This document shows, one piece after another, positions 1 through 64,000 of a DNA stretch of 64,000 nt (its first letter is position 1; each line of letters begins with the position of its first letter). This stretch comes from Bacteroidota bacterium. Lineage in GTDB: Bacteria > Bacteroidota > Bacteroidia > Bacteroidales > Prolixibacteraceae. The stretch is taken from the NCBI GenBank assembly GCA_030698405.1, contig JAUYMU010000128.1:1-64000 (forward strand), in the 5' to 3' direction. Below the pieces are notes generated by a model. That model was given only the letters and a program-made list of their open reading frames with translations, ran no database searches and was not told the origin of the DNA. The translations under genes and the position numbers were made by a program.

Positions 1-1159
1 TGCCTATCTTTAACATTGCTTCATCATTATCTTTATCTGCTGCTTTCTTATACCAATTCATGGCTTCTGTATAATCTTTGGTTACACCTGATCCGCCATA
101 ATACATTTCCCCTATCAGAAATTTGGAACGGCTATTGTATCCTATTGCCGCTGATTTTTTAAGCCATTTCATTGCTTCCGTATAATTCTGGGCGTTATAA
201 TAGGTTGTACTTAATTCATCCATTGCAACTTCATAACCATTCTCCGCTGCCTTTATATACCAGTTCATCGCTTCTGTTATATCTTTAGTTATACCCAGGC
301 CAAGCCTATATCTTGTTGCCAGCAAAAACATTGCACCAACATTACCTTTGTCGGCTCCTTTTCTGTGCCATTTCACCGCCTCCATTTGATCTTTGGTTAT
401 TCCACCCAAACCTCTCGAATACATTAGTCCCATTAAATTCATTGCATCAGCGTTGCCATGTTCTGCACCTTTTTTAAACCACGTCAGCGCTTCCTGATAA
501 TTTTGGGGAATATCTTTCCCATCAAAATACATAAAGCCAATACGATACATTGCATCCGCATTCCCTTTATCCGCAGCTTTTTTATACCAGGTAATAGCAT
601 CAGTATTACTTTGAAGATCTTCTATCTTAGCATAATAATGAATGTCACCGATTCTTTGCATTGCAAGTGTATTTCCTTTATCTGCACCTTTTTTATACAG
701 GGTTATGGCCAATAAAAAATCCTTATCCTCATACGCTTTTTCTGCCGCTTTAAAATCCTGGTCATTTTTATTTTCTTCCAAAGAAACTACATAGCTCAAT
801 TTTTCTTCTATGGCATAAACTTCTTTAAATTTATCCATTACTACAGCATTTGCATGGTCATTCGAAAACTTCATATATAGTTGTACTTCTTTGGCAAGGC
901 CTTGTGTATAACTGTTCTTAATATCGCTGTAATCACATAACTGGTCTAACGATTTTATCTTCAGGTAACTGATATTTGGTGCCCATTTACCAATCAGTTC
1001 TTCCGTCTTGTTGAGCCTGATATATGCTTCTTCAAATTTATTTTCGGAAAAAACTTTTTCCGCTTCTTCAAATTCTATCTGTGCCTTCAGATTGTTTTGT
1101 GCAAATAATAATTGATTAGATACGATTATTAAAATGGTGAGCAGGATTATTTTTTTCAT
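1..1159 (-). CDS. Sel1-like repeat (TPR-like) secreted/periplasmic protein, C-terminus cut by window edge
   Basis: The frame is open from an ATG at 1159 to the left edge, so the C-terminus is missing. It begins MKKIILLTILIIVSNQLLFAQ, a classic N-terminal signal peptide. After a charged helical region of about 130 residues there are at least seven tandem units of about 36 residues with the Sel1 pattern (A-x-x-W-Y-K-K-A-A-D-K-G-N-x-x-A-M-x-x-I-G). Sel1 repeats form an alpha/alpha solenoid used for protein-protein contacts, often at the envelope. It lies 53 nt downstream of the secreted Asp-Phe-Trp-Gly-Asn protein gene on the same strand, so the two may be co-transcribed. The family is clear but no partner or function can be read from the sequence. 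Confidence 0.85.
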   Translation of the reverse strand, partial: MKKIILLTILIIVSNQLLFAQNNLKAQIEFEEAEKVFSENKFEEAYIRLNKTEELIGKWAPNISYLKIKSLDQLCDYSDIKNSYTQGLAKEVQLYMKFSNDHANAVVMDKFKEVYAIEEKLSYVVSLEENKNDQDFKAAEKAYEDKDFLLAITLYKKGADKGNTLAMQRIGDIHYYAKIEDLQSNTDAITWYKKAADKGNADAMYRIGFMYFDGKDIPQNYQEALTWFKKGAEHGNADAMNLMGLMYSRGLGGITKDQMEAVKWHRKGADKGNVGAMFLLATRYRLGLGITKDITEAMNWYIKAAENGYEVAMDELSTTYYNAQNYTEAMKWLKKSAAIGYNSRSKFLIGEMYYGGSGVTKDYTEAMNWYKKAADKDNDEAMLKIG

Positions 1160-1212
1160 AATTGCGAAATTTTAGAATGTAGTTTAAAACTTGTATTGAT
1201 TTATTAGCTGCT

Positions 1213-3051
1213 TTACCAAAATTTTTGTTCAACTATTTCAAAGGCAACATTACTATCGGCATAAGTGTTTTTCTTCTTCATGGCATTGTTTAATGCATCT
1301 TGCTGGGTTTTGCCAAATGATATAGATAACACATAGTAACCACAGGCCTTGCTGCCGCCACGCCATTTTATTAAACACATATTAGTGGCCGAACTGCCAT
1401 AATCAAACTTTGAAGAACCTACCGTGATTCTTTTGGCATTGGGGTGTTCTTTAGTCAGCTCCGTTTCCAGCTTTTTTGATTCTTCCACGTAGCTGGATTC
1501 ATCAACAAGAAGCTCCGTGTGGTATTCAACTTCTTCTGAATTGCATTTTTGCATATACACAAACCCAAACAGCATTACCTTGGTGGTATTTGTTGGGTTT
1601 CCCCAAAAATCTGCATCTTCTTTGCTGTCTTTGGGTTCCTGCTTTTTTTCAGTGGAGGACTCTGGTTTTTTTTCAATCGTTGTTATAGGGTTACCCCAAA
1701 AATCCTGCCCCTCGGCAGCGTTTGCTGATGCCGGATTATTTGTTGAATTTGAATTTGATTTTGCATCTCCATCATTTGTTGCATTTCCCCAGAAATCGGA
1801 TCCAGCTTCTGTTTTGCCGGAAGATTTGATACCGGAATAAGAAATATGCTGCACCGAAAAATCATAACTGCTTGCCGCCCTTACCAATAATTGCTGTTGT
1901 TCTTCTGCCTGGGTTTTACTCAGGTAATAATCTGATAATATCAGGTCAAGACCATTGTTGGTTTTGGCAATATTTGCTATCAGATTGCTTTTAAAAGGCC
2001 AGCTTCCGTCGCCGTATTTTGCAACAGTAAATACATTGGATATATAGATCAACGGTGTAGTCTCCTCTATACTGGCAGTCTGGAAACTATAAGTAAAAAA
2101 ATAAATTTCAGTGGCTTCTTTGGCCTGGTAAGAAAGGGGTGGTTTTCCATTTGGTAATTTTGTAACAAAATCCGTTCTTGCTTCAATTAACCGGGCTTTT
2201 TGTGCTCTTAACTCCGCTGCTGCTTCTTCTCTGCGGGTTTGCCCCTCTAACCTTGCCAACTCTTCCTGTTCTCTTTCTTCACGTTTTGCCTGTGCCTGAT
2301 TAGCCCACTGTTCCAGCAATGGCTCTACTGCATTAGCAAACTCCCCAACAGCCTGTACTGTCTTATTGTTACTATATGTTGGTTGGGGATTATTGAAATG
2401 AGCCAAAGGGTCATTGCCAGAAGTGTTTGCTGGCATACCTGTGTTTGTTGTACCAGTTTGAGTTGCAGGATTGTTAGATGTATTTGTTTGTGTGTTTGTA
2501 GATAATGGATTGTTGGGGTTATTAGATGAATTAGAACTACCGTTTTTTTTCGCGGCAATTAATATATCTAATTTGTTATCAGCACCCCCATTATAGTACA
2601 TATACTCTACAGAAGCAACTTTAAATGAGGTTGGACCTGCACTTTTAAATTTGGAAGTACTTTCAATATAACTGTCTTCCTTAACATTAGCACCGGTTTT
2701 ATGATGTGTGCCATCAGGATATATTAAAGTCAACTCAAGTCCCATATTATATGGTGTTGGATCAGAATCTGGCCAAGTTGAAAGTCCTAAATCCGTTTTA
2801 GAATAAAGCTTTCCTCCATTTGGAGTTCCATATAAGGATACAGGCGATACTGATATTCTTGGATTAGAAAGCCTAATATAAAAGGCATCCGCTTTTAGTA
2901 TTATTTGATAATTTACTATCCAATTTACTATAGTGTAGCGACTTCCACCAAATTCACGTGGTTCAGAATATTCACGTGTTCCTTTCAATTGTTGTGCTTG
3001 TAAGGTAAAAGCAGCAATCATTATTAGGCTGAATGCAATTAATTTTTTCAT
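1213..3051 (-). CDS. Secreted protein with three Asp-Phe-Trp-Gly-Asn (DFWGN) repeats, function unknown
   Basis: 612 residues. The N-terminal 19 residues are a signal peptide ending in A-Q. Residues ~20-170 look beta-rich, followed by an Asn/Thr/Ser-rich linker (~170-225). A highly charged Glu/Arg/Ala helical stretch (~250-300) is a likely coiled coil. Residues ~300-410 form another folded region. A second low-complexity linker (~410-490) contains the motif D-F-W-G-N three times, near residues 418, 450 and 480, about 31 residues apart. The last ~120 residues form a Cys-containing domain that ends E-Q-K-F-W. No known family was recognised. It lies 63 nt downstream of a two-helix membrane protein gene and 53 nt upstream of the Sel1 gene, suggesting a three-gene unit. 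The reading frame and signal peptide are clear; function is unknown. Confidence 0.8.
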   Translation of the reverse strand: MKKLIAFSLIMIAAFTLQAQQLKGTREYSEPREFGGSRYTIVNWIVNYQIILKADAFYIRLSNPRISVSPVSLYGTPNGGKLYSKTDLGLSTWPDSDPTPYNMGLELTLIYPDGTHHKTGANVKEDSYIESTSKFKSAGPTSFKVASVEYMYYNGGADNKLDILIAAKKNGSSNSSNNPNNPLSTNTQTNTSNNPATQTGTTNTGMPANTSGNDPLAHFNNPQPTYSNNKTVQAVGEFANAVEPLLEQWANQAQAKREEREQEELARLEGQTRREEAAAELRAQKARLIEARTDFVTKLPNGKPPLSYQAKEATEIYFFTYSFQTASIEETTPLIYISNVFTVAKYGDGSWPFKSNLIANIAKTNNGLDLILSDYYLSKTQAEEQQQLLVRAASSYDFSVQHISYSGIKSSGKTEAGSDFWGNATNDGDAKSNSNSTNNPASANAAEGQDFWGNPITTIEKKPESSTEKKQEPKDSKEDADFWGNPTNTTKVMLFGFVYMQKCNSEEVEYHTELLVDESSYVEESKKLETELTKEHPNAKRITVGSSKFDYGSSATNMCLIKWRGGSKACGYYVLSISFGKTQQDALNNAMKKKNTYADSNVAFEIVEQKFW

Positions 3052-3114
3052 AGCCGTATGTTATGTTGTTTTGAGAATTTAAATAGTTTTTTGTTTACAC
3101 TTTTTAAGTGCTAA

Positions 3115-3564
3115 TTATTTGTCTTTCTCTATTAATGTTTTTGAATAAGCCATCACAGATTTGTATTTTGGAAAAAAATGGCTATCTATTCTATCTTTGA
3201 GCTTAACATCTCTATCTTTTGTAATGTCATTGGTTAACTCATCATAGTAAAAAAGCATATCACTTCTAATTTCTCTTAATTCAACATGAATTAGCTTATA
3301 GGTATTTTTTTTAGTTTCTATCTGAAACAGGGTATCTATTGATGTAAGAGCCGTTATTACAGCCCCTAAAATTAAAGTTGTTGTTAGGGAACTTGTTTCA
3401 GCAATACCTTTTATACCAGATATAATAGTTATAGCCCCGGCAATTCCTATTAATGATACACGCATAAAATAAAATATATTTCTGTAGGCATCTGCCTTAT
3501 CATCTGCCCTATCAATGTCATCTTGAACTTGTATAAAAAATGGGTGATCAATTGTTCTTTTCAT
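3115..3564 (-). CDS. Small two-transmembrane-helix protein, DUF4231/SLATT-like
   Basis: 149 residues. A charged N-terminal helix (residues 1-35, rich in Asp/Arg) is followed by two hydrophobic helices (~34-50 and ~58-80). A C-terminal cytoplasmic charged helix contains alternating Lys/Asp/Glu. This topology, helix-TM-TM-helix, is that of DUF4231 and SLATT-type proteins. Some of those act as pore-forming effectors next to nucleotide-signalling enzymes. No cyclase, SLOG or other defence gene is next to it here. It is the first gene of a possible unit with the secreted DFWGN-motif protein (63-nt gap) and the Sel1 protein. The family assignment rests on topology and general resemblance, so it is moderate. 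Confidence 0.65.
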   Translation of the reverse strand: MKRTIDHPFFIQVQDDIDRADDKADAYRNIFYFMRVSLIGIAGAITIISGIKGIAETSSLTTTLILGAVITALTSIDTLFQIETKKNTYKLIHVELREIRSDMLFYYDELTNDITKDRDVKLKDRIDSHFFPKYKSVMAYSKTLIEKDK

Positions 3565-3746
3565 GATTTTTTTAATTTTTAAATTGTTTATTGTTTTCTT
3601 CTTGGGCGATTTCTTTAAACTTATTTTTTTAAATGTGCATAGAATAAAGTTAAATTGTCATAACTTCCTCGTCAGGAAATTCAGGTTTTGAATGTTTATA
3701 ACATATTAAACTCAACTCTTAATTCGCATGATTAAACTTCATCTTC

Positions 3747-4050
3747 CCAATTTATTTCACCAACCCCTCCTTCACTGCCCAGCCAACCAGTTGCTGTGTA
3801 TTGTTAAAACCGGTTTTTCGCAACATGTTCCGGCGGTGTGTTTGCACGGTACTCTTTGTAATTTCCAGTTTTTGCCCTATCATTTCGCTGGTAAACCCTT
3901 TTGCCACCAGGTCCAATACCTTTAATTCCGATTTGCTTATAACTGTTGCCTTTATTGTAATCATCTCTATAAGGGAATAACAGATGTTTTAATCTTCAAT
4001 AAAGTTAAGGCAGAATCACCCTTCAAAAAATACCTACTAATGAGTATTTT
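3747..4050. repeat. Direct repeat copy A (LuxR-type HTH gene plus upstream region)
   Basis: 304 bp nearly identical, without indels, to 6983-7286 in the same orientation. It spans the short luxR-type coding region and about 85 bp upstream of its start. The match ends abruptly at 4050/7286, where copy A runs into unrelated sequence. A recombination between the copies would delete the two surface-protein genes between them (4150-6947). Confidence 0.9.
3752..3964 (-). CDS. Stand-alone LuxR/GerE-type HTH regulator (copy A)
   Basis: 70 residues, consisting almost only of a LuxR C-terminal (GerE) four-helix DNA-binding domain. It has S-x-x-E-L-K-V-L-D-L-V-A-K-G at the first helix, G-x-K-L-E-I-T-K-S-T-V-Q-T-H at the recognition helix and R-R-N-M-L-R-K-T-G. 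No receiver, PAS or ligand-binding domain is present and there is no room for one upstream. It is nearly identical to the protein at 6988-7206, and the upstream DNA is duplicated too. It follows the DUF5723-like gene by 185 nt. It could bind DNA as a dimer and act on its own or its copy's promoter; that is inference. The start at 3964 is an ATG; copy B starts at an equivalent position with two extra residues. Confidence 0.8.
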   Translation of the reverse strand: MITIKATVISKSELKVLDLVAKGFTSEMIGQKLEITKSTVQTHRRNMLRKTGFNNTQQLVGWAVKEGLVK

Positions 4051-4149
4051 CATTGAGTGTACTGAGGCGCAATAAGGTGAGGATTGCTAATCGTCAGGAA
4101 TATATTCTAAATGCAAAAGCGAAATCTCAGGATTGAAGTTTCTCTTTTT

Positions 4150-5472
4150 TTATTGCTGCACCTGATCTTCAGTTACATTGGGTTTTTGTTTTATCCCAAA
4201 TGCCAGATTAATTCCAAAAGCCAGAGATGCCAGTTGTGCTTTTTCATAATTTATCAATTGGTTGAGATTATCGGTAACCACAAATAAATCCGATCCGGGT
4301 AGAATGCGTAATCTGATTCCTAGTCCTAGATTGTGATAGGAATAAGCATTGGTGTAACTTACAGATGTTGAAAGCTTTCGCCCCATATAACCATTCATTG
4401 AAAGGGTGACCGATGCCTTGTTGTCAATTTCGTACATTACATTCTTTACAAGTAATCCGGTATTCCATTTGGGTGAGAGTTTATAGTTTATTCCCAAATA
4501 GATTTTTGAAGGTATCTTTATTTTTACCGATTGATTTTTAATTATTTTATATGTTTCATTTATTAGTGAAGACCGATAGCCGTTCTCGCTCCATCTGGAA
4601 GTGCCAATATCCAACAAACTTGCTGACACAGAGAATCTTTTGCTCAATTCATAATTGACGCCTAAATCAAAGGCAAAACCAGCATTTTGGAATAGACTTG
4701 AGATTCCAAGATCATCCAGCCAATTTTCGGGCAGAATATCTTCATCCGGATTTAGTTCTCCATTCCCATCAATTGCCTGTGGATTTATGGGAACGGGTAA
4801 GCCAATTTGAGCTTCCCCGGAATATTCGGTTTCAAAATCGTATTGCCCGGTTTGCGACACTTTTAGACTTAGTTTGTCTGATCGAATTCCGCCCAGAGCA
4901 CCAATCAGCTTTGGTGAAATCCCGATGGTAAGTTTTTTTTCGAATACCCTGCTGTAGGTAATTGCAACCTGCGAAAAACTATTAAATACAATGTTCGCTC
5001 CTTCAATATTTAAAGGTAATCTGTCAGCGATTTTTTCGTAATCGTCCAATAAATACACAAAATTGGAAGGAGCCTGCAATTCCAGAAAGCTCCGGACACT
5101 CGCCGAAATAGAAAAATACCCTTTGTCTTTCAACCTGAAACCCATTGCAAACAAGTTGGTTCTGGTTTCGAGGTTGGTTTGGTTGAAATCGCCGATTGAT
5201 TTAATAAACTCATCTGGATTGTAGTTTTCTGTTCCAAGATTATCGGTAAAGTCCTTGAATTGATTGTAATTAAACCCTGAATTATAGATGTCAATTTGGT
5301 TACCTCCGATTCCCGGAAGATTCAGGAAGAATTTGACATTTGGGAACAACGCCGGATTGAAATTAAGCTGTTGCGGAAGACGATCCATAAAATACATTGT
5401 ATTTTGTGAATACGTATAAATCGTTACTCCATTCAGTAAAAACGCCAGGATTAATAAGGATAATTTTTTCAT
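4150..5472 (-). CDS. DUF5723-like outer-membrane beta-barrel protein
   Basis: 440 residues with a signal peptide (~1-22, ending Y-S-Q). The mature protein opens with the phrase F-M-D-R-L-P-Q-Q-L-N-F-N-P-A, typical of the Bacteroidota DUF5723 family, whose members are predicted beta-barrels distantly like PorV/FadL. Alternating hydrophobic strands continue to the end, with the last strand region around residues 415-430. The gene starts 14 nt downstream of the T9SS cargo gene (5487-6947) and is probably co-transcribed with it. The pair sits between the two copies of the LuxR-type cassette. No enzymatic residues are expected; a role in surface display or export of the neighbouring cargo is only an inference from position. 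Confidence 0.75.
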   Translation of the reverse strand: MKKLSLLILAFLLNGVTIYTYSQNTMYFMDRLPQQLNFNPALFPNVKFFLNLPGIGGNQIDIYNSGFNYNQFKDFTDNLGTENYNPDEFIKSIGDFNQTNLETRTNLFAMGFRLKDKGYFSISASVRSFLELQAPSNFVYLLDDYEKIADRLPLNIEGANIVFNSFSQVAITYSRVFEKKLTIGISPKLIGALGGIRSDKLSLKVSQTGQYDFETEYSGEAQIGLPVPINPQAIDGNGELNPDEDILPENWLDDLGISSLFQNAGFAFDLGVNYELSKRFSVSASLLDIGTSRWSENGYRSSLINETYKIIKNQSVKIKIPSKIYLGINYKLSPKWNTGLLVKNVMYEIDNKASVTLSMNGYMGRKLSTSVSYTNAYSYHNLGLGIRLRILPGSDLFVVTDNLNQLINYEKAQLASLAFGINLAFGIKQKPNVTEDQVQQ

Positions 5473-5486
5473 ATTGGTTGATTTTA

Positions 5487-6947
5487 TTATTCCTTCACCA
5501 ATTTTCCACTCTGCACCATACCATCCACATTCAGTTTGTACAAATACAAGCCGCTCTGGAATCCTTCCATATTTACTTTTTCATTGCTACCAATTGCTTT
5601 TGATATGAGTTTGCGGCCTTGCAGGTCGAATAACTCAAAAGTGAATTGGGAATAGGAATCTGGGAGATTGAATGAGACGAATTCAGAAACCGGATTTGGA
5701 TACACTCTTGATAGTTCGGTATCCAATTGATTTACTGAGGTGACATTTATCGGTGAATAAACAATTGCCGCTTTAAAATTCAATATCCATTGCTTTGTAT
5801 AAATATTCCATTCATACCCGCGCATTTCTGTGATCATGTGTCTGAAAAAATTATTAAAATACTCATCATCACCCCAGGGTAAAATAAGATCATTGAATGA
5901 ATACCTGTTGTCGTAGGTATTCTCCGATTTATTAATATCCGTCCACTGGTTGGTCTGTCCATCCCGATTATAATAACTAATTTGTTGTGCGATGTTCCCA
6001 AAATCGTCATACAAATACGTATTTTTATCACCCTCAATCCACGATCCAGTCCACTTACTTGAATAGATTTGCTGTGTTAATTGTCCCTTGTCATCGTAAG
6101 TATATTCACTTTTTGAAGAATCATACCATTGATCTAATCCATTCAATGAAGTTCCCAGCACAATAGTGTTGTTCCCTTTTGAATCATAAGTATACTCCGT
6201 TTTATTGTTTTGAATCCATTGGTTGGTCGTTTGATTCCAATATGATGAAAAAGATTGACTCATTTTGCCGTTATCATTGTATTTATATTCATACTTATCT
6301 TTGCCGACCAATTTGTTGGTAGTTTCGTCTAAACTTGAGTTGATTTCCTGAATTAAATTCCCATTCGCATCATAGGCGTAATCATTTTTCGAATCTATAA
6401 CAAACGTGTTGGTATTTCCGTTCCATCTATAATCCAAATGCTGTGTCAAATTCCCATTGGCATCATAGCTATAAATAGACTTTTCGTCTGCAAGAAATTG
6501 ATTGATTTCGTTCAAGTTATATTCAATTTGCTGAGTCATATTTCCTTTGGCATCGTAGGTAGATTCATATTTAGAATCAAGAATCCATTGGCTGGAAGCT
6601 CCATTCCATTCAGAGTAACGTTCAAGAGTCACATTCCATTTATCATCGTATGTGAACTCTACTTTTTCATCAATCACCCACTGGTTGGTAAATTCATCCC
6701 ATTCCTGGCTTGTATAGCTATCCAATCTTTGTTTAATCGCCTGGGCAGATTTCAGAGAATTTGCCTGTTTTTGAAAACTCATTTTTCGCTGGAACGGGCT
6801 GTGCTCTGTGCTCTTTTCAGTTCTTTCAAGCCTGTTTTTTAAAAAGCTACCAGTAAGCTTTCTACTTTTGTTGTGCGCTGGTTCCAGCGCATAAATACTT
6901 GTTGTTAACAAAAACAACGCTGCTAATAATGTAAATTTTGCTTTCAT
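5487..6947 (-). CDS. T9SS-sorted secreted protein with tandem Tyr-Asp (YD-like) repeats
   Basis: 486 residues. A signal peptide (~1-20) is followed by a short propeptide-like charged region. Residues ~85-370 hold about seven imperfect ~40-residue repeats with the core Y-x-Y-D-x-K/N-G-N-x-T-Q-Q and a W-N-x-x-x-x-x-W segment, resembling the repeats of DUF3836/YD-type surface proteins. The last ~75 residues are a T9SS type A sorting domain: V-Y-P-N-P-V near its start, then L-F-D-L-Q-G-R-K and G-L-Y-L-Y-K-L. It should therefore cross the outer membrane by the Por system and be anchored or released. It is 40 nt downstream of LuxR copy B and 14 nt upstream of the DUF5723-like gene, so the three may form one transcript. 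Ligand unknown. Confidence 0.85.
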   Translation of the reverse strand: MKAKFTLLAALFLLTTSIYALEPAHNKSRKLTGSFLKNRLERTEKSTEHSPFQRKMSFQKQANSLKSAQAIKQRLDSYTSQEWDEFTNQWVIDEKVEFTYDDKWNVTLERYSEWNGASSQWILDSKYESTYDAKGNMTQQIEYNLNEINQFLADEKSIYSYDANGNLTQHLDYRWNGNTNTFVIDSKNDYAYDANGNLIQEINSSLDETTNKLVGKDKYEYKYNDNGKMSQSFSSYWNQTTNQWIQNNKTEYTYDSKGNNTIVLGTSLNGLDQWYDSSKSEYTYDDKGQLTQQIYSSKWTGSWIEGDKNTYLYDDFGNIAQQISYYNRDGQTNQWTDINKSENTYDNRYSFNDLILPWGDDEYFNNFFRHMITEMRGYEWNIYTKQWILNFKAAIVYSPINVTSVNQLDTELSRVYPNPVSEFVSFNLPDSYSQFTFELFDLQGRKLISKAIGSNEKVNMEGFQSGLYLYKLNVDGMVQSGKLVKE

Positions 6948-6982
6948 AATTTTATTGTTTTAAACGATTAATACTAATCTTT

Positions 6983-7286
6983 CCAATTTATTTCACCAAC
7001 CTCTCCTTCACTGCCCAGCCAACCAGTTGCTGTGTATTGTTAAAACCGGTTTTTCGCAACATATTCCGGCGGTGTGTTTGCACGGTGCTCTTGGTAATTT
7101 CCAGTTTTAGACCAATACTTTCGCTGGTAAACCCTTTTGCCACCAGGTCCAATACCTTTAATTCCGATTTGCTAATTACAGTTGCCTTCTTTGCGATCAT
7201 CTTCATAGGGGAATAACAGATGTTTTAATCTTCAATAAAGTTAAGGCAGAATCACCCTTCAAAAAATACCTACTAATGAGTATTTT
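6983..7286. repeat. Direct repeat copy B (LuxR-type HTH gene plus upstream region)
   Basis: Partner of 3747-4050, same orientation and constant 3236-bp offset. In this copy the upstream end continues into a perfect inverted repeat, whereas copy A has only its left arm. This suggests that copy A derives from copy B, or that both derive from a longer ancestor. Confidence 0.9.
6988..7206 (-). CDS. Stand-alone LuxR/GerE-type HTH regulator (copy B)
   Basis: 72 residues, a bare GerE-type DNA-binding domain that differs from the copy at 3752-3964 at only a few residues: the N-terminus (K-M-I-A-K-K in place of I-T-I-K), S-E-S-I-G-L for S-E-M-I-G-Q, and K-E-R for K-E-G near the end. The protein ends 40 nt before the T9SS cargo gene, so it probably leads a three-gene transcript with the cargo and the DUF5723-like protein. 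Upstream lie 44 nt and then a 20-bp-arm inverted repeat, which could be an operator. Bare HTH proteins of this size usually work with, or interfere with, larger LuxR-type partners; two such genes lie just upstream. The regulatory role is inferred. Confidence 0.8.
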   Translation of the reverse strand: MKMIAKKATVISKSELKVLDLVAKGFTSESIGLKLEITKSTVQTHRRNMLRKTGFNNTQQLVGWAVKERLVK

Positions 7287-7299
7287 TTGAAGGGTGATT
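7250..7299. promoter_or_regulatory. Perfect 20-bp-arm inverted repeat upstream of LuxR copy B
   Basis: Arms 7250-7269 and 7280-7299 are exact reverse complements around a 10-nt centre. The stem is AT-rich in the inner half with A6/T6 tracts. The minus-strand centre contains TACTCAT, which fits the TACYYMT heptamer known for NarL-type LuxR proteins. It lies after the stop of the PAS-LuxR gene (7341) and before the short LuxR gene, so it may be an operator, a terminator, or both. Copy A retains only the left arm and centre (4014-4050). Confidence 0.6.
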
Positions 7300-7340
7300 T
7301 TAATGAATGTGAAATAAATAGGGGGTAATGTATTGTAGGA

Positions 7341-8066
7341 TCAGTCAATCATCCCAAATACTGTTGCAAACTTATAAAGTCCTGAAAAGCTTGTGATCTC
7401 CAGCTTTTCGTTAATATTCCGGCGGTGGGTATTTACGGTTAGGTGAGTGATACCCAAAATGTCAGAAATCTCACTACTGTTTTTTCCGCCGACAAGCAAA
7501 ACGATGATTTCTTTCTCCCTTCGGGTAAGTTGGCAGAATTTTTTAAAGTGCATTTTCATCCAATCGCTTTCATCCAGTACACTGTTTATTTTCTTCGCGA
7601 TATAATTCAGTGAGTTAACCTCATTGACAATCAATAGAATTCTGTCGGCAACAACCTTTCCGGGTTCATATAATAATTTGGCCGAAGCAAAATACCATTT
7701 ATACGAAGAGTCGCTCATGGTTTTTACACGGTGTGCAAAGTTATAGATGCGTGATGCATCCTGTGTTTTTTGCATGTTTAAGTAAGTGGGAATAACTATA
7801 TCCATTTCTTCCGGCACAAAGAAACTTTGAAAATATTCCGTTCCCAGTTCGTGTAACTCTTCTGCGCTATGTTTGAGTATATTACACCCACTTTTGTTCA
7901 TGTATATGGTAGAGAGTGTATTTAGGTCGATCACCAGAACATTTCCCGGCAAATAATTGCCAACAGATTCAATCGAAAATTCTCCCTTGTTTATTTTTCG
8001 TTCCAGAGTAAATACCTGCTGGCTGCTGATGTCTGTTATCTCCTGGTTTGTTAAATGTGCATGCAT
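7341..8066 (-). CDS. PAS-like sensor domain plus LuxR-type HTH transcriptional regulator
   Basis: 241 residues. Residues ~25-150 resemble a PAS fold: N-V-L-V-I-D-L-N-T-L-S-T-I-Y-M-N-K-S-G, then a charged loop and a Y-K-W-Y-F-A-S-A-K strand. Residues ~175-238 form a LuxR/GerE HTH: L-T-R-R-E-K-E-I-I-V-L-L, then S-S-E-I-S-D-I-L-G-I-T and T-V-N-T-H-R-R-N-I. It starts 1 nt after the stop of the upstream regulator gene (8068-8694) and so is translationally linked to it. The two are paralogues with the same C-terminal layout. There is no receiver domain, so the signal is probably sensed by the PAS-like region. Target genes are unknown; the adjacent surface-protein block is an obvious candidate. Confidence 0.8.
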   Translation of the reverse strand: MHAHLTNQEITDISSQQVFTLERKINKGEFSIESVGNYLPGNVLVIDLNTLSTIYMNKSGCNILKHSAEELHELGTEYFQSFFVPEEMDIVIPTYLNMQKTQDASRIYNFAHRVKTMSDSSYKWYFASAKLLYEPGKVVADRILLIVNEVNSLNYIAKKINSVLDESDWMKMHFKKFCQLTRREKEIIVLLVGGKNSSEISDILGITHLTVNTHRRNINEKLEITSFSGLYKFATVFGMID

Positions 8067-8067
8067 A

Positions 8068-8694
8068 TTAACCTACTTTGGCGTTTAAATCAAAAATGTC
8101 AGCAATCCGGAGCAGACCGGCAAAATTGTGAACAGCAAGTTTGTCATTGATTCTCCTGCGGTGTGTGTTTACTGTGTGAATGGAAACAAATATCTTATTG
8201 GCGATCTCCTGGCTGCTCATTCCGGATGTTACCAACCCCACAATTTCCCTTTCTCTTTTAGTTAAAGAAGATACTTTCGTATGGTTCTCATTGAAAAATC
8301 CGTCGTTTTCCAATACCCGGTACAATCTTTTTTTTATATCGCCCAACAACTCCAGGTCGTATGAAAATATGACTATTTCTTTGGGTATTCCTTTGTCGGA
8401 GCGGTTAAGCCTGGCCGAAGAAATAACCCAACCGGATTGTGCTGAGGTCTGATTATCGGAGCGGTAGAAAAAACTATAGATAGTCTGCGGATCCTTGTTA
8501 TTTAAAAACCCTGCTATTTCTTCGGCAAGCTTTTCGTATGTTTCATTGGAAAGGGGTTCCCTAAAGTGTTGATGAAGAAGGGAAGGTGTACCGTCAGGAA
8601 CAACTTTTTTCAATTCAGGCAGCGGAAAGACCTTTATCTGATCGGGGAATAGGTTCAATATTCCCGATATAAGTTTGTCGTGAAGGTTATTCAT
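8068..8694 (-). CDS. LuxR-type HTH transcriptional regulator with divergent PAS-like N-terminus
   Basis: 208 residues. The N-terminal ~140 residues have a beta/alpha pattern that could be a divergent PAS fold (I-V-I-F-S-Y-D-L-E-L-L-G near residue 120). Residues ~143-205 are a LuxR/GerE HTH: L-T-K-R-E-R-E-I-V-G-L-V-T-S-G-M-S-S-Q-E-I-A and S-I-H-T-V-N-T-H-R-R-R-I. It is followed after 1 nt by a paralogous regulator gene, forming a two-gene unit. It is divergent from the DMT transporter gene, with 284 bp between starts. No acidic receiver pocket is seen. The HTH is clear; the N-terminal assignment is tentative. Confidence 0.78.
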   Translation of the reverse strand: MNNLHDKLISGILNLFPDQIKVFPLPELKKVVPDGTPSLLHQHFREPLSNETYEKLAEEIAGFLNNKDPQTIYSFFYRSDNQTSAQSGWVISSARLNRSDKGIPKEIVIFSYDLELLGDIKKRLYRVLENDGFFNENHTKVSSLTKREREIVGLVTSGMSSQEIANKIFVSIHTVNTHRRRINDKLAVHNFAGLLRIADIFDLNAKVG

Positions 8695-8934
8695 ATTGGG
8701 CAGGTCAAAGGTTAAAATTGATGTTATATTAGACTGCTATAAGTTTAATTTACAAATAACTCCTTCTGCCCCAAAAACTCATCCTTTTGCCATTTGTTTC
8801 TTTTTATCTTTATAAACCTAGTAATTAGACTGATAGATTCACGAGAATAATTAATAACATTGTTGATCGCCTAATGTTCAGATTTGATATAAAAATTTGT
8901 TGGTTCCAAATTAAAAAATTACCATATCTTGCCG

Positions 8935-8970
8935 AAGCGAAATCTCATTAAAAAGGTTTCGCTTTTTTTT
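8935..8970 (+). terminator. Terminator-like hairpin with T-run in the leader of the DMT transporter gene
   Basis: Arms AAGCGAAA (8935-8942) and TTTCGCTT (8957-8964) with a 14-nt loop are followed by an unbroken T-run to 8970. The start codon of the transporter is at 8979. The upstream neighbour is divergent, so there is no plus-strand gene for it to terminate; it may be a leader attenuator or a remnant. Confidence 0.6.
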
Positions 8971-8978
8971 ATTCAGAT

Positions 8979-9899
8979 ATGGCAGAGATTAAGTCGGAAG
9001 AGTGGAAAGGGTATGTTTATGCATTGGTTGGTACCATTGCCTTTTCGAGTCTTTATGTTTTTAGCAAAGCGGGTTTAAATCAGGTTGAATTGGCCCAGTT
9101 CGGGTTCTATTATTTCGGGATGGGATTTCTGATCAACCTGGGATTTATTCTGGTTTCAGGAAAAATAAAACAACTGCCTGCAATTCCCCGAAAAGTATGG
9201 GGTTTGCTCATTTTGCTCGGTGCAATTGATATTCTCTCCAATGTCACATTTTTTATGTCAATACATGCAATTGCCGATCCTGCAGTTACTTCATTTCTGG
9301 GCAATCTGTTCCCGGTTTTCATGAGTATCCTTGGAATTACTTTTCTGAAGGAACGTTTTACCTGGACAGAGGCTCTTGGAGCTTTGATGGCCATTGCCGG
9401 TGCATTTATAATCAGTTACACCGGCGATCTCGATTGGCGCAAAATATTAATTCCCGGAACCGGTCTTGTAGTGATCAATACTTTTTTTGCAGCAACACTT
9501 TCAATAATCGTCAAGAAGAATGTAAAAAAGGCCAGTCCTGAAGTTTTTAACCTGAACTCAAATGGCTGGATATTCCTTTTCTTTCTGGGGTATTTTCTAT
9601 GGAGCGGACTGCCGGTTTCCATTCCTGTCAAAGCTTTTCAGAACATCGCTTTGGGCGCATTCTTTGGTTCCTTTATTGGTATTTTATCGTTTTATTATTC
9701 CTATCGCTATATCGCGGCTTCCCGATCTTCGATCATCCAAAGTTTAAAAGGAATTTTTGTGTTGATTATTGCTTACTTTTTCTTCGGAAATTTTCCACTC
9801 CCCATTCAGTTATGGGGCGGAGCAATCACTGTTGCAGGAGTGATCATCATGACTTTGGCGCAAGCCGGGGTGTTTCGGGTCAGGCGGAGGAATGGATGA
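8979..9899 (+). CDS. DMT-superfamily (EamA-type) membrane transporter
   Basis: 306 residues with about ten hydrophobic helices arranged as two EamA halves (residues ~10-150 and ~155-300). Typical signs are the G-T-I-A-F-S-S-L-Y-V-F-S-K start of the first half, F-L-G-N-L-F-P-V-F-M-S-I-L-G ending with F-L-K-E-R-F-T-W, and I-A-G-A-F-I-I-S-Y-T-G-D before the middle loop. The C-terminal G-A-I-T-V-A-G-V-I-I-M-T is also typical. It belongs to the inner-membrane drug/metabolite transporters; the substrate cannot be told. It stands alone, with a divergent regulator gene upstream and a convergent PfkB kinase downstream. The ATG at 8979 lies only 8 nt after a terminator-like T-run. Confidence 0.85.
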   Translation: MAEIKSEEWKGYVYALVGTIAFSSLYVFSKAGLNQVELAQFGFYYFGMGFLINLGFILVSGKIKQLPAIPRKVWGLLILLGAIDILSNVTFFMSIHAIADPAVTSFLGNLFPVFMSILGITFLKERFTWTEALGALMAIAGAFIISYTGDLDWRKILIPGTGLVVINTFFAATLSIIVKKNVKKASPEVFNLNSNGWIFLFFLGYFLWSGLPVSIPVKAFQNIALGAFFGSFIGILSFYYSYRYIAASRSSIIQSLKGIFVLIIAYFFFGNFPLPIQLWGGAITVAGVIIMTLAQAGVFRVRRRNG

Positions 9900-9971
9900 A
9901 TGGTTATATGGTTGTATGGTTATTTTGTCCAACCATCCTAACGATTAAGCTATTCAACAAATTTATCGTTA

Positions 9972-10895
9972 CTAATGAAACCCGAAAACATTCCGGTTGT
10001 GCGGAATGCCCATAAAATCGATGATTTGCTGTTTTGAAACAGGCGCGGTGGCTCCGGTGGTTGTAGCAATCATTGCACCGGCTGCATTCCCGAAACGGAG
10101 CGCTGCATCAATCGGATGTCCGTTCATGTAATAATGAACAAATCCGGCAGAGAATGCATCACCTGATCCAACTGTGTCTCCCAGACTGATTTGATATCCG
10201 GGATCGTAATAAAAAACATCATCTTTTGTCAGGCAGAAAGCTCCGTTTGAACCAAGCGTGCAAAGAATGATTTCAAGATCGAATGTTTCGAGTGCTTCCT
10301 TCGCCAGGTCTTTTAGGTTCACACTTTTCAGTCCAAGCAATTCTTTGGTGATCAACAATTCTTCATCGTTGGTTTTAAGAATGTTTGCCATTCGAAGGCT
10401 CTCCTCAACGGAAGCTGCGGTATAACATTTTTTCCGAAGATTGATATCCAGAAACTTCACAACATCCGGAGACTCATGAATCAGTTCGCGCAAAGTATTT
10501 TTTGAAATGCCATATCGTTGCACCAAAGTTCCGAAACAAACGCAATCAGCTTCACTGAAGGCATCAATCATTTCATAATTAATCTCAATGTGATCGTAAG
10601 CAACATCGGTGGTAATATTAAAATCGGGATTTCCATTTTCATCAATCTTTACTTTCACCGAACCTGTTGGAAATTCATAATCGGTCTGTATGTTTTCGTC
10701 GGAAAGGCCAAGACGCCGAATCGCTTCGCGGGCATCTTTTCCGGCTTTGTCGTTCCCAACCTTGCTTAGCAAAGTTCCGTGGTCGCCAAATGAATTGATA
10801 CGGTAAATAAAATTGGCAGGCGCTCCTCCGAGCACCTTTCCTGTTGGAAGCAAATCCCACAACAACTCACCAAAAGCAGCAATCTTTTTCGGCAT
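9972..10895 (-). CDS. PfkB-family carbohydrate kinase, fructokinase-like
   Basis: 307 residues, a normal length for ribokinase/PfkB sugar kinases. The N-terminus has A-F-G-E-L-L-W-D-L-L-P and the G-G-A-P-A-N-F sugar-binding motif. The C-terminal signature D-T-V-G-S-G-D-A-F-S-A-G-F carries the catalytic Asp and the anion hole. A family-typical N-A-A-G-A segment follows near residue 270. These features are typical of bacterial fructokinases (ATP + D-fructose to fructose 6-phosphate), but the exact sugar is not proven. The gene is convergent with the DMT transporter and divergent from the AcpH-like gene. No sugar transporter or glycosidase is adjacent. Confidence 0.85.
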   Translation of the reverse strand: MPKKIAAFGELLWDLLPTGKVLGGAPANFIYRINSFGDHGTLLSKVGNDKAGKDAREAIRRLGLSDENIQTDYEFPTGSVKVKIDENGNPDFNITTDVAYDHIEINYEMIDAFSEADCVCFGTLVQRYGISKNTLRELIHESPDVVKFLDINLRKKCYTAASVEESLRMANILKTNDEELLITKELLGLKSVNLKDLAKEALETFDLEIILCTLGSNGAFCLTKDDVFYYDPGYQISLGDTVGSGDAFSAGFVHYYMNGHPIDAALRFGNAAGAMIATTTGATAPVSKQQIIDFMGIPHNRNVFGFH

Positions 10896-11004
10896 GATTT
10901 AAATTTATAATAGGTCGGCAAGATAAATAAAAAACAAAAAATGCCGTTTGTAATCCTGGGATTCTTTTGAACCAACAATTAACATCCATACCTGTTATAC
11001 TAAC

Positions 11005-11622
11005 ATGAATTATCTGGCTCATTTATACCTTTCGGGCGATTCGGAAGAAATTAAACTCGGAAATTTCATAGGCGATTTTGTGAAGGGGAACCGACATCAG
11101 GAATTTCCGGAGCAGGTGGCTTATGGAATTATACTTCACCGGCGAATCGATTCGTTTACCGATCAACATGCTGATGTGAAGGAATGTATCAAACTTTTAC
11201 GTCCGGGTTACGGCAGATATTCAGGGATCATTACAGATGTCTTTTTCGATCATTTTTTGGCTGCCAACTGGAGCGATTATTCAGTTCATACGCTGCGAAA
11301 CTTTGCGAAAAATGCACATGGAGTGTTTTTATCCAATTTCGGATTGCTCCCATTTCGCGTCAAACAGTTTCTCCCATTTCTGATGCACCACAAGCGATTG
11401 GAATCCTACTCCAAACGTGAAAACCTCCTGAATGTATTTGAAATCATGTCGCGTCACACTTCCCTGCCTGCCAACAGCGACTGGGCGATGCAGATGCTAA
11501 ATCAGGAATACGATCAGTTTGAAGCCCTGTTCAGGAGCTTTTTTCCTGAATTAATTGACTATGTGGAAACGGAGTTTGCAGTGGAAATTGTGAGGCCGCA
11601 TGGATTGTGGGTTAAAACCTGA
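11005..11622 (+). CDS. Acyl carrier protein phosphodiesterase family protein (AcpH/DUF479)
   Basis: 205 residues. The opening M-N-Y-L-A-H-L-Y-L-S-G followed by L-G-N-F-I-G-D-F-V-K-G is the family hallmark. His and Asp residues follow in I-L-H-R-R-I-D-S-F-T-D and V-F-F-D-H-F-L-A, positioned like the metal-binding HD-type residues of this family. In E. coli AcpH removes the 4'-phosphopantetheine arm from ACP. Many Bacteroidota homologues are of untested activity. It is followed by a YjbQ-like gene after 92 nt on the same strand; no functional link is obvious. Confidence 0.8.
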   Translation: MNYLAHLYLSGDSEEIKLGNFIGDFVKGNRHQEFPEQVAYGIILHRRIDSFTDQHADVKECIKLLRPGYGRYSGIITDVFFDHFLAANWSDYSVHTLRNFAKNAHGVFLSNFGLLPFRVKQFLPFLMHHKRLESYSKRENLLNVFEIMSRHTSLPANSDWAMQMLNQEYDQFEALFRSFFPELIDYVETEFAVEIVRPHGLWVKT

Positions 11623-11714
11623 TTGGGGATGCCATAAAAACTAATGAGATTCAATCCTTTTACTATCAATGAACTCAATGACTTTTAATACCTTATCAAC
11701 TTGAAATTCACGTT

Positions 11715-12125
11715 ATGACAGAACAATTCGAAATTACCCTTCCCGCTTTCAAGCGTGGTTATCACCTGATCACCGATTTGATTGAACGGAAACTGCCGCC
11801 ACTTCCGGAGAAAGGCCTGGTGAATATATTGCTCCAGCATACTTCCGCAGGTATTAGTTTGAATGAAAATGCAGATCCATCGGTTCGGATTGATTTTGAA
11901 TCGTTTATGAATAAACTTGTGCCTGAAAACAATCCATCATTTATTCATGTTCTGGAAGGCAGCGACGATATGCCTGCGCATCTTAAATCATCCCTTATTG
12001 GCGTCAGTCTGACGATTCCGGTTACCAATCATCGTTTAAACCTGGGCACCTGGCAAGGTATTTATTTGTGTGAATTCCGCAATTCAGGAGGAAACCGCCG
12101 TTTGGTAGTTACTATAATCGATTGA
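11715..12125 (+). CDS. YjbQ/UPF0047 family protein
   Basis: 136 residues, the usual full length. It shows the conserved H-T-S-A-G-I-S-L-N-E-N-A-D-P-S-V motif and the C-terminal G-T-W-Q-G-I-Y-L-C-E-F-R-N segment typical of the UPF0047 (COG0432) beta-sandwich family. His residues in H-T-S, in the central F-I-H-V-L-E-G-S-D-D-M-P-A-H-L-K-S-S region and elsewhere form the presumed metal site. An E. coli member has secondary thiamine-phosphate synthase activity, but the physiological role of the family remains open. It is convergent with the cyclopropane synthase gene (12163-13299), with a 37-nt gap. Confidence 0.85.
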   Translation: MTEQFEITLPAFKRGYHLITDLIERKLPPLPEKGLVNILLQHTSAGISLNENADPSVRIDFESFMNKLVPENNPSFIHVLEGSDDMPAHLKSSLIGVSLTIPVTNHRLNLGTWQGIYLCEFRNSGGNRRLVVTIID

Positions 12126-12162
12126 GGATTGGTCGAATTTAATGTTTTGATTTGTTTCGCTT

Positions 12163-13299
12163 TTATCTGATCGCTTGATAACCATTTGGAACACCTTTTT
12201 TTGAAAGCACAATTTGCCAAAGCTGGTTCTTTCGGGCGCGGAATGATCCGGCGCAGGAGAGCAGGTAATATTTCCACATCCGATAGAATCTTTCGTCGTA
12301 ATCAGGTTTTAGTTCATCCCATGAGCGGTCGAAATTTTCAAACCATGCCATTAGTGTCTTGTCATAATCCTGCCCAAAGTTATGCAAGTCTTCCATCACA
12401 AATAATTGTTCGATGGAAGCGCCAATCTGTGTAATTGAAGGAAGCATCGAATTTGGGAAAATGTATTTGTTCGTCCACGGATCGGTTGTAATCATCGATT
12501 TATTTGAGCCTATCGTATGAAGCAAAAACAGCCCGTCCTCTTTCAATAACCGATGAATTGTCTGCATATAGATTCGGTAATTCTTGTATCCCACATGCTC
12601 AAACATGCCGATTGAAACGACCCGATCGAAAAAAATTCCCTTACCGAGCAAAGATTCTGCATTTAACTTTCTGTAATCCTGAAGCTTGATTTCCACTTTC
12701 AATCCTTTACAAATCTGGCTGGACAATTCAGCCTGTTCCTTCGAAATTGTAATTCCTGTCACCTCCACTCCATATTTTTCAGCTGCATATTTGCAAAAAC
12801 TTCCCCAGCCAGAGCCAATATCCAATACTTTCATTTCAGGCTGTAAATAGAGCTTTCTGCATATTAAATCAAGTTTAGACTCTTGTGCTTCATCAAGATT
12901 TCGGGCATCTTTCCAATAGCCACAAGAATAGGCCATCCTTTTATCAAGCATTTTTTGAAACAGTAAATTCCCAATGTTATAGTGCTTTTCTCCAACCTCG
13001 AAAGCTTTTGATTGTTTTCCGGCATTAAAGACTTTTGCTTTAATAATTTGAGAAACAATTTTCCATGACTTAATTTTCTCATGAAGAGAGGCAGTAATAA
13101 GGCGGAAGATTAATTCATCCAGATTTTTTACTTCCCACCAGCCATCCATGTATGATTCTCCAAGCCCGAGTACTCCATCCCGAAGTACACGATTATAAAA
13201 TGCTGGATTATTTACCTGAATATCAGAATCACCAGTGCCGTTTAATGTTACGTGCGCTTCAGAAAGAAGGGATTTGATTACTTCCTGGTTGTTCTGCAT
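12163..13299 (-). CDS. cfa: Cyclopropane-fatty-acyl-phospholipid synthase-type methyltransferase
   Basis: 378 residues, matching Cfa. The N-terminal part (1-110) contains L-G-L-G-E-S-Y-M-D-G-W-W, characteristic of Cfa. Then comes the H-Y-N-I-G-N substrate motif, Y-S-C-G-Y-W near residue 140, and the SAM site V-L-D-I-G-S-G-W-G-S-F near residue 168. The motif M-F-E-H-V-G-Y-K-N-Y carries the catalytic-site Glu. The enzyme methylenates the double bond of membrane phospholipid acyl chains using S-adenosylmethionine. It is a single gene, divergent from the E1 gene with 236 bp between. The start at 13299 is an ATG with the Cfa N-terminus complete. Confidence 0.92.
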   Translation of the reverse strand: MQNNQEVIKSLLSEAHVTLNGTGDSDIQVNNPAFYNRVLRDGVLGLGESYMDGWWEVKNLDELIFRLITASLHEKIKSWKIVSQIIKAKVFNAGKQSKAFEVGEKHYNIGNLLFQKMLDKRMAYSCGYWKDARNLDEAQESKLDLICRKLYLQPEMKVLDIGSGWGSFCKYAAEKYGVEVTGITISKEQAELSSQICKGLKVEIKLQDYRKLNAESLLGKGIFFDRVVSIGMFEHVGYKNYRIYMQTIHRLLKEDGLFLLHTIGSNKSMITTDPWTNKYIFPNSMLPSITQIGASIEQLFVMEDLHNFGQDYDKTLMAWFENFDRSWDELKPDYDERFYRMWKYYLLSCAGSFRARKNQLWQIVLSKKGVPNGYQAIR

Positions 13300-13535
13300 A
13301 GGAAATAGATTTAGAAGTCGATTTCATAAATAAAACAGCAGAAGCGTATAAAAAGTTGATGTGTTTTCGGATGTTTTCAGGTAAAAATAGTGCGTATTCA
13401 GTTTTGCAAGGGCTCGCATGGGTTGAACAAAAATTGATGGAAACAGTTTCAGTAGCATTGATGTTTCAAATTGAAGTGTTTCAAACGAATTTGGCGGATA
13501 AATACTTATACAAATTTTAATATTTATTGCAACGA

Positions 13536-15953
13536 ATGTATCTTGACAAAGCAGAACTTGTGGAAACAAAAACGGAGCTGATAGCGAACGTATTACAAGA
13601 TTATTACCTCGTCTATCTAAGTCGGCAGTTAAGTTTGTTGGGACGAAAAGAAGTTCACAACGGACGGGCGCATTTTGGGGTTTTTGGGGATGGAAAGGAA
13701 TTGGCACAAATTGCATTGGCCAAAACATTCCGGAAAGGCGACTGGCGCTCGGGCTACTATCGTGACCAAACATTTATGCTGGCGTTGGATTTACTGAAAA
13801 CGGAAGAATTTTTTTCCATGATGTACGGTGATACCGATGTGAATTTCAACCCTTCAACCGGAGGGCGAAATTTCAACAATCATTTCAGCACAGCAAATAT
13901 TAATCCTGAAGGGAAAATTCACAACCTGATGGGGCAGTTCAATTCAGCTGCCGATCTTTCGCCAACTGCAGGCCAAATGCCGCGGTTGCTGGGCCTTGCA
14001 CAGGCTTCAAAAATGGTCAGGCAAAATCCGGAATTGAAAAAACACCTCCATAATAATGTTGACGGAAATGAAGTGGCTTTTGGTTCTATTGGCGACGCAA
14101 GTACTTCAGAAGGAATGTTTTTCGAAACAATCAATGCAGCAGGAGTCATGCAGGTTCCGTTAGCCATAACTGTATATGACGATGGTTTCGGAATTAGTGT
14201 TCCAATTGAGCTTCAAACGACCAAATCGAGTATTTCAGAAGCATTGAAAGGTTTTGAAAACGATGACGATAACAACGGAATTTCAATTTTTACCTGCAAA
14301 GGATGGGATTATCCCAGGTTGGTACAAACCTTTTCAGAAGGAATTGAGCATTGCCGGAAAACACAAAATCCGGTTTTGTTTCACATTCAGGAATTAACAC
14401 AACCCCTTGGTCATTCAACTTCCGGTTCGCACGAGCATTACAAAACCAAAGAACGGCTTGCATGGGAAAACGAGTTCGATTGTCTGGTACAATTCCGGAA
14501 ATGGTTGCTTGAAACCGGCAAGGCTGATCACGACACACTTTCAGAAATTGAAAACAGAGCAGCAAGAACTGCACAGGCCGCGCGCAATAAGGCCTGGAAA
14601 CATTATGCGAATAGTTTTTCGGTTGAAACAAAGGCACTGACTCAGATTACCGATCAGATTAAATTAAAATCATCCCAAAAGATAAATCATACAGAAGAAC
14701 TTGAAGCCCTGAAAGACAAGACATTCCCGACAAGGCGATCTTTTTACAGTTTTGCCAAACGGATACTTTTTGAATTACATGGCAAGATTGATCTTACTAA
14801 TGAGCGGGAAAAACTGAACGAATGGATCAAAGGATTTGAGGAGCAAAACAGGAAATTTTATAACACGAACCTTTACAGGGAAGGAAAAGATTCGGCATTG
14901 CTGGTAAAGGGTATTTCTGTTGTCTATCCTGAAAACCCATTGCAGGTCAATGGTTCACAAATCATTAATCAGAACTTCGATGCACTGTTTGAAAAACACC
15001 CGAATTTAGTCACTTTTGGCGAAGACACCGGTATGCTGGGCGATGTAAATCAGGGGATGAAAGGCATGCAGGCCAAATACGGCGACGACAGGGTTTTTGA
15101 TACCGGCATCAGGGAAACAACCATTATCGGACAGGGAATCGGGTTGGCGCTTAGAGGGTTTCGTCCGATTGCTGAAATTCAGTATCTTGATTATCTGATT
15201 TACGCGCAATCGACGCTGAGCGATGATTTGGCATGTATGCAATACCGCTCCATTGGAAAACAGGCGGCTCCACTCATTATCCGAACCCGCGGGCATCAAT
15301 TGCAGGGAATCTGGCACGCAGGTTCACCTATGCAACTAATATTGGGTTCATTGCGCGGAATTTACCTCTGTGTTCCGCGAAACATGACCCAGGCTGCCGG
15401 CTTTTACAACACCCTGCTCGAAGCGAATGATCCTGCACTGGTGATTGAACCACTGAAAGGATACAATGTCAAAGAACCATTGCCGTCGAACATGGGAGAA
15501 TTTAAAGTTCCGCTGGGTATTCCTGAAATTGTTTCAGAAGGAACAGATGTAACCCTGGTAACTTACGGATGGAATGTGCATCATGCAGAAAAAGCAGCCC
15601 ATTTATTGATGGAAATAAAAAACATCTCGGTGGAAGTGATTGATGTGCAGACATTGATGCCGTTTGATGTGACGCACATCATCGGCAAATCAATTCAGAA
15701 AACGAACAAGGTGATTTTTATCGACGAAGATGTTCCGGGAGGAGCCACAGCATACATGATGCAAAAAGTAATGCAGGAACAACAGGTTTTTAATTATCTG
15801 GATACTGCCCCACGTACCTTGTCGGCCATGGAACACCGACCGGCATACGGAATCGACGGGGAATACTTCACGAAACCAAACGTTGAATTGATCTTTGAAA
15901 ATATTTATCAAATGATGCACGAAGTGGATGTAATGAAATATCCGTCACTATAA
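13536..15953 (+). CDS. Fused alpha-beta 2-oxoacid dehydrogenase E1 component (thiamine-diphosphate dependent)
   Basis: The frame opens at a TTG (13527), but the ATG at 13536 is preferred, giving 805 residues. Residues ~1-380 are the alpha part, with the thiamine-diphosphate motif G-D-A-S-T-S-E-G-M-F-F-E-T. Residues ~450-805 are the beta part: T-F-G-E-D-T-G, V-F-D-T-G-I-R-E, F-R-P-I-A-E-I-Q-Y-L-D-Y, and the C-terminal V-I-D-V-Q-T-L-M-P-F-D. Both halves are complete. Such fusions are common in Bacteroidota and are usually annotated as branched-chain 2-oxoacid or pyruvate dehydrogenase E1. No E2 or E3 gene is nearby, so the substrate cannot be fixed. The cupin gene follows after 21 nt and may be co-transcribed. 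Confidence 0.9.
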   Translation: MYLDKAELVETKTELIANVLQDYYLVYLSRQLSLLGRKEVHNGRAHFGVFGDGKELAQIALAKTFRKGDWRSGYYRDQTFMLALDLLKTEEFFSMMYGDTDVNFNPSTGGRNFNNHFSTANINPEGKIHNLMGQFNSAADLSPTAGQMPRLLGLAQASKMVRQNPELKKHLHNNVDGNEVAFGSIGDASTSEGMFFETINAAGVMQVPLAITVYDDGFGISVPIELQTTKSSISEALKGFENDDDNNGISIFTCKGWDYPRLVQTFSEGIEHCRKTQNPVLFHIQELTQPLGHSTSGSHEHYKTKERLAWENEFDCLVQFRKWLLETGKADHDTLSEIENRAARTAQAARNKAWKHYANSFSVETKALTQITDQIKLKSSQKINHTEELEALKDKTFPTRRSFYSFAKRILFELHGKIDLTNEREKLNEWIKGFEEQNRKFYNTNLYREGKDSALLVKGISVVYPENPLQVNGSQIINQNFDALFEKHPNLVTFGEDTGMLGDVNQGMKGMQAKYGDDRVFDTGIRETTIIGQGIGLALRGFRPIAEIQYLDYLIYAQSTLSDDLACMQYRSIGKQAAPLIIRTRGHQLQGIWHAGSPMQLILGSLRGIYLCVPRNMTQAAGFYNTLLEANDPALVIEPLKGYNVKEPLPSNMGEFKVPLGIPEIVSEGTDVTLVTYGWNVHHAEKAAHLLMEIKNISVEVIDVQTLMPFDVTHIIGKSIQKTNKVIFIDEDVPGGATAYMMQKVMQEQQVFNYLDTAPRTLSAMEHRPAYGIDGEYFTKPNVELIFENIYQMMHEVDVMKYPSL

Positions 15954-15974
15954 ATTTCAATAAAACAATCAATT

Positions 15975-16301
15975 ATGCAAGAGCTATTTAGCAAAGGAAA
16001 AGTACTGAATCTGGAAGAAATGGTAGAATATTCATCCGGAGGCGTTATAAGCAAGCAGGTTTTGAAAAATCCTTCAGGAAATATCACCATGTTTTCTTTC
16101 GACAAAGGACAAGGCCTGACGGAACACACCGCACCGTTTGATGCCGTTGTTCAGGTACTGGACGGCGAAGCACAAATCACGATCGGAGGTAATCCTAATC
16201 TGGTAAAAAAGGGTGAGACCATCATTATGCCCGCAAATGTTTCACATGCTTTGCAGGCAGTGGAGCAGTTCAAAACGTTGCTGACAATGATAAAAGGATA
16301 A
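15975..16301 (+). CDS. Small cupin-domain protein
   Basis: 108 residues forming one cupin beta-barrel. Motif 1 is represented by L-T-E-H-T-A-P-F-D-A-V-V-Q-V-L-D-G-E and motif 2 by G-E-T-I-I-M-P-A-N-V-S-H-A-L. Metal-ligand His and Glu residues are present. The protein resembles the short cupins that bind small ligands or detoxify, but no substrate can be assigned. It lies 21 nt downstream of the E1 gene. The frame is ended by a short A/T hairpin and T-rich stretch. Confidence 0.82.
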   Translation: MQELFSKGKVLNLEEMVEYSSGGVISKQVLKNPSGNITMFSFDKGQGLTEHTAPFDAVVQVLDGEAQITIGGNPNLVKKGETIIMPANVSHALQAVEQFKTLLTMIKG

Positions 16302-16318
16302 ATGAATTTTTGTTTGAA

Positions 16319-16343
16319 GGGAAAAAACTTTTTTCCTTTTTTC
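16319..16343 (+). terminator. Possible A/T-stem terminator after the cupin gene
   Basis: GGAAAAAA (16320-16327) is followed directly by its complement TTTTTTCC (16329-16336) and then a six-T run. The loop is one base, so the real structure would open further. Position just after the cupin stop supports it, but the stem is almost pure A:T. Confidence 0.35.
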
Positions 16344-16375
16344 TACTAAACCGGAATTTTGTCGTACACCCCCAT

Positions 16376-16570
16376 AAAACCTACCTGCTTTCCGACCGTA
16401 TGTCGTGCAGCAGCTTCCTTGCCAACCAATTCCGGTTGTTCATGCACTCGGCAGCATTCGTGAAAAATCACTGTGGATATTTCAGGAACTACGGATCTAA
16501 CCTCAAGCCAAACATCCAGTCGTTCTTTAATATGCTGAAAATCAAAATACTGAAAATCAACAGTTTTTAA
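16376..16570 (+). pseudogene. IS1380-like transposase C-terminal remnant
   Basis: A 65-codon tail in frame reads K-T-Y-L-L-S-D-R-M-S-C-S-S-F-L-A-N-Q-F-R-L-F-M-H-S-A-A-F-V and later F-N-M-L-K-I-K-I-L-K-I. The segment from D-R-M-S to H-S-A-A matches the conserved C-terminal region I know from IS1380-family transposases. All catalytic-domain sequence upstream is missing and no inverted repeats were recognised. It is therefore a dead insertion-sequence fragment marking a rearranged patch downstream of the cupin gene. Confidence 0.65.
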
Positions 16571-16719
16571 ACAAAGACTGAAATGGGAACTTATGCCCTA
16601 TACATATCAAAATTATACTGGGAAACCGCTTTTATCAATGGGAAATTCAACATTGTATGCGTATTGAAAAATATTATCGATAGATAAACTATTTTTGAAC
16701 CAACTTTTAAGGTTTATGA

Positions 16720-17052
16720 ATTAATCAGGTTAGATGGAATGGAACGCATTGGATTGCAACCACGCCATTTAAAACGGGGCTTGCAAATACTTCATGGGGT
16801 AGGATCACAATATTTTATATTGGCGCTGATTTATATTTAATCAACGGAAACAATAATGGAACATTCGCTGGATATAAATGGAATGGGACACAATGGGATA
16901 GTTATCCAGCAATATTAACGGGAATAACCGCAGACGTCGGAGATTATTCAAGTCCTTCCGCTTTTTATTCTGGTTCCGAACTATGTATTGGAATGGCAGC
17001 TTATCCTTTTCTTACCGGAAGCCTGATTGTTTTGATGGTCGGTTTGTTTTGA
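16720..17052 (+). pseudogene. Open fragment of a Trp/Asn-rich, repeat-like protein without start codon
   Basis: About 110 codons are open from just after a TGA (16717-16719) to a TGA at 17050-17052, with no ATG near the beginning. The translation repeats the phrase W-N-G-T-x-W (near 16735 and again ~120 nt later), as in tandem beta-propeller or surface repeats. It ends in a hydrophobic stretch, S-L-I-V-L-M-V-G-L-F. It is in the same frame as the MscS fragment that follows the TGA, so the two look fused by a deletion. The source family was not recognised. Confidence 0.5.
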
Positions 17053-17514
17053 TGGTATTTCCTACGCGATTTTGTTTCAGGAATTATACCGAAGGCTGAA
17101 AATGCTTTCGAAACGGGGCAGCAAATCCGAACCGCAGAAGTTTCGGGAACTATAAAAAAACTCGGTTACCGTTCAATTGGAATTGTTACCAGCGAAGGTG
17201 AGTTGGTTAAAATCCCGTACAGTATTCTTACCAGTCAGAAAATTGTAAAACCTGCCGATACCGGCAATTGGGTCGGGCAGCTTATAAGGCTCAAAATATC
17301 GTCGGCTTATCCTCCTGAAAAAATTCAAAACATGCTGGAAATCCGTATCCTCGAAATGCCCTGGATTGTATCTGACGACAGCCTTCAATTGAAAATTACC
17401 AGGGACGAGGCAGGCAACTATATTGCTGAAATACATGTACACCTTCTTAACCCCGAAATGGCCATTAAAACAGAGGAGAACCTACGTGTTTTTGTCAGGG
17501 AAGTATTTGCGTAA
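17053..17514 (+). pseudogene. 3' half of a MscS-type mechanosensitive channel gene
   Basis: From 17053 the frame reads W-Y-F-L-R-D-F-V-S-G-I-I-P, the end of the pore helix TM3 of MscS-family channels. The beta domain follows (A-F-E-T-G-Q-Q-I, then E-V-S-G-T-I-K-K-L-G-Y-R-S and G-E-L-V-K-I-P-Y-S-I-L). The alpha/beta C-terminal domain runs to the stop at 17514. The preceding transmembrane helices are missing and an in-frame TGA (17050-17052) separates it from foreign sequence. It is therefore most likely a 5'-truncated, inactive gene. A TTG at 17203 could start a 103-residue peptide, which would lack the pore. Confidence 0.75.
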
Positions 17515-17625
17515 TATGGAAACTATTTTTTTTGTAACTGGTGTATGGGTTGTGACAAAACACAAATCCACAAACCGCAGTATATTAGGTATATACAAGC
17601 CATAATTGTAAAATGGGGAGTAGAA

Positions 17626-17684
17626 ACCACAAATAAAAATACAAAATGGGGAATAAATACATCAATAAAATGTATATTTGTGGT
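17626..17684. promoter_or_regulatory. Inverted repeat overlapping a TAnnTTTG promoter box before the AAA_14 ATPase gene
   Basis: ACCACAAATA (17626-17635) is matched by TATTTGTGGT (17675-17684). The right arm overlaps TATATTTG (17673-17680), a fit to the Bacteroidota -7 box TAnnTTTG. The ATPase ATG is at 17706. No clear -33 TTTG was seen at the expected distance. Operator function is an inference. Confidence 0.4.
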
Positions 17685-17705
17685 ATATAATGAACAGATC
17701 ATAAA

Positions 17706-18899
17706 ATGGATTTACTTATTGAATTATCGAACAAGCGCTTGCTGAATACATCTGATTTATTTAAGCGCTATATGATTGATGAAATTGATTGGAGCGATCG
17801 GTTGATTTCGATTGTTGGAGGCCGCGGTGCAGGTAAAACCACCATGATGTTGCAAAACCTGAAAGCAACTTATGGATTGGGTGCCAGGGCTCTTTATGTT
17901 AGTCTCGATAATATCTATTTCTCCAAGAACCTGTTGTCGGAATTGGCCGACAGGTTTGTGAAATTGGGTGGTGTGGCGCTTTATATTGACGAAGTGCATA
18001 AATACCCCAATTGGTCGATTGAGTTGAAAAACGTATACGATAACTATCCTGAATTGAAAGTTATTTTCAGTGGATCGTCCATGTTGGAGTTGTACAAAGG
18101 ACAAGGCGACCTGAGCCGACGTTTATCGTCGTACAGTTTGCCGCCCCTTTCGTTCCGCGAGTTTATTGAACTTGAGCATGATATACATTTCCCGAAAGTT
18201 ACCTTAAATGAGTTGTTGACCAACCACATTGAAGTAGCCCATTCAGTAACAGCGAAGATAAAACCGCTGGCATTTTTTAATGAATACCTCAATTTTGGAG
18301 CCTTCCCGTTTTTCAAAGAGAGCCGTTCAAAATACCACGAGCGAATGTTAAATGTGGTAAATATGATTTTGGACTACGATTTACCATCGATTACACCTAT
18401 TGACTACGCTCATGTATTGAAAATGAAAATGTTGCTGAAAATTATCAGCGAACTGGTGCCCTATACTCCCAATATAAGCAAATTGGCTTCGCTGACCGAA
18501 ATCGACCGTAAAACGGTTTTAAAATACCTCGATTTGCTACATCGGGGAGGTTTAATCTATATGTTGAACACTCCTGAAACCAGTGATTCCGTTTTCACCA
18601 AGCCACAGAAAATCTATCTGGGCAATCCCAATTTAATGTTCTCTCTTTGCGATGAAAATCCGAACGTTGGAACTTTGAGGGAGACATTTTTCTGCCAGCA
18701 AATGTCGGTAAAGCATAAGGTTAATATAAGTATTAAATCCGATTTTCTGATCGACAATCGCTATACTTTTGAAGTTGGTGGAAAGAATAAAAATACTAAA
18801 CAAATTGCCGGAATACCTGACAGTTACATTGCAACCGACGGGATAGAGTATGGATATGCCAACCACATTCCGCTATGGCTATTCGGTTTTTTGTATTGA
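17706..18899 (+). CDS. AAA_14-type ATPase (DUF4143-related)
   Basis: 397 residues. Walker A is G-G-R-G-A-G-K-T at residues 38-45, and Walker B is A-L-Y-I-D-E-V-H-K-Y with D-E at 95-96. The sensor-like segment F-S-G-S-S-M-L-E follows. The rest fits the AAA_14/DUF4143 layout: L-S-R-R-L-S-S-Y, P-L-S-F-R-E-F-I, a winged-helix-like region (T-E-I-D-R-K-T-V-L-K-Y-L), and a C-terminal nuclease-like fold remnant (F-E-V-G-G-K-N-K-N). Proteins of this family are common in Bacteroidota, occur in many copies and move horizontally; their role is unknown. It is isolated among decayed genes, which fits recent acquisition. An inverted repeat and a TAnnTTTG box lie just upstream. Confidence 0.85.
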   Translation: MDLLIELSNKRLLNTSDLFKRYMIDEIDWSDRLISIVGGRGAGKTTMMLQNLKATYGLGARALYVSLDNIYFSKNLLSELADRFVKLGGVALYIDEVHKYPNWSIELKNVYDNYPELKVIFSGSSMLELYKGQGDLSRRLSSYSLPPLSFREFIELEHDIHFPKVTLNELLTNHIEVAHSVTAKIKPLAFFNEYLNFGAFPFFKESRSKYHERMLNVVNMILDYDLPSITPIDYAHVLKMKMLLKIISELVPYTPNISKLASLTEIDRKTVLKYLDLLHRGGLIYMLNTPETSDSVFTKPQKIYLGNPNLMFSLCDENPNVGTLRETFFCQQMSVKHKVNISIKSDFLIDNRYTFEVGGKNKNTKQIAGIPDSYIATDGIEYGYANHIPLWLFGFLY

Positions 18900-19650
18900 C
18901 AACGGTTTTTGTTGTTAATGGCATCCATGCGCGAAATGAGTCCAATTGCATCGTCGGGAGTAACTGATCCGGATGAAAAATTTGATTATAATTTAATTGA
19001 AAATGAGTTTAAAAATGAAACCATCCTTCCTATTTTCCACCTAAAATCAAGGTGCAGAATTAGCTGATTTCAGTCTGTTTCTTTAGAGTTTTTAATTTTT
19101 GTTTTTTTTGCTACTTTTGTGTCCTCATGCGAAACACAATTTTTCTAATTTTTGCGGTATTACTCCTCCATGATTTACCCTTCCGGGTGGCTCTTTCAGT
19201 TGGCCATTAATCGATTGCGTTACTGCTTTTCCCTTATCATGACTTCGAATTGGGTGAAGCAAACCTCGAAACTTTAGAATCAAAAATTGAAAGCAATGTT
19301 TACCTGCTTTATTAAAAAAATGAAGGCTTGAAATCAATCGATATTTTTGTAGGAAAAAGCTTGTTCCGGCTTGGTTTATCCTTGAATCTTTTCGAAAACA
19401 CAGCCGTAAACCAATCTTTAACCGTTTCAACAAAGTAGTTAGCGAGATTATAACAAATGTATTTCAGTATAGATACGAAGTGATGGGAAAAGAGCGAAAG
19501 GCATTGCACACGACCATCCGCAAGATTTCCATCGGCAAACCTCCGGGACGCTTTATAATGGCTTTTACGAGTAGCTGGAAAGACCAGGCTTGCTCAAAAT
19601 CAAGGTAGTATCAACAGAAAATAATTCAAACAAAATAAATTGTAAAAAGG
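18900..19650. other. About 750 bp without an intact gene; decayed sequence
   Basis: Both strands have only short open stretches. A 49-codon frame starts at an ATG near 18918 (M-A-S-M-R-E-M-S-P-I) and is unrecognised. Between 19110 and 19620 several open pieces in different plus-strand frames (for example around 19330-19430 and 19450-19600) look like a coding region broken by stops and frameshifts, but I could not name the family. A TACTTTTG box occurs near 19112, as before a lost gene. The 11-mer AAAATCAAGGT occurs near both ends (about 19044 and 19598), possibly a short direct repeat. Confidence 0.5.
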
Positions 19651-20322
19651 ATGACAATATGCCCGTTGTGTTTAAATAAGGGTTCGTTTTCACAAATGAA
19701 CGGACCCGACAAGAGAATGTATCTTTGCTGTGACGTATGCAAATTGGTATTTACCACGACTAGTTTTCTGCCTACGAGAAAAGAAGAAGAAAAACGTTAC
19801 AAACAGCACAATAACGGAATAGAATTCCCCGGATATGTGAAGTTTTTAAATCAGGCCATTGAGCCGGCTTTGCCGTTATTGTCGAAGGAAATGAGAGGAC
19901 TGGATTATGGTTGCGGGCCAACACCAACCCTCAGCGTACTGCTTGAACAACAGGAAATTAAATGTGAAAATTACGACCCGATATTTTTTCCTGAATTGCC
20001 CGAAGGATTGTTCGACTTTGTTTTTGCTACTGAATGTTTCGAGCATTTCTTTTTACCTGCCCGTGAAATGCAAAAAATAAAAAACCTTCTAAAACCAGGT
20101 GGAATTCTAATAATAATGACCGAAAAATGGACCAAGCCTGAAGTATTTTCCCGTTGGACTTATGCAAAAGACCAGACCCATGTTACCTTTTATCATGCTG
20201 ATACTTTCAGGTATATTTCAGTAAAATACAAATTCAATACACTTGAAAGCAGTAATCCAAGAGTAATAATGATGCAAAAGGAAGAGGTTGAAGCAGCAGT
20301 TAGTGAATTAATAACCTTATAG
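19651..20322 (+). CDS. Class I SAM-dependent methyltransferase with N-terminal Cys-rich zinc-binding segment
   Basis: 223 residues. The N-terminus has C-P-L-C at residues 4-7 and C-C-D-V-C about 20 residues later, a treble-clef or zinc-ribbon pattern. The SAM-binding site is L-D-Y-G-C-G-P-T-P-T (~90-99). A-T-E-C-F-E-H-F and the L-K-P-G-G-I-L-I-I-M-T-E strand follow, as in Methyltransf_23-type enzymes. Methylation target unknown. The start at the ATG 19651 keeps both N-terminal Cys pairs. Its 3' end overlaps the convergent VTT-family gene by 6 nt. It lies at the right border of the decayed accessory patch and looks intact. Confidence 0.85.
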   Translation: MTICPLCLNKGSFSQMNGPDKRMYLCCDVCKLVFTTTSFLPTRKEEEKRYKQHNNGIEFPGYVKFLNQAIEPALPLLSKEMRGLDYGCGPTPTLSVLLEQQEIKCENYDPIFFPELPEGLFDFVFATECFEHFFLPAREMQKIKNLLKPGGILIIMTEKWTKPEVFSRWTYAKDQTHVTFYHADTFRYISVKYKFNTLESSNPRVIMMQKEEVEAAVSELITL

Positions 20323-20904
20323 AAAAATAAACGAACTCGATTGGAAAATCAGGAAACCGTAAATAATGAACCGAATTATGCGGCTAATACTATACAAGGA
20401 AAACTTACGGTAGTCGTATCCTACCGTACCCATTACCAGTGAAATGGTAGCCCAGGGCAGTGGGGTAAATGCAGCAATTATAATTAGCAAACCCCCAAAT
20501 TTTTTGACAACTGGTAAATATTTGGAAATGAATTTTTGATTGTGGATACGCTTTCCAAAAACTTTTGCCAAATACCAGCCTCCCCAATAAGCAAGGTGTC
20601 CGGCTCCCATCGAAACCGCTGTAAAGAAAATAATGTTAATTACATAGCTTGTTGTATTGCCGGCTTTTAGTGCCCAAAGCATGAAAAGTTCAGGAGGAAA
20701 AAGTCCGAAAAACAACTCGGAGCCTACATATATGAGGTGAATCATTAAGCTATTGCCGTAGAATTTTTCGATCCAATACTCAGGATCGTGATCGAAAACA
20801 AAGTGTTTAAAAAGCAGTAAGCCCAAAATGATAAGTCCAAACGAAAGCAATGTGCGCAAAGCATATTTTATTACAAATCGTTTCCTTTCGCTTAAAAATT
20901 TCAT
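20317..20904 (-). CDS. VTT (SNARE-associated Golgi/YqaA-like) membrane protein
   Basis: 195 residues with about five hydrophobic segments: residues ~12-32, ~52-72, ~85-110, ~133-155 and ~175-190. The family-specific region is G-A-G-H-L-A-Y-W-G-G-W-Y-L-A-K, followed by F-G-G-L-L-I-I-I-A-A-F-T-P-L-P-W-A-T with the conserved Pro-Leu-Pro turn. The YqaA/DedA-type VTT proteins are re-entrant helix membrane proteins proposed to move lipids or ions. A second, broken member of the same group lies at 49283-49737. The stop overlaps that of the methyltransferase on the other strand. A TGA-ended open stretch just upstream overlaps the start as ATGA but has no plausible start codon. Confidence 0.75.
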   Translation of the reverse strand: MKFLSERKRFVIKYALRTLLSFGLIILGLLLFKHFVFDHDPEYWIEKFYGNSLMIHLIYVGSELFFGLFPPELFMLWALKAGNTTSYVINIIFFTAVSMGAGHLAYWGGWYLAKVFGKRIHNQKFISKYLPVVKKFGGLLIIIAAFTPLPWATISLVMGTVGYDYRKFSLYSISRIIRFIIYGFLIFQSSSFIFL

Positions 20905-21068
20905 AAATCTTCCAGTTTGGTTGAATAAACCCTGTAATCCGGAGTGAAAGGTGTTGGATTAACAACACCACAATCATCCAGGGAAAATGCACCACAAAAT
21001 TAACTATTTGAGGGATATTCAGCCATTGTTATGCCATAAAGGTTCAGGATTTTCGATTCTTTAAAAGA

Positions 21069-21842
21069 TTAGGGTTTTATTTTCCCAAACAATCCCATCA
21101 GTTTTTCCTGATAAATGGTTTTGATTTGTGCTTCATTTTCGCCAATCGGCTTTACCGGAATCAGATCCATTACTTCGGCAGACTTCATTCCGGAGTGGTA
21201 CATGGTATTCAATGCGGCGCTCATGGTTTCGAAAACGCTTTCGCGGCTTTCGGTTTCTGTCAGTCCCATTTGTGTTCCAAGCGCTTCCAGTTCGTTCCAT
21301 TGAAACCAGAAATAGCTGGGCAACATGGCCGAAATCAAGGCATAGCCTTCCAGTTTTTCTTCGGCAGTTTCAAATGTGTGCCCCAGTAAATTCAGCATTT
21401 CCAAAATATACGATTTCTGGATTTCCGACATTCCGGAAGCAAAACTTACAGGATTGTAGCCGTGGTTGATTACCGAAGTTGCATTTGGGATCAATCGTAC
21501 AATCTGATGGATTGGCAATATGGAAGCTATTTTTGCGATGGTAATTTTGGGCGCCAGCGAAATGAAAATAGTATGATCTGTCACATCAGCCATGATTTTC
21601 CCCAGCGTTTCCATGATCACCGGCGGATGAAGTGCCAGAAAAACAATGTCTTTTCGTGCGGTTTCCTGGGCTGAATCCGATACCTGGATAAAAGGAAACT
21701 TAAGTTTCAATGACTGAACAATTTCAGGATTGGTGTCGAAAACACTGATCGATTCAAAAATGGCTTTCTTATTTGCAAAGGCTTGCAGAAAAATTCTGGT
21801 AATTCTGCCACCACCGATAAAACCGAGTGATTTTGTTTTCAT
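21069..21842 (-). CDS. Pyrroline-5-carboxylate reductase-like NAD(P)-dependent oxidoreductase
   Basis: 257 residues. The N-terminal Rossmann motif is G-F-I-G-G-G-R-I-T-R-I-F. Next are V-F-D-T-N-P (cofactor loop) and D-I-V-F-L-A-L-H-P-P, as in ProC. The motif R-L-I-P-N-A-T-S-V-I-N-H-G matches the ProC R-x-M-P-N-x-x region. The C-terminal dimerisation domain is divergent: the usual G-S-G-P-A-Y loop is replaced by A-M-L-P-S-Y-F. Thus it is a ProC relative (NADP-oxidoreductase/F420-type fold) that may not make proline. It is a single gene, 133 nt before the rhodanese gene's 3' end. Confidence 0.75.
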   Translation of the reverse strand: MKTKSLGFIGGGRITRIFLQAFANKKAIFESISVFDTNPEIVQSLKLKFPFIQVSDSAQETARKDIVFLALHPPVIMETLGKIMADVTDHTIFISLAPKITIAKIASILPIHQIVRLIPNATSVINHGYNPVSFASGMSEIQKSYILEMLNLLGHTFETAEEKLEGYALISAMLPSYFWFQWNELEALGTQMGLTETESRESVFETMSAALNTMYHSGMKSAEVMDLIPVKPIGENEAQIKTIYQEKLMGLFGKIKP

Positions 21843-21975
21843 TGGTTGTTGATTTTTAAAAGGTTAATAGATTATTTAAGCTTTTTGTATATCAAATTTA
21901 CAACTTCTTCGGTTACCTATTTTTATTATTTCTAATAATCAGGGTCAGTTGGCCAGATCATAGCAGATTGAAATT

Positions 21976-22461
21976 TCAAATCATTTTCAAGTTTTTCAAG
22001 TCCTCAATCTTGAAACTATTTTTTATTGGTGCCGTTGCCGATGGTTTATCTTCTTTTGTTTGTTTTACTGAATTGCACCCGCATCCACCAGAGGAAAGAT
22101 TGCTATCCATAGGCAATCCTTTTGCTTTCCACAGCATAAAACCGCCATCGAGACTGGCGACATTGGGGTAGCCTTGCAGGTTAAGCATATTGGCAACCTT
22201 TACACTCCGAACACCGCCCGGACAGGCAACAATAATATTCTGGTCTTTGGAAATATAAGGCAGGCGATCCATAATTACCGACATCGGATGATTAAGCACA
22301 TGGTCGAGCGGCACACTTTCCTGCAAAACTTCGTTTAATTCGCGTACATCAAGCATTACAGCTTCACCACTATTGATAGCTTCAAAAGCATCAGAAACAC
22401 TGATGTGTTTTACACCTTCAATCTGAAAGTTCTGTATGATCGGTTGGTCTGTAGTCTTCAT
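21976..22461 (-). CDS. Rhodanese-domain protein with C-terminal Cys-Gly-Cys tail
   Basis: 161 residues, one rhodanese domain (~17-115). It has M-L-D-V-R-E (arginine of the substrate pocket) and the active loop A-C-P-G-G-V-R-S with catalytic Cys80. The family-typical G-G-F-M-L-W-K end follows. After the domain, G-G-C-G-C-N and a Lys-rich tail of about 25 residues resemble small metal- or sulfur-relay motifs. Single-domain rhodaneses transfer sulfane sulfur; the physiological acceptor is unknown. It is followed by the ProC-like gene and preceded by a strong terminator (22536-22570). Confidence 0.85.
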   Translation of the reverse strand: MKTTDQPIIQNFQIEGVKHISVSDAFEAINSGEAVMLDVRELNEVLQESVPLDHVLNHPMSVIMDRLPYISKDQNIIVACPGGVRSVKVANMLNLQGYPNVASLDGGFMLWKAKGLPMDSNLSSGGCGCNSVKQTKEDKPSATAPIKNSFKIEDLKNLKMI

Positions 22462-22535
22462 TATAAAATCAAATTATTTATTTCCTCCAACAATGGAAAA
22501 ATATTTTTTTCGAATCATTTCAATATAAAATATAT

Positions 22536-22570
22536 AAAGCTCAACCCAGTGAATGAACTGGTTGAGCTTT
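22536..22570 (-). terminator. Rho-independent-type terminator of the PKD/T9SS gene
   Basis: AAAGCTCAACC (22536-22546) pairs with GGTTGAGCTTT (22560-22570), with further pairing inside around one bulged base. On the minus strand it is followed by an A/T-rich tract with T-runs. It is 38 nt past the stop of the PKD gene and before the rhodanese start. Confidence 0.8.
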
Positions 22571-22607
22571 ATTTCAAACTTTAAACCTTTAACTCTAAAC
22601 TGATGTC

Positions 22608-24428
22608 TTAGTTGACTTTGATGAATTTTCGGTTGTCAATCAAAAGTTGGTTATTGGTTATCCGAAGAAAATAAATGCCTGACTTAAGGTGTTGAATATT
22701 TATTTTTGTCTGGCTAAGTCCATCAACATTCAACAACTGAGAATAAACTTTTTGTCCGGCCATGTTCATAATTTCGATATTAAAATTTCCTTTAACAGGA
22801 TTCCCGAGATTTATTTTCAGCATGTCTGTCACCGGATTCGGAGCGATCCTGAGTTCCGACTTATTAATAATGGTGTTTCCAGTAATGCTTTTCAGAACAA
22901 CCACCTGCTGTGAATACTCAGAAAAATCACTGCCACTTGAAGCTTTTAATTTCACCTCATATACTCCTTCTTTTTCAAAATTATAGTTTACATCTACTCC
23001 GGTTAAAGCTTTTCCATTGCCAAAATTCCACTCGTATTGAACTCCTTCTTTGGGCGAAATAACGGTGAAATTGCTCTGTCCGTTAATCGTTGTTGCCCGC
23101 CAAATTGGTTTGGATAGCAGGGTAAATGAGGTGTTTTTTTGACAAGTGCCGTCTATAATTGCCTGAACTGTATAAGGTTTATCAGGACAAAGGTTTTCGG
23201 CAGTACTTGCAGTCTGTCCATTTGACCAGAGATATTTTACATTACTTACTTCTGCTCCGTTTTCATCCAGTAGTTTAGCAATTGCTTTTCCGTTGCACTT
23301 GTTATCTGTTGGATCATAAAGTGTCAGGTTAATTGCACCTGCGCAGGTCTTTAACGGAGCGGCCAAAACAGTATGCCTGATGCTCCTTTTTTCGGTACAG
23401 CCATCATGGGTAGTTACAGTACATGATACCTCGTAAGTACCTGTTTTTTCGTAGGCATGTTCCGGATTTTTCGAATCACTTGTATGGCCATCACCAAAAT
23501 TCCAGCTCCATGTTTTTATTTCAGCCGGACTGATTGCGTAAAACAGAAATGAATTGGGTGTTTCGGGTTTAGGTTTCACAACCAGATCGAATTTACAACC
23601 GGTAACCACTGGTATTCCTTCAACTTTTATTGTTGCGCAATAATCACTTTTGCAGCCAGATGCAGTTGTAATAACAAGGCAAACTTTGTATTCGCCAAAT
23701 GCTGCATATTCGTGGGTTGGCCTTAATTCGGTGCTGGTGGTATTATCTCCGAAATTCCATAGGCATTCTTTGATATCGCCGGTTGATTGATTGGCGAATA
23801 CCATTTTTTTCATCATCGCCGGATCAGACCATAATTTGTTGGTGGCTGTAAAATATGCCCTGCATTCAGATTGAACAATTTCTGCAATCTTGTGAATTTT
23901 GGCTGAGACTCCTGCTGAACAACCTGAAGGTTTGTCTCTAAACACTTCGTATGCCAATTCGAGGTATTGTCCTTCCTTTAAAACAAAGTTAGGCACCATT
24001 TCAACGGGCACCAGAATATTCCCGTTTTCAAGAGCAATAACCAGTCCGCAGCCAGTTGTCGGGGCCATGTTTTTTACTTTCCCTTTTCCTGAAATTATGG
24101 TTGAAGGTGGCGTGGTTACTGTTTCTCCTTCAAATTTCTCCTTTAATTCGCCGTAACAAACTTTTCCGTCGGTGCCGATTATTTTTACCATAACAGCATA
24201 CGCATCAGTATTTTTAAAGCTGTGGGTGGGCGAAGGCGAATCGGAATATGTCTTATCGCCAAACGACCATGAGTATTTTACTCCTTCCGGCTGAGGATCC
24301 GTTTTAAAGGTGTAGCTCGGTGGCAAACTCTTGTTCATTGAATAAAGGATTTTTACCTTGCAATCAGTCTGTCCGAATAAACCGGAAAAGGTAAAAAGAA
24401 CCAGCAGAAAGGTAAACGTATTTTTCAT
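22608..24428 (-). CDS. Multi-PKD-domain T9SS-sorted secreted protein
   Basis: 606 residues from the ATG at 24428. An upstream start would put 32 residues in front of the signal peptide, so the later ATG, giving M-K-N-T-F-T-F-L-L-V-L-F, is chosen. Four PKD-type beta-sandwich domains show Y-S-W-S-F-G-D, C-L-W-N-F-G-D, W-S-W-N-F-G-D and Y-E-W-N-F-G-N cores with later H-x-F/Y and Y-x-V. A Cys-rich region lies between the third and fourth. The last ~80 residues are a T9SS type A sorting domain (I-A-P-N-P-V-T-D, then I-M-N-M-A-G-Q-K, then S-G-I-Y-F-L-R-I). It is secreted by the Por system. No catalytic domain is present, so an adhesin or scaffold role is likely. Single gene ended by a terminator. 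Confidence 0.88.
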   Translation of the reverse strand: MKNTFTFLLVLFTFSGLFGQTDCKVKILYSMNKSLPPSYTFKTDPQPEGVKYSWSFGDKTYSDSPSPTHSFKNTDAYAVMVKIIGTDGKVCYGELKEKFEGETVTTPPSTIISGKGKVKNMAPTTGCGLVIALENGNILVPVEMVPNFVLKEGQYLELAYEVFRDKPSGCSAGVSAKIHKIAEIVQSECRAYFTATNKLWSDPAMMKKMVFANQSTGDIKECLWNFGDNTTSTELRPTHEYAAFGEYKVCLVITTASGCKSDYCATIKVEGIPVVTGCKFDLVVKPKPETPNSFLFYAISPAEIKTWSWNFGDGHTSDSKNPEHAYEKTGTYEVSCTVTTHDGCTEKRSIRHTVLAAPLKTCAGAINLTLYDPTDNKCNGKAIAKLLDENGAEVSNVKYLWSNGQTASTAENLCPDKPYTVQAIIDGTCQKNTSFTLLSKPIWRATTINGQSNFTVISPKEGVQYEWNFGNGKALTGVDVNYNFEKEGVYEVKLKASSGSDFSEYSQQVVVLKSITGNTIINKSELRIAPNPVTDMLKINLGNPVKGNFNIEIMNMAGQKVYSQLLNVDGLSQTKINIQHLKSGIYFLRITNNQLLIDNRKFIKVN

Positions 24429-24618
24429 ATCGGTTAGTTTTAAGTGCTTGGTTTGGCGTATTGAATACGCATTTGAATTCAATAAAGATACAAAGTTTTT
24501 GATGTGTGCAAACAGAAAGGTCAATTTTGATCATGTCAATCATTTTAGGTTGTTTAAGTCTGCCTTAGTTTTCTTGTTTGTTGTTATATTGCCGATCTGA
24601 ATCAATAGCCGACCAGTC

Positions 24619-26109
24619 ATGCCTGAAATTAAAATACTTCAAAAAAAACAAGTTGTAACCATTGTCCCCGGAGAAGGAAATACGCTTTTGAAAGTTCTTC
24701 AGGAGAATGGTTTTGACATTTATTCCCTTTGCGGAGGAAATGGAACTTGCGGAAAATGCATGGTTTACGTGAAAGGGGTTGGGGAAGTCACTTCCTGCAT
24801 TTATCAGGTTACCGGCGATATCGAAATTGTTCTTCCTGAAAAACGGGAAGCAAATATTCTGGTCGGGCAGCATGAGCATACTGTACTTGTGCCTTTTAAT
24901 CCGGGCGCATCAACCGATTTGTCCTATTTCCCACACGGAGTTGCCGTCGACATCGGAACCACGACCCTTGTTTTTTATCTGGTCAACCTGATTACCGGAG
25001 CCATCATCGAAACACGGGCTGCTGTAAATCCGCAGACCAAATACGGCGCTGATGTAATTTCGAGAATCAACTATGCAGCAACGACTTCCGGCGGATTAAA
25101 AGCACTTCAGAAAGAAATACTTGACGCGATAAATTACCAACTTGATCATTTTGTTGAAGTTGCAGAAATAACCGCCAACGAAGTGGTGAAAATAAGCATT
25201 GCCGGAAATACCACCATGTTGCACCTTTTGCTTGGTATCGATCCTTTGCCAATTGCACTTGCACCCTTTACACCTGCTTTTGTCGATCAACAAATCCTGA
25301 AAGGCCGCGAGTTGAATTTGTATTGCCATCCTGAAGCTGAAATTAAAATACTTCCTTCAATTGCTGCGTATGTTGGGGCCGATATTGTGGCCGGAATTGC
25401 ATCGATAAAACCTTTGGCCGAATACCAGCGGTTTTTGTTTATGGATATTGGTACCAATGGCGAGTTGGCGTTGGTTACTCCTGAAAAAATCTGGTGCTGC
25501 GCCACTGCTGCCGGGCCCGCTTTCGAGGGTGCAAATATCAGTTGCGGAATGAGTGCCGTTGAAGGCGCTATCAGCGTTTTTAATGCCGACGGGTACAGTG
25601 TGATTGGAAGTGCAGCTCCTGTCGGATTGTGCGGTTCTGGACTGATTGATGTGGTTGCTCATCTGGTTGAAAACAAACTGGTGCAAAGCGATGGTTTGCT
25701 TTCCGAAGATTTTGTAATTGTTCCGGGGACTTCAGGAAAAAATAGTATTGTATTGACACAGCAGGACATCCGCGAAGTTCAACTGGCCAAGTCGGCCATT
25801 ATGGCCGGAGTGAAGGTTTTGCTTAAAAAAGCTTCGCTCACGTTTGATGATTTGGATGCACTCTTTTTGGCCGGTGGATTTGGAAACTACATTGATTTGG
25901 CGAGTGCAATTAAAATTGGCATGTTGCCAAAAGAGATGGAACACAAAACCATTTCGCTGGGAAATACATCGGGTACAGGGGCTTTGCTTGCCTTGAAATC
26001 GGTGCAGTTCGATCAGATTATTCAGGATATCCGCAACCGGTCGTGCTATGTAGAACTTTCGGACAACGAAGACTTTGTGCTGGATTACGTGATGAACATG
26101 GATTTTTGA
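24619..26109 (+). CDS. 2Fe-2S plus ASKHA ATPase protein of the DUF4445/RACE type (corrinoid-enzyme activator-like)
   Basis: 496 residues. The N-terminal ferredoxin-like domain has Cys38, Cys44, Cys47 and Cys60; the last Cys lies closer than in typical plant-type ferredoxins. Residues ~105-490 form the DUF4445 region: V-D-I-G-T-T-T-L-V and M-D-I-G-T-N-G-E-L (phosphate loops of the ASKHA fold), I-A-G-N-T-T-M, and a C-terminal L-A-G-G-F-G-N-Y. Known relatives (RamA, AcsV, RACE proteins) use ATP to reduce Co(II) corrinoid proteins back to Co(I). No corrinoid protein, methyltransferase or methionine synthase gene lies nearby. The next gene (propeller, 43 nt downstream) may be co-transcribed. The partner is unknown. 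Confidence 0.85.
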   Translation: MPEIKILQKKQVVTIVPGEGNTLLKVLQENGFDIYSLCGGNGTCGKCMVYVKGVGEVTSCIYQVTGDIEIVLPEKREANILVGQHEHTVLVPFNPGASTDLSYFPHGVAVDIGTTTLVFYLVNLITGAIIETRAAVNPQTKYGADVISRINYAATTSGGLKALQKEILDAINYQLDHFVEVAEITANEVVKISIAGNTTMLHLLLGIDPLPIALAPFTPAFVDQQILKGRELNLYCHPEAEIKILPSIAAYVGADIVAGIASIKPLAEYQRFLFMDIGTNGELALVTPEKIWCCATAAGPAFEGANISCGMSAVEGAISVFNADGYSVIGSAAPVGLCGSGLIDVVAHLVENKLVQSDGLLSEDFVIVPGTSGKNSIVLTQQDIREVQLAKSAIMAGVKVLLKKASLTFDDLDALFLAGGFGNYIDLASAIKIGMLPKEMEHKTISLGNTSGTGALLALKSVQFDQIIQDIRNRSCYVELSDNEDFVLDYVMNMDF

Positions 26110-26152
26110 GGTGTAAAATAATCAATAACCAATAATCAATAACCAATACTCA

Positions 26153-27391
26153 ATGGAAAATTACAAAACACTTGCATTTCTGTTATGCCTGACTGCATTT
26201 GCTTTTACGCAGCAAAGCCAAACCATTTCGCAATGGCGCGGAATCAATCGCGATGGAATTTATCAGGAAAAAAACCTACTGAAGGTCTGGCCTGATGCCG
26301 GTCCGAAATTGCTTTGGCTGAACGAAGAAATTGGCCATGGGTACAGTTCTCCTGTAGTTACAAGCAAACAACTGTTTATCAATGGCGAAATTGACAGTGT
26401 CAGTCATCTCTTCGCGTTCGACTTGAAAGGAAAACTGATATGGAAATCACCCAATGGGGCGGAGTTTTTTGGAACAGGTTATTCTGCCAATTTCCCCGGT
26501 TCTCGGTCAGCTCCCACTGTTTACAACGATTTGGTATATGTGTGTTCAGGAATGGGACGAATTGCCTGTTTCGAAGCAGCTTCGGGAAAAGAAGTCTGGG
26601 CGCTCGATATGGTTGGTAATTTGGGTGGAAAACTAAATATGTTCGGTTATTCGGAATCGCTGCTGGTTGACGAAAAGAACGTTTATTGCTATCCCGGCGG
26701 CGCTGAATCGAATGTTGTTGCGCTCGATAAATTTACAGGCAAAGTTATCTGGACTTCAAAAGCTTTGAGCGATCCTGTTTCGTTCTGCTCGCCGCTCATG
26801 GTCAGGCTTCCGGAGCGAAACGTACTTGTAACCTTGTCGCGTGAATATATGCTTGGGTTGGATGCCGGCAACGGCGAGTTGTTGTGGTCGCACAAGGAAG
26901 ATTCTGTAAAACTGGAAGGTGAGCATTGCAATACACCCATTTACGCTGATGGTTTTATTTATAGCGTGTCGGCTGATAACAATGGGAATGGGGCTTATAA
27001 ACTTGAATTAGCGCCTGATGGAAAGATGGTTAAAGAACTCTGGCGAAATGTGAACGTGAAAAATGCAATGGGTGGAATCATGAAGATTGAAGGGAAACTT
27101 TATTGTACTTCAGACGATAAAAAACTTAAATGTCTCGATCCGGAAACCGGTTTAGTAGTCGATTCACTCAATAATATGCGGGGAAGTATCATTTTTGCCG
27201 ACGGCCATTTGTATTGTTATACCGATAACGGCTACGTAAACCTGATTAAACTTTCAGGAAGCAAAATGGAAGTAGTCAGTAAATTCAAGATTGAAAAGGG
27301 AACAAAAGAACATTTTGCACATCCGGTAATTGCAAACGGTATATTGTATATCAGGCACGGAAACGCACTGATGGCTTATGAAATAAGGTAG
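26153..27391 (+). CDS. Secreted PQQ-type beta-propeller protein
   Basis: 412 residues with a signal peptide (~1-20, ending T-Q-Q). The mature part has repeated PQQ_2-type blades: L-F-A-F-D-L-K-G-K-L-I-W-K, A-C-F-E-A-A-S-G-K-E-V-W-A, V-A-L-D-K-F-T-G-K-V-I-W-T and L-G-L-D-A-G-N-G-E-L-L-W-S, each ending in a G-x-x-x-W pattern. The opening Q-W-R-G-I-N-R-D-G-I-Y is typical of the periplasmic PQQ-like family in Bacteroidota and Planctomycetes. No residues for real PQQ dehydrogenase chemistry were identified, so it is likely a binding or scaffold protein. It lies 43 nt downstream of the Fe-S/ASKHA gene and is ended by a hairpin. Confidence 0.85.
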   Translation: MENYKTLAFLLCLTAFAFTQQSQTISQWRGINRDGIYQEKNLLKVWPDAGPKLLWLNEEIGHGYSSPVVTSKQLFINGEIDSVSHLFAFDLKGKLIWKSPNGAEFFGTGYSANFPGSRSAPTVYNDLVYVCSGMGRIACFEAASGKEVWALDMVGNLGGKLNMFGYSESLLVDEKNVYCYPGGAESNVVALDKFTGKVIWTSKALSDPVSFCSPLMVRLPERNVLVTLSREYMLGLDAGNGELLWSHKEDSVKLEGEHCNTPIYADGFIYSVSADNNGNGAYKLELAPDGKMVKELWRNVNVKNAMGGIMKIEGKLYCTSDDKKLKCLDPETGLVVDSLNNMRGSIIFADGHLYCYTDNGYVNLIKLSGSKMEVVSKFKIEKGTKEHFAHPVIANGILYIRHGNALMAYEIR

Positions 27392-27394
27392 TTT

Positions 27395-27430
27395 AAAGGA
27401 TTCCATCTCTGAAAAAGGGATGGAATCTTT
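27395..27430 (+). terminator. Terminator-like hairpin after the PQQ-type propeller gene
   Basis: GATTCCATC (27399-27407) pairs with GATGGAATC (27419-27427) around an 11-nt loop, followed by TTTAG. It starts 8 nt past the stop at 27391. Confidence 0.6.
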
Positions 27431-27449
27431 AGATATCATCTCAATTTAC

Positions 27450-27457
27450 TAAATTTG
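27450..27457 (+). promoter_or_regulatory. TAnnTTTG promoter box before the HEAT-like gene
   Basis: TAAATTTG fits the Bacteroidota -7 consensus and lies 23 nt upstream of the ATG at 27481, just past the preceding terminator. A matching -33 TTTG was not found. Confidence 0.4.
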
Positions 27458-27480
27458 CCAAAAATTAAAATGGTTTAAAA

Positions 27481-28008
27481 ATGACGAGCGATCATACACA
27501 TAACGAACACAACAATATTTTAAAGGCAATACAATCGGCTGATTCAATTGTAGTTATTGAGGCGCTCGATGAATTGCGCGTTTCAGGAAAAACTTCTGAT
27601 ATTCCGATCCTGGTGGAGATGTTGCACCAAAGTCAAAACCCTGAAATTAAAGCCAAAATAGCTGGCATATTTGCAAATTTAAAGGATAAAGATTCTGTTC
27701 CTTTAATGATTGAAGCCATTCATAATCAGAAGTATGCACCCGAATTGAAACAATTGGTTTCCAGTTGCTGGGAAAACGGGCTCAATAACACCAATTATCT
27801 GTCGCTATTCGTTGATTTGCTCATCAGTCACGACTTTCTGGTTGCTTTCGAAGCATATACAGTGATCACAAACATGGAAACAACCATTGATCAGGCCAAA
27901 ATCGATACAGAGATCGAAAAGCTTGATCAGGCCATACATACCACTACTGATGAAAAGAAAGCGCTGATGCTTGATGTGATTGATTTTTTGCCATCAATAG
28001 GATCTTAA
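27481..28008 (+). CDS. HEAT-repeat-like protein
   Basis: 175 residues, all-helical. The segments I-Q-S-A-D-S-I-V-V-I-E-A-L-D-E-L, D-I-P-I-L-V-E-M-L, P-E-I-K-A-K-I-A-G-I-F-A-N-L-K-D and S-V-P-L-M-I-E-A-I follow the HEAT pattern of paired helices with conserved Asp turns. Two to three repeats are visible (residues ~15-110); the last 60 residues are helical and charged. No signal peptide, so it is cytoplasmic. Such proteins act as small scaffolds. Convergent with the DHOD-like gene (8-nt gap), with its own upstream promoter-like box. Confidence 0.7.
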   Translation: MTSDHTHNEHNNILKAIQSADSIVVIEALDELRVSGKTSDIPILVEMLHQSQNPEIKAKIAGIFANLKDKDSVPLMIEAIHNQKYAPELKQLVSSCWENGLNNTNYLSLFVDLLISHDFLVAFEAYTVITNMETTIDQAKIDTEIEKLDQAIHTTTDEKKALMLDVIDFLPSIGS

Positions 28009-28016
28009 AATACCGG

Positions 28017-29000
28017 TTATTTTCCTGAAAAATACTTCATGAATTGTGCTCTTTCGTATTGCATTGGATCAGGAATGTTTTTGTACGACAAACGTCCGCG
28101 GAAATCTTCAATCTTTTTGAAATTTTGTTTCTTCATAAAAGCATTTAAATCGGTTAGCATTCCGGCAATAAGTTGCGAACCGTTGATGTAAATACCTGAA
28201 CAAACCTGCACTGCCTGCGCACCGGCCAGCAATTGTTTAATAACAGCTTCGCCATCGTGAATACCTGTGCTTGCAGCAATTTCAACTTTTGGCAACTGCG
28301 ACGAAATCAGTCCTATCCAGCGCAACGAACGGCGTATGTCAGCCGGCGAACTGAATACATCAGAGGATGTGATCTGCATCTTTTCAATATCGATATCCGG
28401 CTCATAAAACCGGTTAAACAATACCAACGCGTTGGCGCCATGAGCAACCAGCCGGTCGGCCATCGAAACCAAATTGGTATAATAATAGCCGATTTTAACC
28501 GAAACCGGAATTGTCACCTGTTTTTTTACTTCAGAAACAATTTTAAGGTAAAGTTGCTCTATTTCTTCCGAACTTCTTTGCCGCGCGGTTGGTACAAAAA
28601 ATAAGTTGAGTTCAAGGGCGTCGGCGCCGGCATTCTCAAAATCTTTTGCAAAAACGGTCCATTCGGAAGCCGACATACAGTTGATGCTTGCGATGATTGG
28701 TATTTCCGTTTCTTTTTTCGCCTCGCTCAACAAGTTGAGGTGCCTGGTAATCGAATTGTTGCGGGTGTAATTCCAGATATAATCTTCGGCCTCGGGGTAT
28801 AAATTCTGCGGATCGCGGTTTATCAGGTCACTTACCTCGTTGTTGATTTGTTCCTCGAAAATGGATTTTAGTACAACTGCTCCTGCTCCTGCATTTTCAA
28901 GGTCTTTGATTTTTTCAATCGAGTTTGTGAGTCCTGAACTTGCTACAATAATGGGATTTTTTAGTTTTAATCCCATGTATTTAGTTTCTAAATTTATCAT
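28017..29000 (-). CDS. Dihydroorotate dehydrogenase-like flavoprotein
   Basis: 327 residues. It starts with M-I-N-L-E-T-K-Y-M-G-L-K-L-K-N-P-I-I-V-A-S-S-G-L, the DHOD-like barrel opening. A-S-I-N-C-M-S, A-L-E-L-N-L-F, P-V-S-V-K-I-G-Y (FMN contact), A-L-V-L-F-N-R-F and C-terminal S-T-G-I-H-D-G-E-A-V and A-Q-A-V-Q-V-C-S-G fit the FMN-binding beta/alpha barrel. The catalytic base region differs from PyrD (N-C-M-S in place of the N-x-S/C-P-N loop), so pyrimidine synthesis is not assumed. Bacteroidota carry such 'DHOD-like' copies beside a true PyrD. Reductant and substrate are unknown. It runs in the same direction as the YggS gene, 43 nt downstream. Confidence 0.82.
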   Translation of the reverse strand: MINLETKYMGLKLKNPIIVASSGLTNSIEKIKDLENAGAGAVVLKSIFEEQINNEVSDLINRDPQNLYPEAEDYIWNYTRNNSITRHLNLLSEAKKETEIPIIASINCMSASEWTVFAKDFENAGADALELNLFFVPTARQRSSEEIEQLYLKIVSEVKKQVTIPVSVKIGYYYTNLVSMADRLVAHGANALVLFNRFYEPDIDIEKMQITSSDVFSSPADIRRSLRWIGLISSQLPKVEIAASTGIHDGEAVIKQLLAGAQAVQVCSGIYINGSQLIAGMLTDLNAFMKKQNFKKIEDFRGRLSYKNIPDPMQYERAQFMKYFSGK

Positions 29001-29043
29001 ATCGTTTGGTTTTTAAGGTAATTTTAAATCATAGAAACCACTT

Positions 29044-29724
29044 TTATGGTTTCAAACTGTAATTTCGTTCGCCAAATATAGTACTTCCAATTCGCACCAT
29101 CGTACTTCCTTCTGCAATTGCAATCAAATAATCGCCCGACATGCCCATCGAAATCTCTTTGAAATCAAAATTAGCAGTAAAAAACTCTGATTTTAGCTTT
29201 TCGAAATTTTTTTTCAGGTTGGCAAACTCTTTCCTGATCTGGTTTTCATCATCAGTGTAGGTTGCCATTCCCATTACTCCTGAAATTTTCACGTTCCCCA
29301 ACACTTTAAATTCGGCCGAATTCAGCATTTCTGTGGCTTCCTGCATCGATAGGCCAAATTTGGTTTCCTCTTCGGCGATGTGAAATTGCAACAGACAAGG
29401 AATGATCCGCCCCACTTTTTTTGCTTCTGCATCAATAGATTTGAGCAATTTAAAAGAATCGACACCGTGGATGAGATGAACGAATGGTGCGATGTATTTT
29501 ATTTTGTTCGTTTGCAGATGACCGATAAAATGCCATTCAATGTCTTTCGGCAGTTCGTCGAATTTCCAAACCATTTCCTGAACCTTGTTTTCGCCGAAAG
29601 ACCGCTGTCCGCAATCGTAGGCTTCCAGAAGCAGTTCGGCTGGCTTGGTTTTCGAAACAGCTACCAATCGAACATTTTCAGGCAAATTTGCTTTTACTTT
29701 TTCAATATTTTCAGCTATGCTCAT
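29044..29724 (-). CDS. YggS/PROSC-type pyridoxal-phosphate homeostasis protein
   Basis: 226 residues from the ATG at 29724; an in-frame TTG three codons upstream is less likely. The PLP-binding lysine is in R-L-V-A-V-S-K-T-K-P. Other family marks are F-G-E-N-K-V-Q-E, W-H-F-I-G-H-L-Q-T-N-K, S-M-G-M-S-G-D-Y and the end M-V-R-I-G-S-T-I-F-G-E-R. The family is a single barrel domain that buffers PLP and influences amino-acid pools; it is not an active racemase. It precedes the DHOD-like gene by 43 nt. Confidence 0.92.
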   Translation of the reverse strand: MSIAENIEKVKANLPENVRLVAVSKTKPAELLLEAYDCGQRSFGENKVQEMVWKFDELPKDIEWHFIGHLQTNKIKYIAPFVHLIHGVDSFKLLKSIDAEAKKVGRIIPCLLQFHIAEEETKFGLSMQEATEMLNSAEFKVLGNVKISGVMGMATYTDDENQIRKEFANLKKNFEKLKSEFFTANFDFKEISMGMSGDYLIAIAEGSTMVRIGSTIFGERNYSLKP

Positions 29725-29817
29725 AACGTTCAAAAATAATATACAAAAAATAAAAAACCTGCCATATTTCGGATTTTTATTTGCTACGGCTGAATACTGA
29801 ACGCTTTTACTTTTCCC

Positions 29818-29825
29818 TATCTTTG
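29818..29825 (+). promoter_or_regulatory. TAnnTTTG promoter box immediately before pabB
   Basis: TATCTTTG, 9 nt upstream of the preferred pabB ATG at 29835. If functional, the transcript leader would be only a few nucleotides. No -33 TTTG was found at the expected spacing. Confidence 0.4.
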
Positions 29826-29834
29826 ACGCCCGCT

Positions 29835-30806
29835 ATGAACGAGAGAAAACAACATACGATAAATCGGATGAATGAATTGGGTGCAAAGGGCAGTCCTTTT
29901 GTTTTTATCATTGATTTTGACTTTGAAAAACCATTGATTTTTGATTACCGCGAATCAACAGAATTGCTTTGGAAAACGCCCGGACAAAGCAATTTTATTC
30001 CTGAAAACTTCGCCTGTGACGAAATTCGATGGAATATTCATCCGGTTGAATTGCAGGAGTTTGAAAAAGCATTTGCCAAAGTTCAGTATCATATTCACAA
30101 TGGCGACACTTATTTGCTAAACCTGACAATGCCCACCAAAGTTGAGACGAACCTGAGTATGCAGGAGATGTTTCATTTAAGTGATGCACCATACAAAATC
30201 TGGCTCAGAAATCAGTTTGTATGCTTTTCTCCTGAAATTTTTGTACGGATAAATGATGGAATTATTTCGTCGTTTCCGATGAAGGGAACCATTGATGCCA
30301 ATATCGAAAATGCAGAACAACAGCTTCTTAATGATGAAAAGGAAGTTGCAGAACATCATACCATTGTCGATCTGATCCGTAACGACCTGAGCATGGTTGC
30401 CACCGATGTAAAAGTGGATCGTTTCAGGTATGTCGATCGGATTTCAACCAACCAGAGCGATTTGCTGCAAATGAGTTCCGAAATTTCAGGTAAACTTCCG
30501 GAGAATTACCAGCAATCAATCGGCACAATATTGGCTAAATTATTACCAGCCGGTTCGATCTGCGGAGCGCCAAAAACCAAAACAGTTGAAATTATAAGGG
30601 ATGCTGAAACCTACAAGCGTGGTTATTACACCGGCATTTTCGGCGTTTTCGATGGCCGAAACCTTGACAGTTGCGTCTTGATCAGGTATATGGAACAAGA
30701 TGGCGATCAATTGACCTTCAAGAGTGGGGGAGGAATTACCTTTTTAAGTGACTGCCATGCAGAATACAACGAACTAATTCAGAAAGTATATGTCCCCATT
30801 GCTTGA
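29835..30806 (+). CDS. pabB: Aminodeoxychorismate synthase component I
   Basis: 323 residues from the ATG at 29835 (a frame extension from a TTG adds 18 unlikely residues). It shows chorismate-utilising-enzyme motifs: F-P-M-K-G-T-I-D-A near 155, V-D-L-I-R-N-D-L-S, and the C-terminal signature S-I-C-G-A-P-K-T-K, ending with Y-T-G-I-F-G-V. It makes 4-amino-4-deoxychorismate for folate with a glutaminase partner (PabA/TrpG type), which is not nearby. The short N-terminus is typical of Bacteroidota PabB. It overlaps the lyase gene by 17 nt, so the two are translationally coupled. Confidence 0.9.
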   Translation: MNERKQHTINRMNELGAKGSPFVFIIDFDFEKPLIFDYRESTELLWKTPGQSNFIPENFACDEIRWNIHPVELQEFEKAFAKVQYHIHNGDTYLLNLTMPTKVETNLSMQEMFHLSDAPYKIWLRNQFVCFSPEIFVRINDGIISSFPMKGTIDANIENAEQQLLNDEKEVAEHHTIVDLIRNDLSMVATDVKVDRFRYVDRISTNQSDLLQMSSEISGKLPENYQQSIGTILAKLLPAGSICGAPKTKTVEIIRDAETYKRGYYTGIFGVFDGRNLDSCVLIRYMEQDGDQLTFKSGGGITFLSDCHAEYNELIQKVYVPIA

Positions 30807-31386
30807 ATCACTCAAACTGAAAGACGGGATCGTTCAGAACCTGAACTACCATCAGGACAGGCTGAACCGTTCGATGGAAGAGTTGTTTCCAACAGTCCAA
30901 AATATTGATTTGGCGAAGGAAATCTCAATTCCGGAGAATTACAAATCAGGAATATTTAAGATCAGGGTTTTGTATGGCCAAACCATCGAGAAAATTGAAA
31001 TTGAGCCGTATGATTTTCGTTCCATCCAAAGTCTGAAAGTGGTTCACCACGAAAGCATCGACTACCATTTGAAATTTACAGATCGGCAAATACTTCAGGA
31101 ATTATTTGCCCGGCGGGGCGATTGCGATGATATTATCATTGTTAAAAACGGTTTGGTAACCGATTCGTTTGCCGCCAATTTGCTTTTTTTCGATGGAGAA
31201 AAATGGTTCACACCGAAAACACCTCTTTTAAAAGGTACGAAACGGCAACTTTTGATTGACAGCGGTATTGTTTCTGAAAAGGAAATCAGGGAAGCAGATA
31301 TTCGAAGCTATCAGAAAGTTGGGCTGATCAATGCCATGATTGATTTTGAAGAAATGACGTTGATCTCTGTTGAGCAAATATTTTAG
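30790..31386 (+). CDS. pabC: Class IV PLP-dependent aminotransferase-family protein, probable aminodeoxychorismate lyase
   Basis: 198 residues. The N-terminal L-L-E-S-L-K-L-K-D-G-I-V-Q-N-L-N-Y-H segment matches class IV enzymes (arginine-containing R-L-N-R). K-I-R-V-L-Y-G carries the putative PLP lysine. The C-terminal part has T-D-S-F-A-A-N-L-L-F and the P-L-L-K-G-T-K-R motif. It is shorter than typical PabC (~270), a form common beside Bacteroidota pabB. The overlap with pabB strongly suggests it splits aminodeoxychorismate into pyruvate and 4-aminobenzoate, completing folate precursor synthesis. Confidence 0.85.
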   Translation: MSPLLESLKLKDGIVQNLNYHQDRLNRSMEELFPTVQNIDLAKEISIPENYKSGIFKIRVLYGQTIEKIEIEPYDFRSIQSLKVVHHESIDYHLKFTDRQILQELFARRGDCDDIIIVKNGLVTDSFAANLLFFDGEKWFTPKTPLLKGTKRQLLIDSGIVSEKEIREADIRSYQKVGLINAMIDFEEMTLISVEQIF

Positions 31387-31400
31387 TGTTTAATTTTACG

Positions 31401-31416
31401 TCAACTTCGAAGTTGA
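31401..31416. other. Perfect 16-bp palindrome between convergent genes
   Basis: TCAACTTCGAAGTTGA is its own reverse complement. It lies between the ends of pabC (31386) and the PIN toxin (31433). It could fold as a stem or be a binding site; no T-run follows. Confidence 0.4.
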
Positions 31417-31432
31417 TAATTCTTGATGGAAA

Positions 31433-31846
31433 TTATATTCGTTGAAGATATTGTTCTGCAGTCAGTACCGGTATCTTCGATTTCAGAAAATCTTTCAAGT
31501 TTCGTGTAATAATCATATCGTCTCCGTTTTCAAGAGCCGAATAATATTGTAAGGCATCTTCATAGTCTTTAAAATCACTATCATTTAATGATAATCCAAT
31601 AATTTTATCATCCAGGCTAATCACTTTGACAAGCAATTTCAATCTACGAAGTATCAACTTGGATTCTTCGGGTTTTCTTTCTTTCAAAAGAATATAGTTT
31701 GTATTGGCAAATGTTAGCGCAGAAACGCACAATTGAAGTTTCAACTTATCGGCCAAAGAAAAAAGTTGAGCTGCCGATCTGTAAAATGGTTCTCGTTTCG
31801 CAAGCAAATCTATTACGATATTTGTATCCAGAAATAAGCTTTTCAT
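31433..31846 (-). CDS. vapC: PIN-domain protein, VapC-type toxin
   Basis: 137 residues, one PIN domain. The acidic nuclease residues are in L-F-L-D-T-N-I-V-I-D (Asp7 and Asp12), with a Glu mid-sequence and Asp residues in F-K-D-Y-E-D-A-L and M-I-I-T-R-N-L-K-D-F. PIN toxins cut RNA, often initiator tRNA or rRNA, until bound by their antitoxin. It starts within the antitoxin gene (4-nt ATGA overlap), a classical toxin-antitoxin arrangement. A second, broken PIN toxin lies at 37727-37834. The module looks intact. Confidence 0.85.
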   Translation of the reverse strand: MKSLFLDTNIVIDLLAKREPFYRSAAQLFSLADKLKLQLCVSALTFANTNYILLKERKPEESKLILRRLKLLVKVISLDDKIIGLSLNDSDFKDYEDALQYYSALENGDDMIITRNLKDFLKSKIPVLTAEQYLQRI

Positions 31847-32088
31847 TTGTACTTGTCTGTAAGGTAGTTTGAATAGTCATTCTTAAAATCAAAGTCTTCA
31901 TCCAAATGAATGACACCACTTAAACTTTCGACCAATGGAGTAATCTCAAAATTGTCTTTTTTTTGTTCAGTAATAGATTCAAGATAGGATTCGACCATTT
32001 TGGAAAGACTGATTTTGTGATTCTGTGCGTAATCTTTCGCTCTTTCAATCACCTTCTTTTTTAACCTGATTGTAAGTTTTGTTTCCAT
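31843..32088 (-). CDS. Antitoxin of the PIN toxin, ribbon-helix-helix type
   Basis: 81 residues from the ATG at 32088; a longer frame to 32214 adds about 42 implausible residues. The N-terminus E-T-K-L-T-I-R-L-K-K-K is a ribbon strand, followed by two helices (V-I-E-R-A-K-D-Y-A and S-L-S-K-M-V-E-S-Y), as in DUF6364-type RHH antitoxins. An acidic C-terminal tail would bind the toxin. The 4-nt overlap with the PIN gene supports the pairing. It probably represses its own promoter. Confidence 0.82.
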   Translation of the reverse strand: METKLTIRLKKKVIERAKDYAQNHKISLSKMVESYLESITEQKKDNFEITPLVESLSGVIHLDEDFDFKNDYSNYLTDKYK

Positions 32089-32271
32089 TGAAATTAATTT
32101 TAGACGTACAAATATATATATCTGATACGCCACCAACAAATTACGCCACCAAGTTTTTATTAAAAAGTAATTTTTCATTTTAAATCCGATCATGTCAAAA
32201 TCTATTGATGACAATTATTGAAGTAAATAAAATAATTACAAAGGACAAATAATAACGGTTCTAAAAGATTT

Positions 32272-33033
32272 TCAAACAACCACTTGCAATCCGTCATACG
32301 ACAAAAATACGTCCTCCGGAAGTTCCGATTGTACTTCCCCGTGAAATCCCATCTGATGTGAAAGGTGTGTCAGATAAGCTTTTCCGGGTTTAACCTCAGC
32401 AATAATTTCAAGTGCCTGATCAAGATTGTAATGCGAAATATGGTATTCTTTCCGCAGAGCATTCAGTACCAAAACATCCAGGCCACGCAGTTTGTCAATT
32501 TCTGGCTTTTCCAATCGGTTAACATCGGTCACGTAGGCAATTTTTCCAAACCTGAACCCAAAAACCGGTAATTTATAATGAAATCCACGGATTGGCAACA
32601 CTTCCAGGTCTCCAATCATGAATGGTTTGTTTTCAAGCAGGTGCAGGTGCATTTGCGGGATTCCGGGATATTTATAGTTGGCAAACACGTAATCGAAAAT
32701 ACGGCGGATAGCAATCTGCACACGCTCCTCAGCATAAATATCGGTAGGTTGTTTTTGTGCCCAGTTGAAAGCACGGATATCGTCGAGGCCAAATATATGA
32801 TCGGTATGTTCGTGGGTTAGCAGGATCCCGTTTAAGTGTCGAACCTTGTGTGTCAGCATCTGTTGCCGGAAATCGGGACCGGCATCAATTACCAGACATT
32901 GAGTTTCGGTTTCAATCATCACCGAAGCGCGCAACCGCTGATCTTTTGGATTATTCGACAAACACACCGGGCATTGACACGCAACCACCGGAACTCCCTG
33001 CGAGGTACCTGTTCCTAAAAAAGTAAGTTTCAC
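32272..33033 (-). CDS. MBL-fold metal-dependent hydrolase (PhnP-like)
   Basis: 253 residues. It begins M-K-L-T-F-L-G-T-G-T-S-Q-G-V-P and contains T-H-E-H-T-D-H (H-x-H-x-D-H motif) with A-G-P-D-F-R-Q before it. It also has A-Y-V-T-D-V-N and the C-terminal A-Y-L-T-H-L-S-H. Two zinc ions are expected. Two Cys pairs, C-Q-C-P-V-C near residue 20, give an additional structural metal site as in PhnP-type proteins. Likely a phosphodiesterase-type hydrolase; the substrate is not known. Divergent from the RsmI-like gene. Confidence 0.85.
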   Translation of the reverse strand: MKLTFLGTGTSQGVPVVACQCPVCLSNNPKDQRLRASVMIETETQCLVIDAGPDFRQQMLTHKVRHLNGILLTHEHTDHIFGLDDIRAFNWAQKQPTDIYAEERVQIAIRRIFDYVFANYKYPGIPQMHLHLLENKPFMIGDLEVLPIRGFHYKLPVFGFRFGKIAYVTDVNRLEKPEIDKLRGLDVLVLNALRKEYHISHYNLDQALEIIAEVKPGKAYLTHLSHQMGFHGEVQSELPEDVFLSYDGLQVVV

Positions 33034-33096
33034 TTATCTGAAAAATTGATTTATGCAAAAATAAGGATTGCAATGTCGCTACCGAGGGTTTTTATC

Positions 33097-33104
33097 TATT
33101 TTTG
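33097..33104 (+). promoter_or_regulatory. TAnnTTTG promoter box before the RsmI-like gene
   Basis: TATTTTTG, 14 nt before the chosen ATG at 33119. It fits the Bacteroidota -7 box; the -33 element is not clear. Confidence 0.4.
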
Positions 33105-33118
33105 AGAAAAATTTAAAC

Positions 33119-33823
33119 ATGGCCAAACTTTACATGATTCCGACCACTTTGGGCGATACCAGCATCGAACGGGTTTTGCCACCCGATCTTAAACAGTTGA
33201 TCTCGGCCATTCCGGTATTCATTGTCGAAAATATTCGCACTGCCCGCCGTTTCCTGAAAAAAATGAATCCGGCCATTGTGATCGATGACCTCACTTTTTT
33301 CGAACTCAACCAGCACACCGACAAGAAAGAAATCAGCCGGTTTTTGGAATCCAACCGGCAGGGACTCGATATTGGTATTATTTCGGAAGCTGGTTGTCCG
33401 GGAATTGCCGATCCGGGTGCCGAAGTGGTTCGGATTGCACATACCCGAAACATTCAGGTGGTACCGCTTGTCGGGCCATCGTCGATTTTGCTGGCATTGA
33501 TGGCTTCAGGAATGAGCGGCCAGAATTTTGCTTTTAACGGTTATCTTCCAATTAAAAATCCGGAGAAATCGAATCAAATTAAACTATTGGAAAAACGGAT
33601 GCAAACCGAAGGGCAGACTCAGATTTTCATCGAAACACCATACCGGAATGCACAATTGTTCGACGAACTAATTAGAAACTGCGAACCGCAAACCATGCTT
33701 TGCATTGCTGCCGACATCACACTCGACACCGAATTTATACTTTCCAAACCCATATCATTCTGGAAAACCAACATTCCGGATATTCAGAAACGGCCGGCAA
33801 TTTTTATGATCGGGAAGGTTTAG
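33119..33823 (+). CDS. RsmI-like tetrapyrrole methylase-fold SAM-dependent methyltransferase
   Basis: 234 residues from the ATG at 33119; a TTG upstream would add 17 residues with no family match. It contains Y-M-I-P-T-T-L-G-D near the start, the I-S-E-A-G-C-P-G-I-A-D-P-G motif of the SAM pocket, and L-V-G-P-S-S-I-L-L-A-L. The C-terminal part has Q-I-F-I-E-T-P-Y-R-N and L-C-I-A-A-D-I-T-L. RsmI-type enzymes 2'-O-methylate C1402 of 16S rRNA. This is the shorter Bacteroidota sister group, which differs in the pocket (E-A-G-C-P rather than D-A-G-T-P), so the substrate is uncertain. Convergent with ndk. Confidence 0.8.
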   Translation: MAKLYMIPTTLGDTSIERVLPPDLKQLISAIPVFIVENIRTARRFLKKMNPAIVIDDLTFFELNQHTDKKEISRFLESNRQGLDIGIISEAGCPGIADPGAEVVRIAHTRNIQVVPLVGPSSILLALMASGMSGQNFAFNGYLPIKNPEKSNQIKLLEKRMQTEGQTQIFIETPYRNAQLFDELIRNCEPQTMLCIAADITLDTEFILSKPISFWKTNIPDIQKRPAIFMIGKV

Positions 33824-33832
33824 TGAAAAAAT

Positions 33833-34252
33833 TCAATAGCGCTCAGTTTTCGAAAAGAAAAAGTCACTTTCTATGATGGCATTTTCGTCGCTGTCGGAAC
33901 CATGAACCGCATTGCGTGACATTGATTCAGCAAACAATTTCCGGATAGTGCCTTCGGCAGCTTTTACCGGATCAGTTGATCCGATCAGTTCCCTGAAATC
34001 GGCTACCGCGTTTTCTTTTTCAAGAATGGCTGCTACGATAGGGCCGGAACTCATAAAAGATGTTAAATCTTCAAAAAATGATTTGTCAGCATGGACGGCA
34101 TAAAATTCACCAGCCTGTTTCTTGTTTAAGTGCGTGAATTTCATCGCTTTTATCCTGAATCCCGCTTCATTGATCATCTTCAAAACCGGACCAATATTGT
34201 TTTTGCTCACAGTTTCCGGTTTAATCATTGTAAAAGTCTGGTTACCTGACAT
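33833..34252 (-). CDS. ndk: Nucleoside-diphosphate kinase
   Basis: 139 residues, the standard length. It has T-F-T-M-I-K-P (Lys for nucleotide), and the active-site signature R-N-A-V-H-G-S-D-S with the phosphate-accepting His. [11 protein letters not shown] and G-P-I-V-A also fit. The enzyme equilibrates nucleoside di- and triphosphates using ATP. Single gene, facing the RsmI-like gene 9 nt away and divergent from nrnA. Confidence 0.95.
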
Positions 34253-34336
34253 ATTGATTGCATTTTGTATGTTTGTTTTGTGAACCCAAGTTAGTGAAAT
34301 ATAGTTTTAATGAACCGTCACCATCGGCATTATTTT

Positions 34337-34344
34337 TATCTTTG
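34337..34344 (+). promoter_or_regulatory. TAnnTTTG promoter box before nrnA
   Basis: TATCTTTG, 23 nt upstream of the TTG start at 34368; it fits the Bacteroidota -7 box. Confidence 0.4.
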
Positions 34345-34367
34345 TCCTTTATTTTTAAATTGAATAA

Positions 34368-35402
34368 TTGGAAAGAGTTGATATAAAGTTAATTAAGCAA
34401 TTTGAGGGGTTGATCAAGTCAAGTTCTAAATCCATTGTTTTGGTTCCTCACATGCATGCCGATGGCGATGCGATGGGTTCCGTTCTTGGATTGTGGCGTA
34501 TATTGAAAAATGCCGGCTTAAAGGTGAAAGTCATAAGCCCAACCAAATATCCCGAATTTTACCACTGGATGGACGGTCACGAAGAGGTCATCATTTACAG
34601 CCATCATCCGAAACAGTCGGCAAGGGCTTTGGAAGAATCTGATTTGTTGATTTGTATGGATTTCAACCAGCTTTCGAGATTGGGCGATATGAAAGCGCTT
34701 GTAGAAAGTTATCCGGGGAAAAAAGTTTTGGTCGATCATCATCCTTATCCCGGAACTTTTACCGATCTGGTCATTTCGGATATCAGTTACAGTTCAACTT
34801 CCGAATTAATATTCTCAATACTTCAATCCACCGAATTTGCACCATACATCGACAAGAATGCCGCCACTTCATTTTTTACCGGTATCATGACTGATACAGG
34901 CTCTTTCGATTATAGCGTTTCGAATCCGAACACCTTTGAAGTTGTTGCCCAGCTTACCCGGATGGGAATAGATCAGCAGAATATTCATTCGAAAGTTTAT
35001 GACAATTTTTCAGCCGAACGAATGAAGCTAATGGGTTTTTGCCTGAGCAACCGGATGACTGTTTATCCGGAATATCATGCAGCTGCCATGTACATCACTC
35101 TTGAAGACCAAAAAGCTTTCAACTTCAAAACAGGCGACAACGAGGGTTTTGTAAATATGCCGCTTTCAATAAAAGGTGTAGTTTTTAGCGCGCTCTTTAC
35201 TGAAAAAGAAAAATACATAAAAGTGTCGTTTCGATCGAAGGGCGAATTCGCTGTGAATGAGGTTTGTGAAAAATATTTTAACGGAGGCGGCCACCGCAAC
35301 GCATCCGGAGGGGAGTTGTATGCATCTATGCAGGAAACACTATTGAAATTTGAAAGCATATTGCCCGAATTTGAAGATAAAATTAAACAATCAGTAAAAT
35401 AA
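34368..35402 (+). CDS. nrnA: Bifunctional oligoribonuclease/PAP phosphatase (DHH-DHHA1)
   Basis: 344 residues from a TTG at 34368, immediately preceded by an in-frame stop; no usable ATG lies downstream before the first motif. The DHH domain has P-H-M-H-A-D-G-D-A-M-G-S, C-M-D-F-N and L-V-D-H-H-P-Y-P. G-I-M-T-D-T-G is the fourth metal-binding segment. The DHHA1 domain ends with G-G-G-H-R-N-A-S-G-G. NrnA degrades short RNA oligonucleotides and removes the 3' phosphate from pAp. It sits 6 nt before the first FKBP lipoprotein gene. Confidence 0.92.
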   Translation: MERVDIKLIKQFEGLIKSSSKSIVLVPHMHADGDAMGSVLGLWRILKNAGLKVKVISPTKYPEFYHWMDGHEEVIIYSHHPKQSARALEESDLLICMDFNQLSRLGDMKALVESYPGKKVLVDHHPYPGTFTDLVISDISYSSTSELIFSILQSTEFAPYIDKNAATSFFTGIMTDTGSFDYSVSNPNTFEVVAQLTRMGIDQQNIHSKVYDNFSAERMKLMGFCLSNRMTVYPEYHAAAMYITLEDQKAFNFKTGDNEGFVNMPLSIKGVVFSALFTEKEKYIKVSFRSKGEFAVNEVCEKYFNGGGHRNASGGELYASMQETLLKFESILPEFEDKIKQSVK

Positions 35403-35408
35403 TTTGCA

Positions 35409-35981
35409 ATGAAGAAGTTAACGAATATTTTAAAAATTGGTGTACTCATCTTGTTTGTCGGGATATTGGCAGCATGTAATAAAGAAAAAGAAGAGGAAGA
35501 AGATCCTTATGCATATCTTCAAACATCAATCGAGAATTATACAGTAAAAAATATTTATAATAATGAAGTGAAATTTACCAAAGAAGGGGAGGCGGCATTG
35601 ATTAAAATATGGTTGGACTCGATGACAGTGAATAACGCCGTAATTGATACAACCTCAACTGGATTAAGATTTATTGTAGAGAAAGTTGGTGTCGGAGATA
35701 ATGTAAAAACGGGTAATTCAGTTACTGTAAAATACATTGGGTTTTTTATGAATGGAACTATTTTCGATGCTTCAGCATACCATGGAGTCGGAACGATGAC
35801 TTATGGTCATAAAGTTGATAATCTGATAAAGGGATGGGAAGAAGGTATCGAAGTTCTAAAAAAAGGAGGCCGTGCTGCTTTTCTTATTCCTTCAGCCAAA
35901 GGATACGGTTCTGCGGGCAGTGGTTCTATTCCGCCATACACACCGTTAATTTTTGTTATCGAAGTAGTTGATATAAAGTAG
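35409..35981 (+). CDS. FKBP-type peptidyl-prolyl isomerase lipoprotein
   Basis: 190 residues. A type II signal peptide ends with L-A-A-C at residue 22, the lipobox Cys. A Glu-rich linker is followed by the FKBP domain (~75-190): V-T-V-K-Y-I-G-F-F, G-T-I-F-D-A-S, I-K-G-W-E-E-G-I, G-G-R-A-A-F-L-I-P and the end P-L-I-F-V-I-E-V. It should work in the periplasm on folding of exported proteins; related lipoproteins in gliding bacteria include GldI. It starts 6 nt after nrnA and is followed 42 nt later by a second FKBP-like lipoprotein. Confidence 0.88.
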   Translation: MKKLTNILKIGVLILFVGILAACNKEKEEEEDPYAYLQTSIENYTVKNIYNNEVKFTKEGEAALIKIWLDSMTVNNAVIDTTSTGLRFIVEKVGVGDNVKTGNSVTVKYIGFFMNGTIFDASAYHGVGTMTYGHKVDNLIKGWEEGIEVLKKGGRAAFLIPSAKGYGSAGSGSIPPYTPLIFVIEVVDIK

Positions 35982-36023
35982 AAGCTCATTAAAATTCGTA
36001 CTTTCGCAAAAAAAATAAAGTTT

Positions 36024-36587
36024 ATGAAGCAAATATTGTACATTCTCGGATTGGTTGTTCTGCTCTCCGGAATTTTCACCTCGTGTAAACCGGATCCTTT
36101 GGACGCAATGCGTGAAAACGAGATTGTTGCACTTGATGAGTATGTAAAGAATAATAATTTGGCTGGTGCAAAAGATGATGCCACAGGAATTTATTTTAAA
36201 GTTTTAGAACGCAGTAGTGACACTACACTGGTTCGGTCAGGTTTTAAACTTTTGCTGGAGTTTACCATCACATTCATTGATGGAAAAGAGATCCCTGTTG
36301 GATATTATTTTACAACTGATGATGGCTTGGGCCACCATTACGAACCACGAATTTTTTATGTTGATGTAAACAACGAAGTAGTGAACCAGGAGTATATACA
36401 GCAAATTGCAGGTTTACACCGTGGATTAAAGAAAATGCATGTTGGCGACAAGGCTTTTATGGTTATTCCTTCGGAACTGGCATTTAAAGCCGTTGATAAT
36501 TCTTCAACCATTGGTATTCCACGCTTTTCGACTTTGCTGGTAACTGTTTTCGTTTATAAAGGATATTCGCCTGCGCAACAACAATAA
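36024..36587 (+). CDS. Divergent FKBP-like lipoprotein
   Basis: 187 residues. A type II signal peptide has the lipobox Cys in G-I-F-T-S-C near residue 20. The domain (~60-185) keeps the FKBP outline: D-A-T-G-I-Y-F-K-V-L-E, then A-G-L-H-R-G-L-K-K-M-H-V-G-D-K-A-F-M-V-I-P-S-E-L-A-F and a final S-T-L-L-V-T-V-F-V-Y. It lacks the usual Y-x-G-x-L-x-D-G-x-x-F-D loop. Enzymatic activity may be lost; a chaperone-like role is possible. It follows the first FKBP gene and ends before a strong terminator. Confidence 0.8.
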   Translation: MKQILYILGLVVLLSGIFTSCKPDPLDAMRENEIVALDEYVKNNNLAGAKDDATGIYFKVLERSSDTTLVRSGFKLLLEFTITFIDGKEIPVGYYFTTDDGLGHHYEPRIFYVDVNNEVVNQEYIQQIAGLHRGLKKMHVGDKAFMVIPSELAFKAVDNSSTIGIPRFSTLLVTVFVYKGYSPAQQQ

Positions 36588-36610
36588 CGATTATTCATTC
36601 AATAAATATT

Positions 36611-36650
36611 TCCCGCGTTAACCAACTACTGGCTTTTCGCGGGATTTTTT
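36611..36650 (+). terminator. Strong intrinsic terminator after the FKBP gene pair
   Basis: TCCCGCG (36611-36617) pairs with CGCGGGA (36638-36644), followed by six T. It is 24 nt past the FKBP-like stop and only 3 nt before the next gene's ATG at 36654. Confidence 0.85.
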
Positions 36651-36653
36651 AAT

Positions 36654-37730
36654 ATGAGCAAATCTGAATTAATTAAAAAACTTCTGCCGGGATTTATCCC
36701 ACTCTTCGTTTTTATCGCCGTTGACGGGATTTGGGGAACCCGTGCCGGTTTGGTTGCAGCCCTTGTTATCGGGGTTGCCGAAATGGTATGGATCTGGGCC
36801 AAAGAAAAACGCTTCGACCGTTTTGTATTGGTTGATACCGGTTTGCTTATGGCGCTCGGTTCAGTATCTATTTTGCTCGACAACGACCTCTTTTTTAAAC
36901 TGAAACCGGGTCTTATTGAATTGATTCTTTGCGCAGTGCTTGGTGTATCCGCCTTCTCAAAATTAAATATCATCGGGCTGATGACGAAGCGATACATGAA
37001 AGACATGGAAATGAACGAACAGCAGGTTGCACAGTTCCGAAAAACCATGCAACTGATGTTTTTTGTTTTTCTGTTTCATACCGCACTCGTATTTTATGCT
37101 GCATTTTATCTTTCCAACGAAGCCTGGGCATTTATCAGCGGAGGTTTGTTTTATATCTTGTTTGCAGTGGTTTTCGGATACGAATTCGTCAAACAGAAAC
37201 TGAAATTACGCAAACAAATGGTAATTCCTGAAGAGGAAGAATGGCTTCCACTGGTGAACGAACAAGGGGGAATCATCGGCAAAGCGCCCCGTTCGGCTTG
37301 TCACCGGGGCGAAAAACTGCTGCATCCTGTCGTTCATCTACACGTTTTTAACAACCAAAAACATGTTTATTTGCAGAAACGACCGCTGAGCAAACTGGTT
37401 CAGCCCGGCAAATGGGACACTGCTGTTGGCGGACATATCTCGGTTGGCGAAACGCTTGAAACAGCACTGAAACGCGAAGCTTTCGAAGAAATCGGATTAA
37501 AACAGTTCTCTGCCAAACTTGTAAAAACTTACCGTTGGGAAAGCGAGCTGGAATCGGAACTGGTTTATGTATTTACCACCCACGATTTTAAATCGATTCA
37601 TTTACACTCCGAAGAAGTGGTGGAAGGGAGGTTCTGGACGATCAAACAAATTGATTCAAACATTGGCAAAGGCATTTTTACTCCCAATTTCGAACATGAA
37701 TATCAGTTGCTGAAGAAGGAAATATTTTAA
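36654..37730 (+). CDS. Fusion of a septation-protein-A-like membrane domain and a Nudix hydrolase
   Basis: 358 residues. Residues 1-180 contain five or six hydrophobic helices with P-L-F-V-F-I-A-V-D and F-A-V-V-F-G-Y-E-F, resembling the IspA/YciB (septation protein A) membrane family. Residues ~195-358 are a Nudix domain: box at 260-282 G-G-H-I-S-V-G-E with R-E-A-F-E-E-I-G, and L-V-N-E-Q-G-G-I-I-G-K and R-P-L-S-K-L-V as in YfcD/IDI-type Nudix proteins. The two parts are joined by a Lys-rich linker. It could act on a nucleotide or isoprenoid diphosphate at the inner membrane, but the substrate is unknown. The start abuts a terminator T-run. Confidence 0.82.
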   Translation: MSKSELIKKLLPGFIPLFVFIAVDGIWGTRAGLVAALVIGVAEMVWIWAKEKRFDRFVLVDTGLLMALGSVSILLDNDLFFKLKPGLIELILCAVLGVSAFSKLNIIGLMTKRYMKDMEMNEQQVAQFRKTMQLMFFVFLFHTALVFYAAFYLSNEAWAFISGGLFYILFAVVFGYEFVKQKLKLRKQMVIPEEEEWLPLVNEQGGIIGKAPRSACHRGEKLLHPVVHLHVFNNQKHVYLQKRPLSKLVQPGKWDTAVGGHISVGETLETALKREAFEEIGLKQFSAKLVKTYRWESELESELVYVFTTHDFKSIHLHSEEVVEGRFWTIKQIDSNIGKGIFTPNFEHEYQLLKKEIF

Positions 37731-37834
37731 ATACTGTGAGGGTTGACGTATTTAAGTCCTTTTATTCCTTTAAAGTCCTTATCGTTGTTAGAAACAAGTG
37801 TGTAACCATGGGCCAGTGCAGTTGCGGCAATATC
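37727..37834 (-). pseudogene. Truncated PIN (VapC-like) toxin remnant
   Basis: The minus-strand frame reads D-I-A-A-T-A-L-A-H-G-Y-T-L-V-S-N-N-D-K-D-F and G-L-K-Y-V-N-P-H, the C-terminal third of a PIN toxin. The catalytic N-terminal half is absent and there is no start. Its stop overlaps the 3' end of the Nudix fusion gene. The antitoxin-like gene at 37837-38052 is directly upstream in the right place, so a toxin-antitoxin pair has lost its toxin by deletion. Confidence 0.7.
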
Positions 37835-37836
37835 GA

Positions 37837-38052
37837 TTAAATACCGTTCCATTCGCTGCGTATTTGTTTGATATGGTCGTTTAATTGTTGCCCATCTTCC
37901 TTGCTGATAGAGCCTTTGTATTTATCGGACAATTTGGTTTTGTCAGGTTCAAAGTTTTCCTTTAAAACCTTAATCAGATGCAGTTCCTCCAATTCGCGCA
38001 AAAGCCCGGCGGCTTTCTGGTTGGTCAGTTGTATTATCATAGTATGTTTCAT
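37837..38052 (-). CDS. Probable orphan antitoxin-like small protein
   Basis: 71 residues. The N-terminal strand M-I-I-Q-L-T-N and helix A-A-G-L-L-R-E-L-E-E-L-H-L-I-K-V-L are followed by an acidic, Lys-rich tail. It is next to a decayed PIN toxin tail in the order expected for an antitoxin-toxin module. Similar small proteins in Bacteroidota precede PIN genes. It may survive as an orphan regulator or antitoxin. No clear RHH fold was recognised. Confidence 0.6.
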   Translation of the reverse strand: MKHTMIIQLTNQKAAGLLRELEELHLIKVLKENFEPDKTKLSDKYKGSISKEDGQQLNDHIKQIRSEWNGI

Positions 38053-38079
38053 TTCAGCGTGATACGATTCTGCTTATTT

Positions 38080-39594
38080 CTAATTGGCACGTATTTTTTC
38101 TTTTGGTTTCTGGCGAATAGCATTTGAGAGCATTTGGAGGAAACCATATCCTTGTTGGGAAAGGCCCGAAACCAACTTTTTTACTTTAGTTGCAGCCTGA
38201 TTTTTTGAGTCGATTTTTGACGCGTGGGTTAATAATTCGGTGAAATTTGGCGTAGAAATTATAACGTCAGCCTGATGTTTCAGTAATTCATCTTCGGGAC
38301 AAAAAGCGACGCCAATTCCGGCCTCATTAATCATGCAAAGATCATTCAAACTGTCGCCGATGGCGATGCAGTTCTCCTTTTTTATTTTGTATTTGTTTAA
38401 AATGTCCGTCATTGCATTTGTCTTGCACAACGGGTGTTTGCATATACTGTCGCGACTGCTAAAGAAAAACGATGGAATTTTCACTTCACCGGTACAAACA
38501 CTTTTAGAGAATTCCAGTTCATTTGAGAGCGAGAAATCCATCTCCAATTTGGTTTTTATGTGTTCGGTGATACAATCGTAACTGTCGGAAATAATCCCAA
38601 CAACATAGCCCCGTTTTTTAAGCTCCGTAACGACCTGCTGCGTGTTCTCTACGATGGGTATGTTATCCGCAACTGAAATCAGATCTGCCAACGATTTTCC
38701 TTTCAGAAGTTTGGCTACCTGTTTGGTCATGCAAATCCCGTTTGTTTCCGATGAGCGGATGTCCGTCAGTTTATCCATGAATCCAAATGAATTTGCGCAG
38801 GCATCAATAAACCTTCCCCGAAGAAGCGTATTGTCCATGTCGAAGATTACCAGTTTGTTATACTTCAGGAGGTGGTTTTTTAATGCGTATTCTATTTGCG
38901 ACGGGATATTTTTACTCGTACCAGGGTCGTCTAAAAGGTATGACGGTTTTTTAGTTGAAGTTCCCCTCGAAATAATGGCTTGAGATACCTCTTTGCTCAT
39001 TTTGCCGAGCTCTTGCCACGGTTTGCTATTGTTTTCGATGTAGCCGATTTCAACATCCACAATCCGTACTTTCATCAAGTGCATATCTATCAGGATGCCA
39101 ACGTCAACGCCATAGTCATCCCGGAAATCCAGTCGTTTCAAAAGTGATTTTTTTCCGGCAATCATTCCGCTTAGCGGTTGGCTGTATCGCAGTAGTTCAG
39201 GGTAGAAAATACTCAGGAGCGGTTTTGCAACCAATTCGGTAACCCTGCCGGCATTTCGGCTGAATGATGATTTTACAAAATCGGCTTCTCCGCAGATGAT
39301 CGGATCAGAAAGTGATTTTATGGTATTGGGAGGATACGGATCAATGTCTCCATCAAGAAAGACAACAATTTCGTTGGCGGCATAAAGTAACCCGTCTTTC
39401 ATCGAAGTGCCTTTCCCAAGTTTTGTGCTGGTGATCACTTTTGCACCGTTTTCACGTGCGATAGGGACAGTTTGGTCGATTGATTTGTCATCAACAACAA
39501 TTACTTCGCTCACATTTGGCTGACTTTTGGCAAAGTTTACTACCGCCGCGATATGAGCTTCTTCGTTCAATGTAGGTATGATGATAGAGATCAT
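38080..39594 (-). CDS. Family-2 glycosyltransferase fused to HAD phosphatase (glucosyl-3-phosphoglycerate synthase/phosphatase-like)
   Basis: 504 residues, two enzymes in one chain. Residues 1-~215 are a GT-A fold: I-I-P-T-L-N-E-E, V-V-D-D-K-S, and metal-binding D-G-D at 81-83. D-Y-G-V-D-V-G-I-L-I-D and the late R-I-V-D-V-E-I-G resemble GpgS (GT81). Residues ~245-475 are a HAD-IB phosphatase: nucleophile Asp252 and Asp254 in F-D-M-D-N-T-L, S-D-S near 336-338, and G-D-S-L-N-D at 413-418. This order would make glucosyl-3-phosphoglycerate and dephosphorylate it to glucosylglycerate, a compatible solute. The gene is 37 nt downstream of a CPA2 antiporter, supporting osmoadaptation. Alternatively it makes another phospho-glycoside. 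Confidence 0.72.
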   Translation of the reverse strand: MISIIIPTLNEEAHIAAVVNFAKSQPNVSEVIVVDDKSIDQTVPIARENGAKVITSTKLGKGTSMKDGLLYAANEIVVFLDGDIDPYPPNTIKSLSDPIICGEADFVKSSFSRNAGRVTELVAKPLLSIFYPELLRYSQPLSGMIAGKKSLLKRLDFRDDYGVDVGILIDMHLMKVRIVDVEIGYIENNSKPWQELGKMSKEVSQAIISRGTSTKKPSYLLDDPGTSKNIPSQIEYALKNHLLKYNKLVIFDMDNTLLRGRFIDACANSFGFMDKLTDIRSSETNGICMTKQVAKLLKGKSLADLISVADNIPIVENTQQVVTELKKRGYVVGIISDSYDCITEHIKTKLEMDFSLSNELEFSKSVCTGEVKIPSFFFSSRDSICKHPLCKTNAMTDILNKYKIKKENCIAIGDSLNDLCMINEAGIGVAFCPEDELLKHQADVIISTPNFTELLTHASKIDSKNQAATKVKKLVSGLSQQGYGFLQMLSNAIRQKPKEKIRAN

Positions 39595-39631
39595 GGCATT
39601 GGATTTTGTTTGTTAACATTAACTAGGTTTG

Positions 39632-41902
39632 TTATTCCCGCAGTATCAGTATTGATGATGCCACGCTGAGCCAACTGCTGCGTGATTCAACGAGCATTTT
39701 CCACCCATCGGCAGATACAATCATTAACTGAAATTTTTGGATAAATGTTTCATCAATCACGTTTACCTGATCAAGGGTAATATGGTTGGGCGCTTGATGT
39801 TCAATTGCCCTGATGGCTTCTTTTATTTCAGAGAGGTTTTTGGTTAGCCCTTTCGGATCGGCCACTGTAATTTGTGCTTCTGAATTTTTAATTAAACGTT
39901 GGAGGTATTTAATCAGAAAACCATCGTTCCCGGAATATATAGGAGCAATAATTTGGTCCCAGTCTCTGGAATTTTTGTCTATCAAAATTCCGACCGGGAC
40001 TTTGCTGCCTGAAAGTATGTTTTGTGTGCGGTCGTCGAAGGGAGAGTTGCTAAACAGTTTTTCTTTTCCTGAAACTTTATGGATAAGGCGGTCAGGGTTA
40101 ATGATGCTGGTGGTATATCCCAGTATTCTGCCCAAAAGAGTTCCCTCAAAAATCGAATGCCCGATACCAATTAACAGAAGGTCAAAATCACCTTTGTTGG
40201 TTATTTCTGCAATGTCAGCGTCAATGTCATCGGTGGCTTTAAAAAGGGTCGTAATTTTCTGGTTCAGTATTTTTGATTCCTGAATGACAGGCGAAAAACT
40301 CTCGTTTTCATATTCTTCCAGGTTATAATGGTGCAGCACGCTGTTCGGGCATAAGTGCAGCGCAGTAACCGTAGCATTTTCAGTTTGCTTTTTTACTAAA
40401 CGATTGGCCAGATGTAGCAAAGATTTACCCATTTCAGGATTACCAAAAGATAAAATAATCTTATATTTTATGAGTTGGTTCACCTGTTCGGAGATCGCGT
40501 GTGGCTTTTTCCTGAATATTCGATTAATTAAGTCCAGAGCCGGAGCTGTCATGAACGTAGTGACCAAAGCCATAATGACCATCATCGAAAAAATTTCAGG
40601 AGAGAGGATACCAAGGTCATACCCAATGTTAAGTACCACCAGTTCCATCAGTCCCCGGGTATTCATCAGCGCACCGATGGTAAGGCTGTCGCGCCAGTTT
40701 TGCCCCACAAATTTGGCTGCAAGAGCGCTTCCGATGAATTTACCGGTTATTGCGACCAGGATGATCAGTCCGGTTATTTTCCAGAGATAAGGGTCGTTGA
40801 GCAATCCAATTTCAGTGCGCAGCCCCGTGAAGACAAAAAACAATGGGAGTAGGAGCACAAGAGCTACATCTTCAACCTTTTCAATAAATATATTTCTGAA
40901 CTTGGTGCTTTCGGGCATTATGACGCCAGCCATAAATGCGCCAAACAACGCATGGATGCCGATAACTTCGGTTGTGTAAGATGAAACGATCAGTGTCAGG
41001 AAGAAGATAGCGACAATTTGCTTGCTCATCGTTTCGCGCGAGGGATATAAATCGCCAACCCGTTTCAAAAATGGTTTGACCAATTTGAGCATCAGGAAAA
41101 CATAGCCAATAGCAATGGCAATGGTGTACAGTGAACTCACAAACGAACCTGCTTTTGATATGGCGATTACTGCGGCAAGCAAACACCAGGCGCTGATGTC
41201 GTCGGCTGCGGCACAGGTAATAACAATGGCTCCCAACCGTGTTTTATGAATTCCTCTTTCATGCACGATGCGAGCCAGTACAGGGAAAGCTGTTATGCTC
41301 ATTGCAATGCCGAGGAATAAGCCAAACGATAGAAATTGTACGCCTGAAGGGGCAAAAGTTTGATAGATAAAATACGCCAAACCCATGCCAAGCGCAAATG
41401 GGAAAATAATGCTTGCATGACTGATGACGACTGCGTCATGAGCTTTGTTTTTTAGTGTCTTCAAATCGAGTTCCATCCCAACCATAAACATAAACAGTAT
41501 TAGCCCAATCTGGCTTAAAAACTGGAGGTTGCCCATTGAGTGGTCAGGAAATAATGTGTTGAAAAATTCGGGGAAATACATGCCAAGGAGCGAGGGCCCC
41601 AGCACAATGCCTGCAATAATCTCACCTATTACGGTGGGTTGGCCTATTTTTTTACATGCCCATCCAAGTATGCGGGCGGTAATTATTATAGTTATTATTT
41701 GAGCCAGGAGTATGGCCAACGGGTGTGTCAGGTTATGTAAAAAAGAGTTTACAAACTCCAGCCACTGACTTTCACCTACTTCGGGCATGTGTACGTGCCT
41801 TCCAAATTCCAGCGCTTTTCCTTTTTGTGCAATCCAATGGATAAGCCACGAAAAACTGCCAATTACGCAGATGTAGAAAAAGACGTTTCTAAATTTCTTC
41901 AT
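39632..41902 (-). CDS. CPA2-family cation:proton antiporter with C-terminal stress-protein-like domain
   Basis: 756 residues. After an N-terminal hydrophobic helix (~10-25), residues ~60-450 form about 12 transmembrane helices. Conserved stretches are V-I-G-E-I-I-A-G-I-V-L-G-P-S-L-L-G, and A-A-D-D-I-S-A-W, the ion-binding D-D pair of the antiporter. L-M-N-T-R-G-L-M-E-L-V is also typical. Residues ~470-756 have the nucleotide-binding outline of universal stress-type domains, in two weak halves (for example L-L-L-I-G-I-G-H-S). These regulate K+/Na+:H+ exchange in relatives. Next downstream after 37 nt is the glycosyltransferase-phosphatase gene, so an osmotic-stress operon is likely. Confidence 0.85.
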   Translation of the reverse strand: MKKFRNVFFYICVIGSFSWLIHWIAQKGKALEFGRHVHMPEVGESQWLEFVNSFLHNLTHPLAILLAQIITIIITARILGWACKKIGQPTVIGEIIAGIVLGPSLLGMYFPEFFNTLFPDHSMGNLQFLSQIGLILFMFMVGMELDLKTLKNKAHDAVVISHASIIFPFALGMGLAYFIYQTFAPSGVQFLSFGLFLGIAMSITAFPVLARIVHERGIHKTRLGAIVITCAAADDISAWCLLAAVIAISKAGSFVSSLYTIAIAIGYVFLMLKLVKPFLKRVGDLYPSRETMSKQIVAIFFLTLIVSSYTTEVIGIHALFGAFMAGVIMPESTKFRNIFIEKVEDVALVLLLPLFFVFTGLRTEIGLLNDPYLWKITGLIILVAITGKFIGSALAAKFVGQNWRDSLTIGALMNTRGLMELVVLNIGYDLGILSPEIFSMMVIMALVTTFMTAPALDLINRIFRKKPHAISEQVNQLIKYKIILSFGNPEMGKSLLHLANRLVKKQTENATVTALHLCPNSVLHHYNLEEYENESFSPVIQESKILNQKITTLFKATDDIDADIAEITNKGDFDLLLIGIGHSIFEGTLLGRILGYTTSIINPDRLIHKVSGKEKLFSNSPFDDRTQNILSGSKVPVGILIDKNSRDWDQIIAPIYSGNDGFLIKYLQRLIKNSEAQITVADPKGLTKNLSEIKEAIRAIEHQAPNHITLDQVNVIDETFIQKFQLMIVSADGWKMLVESRSSWLSVASSILILRE

Positions 41903-42189
41903 GTTGGGTGCAAATTGTTTTAATTATATCCGGTTGTTATCAGGTTGATTAAGGCCAAACTTCCAATAGATTTTAGTAATTTATACTTTTTTGTTTTGTT
42001 TCGCATGATTTGCCCGAAGAATTTTTCTTCTTCGACACAATTCGTGCAGCGACCATCATCAAACAATAAAATGATTACCCATTGATATCGTATTTCAATT
42101 CAAATATGAGTTTAAAATCCTGAAGAACCTTGGCTTTATGTGAAGCGGAGACCGGAAATGTAATAAGAAGGTCAAATCTTGTAATAAAC

Positions 42190-42918
42190 CTACCTGCTTG
42201 TTTTAATTATGAATTCGTCGCGGTAAGTTTCGCCCAGGGTAAGTACCAAAGGCTTTTCTGACTGGAAAAAAATGTTGGTGGTAATCTGATTGTTTGAAAA
42301 ATAGAGTACTTTTCCCAGTGAAATGAGCTCTTTTTTGTTGATACGGCAAAACTGGTCGGGTGGCAAAACCGAAATGAGTTTCTCAAATGTAATGTTCTTC
42401 AATTGAAGGAATGCGCCATTTTCCAGCAGGGCAGTTTTGTCGCGGCTGTCGATTTCGGAGGTGTGTATGTAAACCAACTGGTCGAAAAATAACATGACAT
42501 TTCCTTTGTCGGTATTTAAACGGATGTGTTTCCTTATTTTGCTATCGGAACTTATCCGGTTTATGGCTTTGTTTACCGCTTGCTGAAGTCGTTCGGGTTT
42601 TACCGGTTTTATTACATAGTCGATGGCATCCAGATCGAAAGCGTTGGTCGCATAGTCTTTGTAGGCAGTGGTGAAAATTATCGGTTTATCTTTGAGTATT
42701 TCAGCTATCTGTATGCCACTGATTCCAGGCATTTCAATGTCAAGTATGCACAGATCAAATTCCAGCCCGGGGAATTCTCTCAAAAATATATCCGGATCGT
42801 TAAAAGCCCTAATCACTTCCAGTTCGGGTATCTGTTCACAAAGCAATTTCAGGTACGAAAGCCCCGGCAATTCATCGTCTAGCAGCAAGCATTTTAGCTT
42901 TGTATTCAAGCAGTTCAA
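42190..42918 (-). CDS. LytTR-type response regulator
   Basis: 242 residues. The receiver domain (~8-125) has D-D-E-L-P-G-L, the phospho-acceptor Asp in L-C-I-L-D-I-E-M-P-G-I-S-G and the Lys in Y-V-I-K-P-V-K-P. The C-terminal ~100 residues are a LytTR DNA-binding domain (V-Y-I-H-T-S-E-I and R-I-N-K-K-E-L-I near the end). It starts at a TTG (42918), because no ATG or GTG is available in frame, and overlaps the kinase gene by 47 nt, so the two are co-translated. The pair forms a LytS/LytR-like system; LytTR regulators often govern surface and stress genes. Confidence 0.9.
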   Translation of the reverse strand: MNCLNTKLKCLLLDDELPGLSYLKLLCEQIPELEVIRAFNDPDIFLREFPGLEFDLCILDIEMPGISGIQIAEILKDKPIIFTTAYKDYATNAFDLDAIDYVIKPVKPERLQQAVNKAINRISSDSKIRKHIRLNTDKGNVMLFFDQLVYIHTSEIDSRDKTALLENGAFLQLKNITFEKLISVLPPDQFCRINKKELISLGKVLYFSNNQITTNIFFQSEKPLVLTLGETYRDEFIIKTSR

Positions 42919-43663
42919 TTTTTAAGTGAGCGATATATACGTTGTCTTCAATAAAATGGTCGAACTTGAAATGATCGTTGTAAATGATCTTCAGGCGTTG
43001 TTCGAGCGTTTCGATTCCAAAACCACTTTTTTCTTTCCTGATGGGCGATTTAGCTGATACTTTGTTGGCAACGGTAAGTTTAAAATTGCTATCGTTAAAT
43101 TCGAAGATGACAGAAATAAAAGCACCTCCGCTTTGCAGATCGGCATGTTTGAAGGCATTTTCAATTAAATCAGTAGAAATAAAAGGCGCCAGCAAACGTT
43201 GGTGATACAGCGGCTCATTTTCATTGATCTTTAATTTCACTTTTAAATCGAATAGCGGGCTGAGTTTAATTTTATTGATTTCAATCAAATTGAGGGCAAA
43301 TTCAACTTCCTGCTTTGGAGTGACGAATTTACTGCGGCTGTCGTAAAGTATATAATCCAGCACATTGGATAATTTATCCAGCGCAAAATAGGTTTGGTAG
43401 GCATGTGACTGTACGGAGTTAAGTATGTTCTTGAAAAGGTGTGGATTTAGCCTGGAATCCAGATTTTCGAGTTCTATTTGGTTGTATTTGCTTTCCATTT
43501 CCTGATATTTAAATTCCAGAACTTGATTTTCTTTTGCCGAATTATTTAGCTTGAAGATCAAATAAATGATTGCAGTCAAACATAGAAGAAGTACGAAAAT
43601 GCTTCCCAAAACAAGAAAAGAAGATAGATCAGGTTGAGTTTCCATTGTATTCGTTTTCAACAA
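42872..43663 (-). CDS. LytS-type sensor histidine kinase
   Basis: 263 residues. One N-terminal transmembrane helix (~15-38) is followed by a coiled linker. Then the His_kinase domain has the phospho-His in L-N-P-H-L-F-K-N-I-L (~95). A short HATPase region holds N-A-F-K-H-A (N-box) and G-F-G-I-E-T-L (G-box). A large sensor is absent, so signal sensing is by the membrane helix or linker. The 3' end overlaps the response regulator gene by 47 nt. Upstream of it stands a terminator, so the pair is its own transcription unit. Confidence 0.9.
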   Translation of the reverse strand: MLKTNTMETQPDLSSFLVLGSIFVLLLCLTAIIYLIFKLNNSAKENQVLEFKYQEMESKYNQIELENLDSRLNPHLFKNILNSVQSHAYQTYFALDKLSNVLDYILYDSRSKFVTPKQEVEFALNLIEINKIKLSPLFDLKVKLKINENEPLYHQRLLAPFISTDLIENAFKHADLQSGGAFISVIFEFNDSNFKLTVANKVSAKSPIRKEKSGFGIETLEQRLKIIYNDHFKFDHFIEDNVYIAHLKIELLEYKAKMLAARR

Positions 43664-43712
43664 AGTTAGATATTACAAGTCAAAAAAGAGTTGGATTTTG
43701 AAACATTTCTGT

Positions 43713-43756
43713 ACAAAAAAACAAAAGATCCGATCTTCTAGTGATCGGATCCTTTT
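43713..43756 (-). terminator. Strong terminator after the CDGSH gene
   Basis: GATCCGATC (43727-43735) pairs with GATCGGATC (43743-43751); flanking A/T bases extend the stem with a bulge. On the minus strand it is followed by CTTTTG and a long T-run. It lies 30 nt past the CDGSH stop at 43786. Confidence 0.88.
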
Positions 43757-43785
43757 CTCAGTAATGGTGTATGCGTGATGACTGT

Positions 43786-44022
43786 TTAAAGCGCTTTATG
43801 CGTTCCGTCGCAAAACGGTGGATTTTTTGTGTTCTTGCACTGGCAAAGCCATACCTCCTGCTTTTGTGCAATTTTAAATAGTACCGGTGTAAATTTTGTT
43901 CCAAGGTGCGATCCATCGCAAAATGGCTGATTGGAACTTCTTCCACAGGCACACCAGAAAAACTGGCCGGGTTCAAGCGTTACTTGTGCAGGCATTTTTG
44001 CGGCAATTAAAGGTTTGTCCAT
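43786..44022 (-). CDS. Double CDGSH-type 2Fe-2S protein
   Basis: 78 residues with two CDGSH motifs. The first has Cys24, Cys26, Cys35 and His39 (F-C-D-G-S-H); the second has Cys60, Cys62, Cys71 and His75 (F-C-D-G-T-H). Each Cys3-His set binds a 2Fe-2S cluster, so two clusters on one chain are expected. No membrane anchor. Small CDGSH proteins take part in Fe-S and redox handling. It starts 8 nt after the stop of the lactonase-like propeller gene, so they are co-transcribed, and it is followed by a strong terminator. Confidence 0.93.
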   Translation of the reverse strand: MDKPLIAAKMPAQVTLEPGQFFWCACGRSSNQPFCDGSHLGTKFTPVLFKIAQKQEVWLCQCKNTKNPPFCDGTHKAL

Positions 44023-44030
44023 ATTGGTTT

Positions 44031-44855
44031 TTATGGGTTAAGTTTATATGCTTCAACGCTGTTTCCTAAAAAAGTTGGAACCAATACCAATTTTTTACCG
44101 GGCACATAATCAATGTCGGCAGTATTTTTTTTGTCAACAGTATCCAATAATTTAATTGACTCAGTTCCTTTGGTTACAAAAATGCGACCGGGCCAGTTTG
44201 AATAAATAAATTCCCCGTTCTCCATCTTTTCTATTCCGTCGATACCTCCACAATTGTCAACCAAAACTTTCAGCGCTTTTGTTTTAATGTCAGCTTCAAT
44301 GATCTGTCCGGTCCCGATGTAGAGTTTCCCTTTTTCTGCCCATAAACCATTAGGATTGGTGATTAGCTTGTCTTCGAGCCAAAGGACTAATTTTCCATTT
44401 TCAAGTACATAAATTTTATTGTCGCGCATGTCGGTGACAAATACAGTTCCGTCTTCTGAAGCTGTAACATCGTTCAGGAACTTTGCGTTTTCAAGCTTGA
44501 TTTTGCTGGTTATTTTGGCGTCTTTAATACTTATGACCACCAGTTCATCAATGTCGGAAACATAAAGGTTTCCTTTGTGAATAGCCTGACCTTTTGGGGC
44601 ATTCAAGCCGGTAACCCATTTTAAATTTTTTATTTTTCCGTCTAAATCAAGTATTGAAATAAAGCCATTCCCATCTTTTGTCGATGCATCGCCATCAATA
44701 TTGGTCACATAAACATTGTTTGTTTTTTCATCAAACAAAGCAGATTCAGGAGTTTTGAGACCTCCGGAAGTCGTCCAGATTTTGGTGAGGGTTTGGGAGT
44801 TAACTGATAATCCAATTAATACCATCATGAAGAGAAAAATGTTTCGTAATTTCAT
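44031..44855 (-). CDS. SMP-30/gluconolactonase-like secreted beta-propeller
   Basis: 274 residues from the ATG at 44855 (a longer frame would precede the signal peptide). The signal peptide ends S-V-N-S-Q. Propeller blades include A-L-F-D-E-K-T-N-N-V-Y-V, G-N-L-Y-V-S-D-I-D-E-L-V, G-T-V-F-V-T-D-M-R-D-N and N-P-N-G-L-W-A-E-K-G-K-L-Y, resembling SMP-30/strictosidine synthase-like repeats. The calcium-binding Asp/Asn residues of true lactonases were not all confirmed. Periplasmic. It is followed by the double-CDGSH gene (8 nt) and is divergent from the Pgl-like gene. Confidence 0.8.
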   Translation of the reverse strand: MKLRNIFLFMMVLIGLSVNSQTLTKIWTTSGGLKTPESALFDEKTNNVYVTNIDGDASTKDGNGFISILDLDGKIKNLKWVTGLNAPKGQAIHKGNLYVSDIDELVVISIKDAKITSKIKLENAKFLNDVTASEDGTVFVTDMRDNKIYVLENGKLVLWLEDKLITNPNGLWAEKGKLYIGTGQIIEADIKTKALKVLVDNCGGIDGIEKMENGEFIYSNWPGRIFVTKGTESIKLLDTVDKKNTADIDYVPGKKLVLVPTFLGNSVEAYKLNP

Positions 44856-44942
44856 AGCTATAATTTTATAAATTTGAATTCGTTTAAAGTAAAACAATGC
44901 AATTTCAAATTTGTTAATCAGGAGCACAAAAAAAATTATACT

Positions 44943-46064
44943 ATGAAACTAATTCTGCTGTTTGTATTCGGCATTTCCATTTTTGGGATGCCTGCCCAGG
45001 CAAAAAGGCACATCATGTATGTTGGAACCTACACCAAAGGCCAGGCCGATGGTATTTTTGTGTATTCGTTCGATGACCGTACAGGAAAACTTGTTGATCT
45101 GAAAATACCGGTTGTCAGTAATAATCCTTCATTTCTTACTATCTCGCCCGATAAAAAGTATTTGTACTCGGTGGGCGAGGTCGATAATCTCGATGAGAAA
45201 CACAGCGGAGGCGTTTCTGCTTTCAGGATTGAAAAAACCGGCCATTTAAGTTTGCTCAACCGTGTGCATACCTTTGGTGCAAATCCATGTCACGTAACTA
45301 TTTCACCTGATGGGAAAAAAGTAGTTACCTCGAATTATTCCGGCGGAAATCTTTCCTACTTCAATGTGCTTCCTGATGGAAGTTTGTCGGAAATTGTACA
45401 AACAGTTCAACATTCCGGAAGCGGGCCGTTTCCGGGTCGCCAAACCGAACCACATGCCCATTCTGCCCGGTTTGATCCTTCAGGAAAACTTTTGTACGCA
45501 GCCGATTTGGGTATCGACCAGTTGAAAATTTATCAGGTTGGATCAGGCAACAAACCTCTTTCGCCCAATGCCCAACCATTTGTGAAACTGGCGCCGGGTT
45601 CCGGCCCGCGTCATTTCGATTTTTCTCCTGACGGTCAGTTTATATATGTCATCAACGAGTTAAACTCCACAATTACAGTTCTGATGAAATATGGTGGAGT
45701 ATGGAAAGAAGTTCAGACAATTAAAACCCTGCCGAAAGATTTTTCAGGAGAAAGCTGGTGTGCTGATATTCATCTGTCGGCTGATGGTCGTTTTGTTTAC
45801 GGTTCGAACCGCGGACACAACAGCATTGCCGTTTTCAAACGCGACCAGATGAATGGAAGACTTGAAATGATTCAAACCATTTCAGTTGAGGGAAACTGGC
45901 CGCGTAACTTTACCCTTGATCCAACCGGTAGTTTTTTAATTGTTGCCAACCAGCGAAGCAACGATATCACCGTTTTTAAAGTCGATGAAATTACAGGAAA
46001 ACTTAATTATACAGGCATAAAAGTTCGAAATGAATCACCTGTTTGTTTGCAGTTTTTGAGGTAG
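44943..46064 (+). CDS. Secreted lactonase-family (6-phosphogluconolactonase Pgl-like) beta-propeller
   Basis: 373 residues from the ATG at 44943; the signal peptide is M-K-L-I-L-L-F-V-F-G-I-S. It has the Lactonase_PF10282 order: Y-V-G-T-Y-T-K-G near the start, N-P-S-F-L-T-I-S-P-D, N-P-C-H-V-T-I-S-P-D-G-K, P-H-A-H-S-A-R-F-D, G-P-R-H-F-D-F-S-P-D and N-W-P-R-N-F-T-L-D. These correspond to the seven-bladed Pgl family. Because it is secreted, the substrate is likely a sugar lactone outside the cytosol, not the cytosolic pentose-phosphate intermediate. A terminator hairpin follows between it and the convergent zinc-finger gene. Confidence 0.85.
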   Translation: MKLILLFVFGISIFGMPAQAKRHIMYVGTYTKGQADGIFVYSFDDRTGKLVDLKIPVVSNNPSFLTISPDKKYLYSVGEVDNLDEKHSGGVSAFRIEKTGHLSLLNRVHTFGANPCHVTISPDGKKVVTSNYSGGNLSYFNVLPDGSLSEIVQTVQHSGSGPFPGRQTEPHAHSARFDPSGKLLYAADLGIDQLKIYQVGSGNKPLSPNAQPFVKLAPGSGPRHFDFSPDGQFIYVINELNSTITVLMKYGGVWKEVQTIKTLPKDFSGESWCADIHLSADGRFVYGSNRGHNSIAVFKRDQMNGRLEMIQTISVEGNWPRNFTLDPTGSFLIVANQRSNDITVFKVDEITGKLNYTGIKVRNESPVCLQFLR

Positions 46065-46080
46065 ATTATATTTAAAATAA

Positions 46081-46104
46081 GAGGCTGCCTTTTCAGACAG
46101 CCTC
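46081..46104. terminator. Bidirectional terminator hairpin between convergent genes
   Basis: GAGGCTG (46081-46087) and CAGCCTC (46098-46104) pair around a 10-nt loop. It lies between the Pgl-like stop (46064) and the stop of the minus-strand zinc-finger gene (46125); the minus side has the more T-rich tail. Confidence 0.75.
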
Positions 46105-46124
46105 AAAATTTACTAACTAATTAA

Positions 46125-46397
46125 TTAATCGAACAGGTCTGATAACCAGCTCTTTTGTTTGTGCGGTTTGTAATACCCACCTTGGCTGTGACGATGATCA
46201 TCATAGTCGTTGTTGTGATTGTTGAATGGTTGATTTGAGCCATAAAACCGATTTTGGCCTTCAGGAGTTGATCGTTCAATAATCTTGTCGATTTCTCCGC
46301 GATCGAGCCAAATTCCGCGGCATTTGGGACAATAATCAATTTCGATGCCCTGTTTTTCTGAAATGACAAGGGCTACACGGCAAATAGGACAGTCCAT
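46125..46397 (-). CDS. zf-TFIIB-type zinc-ribbon protein
   Basis: 90 residues. C-P-I-C at 3-6 and C-P-K-C at 23-26 form the zinc ribbon, followed by R-G-I-W-L-D-R-G-E-I-D-K-I-I, the signature of the zf-TFIIB family. A flexible Asn/His/Asp/Gly-rich tail ends in L-S-D-L-F-D. Function unknown; such proteins may bind RNA polymerase or nucleic acids. It starts 47 nt downstream of the P-type ATPase stop, so co-transcription is possible. Confidence 0.85.
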   Translation of the reverse strand: MDCPICRVALVISEKQGIEIDYCPKCRGIWLDRGEIDKIIERSTPEGQNRFYGSNQPFNNHNNDYDDHRHSQGGYYKPHKQKSWLSDLFD

Positions 46398-46444
46398 ATT
46401 CTACTTTTTAATGTTTGTAATTAATAATTCATGTTCCTTTCGTA

Positions 46445-49207
46445 TTATTTATTGTCTATAAATGAATGAATTAGCTTCTCTATCCAAATGATTGGGAAAA
46501 TTAAGAAACCAGCACCAACCGCCAATAAAATATCTTTTGATCCGAGTGCTGTTGTACCAAAAACTTGCTGGAAAAAAGGTGTATAAATAAATAGTGCTTG
46601 TAATGCCAAAATTGAAGCTATTCCAATAAAAACAATATGATTGCTGAAGAACCCGATTTTAAATACAGAATCTTTGAGTGAACGGCAGTTGATCATGTAA
46701 AATATTTGAAACATGATGACAAAGGTTACAGCAATTGTTTGGGCTTTTGGTAGTGCTTCAATTGATGAAACACCATTTGATAAAGCACTGTTATACTCCC
46801 AGTTAAATAATAAAATTGTGCCAATTGTCATTAAAACCGAGACAAAGAAAACCCGAAATATTATAAACCAGCTGAATAGAGGTTCTTCAGGTTTTCTTGG
46901 TGGCCTGTTCATCACATTGGGCTCTTTAACTTCGAAGGCCAACGGTATGGCCAGAGCAATTGCAGCTACCAGGTTGATCCACAACAATTGCGTTGGAAGC
47001 ATTGGTAACAGCAACTCTTTTGTGATCGGGTTAAAAGGGAAAAACATGATCCCGTAAATAAGAATAAATGCTAATCCTAAGTTTGTTGGGAGTAAGAATG
47101 CCAACGATTTCAGTAAGTTGTCATACACTCTTCTACCTTCTTCTACTGCAGCGCTAATGCTTGAAAAGTTATCGTCGGCAAGCACAATGTCAGCCGACTC
47201 TTTTGAAACAGATGTACCAGTAATGCCCATTGCCACGCCAATATTTGATTGTTTGAGCGAAGGGGCGTCATTCACACCATCGCCGGTCATGGCCACAATC
47301 TGATTATTTTTCTGTAATGCTTTAACCAACCTGAGTTTATGCTCCGGAGCAACCCGTGCAAAAATATTGGTGCTGTTTACTGTTATGGCCAATGTTTCAT
47401 CGTCCATTGTTGCCAATTCAACTCCCGTAACCACATCGCCTTTGTCCGATAAACCTATGTCTATTCCAATGGCACGGGCTGTTGCTTTGTGGTCACCTGT
47501 GATCATTTTAACCACAATTCCTGCTTCATGGCATCTTTTGATGGCTTCAATCGCTTCTGTGCGCGGTGGATCAATCATGCCAATTAAGCCTACAAATTGA
47601 AAACCGGTTTGCGTTTGTTCTTCGGTTAATTCCAACTCATCGCCACCCGCCCACTCTTTTTGAGCAACAGCCAATACGCGCATTCCCTTGCCTCCCAAAT
47701 GCTCAATCTGCATCTGAATTTGTGAAGTTTCAAGTGGAAATCCACCAAGGTGTATCGAGCACCGCTTTATAATCACTTCGGGTGCTCCCTTAATAATGAT
47801 AAGCGGGTTTGTATTGCCGACCAGTGCAGCCATGTATTGCATCTCAGAATCGAAAGGAATCACGTCTTTTCTAGGATACAACAGATGTAAATTGTCGGTA
47901 TCGAATTTGGCTTTTGCAGCAGCCACAATTAAGGCAACCTCTGTTGGATCACCCGTAATGCTGAAGTTAGCTCCTTCAGTTTTAATGGTGGCATCGCTGC
48001 ACAATACCGCATTTATCAGAAGTGTTTGAATTTCATTAGGAATCTCGTCCATTTTTAATCCGTTCAACATGAACACCCCATTAGGGTTGTATCCTACACC
48101 TGTCAATTGAACCTGACCCTGTGCTGTCCACAGTTCGTTAACAGTCATTTCGTTTCGTGTCAGAGTTCCTGTTTTATCAGAACAAATAACAGTTGTACTT
48201 CCCAAGGTTTCTACTGCAGGAAGTTTGCGTATGATTGCTTTCCGTTTGGCCATGCGTTGCACTCCAATAGCCAGGGCAATGGTTACAACCGCCGGAAGCC
48301 CTTCGGGGATTGCCCCAACAGCCAAAGCGATGGCAAAAATCAAACTGTCTTTCAATGCCAGCGTCAACGCAATTCCATGTCCGGTTGCCCGAATGGTTCC
48401 AACAACCATAATAACAAGGGTTATGGCAATAATCCCAATGGTTAAATATTTACCAATGACGGCAAGTTTTTGTGTTAATGGTGTTTCCAAATCGGTAGTT
48501 TCACTTAGCATATCCGATATCTTACCAAGTTCTGTGTTCATTCCCGTTGTGACCACTACGGCAATAGCCGTTCCCGATGTAATTAAAGTGCCACTATAAA
48601 CCATACATTTCCGATCTCCAAGAACGGCATCTGGTTCTACAAAATTGGTTGACTTCTGCGCAGGTAGTGATTCTCCGGTCAGTGCAGCTTCTTCAACTGT
48701 CAGGTTCTTTTGTTGGATTAACCGCATATCTGCAGGCACACGGTCGCCGGCTGCCATTTGCACAATATCGCCCGGCACAATTTCTGAAACGGGCATCATA
48801 ATATACTTGCCATCGCGCAATACAGTCGCATTTTCCGGCACCATATCACTTAAGGCTTCAATCGCTTTTCCTGCTTTGTATTCCTGAATAAAGCCAATAA
48901 TAGTATTGACAACCACAACAGATAGAACCACCAATCCGTCGGTAATTTTGCCCAGCAAAGTCGCCAAAGTACTTGAGCCCAAAAGCACCCATATTAATGG
49001 GTTATTGATTTGCCTCCACAGTAGTTTAAGTACACCATCGCCTTTTTTCTTGATGATTTGGTTCATTCCAAATTTTGAAAGACGCTTTTTTGCTTCAGCT
49101 GATGTTAATCCATTTTGAGAACTTTCAATTATCTCAAGCACATGTCCGTATTCTGCCGCGTGCCAATGGACCATTTCTTCCCCACTATATTTCATTTTAT
49201 ATTTCAT
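46445..49207 (-). CDS. P2-type cation-transporting ATPase, ion uncertain
   Basis: 920 residues. The actuator has A-L-T-G-E-S-L-P, the phosphorylation site is C-S-D-K-T-G-T-L-T, the nucleotide site has the K-G-A-P-E segment, and the hinge has M-T-G-D-G-V-N-D-A-P. TM4 keeps the A-I-P-E-G-L-P core used for cation binding by SERCA-type pumps. TM6 reads W-I-N-L-V-A-A-I-A-L, so the N-x-x-T-D pair that binds Ca2+ in SERCA is replaced. It is therefore a P2-type pump whose ion may be Ca2+, Na+ or another cation. It is followed by the zinc-ribbon gene. Confidence 0.85.
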   Translation of the reverse strand: MKYKMKYSGEEMVHWHAAEYGHVLEIIESSQNGLTSAEAKKRLSKFGMNQIIKKKGDGVLKLLWRQINNPLIWVLLGSSTLATLLGKITDGLVVLSVVVVNTIIGFIQEYKAGKAIEALSDMVPENATVLRDGKYIMMPVSEIVPGDIVQMAAGDRVPADMRLIQQKNLTVEEAALTGESLPAQKSTNFVEPDAVLGDRKCMVYSGTLITSGTAIAVVVTTGMNTELGKISDMLSETTDLETPLTQKLAVIGKYLTIGIIAITLVIMVVGTIRATGHGIALTLALKDSLIFAIALAVGAIPEGLPAVVTIALAIGVQRMAKRKAIIRKLPAVETLGSTTVICSDKTGTLTRNEMTVNELWTAQGQVQLTGVGYNPNGVFMLNGLKMDEIPNEIQTLLINAVLCSDATIKTEGANFSITGDPTEVALIVAAAKAKFDTDNLHLLYPRKDVIPFDSEMQYMAALVGNTNPLIIIKGAPEVIIKRCSIHLGGFPLETSQIQMQIEHLGGKGMRVLAVAQKEWAGGDELELTEEQTQTGFQFVGLIGMIDPPRTEAIEAIKRCHEAGIVVKMITGDHKATARAIGIDIGLSDKGDVVTGVELATMDDETLAITVNSTNIFARVAPEHKLRLVKALQKNNQIVAMTGDGVNDAPSLKQSNIGVAMGITGTSVSKESADIVLADDNFSSISAAVEEGRRVYDNLLKSLAFLLPTNLGLAFILIYGIMFFPFNPITKELLLPMLPTQLLWINLVAAIALAIPLAFEVKEPNVMNRPPRKPEEPLFSWFIIFRVFFVSVLMTIGTILLFNWEYNSALSNGVSSIEALPKAQTIAVTFVIMFQIFYMINCRSLKDSVFKIGFFSNHIVFIGIASILALQALFIYTPFFQQVFGTTALGSKDILLAVGAGFLIFPIIWIEKLIHSFIDNK

Positions 49208-49282
49208 TTTTAACTATTTATATTGCTGTATATAAATGTATTAGGTATTTTACCAATCGTTGTAATCTGGAACCAAAATAAA

Positions 49283-49737
49283 CTATAATACTTTAATTGC
49301 CATAACAATCATAGCAATACATGCAGTTATTGCTATGGCAACATATTTCTTATTAAACTCAAACAGTTTCTTTACTTCCGGACCTATTTTTTTTATCAGG
49401 AATGAGAAAAAATAAAAATATTAATATCAAATGCTCCGGAAGAAATCGAAAATATCTTGTAAGGAACCGGAATAAATGGGGCTAAAAATAAAATGCCCAA
49501 GCCCCATTTGTTGAATTGAATATGAATTGATTGGTAAACAGCCTCGGTAAATCCCGGGATATTTTCAAACACGAATCTGGCAAGACCTGTAAATTCTCCG
49601 CTCGCATCAATCCATACAAAATGACCAATTGAATATCCTGCCAAACCGCCGGTTAATGTTCCCAGAGTTGCATTGTCAGCCGGTAATAGTATTACAAAGG
49701 TAATAAACCCGGCCCAAACATATCCATCAATAACCAT
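49283..49737 (-). pseudogene. Broken VTT/YqaA-like membrane protein gene
   Basis: The first frame (49737-49396) gives 113 residues: A-G-Y-S-I-G-H-F-V-W, and F-L-A-P-F-I-P-V-P-Y-K-I-F with the family Pro-x-Pro turn. It ends abruptly in F-S-H-S. A second frame, read from about 49400 to the stop at 49283, continues as F-L-I-K-K-I-G-P-E-V-K-K and a last transmembrane helix, A-I-A-I-T-A-C-I-A-M-I-V-M. A frameshift/deletion in a T-rich run joins them, and about 15-20 residues are missing. The N-terminal helix of the family is also missing. A complete relative lies at 20317-20904. Confidence 0.7.
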
Positions 49738-49824
49738 AATCCAACTTTTTAAGTATCTAATTAATTTGTGAGAAACTTCCTGTTAACTGAATATATATCT
49801 CAAATTCAGAGTTCAATAATTTCT

Positions 49825-50175
49825 TTAGGACGCTGATCCCCTCCATAATTTGTCCAAAAATTCGGTTATGAATTTTAAAATACCCTGTACACCGTTTTGG
49901 TTGATGTAATCAAATAGTTTTATTAATAGTGGCAACAAAATCAGGATCAGTGCTATAATAATTAGCAACAGTATAATGGCAGCAGTGATTAAAAATATTT
50001 TCAGTTTTTTATTATTCCGTATTTTTTCAAGAATAAAGCTGATTTTATCATTGCTGTCGTACCCGCGATTGGTATTTCCAGAGTATATTGGGCCCCTGTA
50101 TTCATCCTGAAAGCTGCGATTTTTGTAATTGTCTGAATTTCTGCGGTTATAATTAATAAAGTCGTCGAATTTCAT
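49825..50175 (-). CDS. Small single-pass membrane protein of unknown function
   Basis: 116 residues. A polar, Asn/Arg/Tyr-rich N-terminal part (1-50) is followed by a strong transmembrane segment (~60-85, Ile/Leu-rich) and an amphipathic tail that ends with L-D-K-L-W. No family recognised. It overlaps the 3' end of the next upstream small gene (50153-50356), suggesting co-translation, and lies before the broken VTT gene. Membrane protein of unknown role. Confidence 0.6.
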   Translation of the reverse strand: MKFDDFINYNRRNSDNYKNRSFQDEYRGPIYSGNTNRGYDSNDKISFILEKIRNNKKLKIFLITAAIILLLIIIALILILLPLLIKLFDYINQNGVQGILKFITEFLDKLWRGSAS

Positions 50176-50356
50176 TTTGTTGTAATAGTAGAGATTTTAA
50201 ATTCATTGCTGTGTCCGATGTTGATTTTCCGGCTGAAACAGAACTGTTTTTGTATAGAAAATCATACTGTAAGATCTGTGGAGTTTCAAGATTGGTATAG
50301 TACTGCCACGTATGAAGAGCAACGCCATTCAATAAATATAGCCCGATGCATATCAA
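50153..50356 (-). CDS. Possible short membrane-anchored protein
   Basis: 67 residues if read from a TTG at 50356. The stretch I-C-I-G-L-Y-L-L-N-G-V-A-L-H is one hydrophobic helix, and the frame is open further upstream with Arg/Lys residues just before it (I-I-R-N-K-R-L-A-L). That would make a good N-terminal anchor, but no ATG lies there. It overlaps the following gene by 23 nt. Low confidence; it could also be part of a decayed gene. Confidence 0.35.
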   Translation of the reverse strand: MICIGLYLLNGVALHTWQYYTNLETPQILQYDFLYKNSSVSAGKSTSDTAMNLKSLLLQQNEIRRLY

Positions 50357-50388
50357 GGCTAACCGTTTATTCCGTATGATTCAAGGTT

Positions 50389-50703
50389 TTAAGTCCTGAA
50401 GAAGGACTTTTGCGGCGGTTGCCAGTTTGAAAAGGAAAATATATGTCCAAGAAACGGATTGTTCGGAATAGGCAAGCAATAAAGTCGTTCGGCTATCCAA
50501 AATGTTTGACAAGTTTGACTCATGTGGTCATCGTCAAAAGCATCAGAATCTAAACTTACAAAATGGTCAGTACAATTCATATTTCCAGAAAGTTCTACAC
50601 TATAGGCTGGAGAATCGCATTCAGAATATACTTCAGGCCCAGGGCAAAAAAGTACTGTTATCAGAAATAGAAGCCGGAATAATATATTTTTTGTCTCTTT
50701 CAT
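50389..50703 (-). CDS. Small secreted Cys-containing protein of unknown function
   Basis: 104 residues from the ATG at 50703 (an in-frame start three codons earlier is possible). The N-terminus is a signal peptide, R-L-L-F-L-I-T-V-L-F-C, with cleavage near E-V-Y-S. The mature part has Cys pairs and an acidic Asp-rich stretch (S-D-A-F-D-D-D). It ends with S-F-F-R-T, followed by the small membrane genes on the same strand. No family recognised. Confidence 0.55.
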   Translation of the reverse strand: MKETKNILFRLLFLITVLFCPGPEVYSECDSPAYSVELSGNMNCTDHFVSLDSDAFDDDHMSQTCQTFWIAERLYCLPIPNNPFLGHIFSFSNWQPPQKSFFRT

Positions 50704-50788
50704 TCGTGTCAAAAGTAAAAATATGCTGAGAATAAAAAAAATCAGGGTGTTAAGTTTAGTTAATACCTATATTAAATTTCATGCAATT

Positions 50789-51403
50789 TTAGTTTCTGAT
50801 CAGCCGGATAAATTCTTCCCTCGTAGCAACCCGTTCGAAAGCGCCGGTAAAGTCGGAAGTCGTGGTGGTTGAATTCTGTTTCTGAACGCCGCGCATTTGC
50901 ATGCATAAATGTTGCGCTTCAATAACAACTGCAACTCCCAGCGGATTTAGCGTATTCTGAATGCATTCTTTTATTTGAGTGGTCAATCGTTCCTGAACCT
51001 GAAGCCGGCGGGCATAAGCATCAACCACACGGGCAATTTTGCTGAGCCCGGTGATGTAACCATTGGGAATGTATCCGATATGCGCCTTGCCAATAAAAGG
51101 TAACATGTGATGTTCGCACATCGAATAAATTTCGATATCCTTTACGATTACCATTTGCCGGTAATCTTCCTTAAACATGGCCGATCTCAAAATTTCTTCC
51201 GGATCCTGATCGTAGCCCTGAAGCAGGAATTGCATGGATTTGGCAACGCGCAAGGGTGTGCGTTGTAAGCCCTCACGGTCTGCGTTTTCGCCCAATAGTT
51301 CGAGGATATTCCTGTAATGTTCGCTTAGTTTTTCAGTCGTCTCCGGATCATATTTTTCTACCTTCCGGTAGCTTCCGTCTTTTCCGTTCAGTGTAAATTC
51401 CAT
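50789..51403 (-). CDS. folE: GTP cyclohydrolase I
   Basis: 204 residues. Zinc ligands are the Cys in [10 protein letters not shown] and the Cys in H-L-C-M-Q-M-R-G; the catalytic His residues are in the same segments. [15 protein letters not shown] and [10 protein letters not shown] match the signature. It makes dihydroneopterin triphosphate for folate. It is single, with no folate gene adjacent (pabB/pabC lie 20 kb away). The start at 51403 keeps a normal N-terminal extension. Confidence 0.96.
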
Positions 51404-51666
51404 TTTAAAATCCTTTCTATAAATAAACTGTACAGCTCACGCAACCACAAAGGTAACATGTTCAGTCTTACATGTAGCCTTGATGAAATATTTTGTGAAT
51501 ATCCTTAAATTTACCTCATGTCATTCAGTAAGTTAAAATGAATTGATTGAAATTGTAAATAAAAGTTAATTTTTTCATGTATTAAATACAATATTATACC
51601 AAAAATGAAGTTTGTAAATATGAAAACAATGTCGCAGAAACTGACCCACCTTAATGGAATGTGCTT

Positions 51667-52632
51667 ATGATTGTAGTTACAGGAGCAGCTGGTTTTATAG
51701 GAAGTTATGTTGTTGGGAAGCTCAACAGGGAAGGTTTTAAAGACATTGTTATGGTCGATAAATACGACGATCCCCTGAAGATATCCAATTACCAGTCGAA
51801 GACATACACAGAAATGGTTGACCGTGATCAGTTTTTTGACTGGTTAGCCACTCACGAAAAATTCGTTCAGATTATTATCCATCTGGGAGCTCGAACCGAC
51901 ACCATTGGTCAGGAACCTCAAATATACCAGCAACTTAATCTCGAATATTCCCAAAAGATATGGAACGCCTGCATTCAATATGGTTTGCCCTTGGTATATG
52001 CTTCTTCTGCATCAACTTATGGTGACGGACAACTGGGTTTCGACGACGATCATTCGCTTATTGCTGAATTGCAACCACTTAACTTATACGCACAATCGAA
52101 ACATGATTTTGATTGCTGGGCACTTCAACAGAAAAAGCAGCCTTCCTTTTGGTCGGGATTGAAATTTTTCAATGTATTTGGCCCGAATGAATACCACAAA
52201 GACCGCATGGCATCTGTCATACTTCAGGCTTACAATACAATTTCAGAAACAGGTAGAATGGATCTCTTCCGTTCGCATCATCCTGAATTTAAAGATGGTG
52301 AACAAGCCCGTGATTTTATTTATGTAGAAGATGTGGCCAAAGTGATCCTATATTTCATGCACCAGCGGAAAAATTCAGGAATTTACAATGTGGGTACAGG
52401 TGAAGCACGCACTTACCTGAGCCTGACGAAAGCTGTTTTTAAGTCGATGCAGCAGGACGAAAAGATTGGTTTTGTTGTTACTCCGGAAGATTTACGGGGC
52501 AAATATCAGTACTATACCTGCGCAAACATTCAGAAACTAAAAAGCATCGGCTACAGCGAACCATTTTTCAGCCTTGAAGAGGGAATTGACGATTATGTGA
52601 GCAACTATCTGAAAAAGGGAAGCTGCTATTAG
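51667..52632 (+). CDS. hldD: ADP-L-glycero-D-manno-heptose 6-epimerase-like extended SDR
   Basis: 321 residues from the ATG at 51667; a GTG two codons upstream is possible. The Rossmann motif is V-T-G-A-A-G-F-I-G-S near residue 4. H-L-G-A-R-T-D-T and the catalytic S-S-A-S-T-Y-G with Y-A-Q-S-K follow, then K-F-F-N-V-F-G-P-N-E-Y-H-K, all of which fit HldD. It interconverts the ADP-heptose epimers needed for the inner core of lipopolysaccharide. Other heptose genes are not in the window. A cluster of short repeats follows downstream. Confidence 0.85.
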   Translation: MIVVTGAAGFIGSYVVGKLNREGFKDIVMVDKYDDPLKISNYQSKTYTEMVDRDQFFDWLATHEKFVQIIIHLGARTDTIGQEPQIYQQLNLEYSQKIWNACIQYGLPLVYASSASTYGDGQLGFDDDHSLIAELQPLNLYAQSKHDFDCWALQQKKQPSFWSGLKFFNVFGPNEYHKDRMASVILQAYNTISETGRMDLFRSHHPEFKDGEQARDFIYVEDVAKVILYFMHQRKNSGIYNVGTGEARTYLSLTKAVFKSMQQDEKIGFVVTPEDLRGKYQYYTCANIQKLKSIGYSEPFFSLEEGIDDYVSNYLKKGSCY

Positions 52633-52660
52633 TAACTGAATATCATTGGTTTGACGACAT

Positions 52661-52776
52661 TAATTGTCATTGTTGGTCATTTACTTCGTGTCATTAATTG
52701 TATTTGCCATCGATATTGTGAATGAATTCTAAATGACAATTAAATGACAATTAAATGACTACAAATGACTACTGAC
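52661..52776. repeat. Cluster of phased GTCAT/ATGAC repeats
   Basis: On the right, ATGAC occurs four times (about 52733, 52744, 52755 and 52765) at 10-11-nt spacing. On the left, its complement GTCAT occurs three times (about 52666, 52676 and 52690). TAATTGTCAT (52661-52670) is the exact complement of ATGACAATTA (52733-52742 and 52744-52753). It lies between the ends of two convergent genes. It could be a binding array, a foldable 3' element, or simple duplication. Confidence 0.7.
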
Positions 52777-52807
52777 ATTTTTGCTATCCACAGTCAGAGA
52801 CTCCATT

Positions 52808-53572
52808 CTACCTCGTAAACACCCAATTATCCTCCTTCGAAAGCTGGTTGTTGAAGTAATACCCTTCCATATCAAAGGCTTTCATTTCCTCCGGATCGGA
52901 GATGTTGTTCCGGATGATAAAACGGCTCATCAATCCGCGGGCTCTTTTGGCAAAAAACGAAACCATCTGATATTTTCCGTCTTTATTCTCCTTAAACGCG
53001 GGTGTTATGATCCGGGCTTTTAGCTTTTTTGTGTCGATCGCGCTGAAATATTCATTGGAGGCCAGGTTTACCAAAACTGCCGGTTTTTCTTCTGACAATT
53101 CCTGATTCAATTTGGCAGTGATCTTTGTTTTCCAGAAATCATAAAGGTTCTTCTTTCTGGCAACAGAAATATTTGTTCCCATTTCCAGACGATATGGCTG
53201 AATCAGGTCCAGCGGTTTCAGCAGTCCGTAGGCTCCCGAAAGTATCCGAAGTTTTTGCTGAGCTGTTTCGAATTCGGTGGCCGAAAATGTTTCAGCTTTC
53301 AGTCCCTGATAAACATCTCCGTTGAACATCAACACTGCCTGCCACGAATTTTCATGAGTAAAAGGCAATGCCCATTCCTGAAAGCGCTGAAAGTTTAATT
53401 CAGCAAGTTTGGGAGAAATGCCCATCAATTCAGCCAATTGTGCCGGTTTTTTCTTTTTCAGGACTGAAACAACTTTTTCGGCTTCAGGCAAAAAATCAGC
53501 TGCCGTGTATTTTTCAAACTGAATAGGCGAGTGATCGTAAAGCGACTTGGCCGGTGAAACAACGATGATCAT
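52808..53572 (-). CDS. yaaA: YaaA-family peroxide stress protein (UPF0246)
   Basis: 254 residues, the family length. It starts M-I-I-V-V-S-P-A-K-S-L and includes F-N-G-D-V-Y-Q-G-L, L-S-G-A-Y-G-L-L-K-P-L-D, Y-R-L-E-M-G-T and S-F-F-A-K-R-A-R-G-L-M, all diagnostic of UPF0246/YaaA. In E. coli YaaA lowers intracellular free iron during peroxide stress and binds DNA. Convergent with hldD. No peroxide-response regulator is adjacent. Confidence 0.9.
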   Translation of the reverse strand: MIIVVSPAKSLYDHSPIQFEKYTAADFLPEAEKVVSVLKKKKPAQLAELMGISPKLAELNFQRFQEWALPFTHENSWQAVLMFNGDVYQGLKAETFSATEFETAQQKLRILSGAYGLLKPLDLIQPYRLEMGTNISVARKKNLYDFWKTKITAKLNQELSEEKPAVLVNLASNEYFSAIDTKKLKARIITPAFKENKDGKYQMVSFFAKRARGLMSRFIIRNNISDPEEMKAFDMEGYYFNNQLSKEDNWVFTR

Positions 53573-53675
53573 GACTGGGTTTTTAAATTTAGTTCAGGAA
53601 TGAAACAAAGAAAAGGAATAATGTGCAAGAAATCATCCTTCCCAGCATTTAGAGTCCAACTTTTGCTTGCTCAGG

Positions 53676-53861
53676 TTAGCAATAAACATTTGCACATGAA
53701 GCCACTGATAGCCGCTCAGTCAGGCACATTCGAATCAAGTGATGATCCCTGACCGACCCTGGTCTGGCGAACTTAGACGCGTAAGCAAGAATATAATAGG
53801 CCGGATTGCGTGTTACCGCATTGCCGTTGATGGTAATGGTGCCCAAAACCAGACTAATTAT
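53676..53861 (-). pseudogene. GH30 glycosidase C-terminal remnant with frameshift
   Basis: The minus-strand frame reads L-G-T-I-T-I-N-G-N then R-N-P-A-Y-Y-I and A-S-K-F-A-R-P-G-S-V-R (53748-53843). This is the C-terminal beta-domain phrase of GH30 enzymes. In the next frame it continues G-S-S-L-D-S-N-V-P-D, as expected after one base is lost or gained. Everything upstream is replaced by the GlpD-like gene. It is thus a truncated copy, separate from the intact GH30 gene at 57521-58999. It was probably left by a deletion that also affects the GlpD neighbour. Confidence 0.7.
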
Positions 53862-55200
53862 TCGCATAGTTTTTAATACTTTTGGATTCATCTGCATTAG
53901 AATTGGTTAATAAGTTAAGTAAATATCCTTGAGCCAGTTTATTGAATGTTTCCAGTTGTTCCTTTTCCCATTGTTTATCCTTGCCGTTATGTAGAGCAAG
54001 CAATGATACTGTCAATGGTGCAGCTTCCATTGCAGCCCTGGCATCCAGAAATAATAACCGTATCCTTCTTGCTAAAATATCTTCAACTGTCAAAACCATT
54101 TCATTCTCAATAATCCATAAGATTTCAGCTTTTGTATAAGGATACGATGCATGGATTTTTTCCGATAAAGAAGCATTTTCTTTCATCATTTGTGTTATGG
54201 CCGATGCATCAGTACCATAAACCGATAATTGAGTGTCATTTTGATTCTCTGACCATCCATGAATTTTTAAGTGTTTTGTTTCGCAGGGCATAAATTCCAA
54301 TCCAGATGCTTGTATGGCTTTGTTGATGATAAGTTTGGCCTTGCTTCTGTAGTTGACCCATTCTCCGCAGGTTACATGCACCAGGCCTGAAGGCAAAACT
54401 TTTACCATATAATCCTTTGGCAAATGTTTGTCTTCCACCAAATGAATTCCCTGTGACTGGGCAATTGTTTTTTCAGAATGACCTTCGGCCAATTGCAGCA
54501 ATTCATCTTCAAATACACCGGTGGCATTAATGACTACTTTTGCCTTGATTTCAATTTCTTTTCCGCCAATCTCATCTTTTGCTATTACACCTTTAATGGC
54601 TGCTCCTTTTTTTAGAAACCCGGTTACTCCACAATAATTAACAACTGTGGCGCCCTGCTCAATAGCCGTTTGAGCCAGGTTGACGGCTAACCTGTTGTAG
54701 TCAAACTCTCCGTTGAAGTATAAAACACCTCCATTAATATTGTTGACAATCAGATCAGGCAAATAACGTAAGGTTTGCTTTCTTGTAAGCATTTTCGTTT
54801 TTCCCGAACTTAATTCTCCTGAAAGAAATTCATACACCCATAAGCCAAATCCATAGAACCATTTATGCCACCATTTATAGCAGGGCATTACAAACGACAA
54901 TTTTTGACATAGATGAGGGGCATTTTGTAAAAGTCTGTTTCTTTCGGGTAATCCATCTTTCATCAAACGGATATTTCCCTGAGCCAAATAGCTGACACCA
55001 TCATGTACCAATTTGGCAGAGCGGCTTGATGTTCCTTTAGCAAAATCAGATTTTTCGAGCAGAAGTGTTTTAAATCCTCTGTTGGCTGCATCAACTGCAC
55101 ATCCCAGACCAGTTGTCCCGCCGCCGATGATGATGATATCATACTCTCTTTCATAACTGAGAATATACAACTGCTCTTCTCTGTTCATTTGCTTTTCCAT
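53854..55200 (-). CDS. Glycerol-3-phosphate dehydrogenase-like FAD protein with internal deletion
   Basis: 448 residues, short for GlpD (usually over 500). The FAD site I-I-I-I-G-G-G-T-T-G-L-G (~23-33), K-G-T-S-S-R-S-A-K-L-V-H and N-A-T-G-V-F are present. At residues ~258-266 the sequence jumps from G-I-H-L-V-E-D-K-H-L-P-K-D to V-L-P-S-G-L-V-H-V. In normal GlpD these are separated by about 90-100 residues that carry flavin/substrate contacts. Conserved motifs are altered too: L-V-H-D-G for the usual L-V-H-G-G, and T-C-G-E-W for T-G-G-K-W. The frame is intact, so either an inactive protein or a changed function is possible. Its 3' end overlaps a GH30 remnant. Confidence 0.75.
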   Translation of the reverse strand: MEKQMNREEQLYILSYEREYDIIIIGGGTTGLGCAVDAANRGFKTLLLEKSDFAKGTSSRSAKLVHDGVSYLAQGNIRLMKDGLPERNRLLQNAPHLCQKLSFVMPCYKWWHKWFYGFGLWVYEFLSGELSSGKTKMLTRKQTLRYLPDLIVNNINGGVLYFNGEFDYNRLAVNLAQTAIEQGATVVNYCGVTGFLKKGAAIKGVIAKDEIGGKEIEIKAKVVINATGVFEDELLQLAEGHSEKTIAQSQGIHLVEDKHLPKDYMVKVLPSGLVHVTCGEWVNYRSKAKLIINKAIQASGLEFMPCETKHLKIHGWSENQNDTQLSVYGTDASAITQMMKENASLSEKIHASYPYTKAEILWIIENEMVLTVEDILARRIRLLFLDARAAMEAAPLTVSLLALHNGKDKQWEKEQLETFNKLAQGYLLNLLTNSNADESKSIKNYANN

Positions 55201-55335
55201 ATTTTAACCGAAGTTCCGATAGTGAGCGCTCCCATGGATGTAGAACATCCGCCGGAGTGTGGGGAAAATAGTTGGGATCCGAGGCCAGGTTCCATTCAAT
55301 AAAAATAATGAATACTTGAAGTTGTAATTTATGAT

Positions 55336-55370
55336 AAAAAAGGCTGTGCGATTGTCGTACAGCCTTTTTT
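55336..55370 (-). terminator. Strong bidirectional terminator after the tandem-repeat T9SS gene
   Basis: AAAAAAGGCTGT pairs with ACAGCCTTTTTT (about 55336-55347 and 55359-55370), with T-runs on both strands. It lies 16 nt past the stop at 55386. Confidence 0.88.
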
Positions 55371-55385
55371 GTCAGCTTCAAGTGT

Positions 55386-57428
55386 CTATTGTACCGCAAC
55401 TTTTTTGGTAGCTCCATCCACACGTACAATGTATATACCAGCTTTAAGCGATTTTGAAGTAAAAGTACCAACCAATTTGTTGGACTGAAGGATACGACCG
55501 CTTAAATCAAATACATCCACCCGTGAAGTAACGCCCTCAACAACGATACTTGAATTACGTGTGTAAATTAAGTTAGATGCCGTTTTTATGATAGAAATTG
55601 CTGTTGTAAGTTTCCATTTCACTACTGTGATGCTAATATTTGCATCAGCTGGAAATGCAGCTAAACGATTTGCACGTTCTACACCTGCAGCATCTGCTTC
55701 CGGATGACTCCAATCTGGAAAGTTGTACAATCTATATTCAATAGACATTACCATAGGAACAGTAAACGAAAAAGTACCATCTTCATTTTTCGTTCCTTTA
55801 ACAGCTTTTGTCATATCCCATCCTAAGTAACTTCCTTGAATCCAGCAGTCTGTTGTGCCGGCAGGAACAGTAGCAGTGATATGGATATCGCCTGTTTTTG
55901 CAGGATCGAAAATTGCTTTGAATTCAGTTACAATAACAGTTCCGCCGCTTGTAGCATACTTGAAATTCGCAGATGGGTTTTTTTGTTGATAATCCCACGC
56001 AGGACCAGCAGCGAACTTGAATTCCAATGTGGTAATATCCAAGGTGTGAATGGTTTTAGTCCAAACGATTCCATCAACGGTAGTTGCACCTTTAGTCATT
56101 TTAAAGTCAGCTGCAGGACTAGCCCAACCATTAAAATTTCCAATAATGTAACATTCAATGGTTGTCGCCGGAGTCAATACTTCAATCGTGACATCTTTTT
56201 CATTGGCAGTATCATACACTACCAACCAATTCGCAACAACATCAGCAGCTTCATATTTACGGTTTGCAGCTAACTTAACTCCGGCAGCATCGCATTCTTC
56301 ATATTTCCAGTCCGGACCACTGCAATACTTGTATTCATCTGTGGCCACTGCATTCGGATAGTTAATTGTGTAATGCGTAGCATCTACTTTTGTCATAGGT
56401 TTTTGACTCCAGCCATTCATATTGCCGGCAATGAAACATGCGTTGGTTCCTGCAGGAACAGTGACGTTATAAATCATTCCCAATACTGGTGTTTTCCATT
56501 TTACTACTGTGATGCTAATATTTGCATCAGCCGGAAATGCGGCTAAACGATTTGCACGTTCTACACCTGCATCATCTGCTTCTGGATGACTCCAATCTGG
56601 TAAGTTGTACAATCTATATTCAATAGACATTGCCATAGGAACAGTAAACGAAAAAGTACCATCTGCATTTTTCGTTCCTCTAACAGCTTTTGTCATATCC
56701 CATCCTAAGTAACTTCCTTGAATCCAGCAGACTGTTGTGCCGGCAGGAACGGTAGCCGTAATGTGGATATCGCCTGTTTTTGCAGGATCGAAAATTGCTT
56801 TGAATTCAGTTACAACAACAATTCCACCGTCTGTAGCGTATTTAAAATTCGCAGATGGGGTTTTTTGTTGATAATCCCATGCAGGACCAGCAGCGAACTT
56901 GAATTCCAATGTAGTAACATCCAATGTGTGGATGGTTTTAGTCCAAACGATTCCATCAACGGTAGTTGCACCTTTAGTCATTTTAAAGGCAGCTGCAGGA
57001 CTAGCCCAACCATTAAAATTACCAACGATGTAACATTCAATTGTTGTCGCTGGAGTCAAAACTTCAATTGTGACATCTTTTTCATTGGCAGTATCATACA
57101 CTACCAACCAATTTGCAACAACATCAGCAGCTGCATATTTGCGGTTTGCAGCTAACTTAACTCCGGCTGCATCGCATTCTTCATATTTCCAGTCCGGGCC
57201 ACTGCAATACTTGTATTCATCAGTGGCTACTGAATTGGGATAGTCAATAGTATAATGCGTAGCATCTACTTTTGTCATAGGTTTTTGACTCCAGCCATTC
57301 ATATTACCAGCAATAAAACACGCGTTGGTTCCGGCAGGAACAGTGACGCTGTATGTCAGTGCCAAAGCTGATTGCATAACGGCAAACATGCTCAAAAGAG
57401 CAATCATAAAAGTAAAGATTCTTTTCAT
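55386..57428 (-). CDS. T9SS-sorted secreted protein made of two 294-residue tandem repeats with carbohydrate-binding-like domains
   Basis: 680 residues. A signal peptide (~1-24) is followed by two nearly identical 294-residue units, each with three similar ~95-residue beta domains. The domains open with V-P-A-G-T-x-x-C-F/W-I and contain G-N-M-N-G-W, G-N-F-N-G-W or G-S-Y-L-G-W. They then have E-Y-K/R or E-F-K, a P-D-W/P-A-W segment and later an acidic turn. This F/Y-x-G-W outline recalls CBM48/CBM20-type sugar-binding folds. A T9SS type A sorting domain ends the chain (V-F-D-L-S-G-R and G-I-Y-I-V-R-V). It follows the GH30 gene by 92 nt in a SusCD locus, so surface glycan capture is likely. Confidence 0.85.
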   Translation of the reverse strand: MKRIFTFMIALLSMFAVMQSALALTYSVTVPAGTNACFIAGNMNGWSQKPMTKVDATHYTIDYPNSVATDEYKYCSGPDWKYEECDAAGVKLAANRKYAAADVVANWLVVYDTANEKDVTIEVLTPATTIECYIVGNFNGWASPAAAFKMTKGATTVDGIVWTKTIHTLDVTTLEFKFAAGPAWDYQQKTPSANFKYATDGGIVVVTEFKAIFDPAKTGDIHITATVPAGTTVCWIQGSYLGWDMTKAVRGTKNADGTFSFTVPMAMSIEYRLYNLPDWSHPEADDAGVERANRLAAFPADANISITVVKWKTPVLGMIYNVTVPAGTNACFIAGNMNGWSQKPMTKVDATHYTINYPNAVATDEYKYCSGPDWKYEECDAAGVKLAANRKYEAADVVANWLVVYDTANEKDVTIEVLTPATTIECYIIGNFNGWASPAADFKMTKGATTVDGIVWTKTIHTLDITTLEFKFAAGPAWDYQQKNPSANFKYATSGGTVIVTEFKAIFDPAKTGDIHITATVPAGTTDCWIQGSYLGWDMTKAVKGTKNEDGTFSFTVPMVMSIEYRLYNFPDWSHPEADAAGVERANRLAAFPADANISITVVKWKLTTAISIIKTASNLIYTRNSSIVVEGVTSRVDVFDLSGRILQSNKLVGTFTSKSLKAGIYIVRVDGATKKVAVQ
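55611..56470 (-). repeat. Tandem repeat unit 2 (C-terminal) in the T9SS protein gene
   Basis: Near-identical to 56493-57352 at a constant 882-bp offset. A 22-bp linker separates the units. The DNA identity is high enough that recent duplication or gene conversion is likely. Confidence 0.92.
56493..57352 (-). repeat. Tandem repeat unit 1 (N-terminal) in the T9SS protein gene
   Basis: Partner of 55611-56470. It encodes three beta domains and starts just after the signal peptide. Confidence 0.92.
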
Positions 57429-57520
57429 AATAATAGTTTTTAATTGTTTAAACTTATTTGAAATTCACTCATAAAAAAACAAATTGGTTATTTTAAACAC
57501 CAATAATTCAATTATTTGTA

Positions 57521-58999
57521 CTATTTTTTCCATTTGCAGGAAGCAATACTCTTTGAAGGCACGGTATAAATAAACGAATGGTTATCATCCGCTAATGTTA
57601 TTTTTATTGATTTATCGGTATCGTTTTGAAGTACTACACCATAAGTACCATCAATGTTTTTAACAGCAGTATAGTATAATCCACTTGCTTGAAATCCGCT
57701 GGTACCGATTCGGGTAGCGCCTGGTGAAATTACTTTCGAAAGATGACCAATAACATAAAAATGTGATTTTCGGTCTAAAGTAGCGTAGTCTTTTGTATTT
57801 ACATCTACTGCGCCATAGCAGGTTGTACAACCACCCGGACGATTAGGAGCTCCTTTTTCGTCGAGCATAAAATTCCAAACAATGACAGATTTACTGAAAT
57901 TATTGAGAGTGCCAATGCCTAATTCACGCATACTCCACATCAAATCACCTTCGAAAGAGTAATTCCAGCTTCCGATAGACATCTCGGTGAAATAAAGATT
58001 TTTGCTGGGGTATGCATTATGAACATTCATCAGTTCACTCTTGTCACCCCCATATGCATGATAAGCTGCACCATCAACATATTTGGCTGTCTCCGGATCT
58101 GCATAAATTTTCACGGGATAGTTTAATTGATCGAAAATATTGTCGTAGTTGTAGTTATGATCAAATACAACGATCTTGGTGGTTAAAGCCGCATCCGAAA
58201 ATTTAGGTCCCAAGGCCGTCCTGACAAACGAAGCTTGTTCTTGCCACGACATATACAGCGATGCCGAATTACCACGATTCAGCGGTTCATTTTGAATGGT
58301 AATGGCATCAATATTAAAACCTTCCTTCTTCATTTCCTGAATAAATCTGACAAAATAGGTTGCATAATCCTGATAATAAATTGGGTTAAGCTGTCCACTT
58401 GTCCATGAATTGTAAGGTTGCAAATCGACCAGATTATTCACCTTCATCCAGCGAGGACATGTCCAGGGAGAAGCGAGTATTTTCACTTTGGGATTGATCG
58501 CCAAAATCTCTTTCAGAATTGGAAAAAGGTCGCGCTTGTCAAGTTCATGAATAGCAAAATTCCCGATACCGGGAGCATCGCAACAGGTATATTCATCCAT
58601 AGAGAAATCGGAACAACCGATAGAAATACGAATATAGCTGTAACCCATGCCAGATACAGGATCGAATGTTTCTTTCAGTAACTTTAAACGGTTTGATGGT
58701 GTCATTTTCAGCAAATTGTAACAGGTAGATCCAGTGATTGCTGCGCCAAATCCATCAATTTCCTGAAATGTTTCTGAAGGTTTCATCGTAATGGTGGTTT
58801 CAACAGCCATGTTTGGCTTTGTGCTGAAACTAAGAGGAATACTGGTAAAAAGCATAGATTTATTTGCTGTTGTTACATATACTTCAACATCACTCTTTCC
58901 AGGCGGAATAGTCGGCGTATTTTTCTCTTCTGCTTTACAAGATGAAAGAAACATACTCATGAAAAATGTCACAGCAATTAAAAACTTTAATTTGCTCAT
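57521..58999 (-). CDS. GH30 glycoside hydrolase lipoprotein (endo-beta-1,6-glucanase-like)
   Basis: 492 residues. A type II signal peptide has the lipobox Cys at residue 21 (F-L-S-S-C). The GH30 barrel follows: G-F-G-A-A-I-T-G-S near 83-91, S-Y-I-R-I-S-I-G-C-S-D-F, and S-P-W-T-C-P-R-W-M-K. The acid/base is Glu238 in T-I-Q-N-E-P and the nucleophile is Glu339 in Y-F-T-E-M. The beta side domain at the end has G-H-L-S-K-V-I-S-P-G-A. In Bacteroides, GH30_3 members beside SusCD cut beta-1,6-glucan. It is 57 nt downstream of the SusE/F-like gene, in a SusCD locus. Substrate is inferred. Confidence 0.88.
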   Translation of the reverse strand: MSKLKFLIAVTFFMSMFLSSCKAEEKNTPTIPPGKSDVEVYVTTANKSMLFTSIPLSFSTKPNMAVETTITMKPSETFQEIDGFGAAITGSTCYNLLKMTPSNRLKLLKETFDPVSGMGYSYIRISIGCSDFSMDEYTCCDAPGIGNFAIHELDKRDLFPILKEILAINPKVKILASPWTCPRWMKVNNLVDLQPYNSWTSGQLNPIYYQDYATYFVRFIQEMKKEGFNIDAITIQNEPLNRGNSASLYMSWQEQASFVRTALGPKFSDAALTTKIVVFDHNYNYDNIFDQLNYPVKIYADPETAKYVDGAAYHAYGGDKSELMNVHNAYPSKNLYFTEMSIGSWNYSFEGDLMWSMRELGIGTLNNFSKSVIVWNFMLDEKGAPNRPGGCTTCYGAVDVNTKDYATLDRKSHFYVIGHLSKVISPGATRIGTSGFQASGLYYTAVKNIDGTYGVVLQNDTDKSIKITLADDNHSFIYTVPSKSIASCKWKK

Positions 59000-59056
59000 A
59001 GATTTGATTTGCTAAAATTTTTGTTCGGAGACAAACTGTCACCGAACAAAGTTTAT

Positions 59057-60460
59057 TTAAGGAATTTTTACAGCATTAATAGTCATATTGTTCTGATTGA
59101 GTGTGATACGATATACTCCTTCAACCACATCAGCGCTCAATACATTCACATTTCCATTTGTTTCTGCAGGACCAAGGAAAGGAGGAGAGACTGTATATTT
59201 CGAAGCCCATTCTTCGTGTCCATCCCACCAACCACGTTTGTGAAAAAATTTGAAATCAAGTCCACCATATTTGCCTGTGCCTGTGTTTGGTGTGTTTTTG
59301 CAGTACATAGTTGCCTGATAAATACCCGGTGAAACCAATCGACAAGCGATATAATCCAACGGACTATTCCAGTTCCAGCTTGAAGTAGTCAAGTAAGGAG
59401 CAGAAGGTCGTCCAAAACCTGTTCCACATATCCACAGCGCTTCAGGATAGAGTGCTTCAGGTTGTTGCTCAATGTACATATAGTTAGCTTCAATCAGAAA
59501 ATAGGCTTTGTAAAGTCCTGTTTTTCCTAAGAATTTAGCGGTGTTTGTTCCGGTTTTCTGGAAATAATCTGGTGATAAACTGTTTGCGAGATCAGTAGTG
59601 ATACCTGAAAAGGTTACTTCAACATTCTCTCCAAAATAGACATTTCCACCCCTGAAATTTCTGGCAGACATCACCAGTGCCGGCAAGTCCAGATTAATAT
59701 CAAGCGTAGTTGCAGGTTCCAGCAATTTTCCACCTACTTTAGCTGTAAACTTAAGGGCATCGAAGGTGAATTCTGAAATACCAACCAATGTACCATCTGT
59801 AGCATTTATAGAGCTTCCAGTCTGATCAATTAAGCCAATTTTTCCTGTTGCAACATCCACCAACCCAAATACCATTCCTGTCCAGTCAATTCTTTGGAAT
59901 TTATCCAGCTTTGTAGCTAACTTGTAGTTAAAGGAAGTACTAAAATCCAAACCGGTAACTTTATAAATATAATTTGCAGCATCCGTTAAAATAAGTTTAG
60001 CCGATACTCCTTGTCCAAAATCGGGAACAATATACAAATCGGTAATGGGTGGCCGTTTTGCAATCGTTGTACTTACAATCAAATCTTTCTCGATTCCACT
60101 TACGTTGGTGGAAGTTAAATAAATTTTTACCGGTTCGTTATCAGGACGATTGGCAACAAAGGGTATTCCATAAGTCCTTTTAATACTGGCCTGATTTCCT
60201 TTTGTTCTAATCAGCTCGGAAGTTACCACTTCGTTATTAACAACTACTTTAACCGCTAAAGTGGATAAAGGGGCTACCTTATCAGAAACATCCACATGCA
60301 AGTGAATTGAATCACCATAAGTGATTACACTCTCAGATACTGTTGCTATTTCTATTGTTGGGGTTGAACTTGGATACCTTACAACAATATCTTCGTTGCT
60401 GCAAGCCCAAAAGCCAAAGGATATGCAAATCAGTAATATGTATTTTATTGTATTTTTCAT
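59057..60460 (-). CDS. SusE/F-like surface glycan-binding lipoprotein
   Basis: 467 residues with a lipobox Cys at residue 20 (F-W-A-C). Several beta-sandwich domains follow. The N-terminal part has V-D-V-S-D-K-V-A-P-L-S-T-L and V-V-V-N-N, recalling DUF5125-type domains. The C-terminal part (~340-467) has L-W-I-C-G-T-G-F-G-R-P and F-F-H-K-R-G-W-W-D-G, with several surface Trp and Tyr, as in the SusF/SGBP glycan-binding class (DUF5121-like). It lies between SusD and GH30 in the locus, 39 nt after SusD, so it probably binds the polysaccharide on the cell surface. Family names are from memory and should be verified. Confidence 0.75.
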   Translation of the reverse strand: MKNTIKYILLICISFGFWACSNEDIVVRYPSSTPTIEIATVSESVITYGDSIHLHVDVSDKVAPLSTLAVKVVVNNEVVTSELIRTKGNQASIKRTYGIPFVANRPDNEPVKIYLTSTNVSGIEKDLIVSTTIAKRPPITDLYIVPDFGQGVSAKLILTDAANYIYKVTGLDFSTSFNYKLATKLDKFQRIDWTGMVFGLVDVATGKIGLIDQTGSSINATDGTLVGISEFTFDALKFTAKVGGKLLEPATTLDINLDLPALVMSARNFRGGNVYFGENVEVTFSGITTDLANSLSPDYFQKTGTNTAKFLGKTGLYKAYFLIEANYMYIEQQPEALYPEALWICGTGFGRPSAPYLTTSSWNWNSPLDYIACRLVSPGIYQATMYCKNTPNTGTGKYGGLDFKFFHKRGWWDGHEEWASKYTVSPPFLGPAETNGNVNVLSADVVEGVYRITLNQNNMTINAVKIP

Positions 60461-60499
60461 GACTTCCTAATTTTTGTCGATTAAAAATTATTGAATGAA

Positions 60500-61993
60500 T
60501 CAATAACCAGTGTTTTGAAGCATAGATGGATTTTTGTCAATCTGAGGTTGTGGTATTGGCAACAGGGTTTTTTCTTCTGTCAACACATTCATTGGCAAAC
60601 GTCCAACATCCCTGCTGTTCAAAGTATTCATCACCGTAAAAACTTTTCCGGTTCGAACTAAATCGAACCAGCGCTGTCCTTCAAATGCTAATTCCAACCT
60701 TCTTTCGTTTAAAACATCATCGGCTGTAACTGCAGTCAAACTGGCAAGTTTTGCCCGTGTACGAATACGATTAACCAATGTAGTGGCATCAGCAGTATTC
60801 CCTTGGCCAACATAAGCTTCAGCTTTCAGCAATAAAATATCTGCCAGTCGTATTTTGATAACACTATGAAATTTAGAGCGATATTTATACATGAATGGAT
60901 AACCCTTTGAAGGATAATGATTACTCCAGATTACGTCGGCATTGACGATGGTTTGTTTTTTTCGTTCCGTGTCACCAGCTTTATCAAATGCTGCTGTCAA
61001 ATCACGCGAAGGAGTAAACCACTTTGCCCAATCGTATTTGCTGGTAGCGCTTGAGAGATCTATACCACACATCCATGTTACCCAATTTCCACCTCCGGAA
61101 AAGGTAATTTCAAAAATAGATTCTGACGTATTTCTGTTTTTAACATCTGTATTGGCCGCATTCATATCAAACAAATCGCCGTAATTAGCTACCAGTGAAA
61201 CATCTTTTTCGACTTCAGAGCAATACTGAACTACTTTGGCATAATCTCTAACAGGCGCCTCAGCATATATTTTTGCCAGCAATGCATTTCCCACTGTTTT
61301 TGAAAATTTGAATTTATTTGTGTTATCAATTGCGGGTGTCCCACCTGGTTCTAATGCAGTATTCAAATCCTTGATAATTTGTGCATAAATTTCAGCAGTT
61401 GTATTTTTCTTAGGATAATACAATGGATATACTTCCTCAATATTGGCCGACGTTATTGCTGGAGGTTCCACCAATATTAACGGCACATCCCCCCACAGAC
61501 GTACTAAATCAAAATAAATCATCGATCGTAATACCAGGGCTTCCGATTTCCATTGTTTGCGTTCGGCCAGGGTGAGAGCGACATCGGGAACAGAATCAAT
61601 ATTGCATATCACGCTGTTGGCGGCTCCTACGATTCCAAAATAATTATCCCAATCGCGGTTAATATTTTTGTTATTGCCGTCTTGTCTTTGTTGCTCTAAC
61701 TGTGTTAATTCAAGATCGGTTGCACCACGGTAGGAATTATCAGCATGGGTATCGGAGTATATTAAATAATCCAGTATCCATGATTCAACTTTGTTTGTCG
61801 ATAATTGATTATACATATTATCGTATTGGGTTTTCATTTCAGCTTTGGTCTTGAACTTTACAGTTCCACCAGAGCTGTCGCTTCCACCCACATTGAGTTC
61901 ACTAAAATCTGAAACAGGATCAAGATTGAGTGAACAAGCACTTAACAAAAGGGAAATAGCTATTAAATAGCCCAGTTTTATTATTTTTTTCAT
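60500..61993 (-). CDS. susD: SusD/RagB-family nutrient-binding outer-membrane lipoprotein
   Basis: 497 residues. The lipobox Cys is at residue 20 (L-L-S-A-C), followed by N-L-D-P-V-S-D-F. It has the SusD layout: TPR-like helices with R-S-M-I-Y-F-D-L-V-R-L-W-G-D-V-P-L, A-L-L-A-K-I-Y-A-E and a C-terminal R-L-A-D-I-L-L-L-K-A-E-A-Y. The family signature N-E-R-R-L-E-L-A-F-E-G-Q-R-W-F-D-L-V-R-T-G-K is near residue 430. SusD sits as a lid on the SusC barrel. The gene starts 11 nt downstream of the susC stop (62005), so the two are co-expressed. Confidence 0.95.
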   Translation of the reverse strand: MKKIIKLGYLIAISLLLSACSLNLDPVSDFSELNVGGSDSSGGTVKFKTKAEMKTQYDNMYNQLSTNKVESWILDYLIYSDTHADNSYRGATDLELTQLEQQRQDGNNKNINRDWDNYFGIVGAANSVICNIDSVPDVALTLAERKQWKSEALVLRSMIYFDLVRLWGDVPLILVEPPAITSANIEEVYPLYYPKKNTTAEIYAQIIKDLNTALEPGGTPAIDNTNKFKFSKTVGNALLAKIYAEAPVRDYAKVVQYCSEVEKDVSLVANYGDLFDMNAANTDVKNRNTSESIFEITFSGGGNWVTWMCGIDLSSATSKYDWAKWFTPSRDLTAAFDKAGDTERKKQTIVNADVIWSNHYPSKGYPFMYKYRSKFHSVIKIRLADILLLKAEAYVGQGNTADATTLVNRIRTRAKLASLTAVTADDVLNERRLELAFEGQRWFDLVRTGKVFTVMNTLNSRDVGRLPMNVLTEEKTLLPIPQPQIDKNPSMLQNTGY

Positions 61994-62004
61994 TTTTGTA
62001 ATTG

Positions 62005-64000
62005 TTAAAATTCAACATTAAAGCCAATTACATAACTCTTCGATTGAGGATAGGTGCCATAATCAATACCTTGAACAGTGGCACTTCCCCCATATTGACT
62101 AACTTCCGGATCAAATCCTTTATATTTAGTCAAAGTCAATAGATTCGTTGTAGTAAAATAGGGTTGCAAACGAGTTATGTTCATTTTTCTCAACCACTTA
62201 CTTGCCAAATTGTAAGACAGAGTGAGTGTTTTTAACCGTAAATAACTACCATCTTCCACGAAGCGGGTAGATGTCAGTAAATTTTCTTTTGTAGCTACTG
62301 CTCTTGGCATATAGGTGACCATTCCCGGGCGCTCCCACCTATCGAGCACTGCAACAGATTGATTTTTGGCATCATACATTCCTTCGGTTTCCATGCGCGA
62401 GATATTGTAAATGTCATTTCCATAAGAACCTTGAAGGAATAAATTCAGCGTAAATCCCTGATAAGAAAAATTATTTGTTAAGCCATATGTAAATTTAGGG
62501 TTGGGATCTCCAATAATTGTACGCTCGCTCAATGATGGAGTGCCATCTGCATTCATAGTTTCATAAATCAAATTTCCAGTTTCAGGATCTACTCCTTTGG
62601 AAATATATCCATAGAAAACGCCTAGCGGCTGACCCGGTGTCAAGAGTACAACTTTTTCACCTGTTGATGATTCCGCTAAATAATATTTCTGTTGAAGGGT
62701 CAGTTTTTCAACCTTATTCCTGTTAAAAGAAATATTGAAGTCAGTTTCCCATTTGAATTTTTCGGTATAGTTTTTAGTGTTTAAGGCGATTTCAATCCCC
62801 TTGTTACTCATTTCTCCCTCGTTACGTGTCAAACTTCCAACGGGAGCAGTTGAGGGTAGAGGCACATCCATCAATAAATTTGTGGTGTATTTGTAGTAAG
62901 CATCAAGAGTAAGATTTACGCGACTTTCGAGAATGGATAAATCTATTCCAATGTTGGATTGAGTGGTTGTTTCCCAGGTCAAATCTGAGTTTTTCATATT
63001 CGCTATTGCCAAGCCAGGCACGGCATCGGTGTATAAACCACTTTTATCCCACCATGGCAGGCGTCTGATGTTATAGCGTTGTAAATAAGCATAATCACTA
63101 ATTCCTGATTGATTACCCGTTTGTCCCCAACCACCTCTGAGTTTCAAATCACTAACCAATTTTATATCTTTCATAAAGTCTTCAGATGAAATTCTCCATG
63201 CAGCAGATGCAGAAGGGAAATAACCCCATTTATGACCTGGAGCCAATTTGGAAGAACCATCCGCACGGAAGTTGACAGTCAGCAGATATTTGCTGTCATA
63301 ATTGTAAGCGATCCTTCCCAGAAAAGACATAATGGCCCAATCGGAAGCAGATGTTCCGCTTCCCTGTTCAATTTTATTGCCGGCATTTAAAGTAATAATG
63401 TCAGATGTACTAAAGTGAGAAGCCGACATATAGCTTTGATTCCATGCAGAGGAAGTGAATGATGTTCCGCCCATTGCACTCAGGTTGTGTTTTTTAAACC
63501 CTTTATCGTAAGTCATAATATTATCAAAAACCATAATTGAACTCAATGATCTGTTATCGGAAGCCTGGCCATAATTGGTTCGTCCCCATGAAGTTTTGAT
63601 TGGGTCTAAAAAACTGGTAGAATTATAATAAACGCGATCCAGCGATAATGACGTTTTGAATTTTAATGCCGGAGAAAACGTTATTTCACCACTTGTGCTG
63701 CCTACAAATCGATTGCTATTACTTTTGTTGTTTTCCGATCGTGACATATTTTCCACAGGATGGGTCACTTGTGCGCCATAATAATTATCGTAATATTGTG
63801 TTGGGATTGCAGGATTCCAAATAGGAGCATAAGTTGGAGTATTAATAACCGATAAGATTACACCTGCCCGATTGGCTCCTGTTCCTGATATTATTCCGTT
63901 GTTGGTGTAGTCAGAATATGCCAGATTGGTATTCAATTTAAACCAGGTTCGAATCTGATTTTCCAGGTTTGCCCGTAAATTATATCGTTTATAGTAAGCT
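62005..64000 (-). CDS. susC: SusC/RagA-family TonB-dependent receptor (N-terminus beyond window)
   Basis: The frame is open from the right edge (64000) to the stop at 62005, giving about 665 residues, roughly the C-terminal two thirds of a SusC protein. It contains L-K-L-R-G-G-W-G-Q-T-G-N-Q-S-G-I and L-T-W-E-T-T-T-Q-S-N-I-G-I-D. N-P-K-F-T-Y-G-L-T-N-N and S-Y-N-L-A-S-K-W-L follow, and the end is R-S-Y-V-I-G-F-N-type with a final aromatic residue. The plug and signal peptide are not in the window. It imports oligosaccharides with SusD and TonB energy. Confidence 0.95.
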   Translation of the reverse strand, partial: AYYKRYNLRANLENQIRTWFKLNTNLAYSDYTNNGIISGTGANRAGVILSVINTPTYAPIWNPAIPTQYYDNYYGAQVTHPVENMSRSENNKSNSNRFVGSTSGEITFSPALKFKTSLSLDRVYYNSTSFLDPIKTSWGRTNYGQASDNRSLSSIMVFDNIMTYDKGFKKHNLSAMGGTSFTSSAWNQSYMSASHFSTSDIITLNAGNKIEQGSGTSASDWAIMSFLGRIAYNYDSKYLLTVNFRADGSSKLAPGHKWGYFPSASAAWRISSEDFMKDIKLVSDLKLRGGWGQTGNQSGISDYAYLQRYNIRRLPWWDKSGLYTDAVPGLAIANMKNSDLTWETTTQSNIGIDLSILESRVNLTLDAYYKYTTNLLMDVPLPSTAPVGSLTRNEGEMSNKGIEIALNTKNYTEKFKWETDFNISFNRNKVEKLTLQQKYYLAESSTGEKVVLLTPGQPLGVFYGYISKGVDPETGNLIYETMNADGTPSLSERTIIGDPNPKFTYGLTNNFSYQGFTLNLFLQGSYGNDIYNISRMETEGMYDAKNQSVAVLDRWERPGMVTYMPRAVATKENLLTSTRFVEDGSYLRLKTLTLSYNLASKWLRKMNITRLQPYFTTTNLLTLTKYKGFDPEVSQYGGSATVQGIDYGTYPQSKSYVIGFNVEF

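Follow-up and report, generated by a model that had tools for sequence, protein, structure and literature searches.

We analyzed a 64,000-nt window (the whole stretch of DNA examined) from a contig of a Bacteroidota bacterium of the family Prolixibacteraceae. It holds a gene for a fused protein, P0001, in which a glycosyltransferase (GT) domain precedes a HAD phosphatase domain, and a gene for a CPA2-like antiporter, P0002 (Table 1). An ORF check bore out the earlier note in placing both genes on one strand, 37 nt apart, at these coordinates, and the two may be co-transcribed. Many other genomes carry an uninterrupted frame across both domains, so the fusion is no assembly artifact. An Rfam scan of the whole window gave no match at the gathering threshold, and neither a promoter scan (9 promoter-like sites versus a shuffle mean of 9.9) nor a terminator scan (1 terminator-like site versus 4.7) found an excess of sites.

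Table 1. Features at the locus, with positions counted from the first nucleotide of the window
Feature	Position	Strand	Remarks
Fused protein P0001, 504 aa	38080-39594	-	ORF without internal stops; GpgS-like GT, aa 1-213; linker, 214-244; SerB-like HAD-IB phosphatase, 245-458; C-terminal tail, 459-504
Glycosyltransferase domain of P0001, aa 1-213	38956-39594	-	
HAD-IB phosphatase domain of P0001, aa 245-458	38221-38862	-	
Putative metal site of P0001, aa 385-420	38335-38442	-	
C-terminal extension of P0001, 46 aa	38083-38220	-	
Intergenic gap, antiporter gene to fusion gene	39595-39631		37 nt; antiporter upstream
CPA2-like cation/proton antiporter P0002, 756 aa	39632-41902	-	ORF without internal stops
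Response regulator	42190-42918	-	Upstream of antiporter gene by 287 nt
Histidine kinase	42872-43663	-	Upstream, next to response regulator

The transferase half of P0001 matched Pfam PF00535 (GT2) at 1.8e-18. GpgS was its top GT family model (3.3e-48 versus 5.1e-22 for the runner-up), but the score of 164.4 bits against NCBIfam NF010496 did not reach the curated cut-off of 262, so we file the domain as GpgS-like and not as GpgS. The closest PDB sequence for residues 2 to 210 was GpgS of Mycobacterium tuberculosis (1.5e-26). In the fold comparison, the top 36 PDB rows were all mycobacterial GpgS over about 225 columns, with an rmsd of 1.5 to 1.9 Å in 32 of them and 3.2 to 3.8 Å in 4. K61, D81-x-D83, and R117-V118-T119 of P0001 align with K114, D134/D136, and R185-V186-T187 of M. 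tuberculosis GpgS, and L141, Y161, D164, and M199 align with L209, Y229, E232, and M269. In an alignment of 39 full-length fusions, all of which matched the GpgS model, K61, D164, and M199 are invariant, D83 is kept in 38, and D81 and T119 are kept in 37 each; the conserved positions fall among the substrate-contacting GpgS residues named in PMC2581804. P0001 thus retains the DxD motif, Lys114, Thr187, an acid at position 232 (Asp for Glu), and the PLSG motif, with PLSGM in place of PLSGE. His258 of GpgS, near the metal, is Asn188 in P0001 (Asn in 32 of the 39 fusions, His in 6, and Val in 1), and the residue set is broken in L054, L071, and L072.

In a GT tree that included only three GpgS rows, one of them annotated as GpgS, and no MpgS, 40 fusion or split GTs, the three actinobacterial GpgS rows, and one archaeal row formed a 100/99 group, and 52 other GT2 rows fell outside it. 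By its sequence, the P0001 transferase groups with actinobacterial GpgS, apart from other GT2 enzymes. It resembles the GT81 enzymes of M. tuberculosis and Mycobacterium hassiacum in GT-A fold, donor and acceptor residues, and tree group and differs from them in being shorter, scoring under the curated cut-off, carrying Asn for His258 and Asp for Glu232, and being fused to a phosphatase.

The phosphatase half matched PF00702 (HAD) at 7.6e-16 and the SerB model TIGR00338 with 130.6 bits, short of its cut-off of 144.15, as were the other fusions listed. Because both P0001 domains score below the curated GpgS and SerB cut-offs, no rule-based assignment of either function is possible. Phosphoserine phosphatase (PSP) 1f5s was the closest PDB sequence for residues 244 to 457 (1.8e-21), and single-domain PSP structures reached TM values of 0.82 to 0.87 to the P0001 model, in which the mutual placing of the domains is unreliable, its pTM being 0.50. 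The cap is all-helical and lies between motifs I and II, and the catalytic residues are D252, D254, S336, K391, D414, and D418; the complete set is found in 36 of the 39 fusions, P0001 included, and is broken in L054, L056, and L070. On these matches the domain is a SerB-like HAD-IB phosphatase.

What sets the fusions apart from SerB is the pocket. We compared them with 53 SerB-like loci. All but L167 yielded a row, making 52 rows, 45 of them distinct; 18 of the loci entered without scoring against the SerB cut-off. Glu20, Met43, and Gly100 of SerB are present in all 52 SerB rows and lost in all 39 fusions, and Phe49, likewise lost in all 39, is kept in 49 SerB rows and is Tyr in 3. We take these four residues to form the phosphoserine pocket. 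The Glu20 position is Arg or Ser in most fusion rows, and the cap is shortened. The position of Arg56, which is presumably carboxylate-binding, depends on the alignment: the MAFFT row counts it as lost in 39/39, a shift of one column gives Arg in 18/39, and P0001 has Gln. Relative to 1f5s, then, the P0001 domain is alike in fold, cap position, and catalytic residues and differs in its pocket residues, its shorter cap, an added Cys/His loop, and the fused GT.

This loop, C385-x-H387-x2-C390 in P0001, adjoins the catalytic K391, and a further Cys follows at position 420. The loop pattern, Cys-x(1,2)-His-x2-Cys, and the further Cys are both found in 36 of the 39 fusions and are jointly absent from the same three, a co-conservation which suggests a putative metal site. 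A zinc loop of Cys and His residues near the catalytic Lys is also a feature of the HAD phosphatases GmhB and HisB-N. Those enzymes belong to another HAD subfamily and space the ligands differently; the resemblance is likely convergent. The 46-aa C-terminal extension of P0001 is predicted, at low confidence, to be helical. Tails of 41 to 57 aa occur in the four full-length antiporter-linked fusions; the remaining 35 rows include a single long tail, that of paralogue L056, and it is unlike theirs.

Of the 80 loci (of 456) retained in a genome scan, 27 matched across both domains; as the scan relied on a pair of transferase patterns and covered those 80 of 456, these numbers show spread and not frequency. 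Among the matches listed, carriers occur patchily in Bacteroidota, Planctomycetes, Bdellovibrionales, and others, with at most three candidates scored per genome. Several carriers are, we presume, soil or freshwater genera. In Pseudarcicella (L074), the GT and phosphatase are two adjacent ORFs. Four of the 27 loci (L060, L073, L074, and L078) were excluded from the alignment because of a contig end, a broken frame, or a split, as was L040, cut by a contig end. Among viral contigs, 26 pattern matches to P0001 included no relative, and none of 96 matching plasmid records had a single place covering 80% of the query. The titles and abstract openings searched made no mention of a P0001-type fusion, subscription papers being mostly outside their reach.

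P0002 matched PF00999 (Na_H_Exchanger) at 1.3e-63. It is named CPA2-like because its score against TIGR00932 (164.6 bits) is below the cut-off of 238.3. Its closest PDB relative was the Na+/H+ antiporter 4bwz (7.4e-30); the membrane domain, at about aa 74 to 454, is NapA-like with an aligned Asp-Asp pair, and the C-terminal soluble region has weak similarity to universal stress proteins (Usp), under the Pfam cut-off. The antiporter gene adjoins the fusion in five of nine close relatives and is absent beside it in four; the upstream response regulator and histidine kinase keep their order in the four relatives with the antiporter beside the fusion. The pairing is local to this clade. Na+/H+ exchangers stand beside fusions in three settings, the other two without useful BLAST similarity to P0002, and Trk and CLC adjoin some other copies. 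Across 27 loci, Usp genes made up 8 of 94 near neighbors versus 2 of 115 farther ones, counts that retain 94 of 102 and 115 of 126 ORFs after very long or doubtful ones were left out by hand (ORFs of >1100 aa had been dropped beforehand) and that rest on crude ORF calling in GC-rich loci. About 10 inspected fusion loci had no ion transporter or Usp neighbor. The osmoadaptation operon proposed in the earlier note is thus less well supported than the enzymatic reading: a stress solute is a plausible product, and a high-salt role is unproven, given the antiporter in only 5/9 relatives, the loci lacking such neighbors, and carriers that are presumably from soil or freshwater.

The reading we favor, with a probability of roughly 0.7, is that P0001 is a bifunctional glucosyl-3-phosphoglycerate synthase/phosphatase making glucosylglycerate. 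The N-terminal GT-A domain would act like GpgS and move a hexose onto the 2-OH of 3-phosphoglycerate, with UDP- or GDP-glucose the most likely donor, and the HAD-IB domain would then remove the 3-phosphate. Phosphoserine and glucosyl-3-phosphoglycerate share a 3-phosphopropanoate core substituted at C2, which makes recruitment of a SerB-like enzyme chemically sensible: the pocket side for the small amino group would be altered (Glu20 mostly to Arg or Ser, with a shortened cap) and catalysis retained. A structural metal is probably bound by the Cys/His loop that precedes the catalytic Lys. Glucosylglycerate, an anionic solute, may serve in stress or as a counter-ion, with the adjacent antiporter setting the cation side in this clade. 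Pfam, NCBIfam, and PDB matches agree with the earlier note on a single chain of GpgS-like transferase and HAD phosphatase; its two steps to glucosylglycerate gained family, residue, tree, and fold evidence and were refined, the phosphatase being SerB-like HAD-IB and mannose a possible donor.

That donor defines one alternative, a mannosyl-3-phosphoglycerate synthase/phosphatase producing mannosylglycerate as an analogue of Dehalococcoides MgsD, which we consider unlikely. D164 stands for Glu232 of GpgS, where mannosylglycerate synthase has Asp192 according to PMC2581804, so a mannose donor is possible for P0001. MpgS of R. xylanophilus is among its PDB relatives (3.5e-19; fold rank 39), and the split GT L074 matched MGS_GT weakly, barely above the cut-off. 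Against this, GpgS models and structures outscore MpgS for both P0001 and L083, in an analysis whose GT tree had no MpgS.

A second alternative, similarly unlikely in our estimate, concerns the role only: the product could prime a polysaccharide or lipid and not be a bulk osmolyte. Mycobacterial GpgS does so, glucosylglycerate being described as a primer for methylglucose lipopolysaccharide (PMC4555173). None of the 25 families (of 104) listed as common to at least two near neighbors is for polysaccharides, and stress and ion genes are found there. The presumed soil and freshwater carriers would suit a primer.

Less probable still, the HAD domain might be the phosphoserine phosphatase of the cell, the fusion tying serine synthesis to the transferase's use of 3-phosphoglycerate. 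SerB is the closest known family, and 28 of 29 fusion genomes (one with the split form) have no SerB above the cut-off, which keeps this alternative alive; in the genus, the 4 of 23 genomes with SerB all lack the fusion. Yet SerB passes the same cut-off in only 108 of 395 phylum genomes, and 11 of the 23 genus genomes have neither, so its absence is the norm; with 287 of the 395 phylum genomes lacking it, the apparent anti-correlation carries little weight. Loss of the four pocket residues from every fusion disfavors a phosphoserine phosphatase.

The earlier note's own counter-case was a transferase domain that groups with dolichol or other GT2 families. A GT2 of the dolichol-phosphate or envelope type, joined to a HAD domain unrelated to it, could point to PF00535, common to GT2-type enzymes, and to weaker matches of P0001 to the AglJ and dolichyl-phosphate hexose transferase models, but we ruled it out as highly improbable on the GT tree, where P0001 joins GpgS outside the 52 dolichol-type rows (the profile of 24 of them has dolichol monophosphate mannose synthase as top PDB match), on the conserved 3-phosphoglycerate-binding residues, and on a GT part with no obvious membrane segment by eye.

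As a glucosylglycerate enzyme, P0001 would have partial counterparts. Mycobacterial GpgP is encoded by a separate gene (PMC4555173), and MgsD of Dehalococcoides is described as a bifunctional mannosylglycerate synthase/phosphatase with GDP-mannose as donor (PMC8490865). By its domain content, P0001 would likewise join a 3-phosphoglycerate transferase and a phosphatase in one chain. The MgsD phosphatase part is reportedly of MpgP type (HAD-IIB, C2 cap), whereas that of P0001 is HAD-IB-like, with PSP as top match in fold and sequence and the cap between motifs I and II. Other known glucosyl-3-phosphoglycerate phosphatases are of HAD-IIB or histidine-phosphatase type. Fused synthase/phosphatases are also described for glucosylglycerol (PMC10873239) and sucrose (PMC9361551). 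P0001 shares their design, a solute synthase and phosphatase in one chain. Their transferases and products are different.

We hold it an even chance that the fusions are single-chain glucosylglycerate synthases of several phyla whose phosphatase activity arose separately from the HAD-IIB and histidine-phosphatase types, by recruitment of a SerB-like HAD-IB domain stabilized by a Cys-His-Cys...Cys metal site of its own, and that in this clade they are coupled to a Na+/H+ antiporter, possibly physically through the clade-specific C-terminal helix. If the proposed function is right, the fusion would be a one-gene route to glucosylglycerate and add a further phosphatase class to its pathway. It would give Bacteroidota, Planctomycetes, and others a stress-solute function in proteins that current family models name without confidence, and the residue and metal-site signature could be used to annotate such fusions.

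The earlier note had placed an antiporter gene and a gene for a fused glycosyltransferase-phosphatase side by side, and we located both open reading frames (ORFs) there, 37 nt apart on the reverse strand. Family and structure matches bore out a glycosyltransferase (GT) part and a HAD phosphatase part in the 504-aa downstream protein, P0001, which is the sole full-length match in its own genome. On our best reading, with a probability of roughly 0.7, it is a bifunctional enzyme, both synthase and phosphatase for a sugar-3-phosphoglycerate, and the likeliest product is glucosylglycerate.

Features of the window around the fused gene
Feature	Coordinates	Strand	Remarks
41-aa ORF	37727-37852	-	By eye; resembles end of a PIN-domain protein; after antitoxin-like ORF
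Small antitoxin-like ORF	37837-38052	-	By eye; between NUDIX-like gene (by eye) and fusion
Fused protein P0001	38080-39594	-	
C-terminal tail of P0001	38083-38220	-	
Antiporter P0002	39632-41902	-	
Response regulator + histidine kinase pair	42190-43663	-	Upstream of antiporter, same strand

The best NCBIfam GT model for P0001 was GpgS, at 164.4 bits (3.3e-48; curated cut-off, 262 bits), with 78.6 bits for the runner-up GT model, and GpgS is matched by 39/39 aligned full-length fusions. For the structure predicted from a 24-row alignment (pLDDT 84.1, pTM 0.50), the top 36 PDB rows were all mycobacterial GpgS (identity, 33 to 38%; rmsd, 1.5 to 1.9 Å in 32 and 3.2 to 3.8 Å in 4). The available part of PMC2581804 names the GpgS residues Lys114, Asp134, Asp136, Glu232, Thr187, Val186, Leu209, Tyr229, Met269, Glu54, and His258, with which K61, D81, D83, D164, T119, V118, L141, Y161, M199, E11, and N188 of P0001 align in that order. 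All these partners except N188 occur in 37 to 39 of the 39 fusion rows. His258 is retained in six (L055, L075, L076, L077, L082, and L083), the deepest branches, from MAGs titled Planctomycetes, Bdellovibrionales, Riflebacteria, and Burkholderiaceae and from G235, a genome of the window's phylum. A subclade of three loci (L054, L071, and L072) has an altered GT DxD/Thr set and perhaps a changed function; an HSP70 gene follows the fusion in L071 and L072.

Membership in dolichol-type or other GT2 families is contradicted by a tree of 97 GT domains (no MpgS included), in which 40 fusion/split rows group at 100/99 with three GpgS-like rows from actinobacteria and a single archaeal one. A 97/95 branch has the fusions on one side, and 52 other GT2 rows, the lower hits of the genome_contigs scan, fall outside the 100/99 group. 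As a profile, 24 of these 52 had dolichol monophosphate mannose synthase as best PDB match (1.2e-36); 19 of the 24 matched the dolichyl-phosphate hexose transferase model, and all 24 matched GpgS weakly. The GT domain of a 573-aa Methanobrevibacter MAG protein (L080, 4006-5727) lies inside the GpgS group and is followed by ~325 residues with no Pfam match at 0.001.

The HAD part is nearest to phosphoserine phosphatases (SerB, 130.6 bits, cut-off 144.15; structure relative 1f5s). Single-domain phosphoserine phosphatases match the predicted structure at TM 0.82 to 0.87 by target length, and the cap is predicted to be all-helical, between motifs I and II. A reading of the domain as the cell's phosphoserine phosphatase has this likeness on its side. 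We aligned the fusions with the Methanocaldococcus jannaschii enzyme and with 52 SerB rows, which were drawn from 53 loci and of which 45 are distinct. Of the SerB residues, catalytic Asp11, Asp13, Ser99, Lys144, Asp167, and Asp171 are conserved (complete in 36/39 fusions). Glu20 is present in 0/39 fusions versus 52/52 SerB rows, Phe49 in 0/39 versus 49/52, and Gly100 in 0/39 (Asp in 31) versus 52/52; Met43, kept in 52/52, is a gap in all 39. The Arg56 column depends on the alignment: MAFFT gives Ile/Val, and a one-column shift gives Gln, Arg, Lys, and others (Arg in 18/39). In SerB, Arg56 binds the substrate carboxylate and Glu20 the amino group; of these two groups, the two candidate substrates share the carboxylate only. 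SerB scored above cut-off in 1 of 29 fusion genomes, several of which are MAGs and may be incomplete, and in 108 of 395 phylum genomes, none of them among the 8 with the fusion. Genus genomes comprised 4 with SerB only, 8 with the fusion only, and 11 with neither. This co-occurrence is weak evidence either way on the serine role.

Of the 39 fusions, 36 carry C-x(1,2)-H-x2-C immediately before the catalytic Lys position and a Cys two residues past the last catalytic Asp. By analogy with the Zn loops of GmhB and HisB-N, we take these as a putative metal site. Loop and last Cys are missing together in L056, L081, and L083, which are widely separated in the GT tree. L056 (1321-2781), a paralogue, is the second fusion copy in G400; its GT set is intact, its HAD part lacks the nucleophile, the Lys, and an Asp, and its C-terminal end is hydrophobic by eye. 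A C-terminal tail of 41 to 57 residues occurs in the four full-length antiporter-linked fusions (window, L033, L034, and L035); it is at most 9 residues in 34 of the other 35 rows, L056 having an unlike 36-residue tail.

Matches at E 1e-30 or better were found in 8/23 genus genomes and 8/395 sampled phylum genomes, the window's own included in each. The genome_contigs scan, from which 80 loci were retained, gave at least 27 that matched both domains, one as two ORFs. Judged by record title, most of these belong to Bacteroidota (Bacteroidales, Chitinophagaceae, Emticicia, and Pseudarcicella); the others are Planctomycetes, Bdellovibrionales, Riflebacteria, Burkholderiaceae, and a Paceibacterota MAG (61% identical to P0001). 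For an individual contig, the title of a MAG may be wrong. Pseudarcicella has the two domains as separate ORFs that share a frame and are divided by a stop codon; this form nests within the fusions in the GT tree and so looks like a later split.

The upstream gene product, P0002 (756 aa; PF00999, 1.3e-63), is by sequence a CPA2-like antiporter (TIGR00932, 164.6 bits, below the 238.3 cut-off). Its nearest solved structure is the Na+/H+ antiporter 4bwz, NapA of Thermus, with whose Asp-Asp pair its own aligns; in such antiporters the pair marks electrogenic exchange. The C-terminal 292 residues weakly resemble a universal stress domain (17.9 bits, cut-off 24). The regulator/kinase pair could regulate antiporter and fusion, and the two small ORFs beyond the fusion are, by eye, probably a decayed VapBC-like pair.

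Sought in related genomes, the antiporter-fusion pair is adjacent in 5 of 9, window included, and not in 4. Within this clade, G010, G015, G004, and G007 share with the window a gene order of kinase, regulator, antiporter, and fusion, and the antiporter does not adjoin the fusion in G009, G018, G019, and G024, the last with TrkA and TrkH upstream. Elsewhere, the fusion adjoins Na+/H+ exchangers with no useful BLAST similarity to P0002 (L059 and L061), CLC channels (L065 and L075), DUF389 proteins (L036 and L065), Na/Ca and Na/Pi carriers (L060), or a universal stress protein (Usp), the last of these in Chitinophagaceae and related carriers. Neighbor counts are indications, not statistics, because related loci are not independent: Usp 8, HisKA 8, Response_reg 7, and Na_H_Exchanger 3 at distance 1 to 2 (n = 94); Usp 2, Response_reg 4, and HATPase_c 4 at distance 3 to 5 (n = 115), with no Na_H_Exchanger among the 25 families listed of 145. 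By eye, no ion carrier or Usp was seen within three ORFs in L057, L058, L068, L071, L072, L076, L077, L079, L081, and L082.

The osmoadaptation operon proposed earlier is plausible for the window's clade only; some carriers are soil and freshwater organisms, which argues for a general stress role. A known parallel to the fusion is MgsD, the bifunctional mannosylglycerate enzyme of Dehalococcoides, and fused synthase/phosphatases are also reported for glucosylglycerol and sucrose, in the available parts of PMC8490865, PMC10873239, and PMC9361551, respectively. New here are the SerB-like partner, the putative metal site within it, and how widely it is spread.
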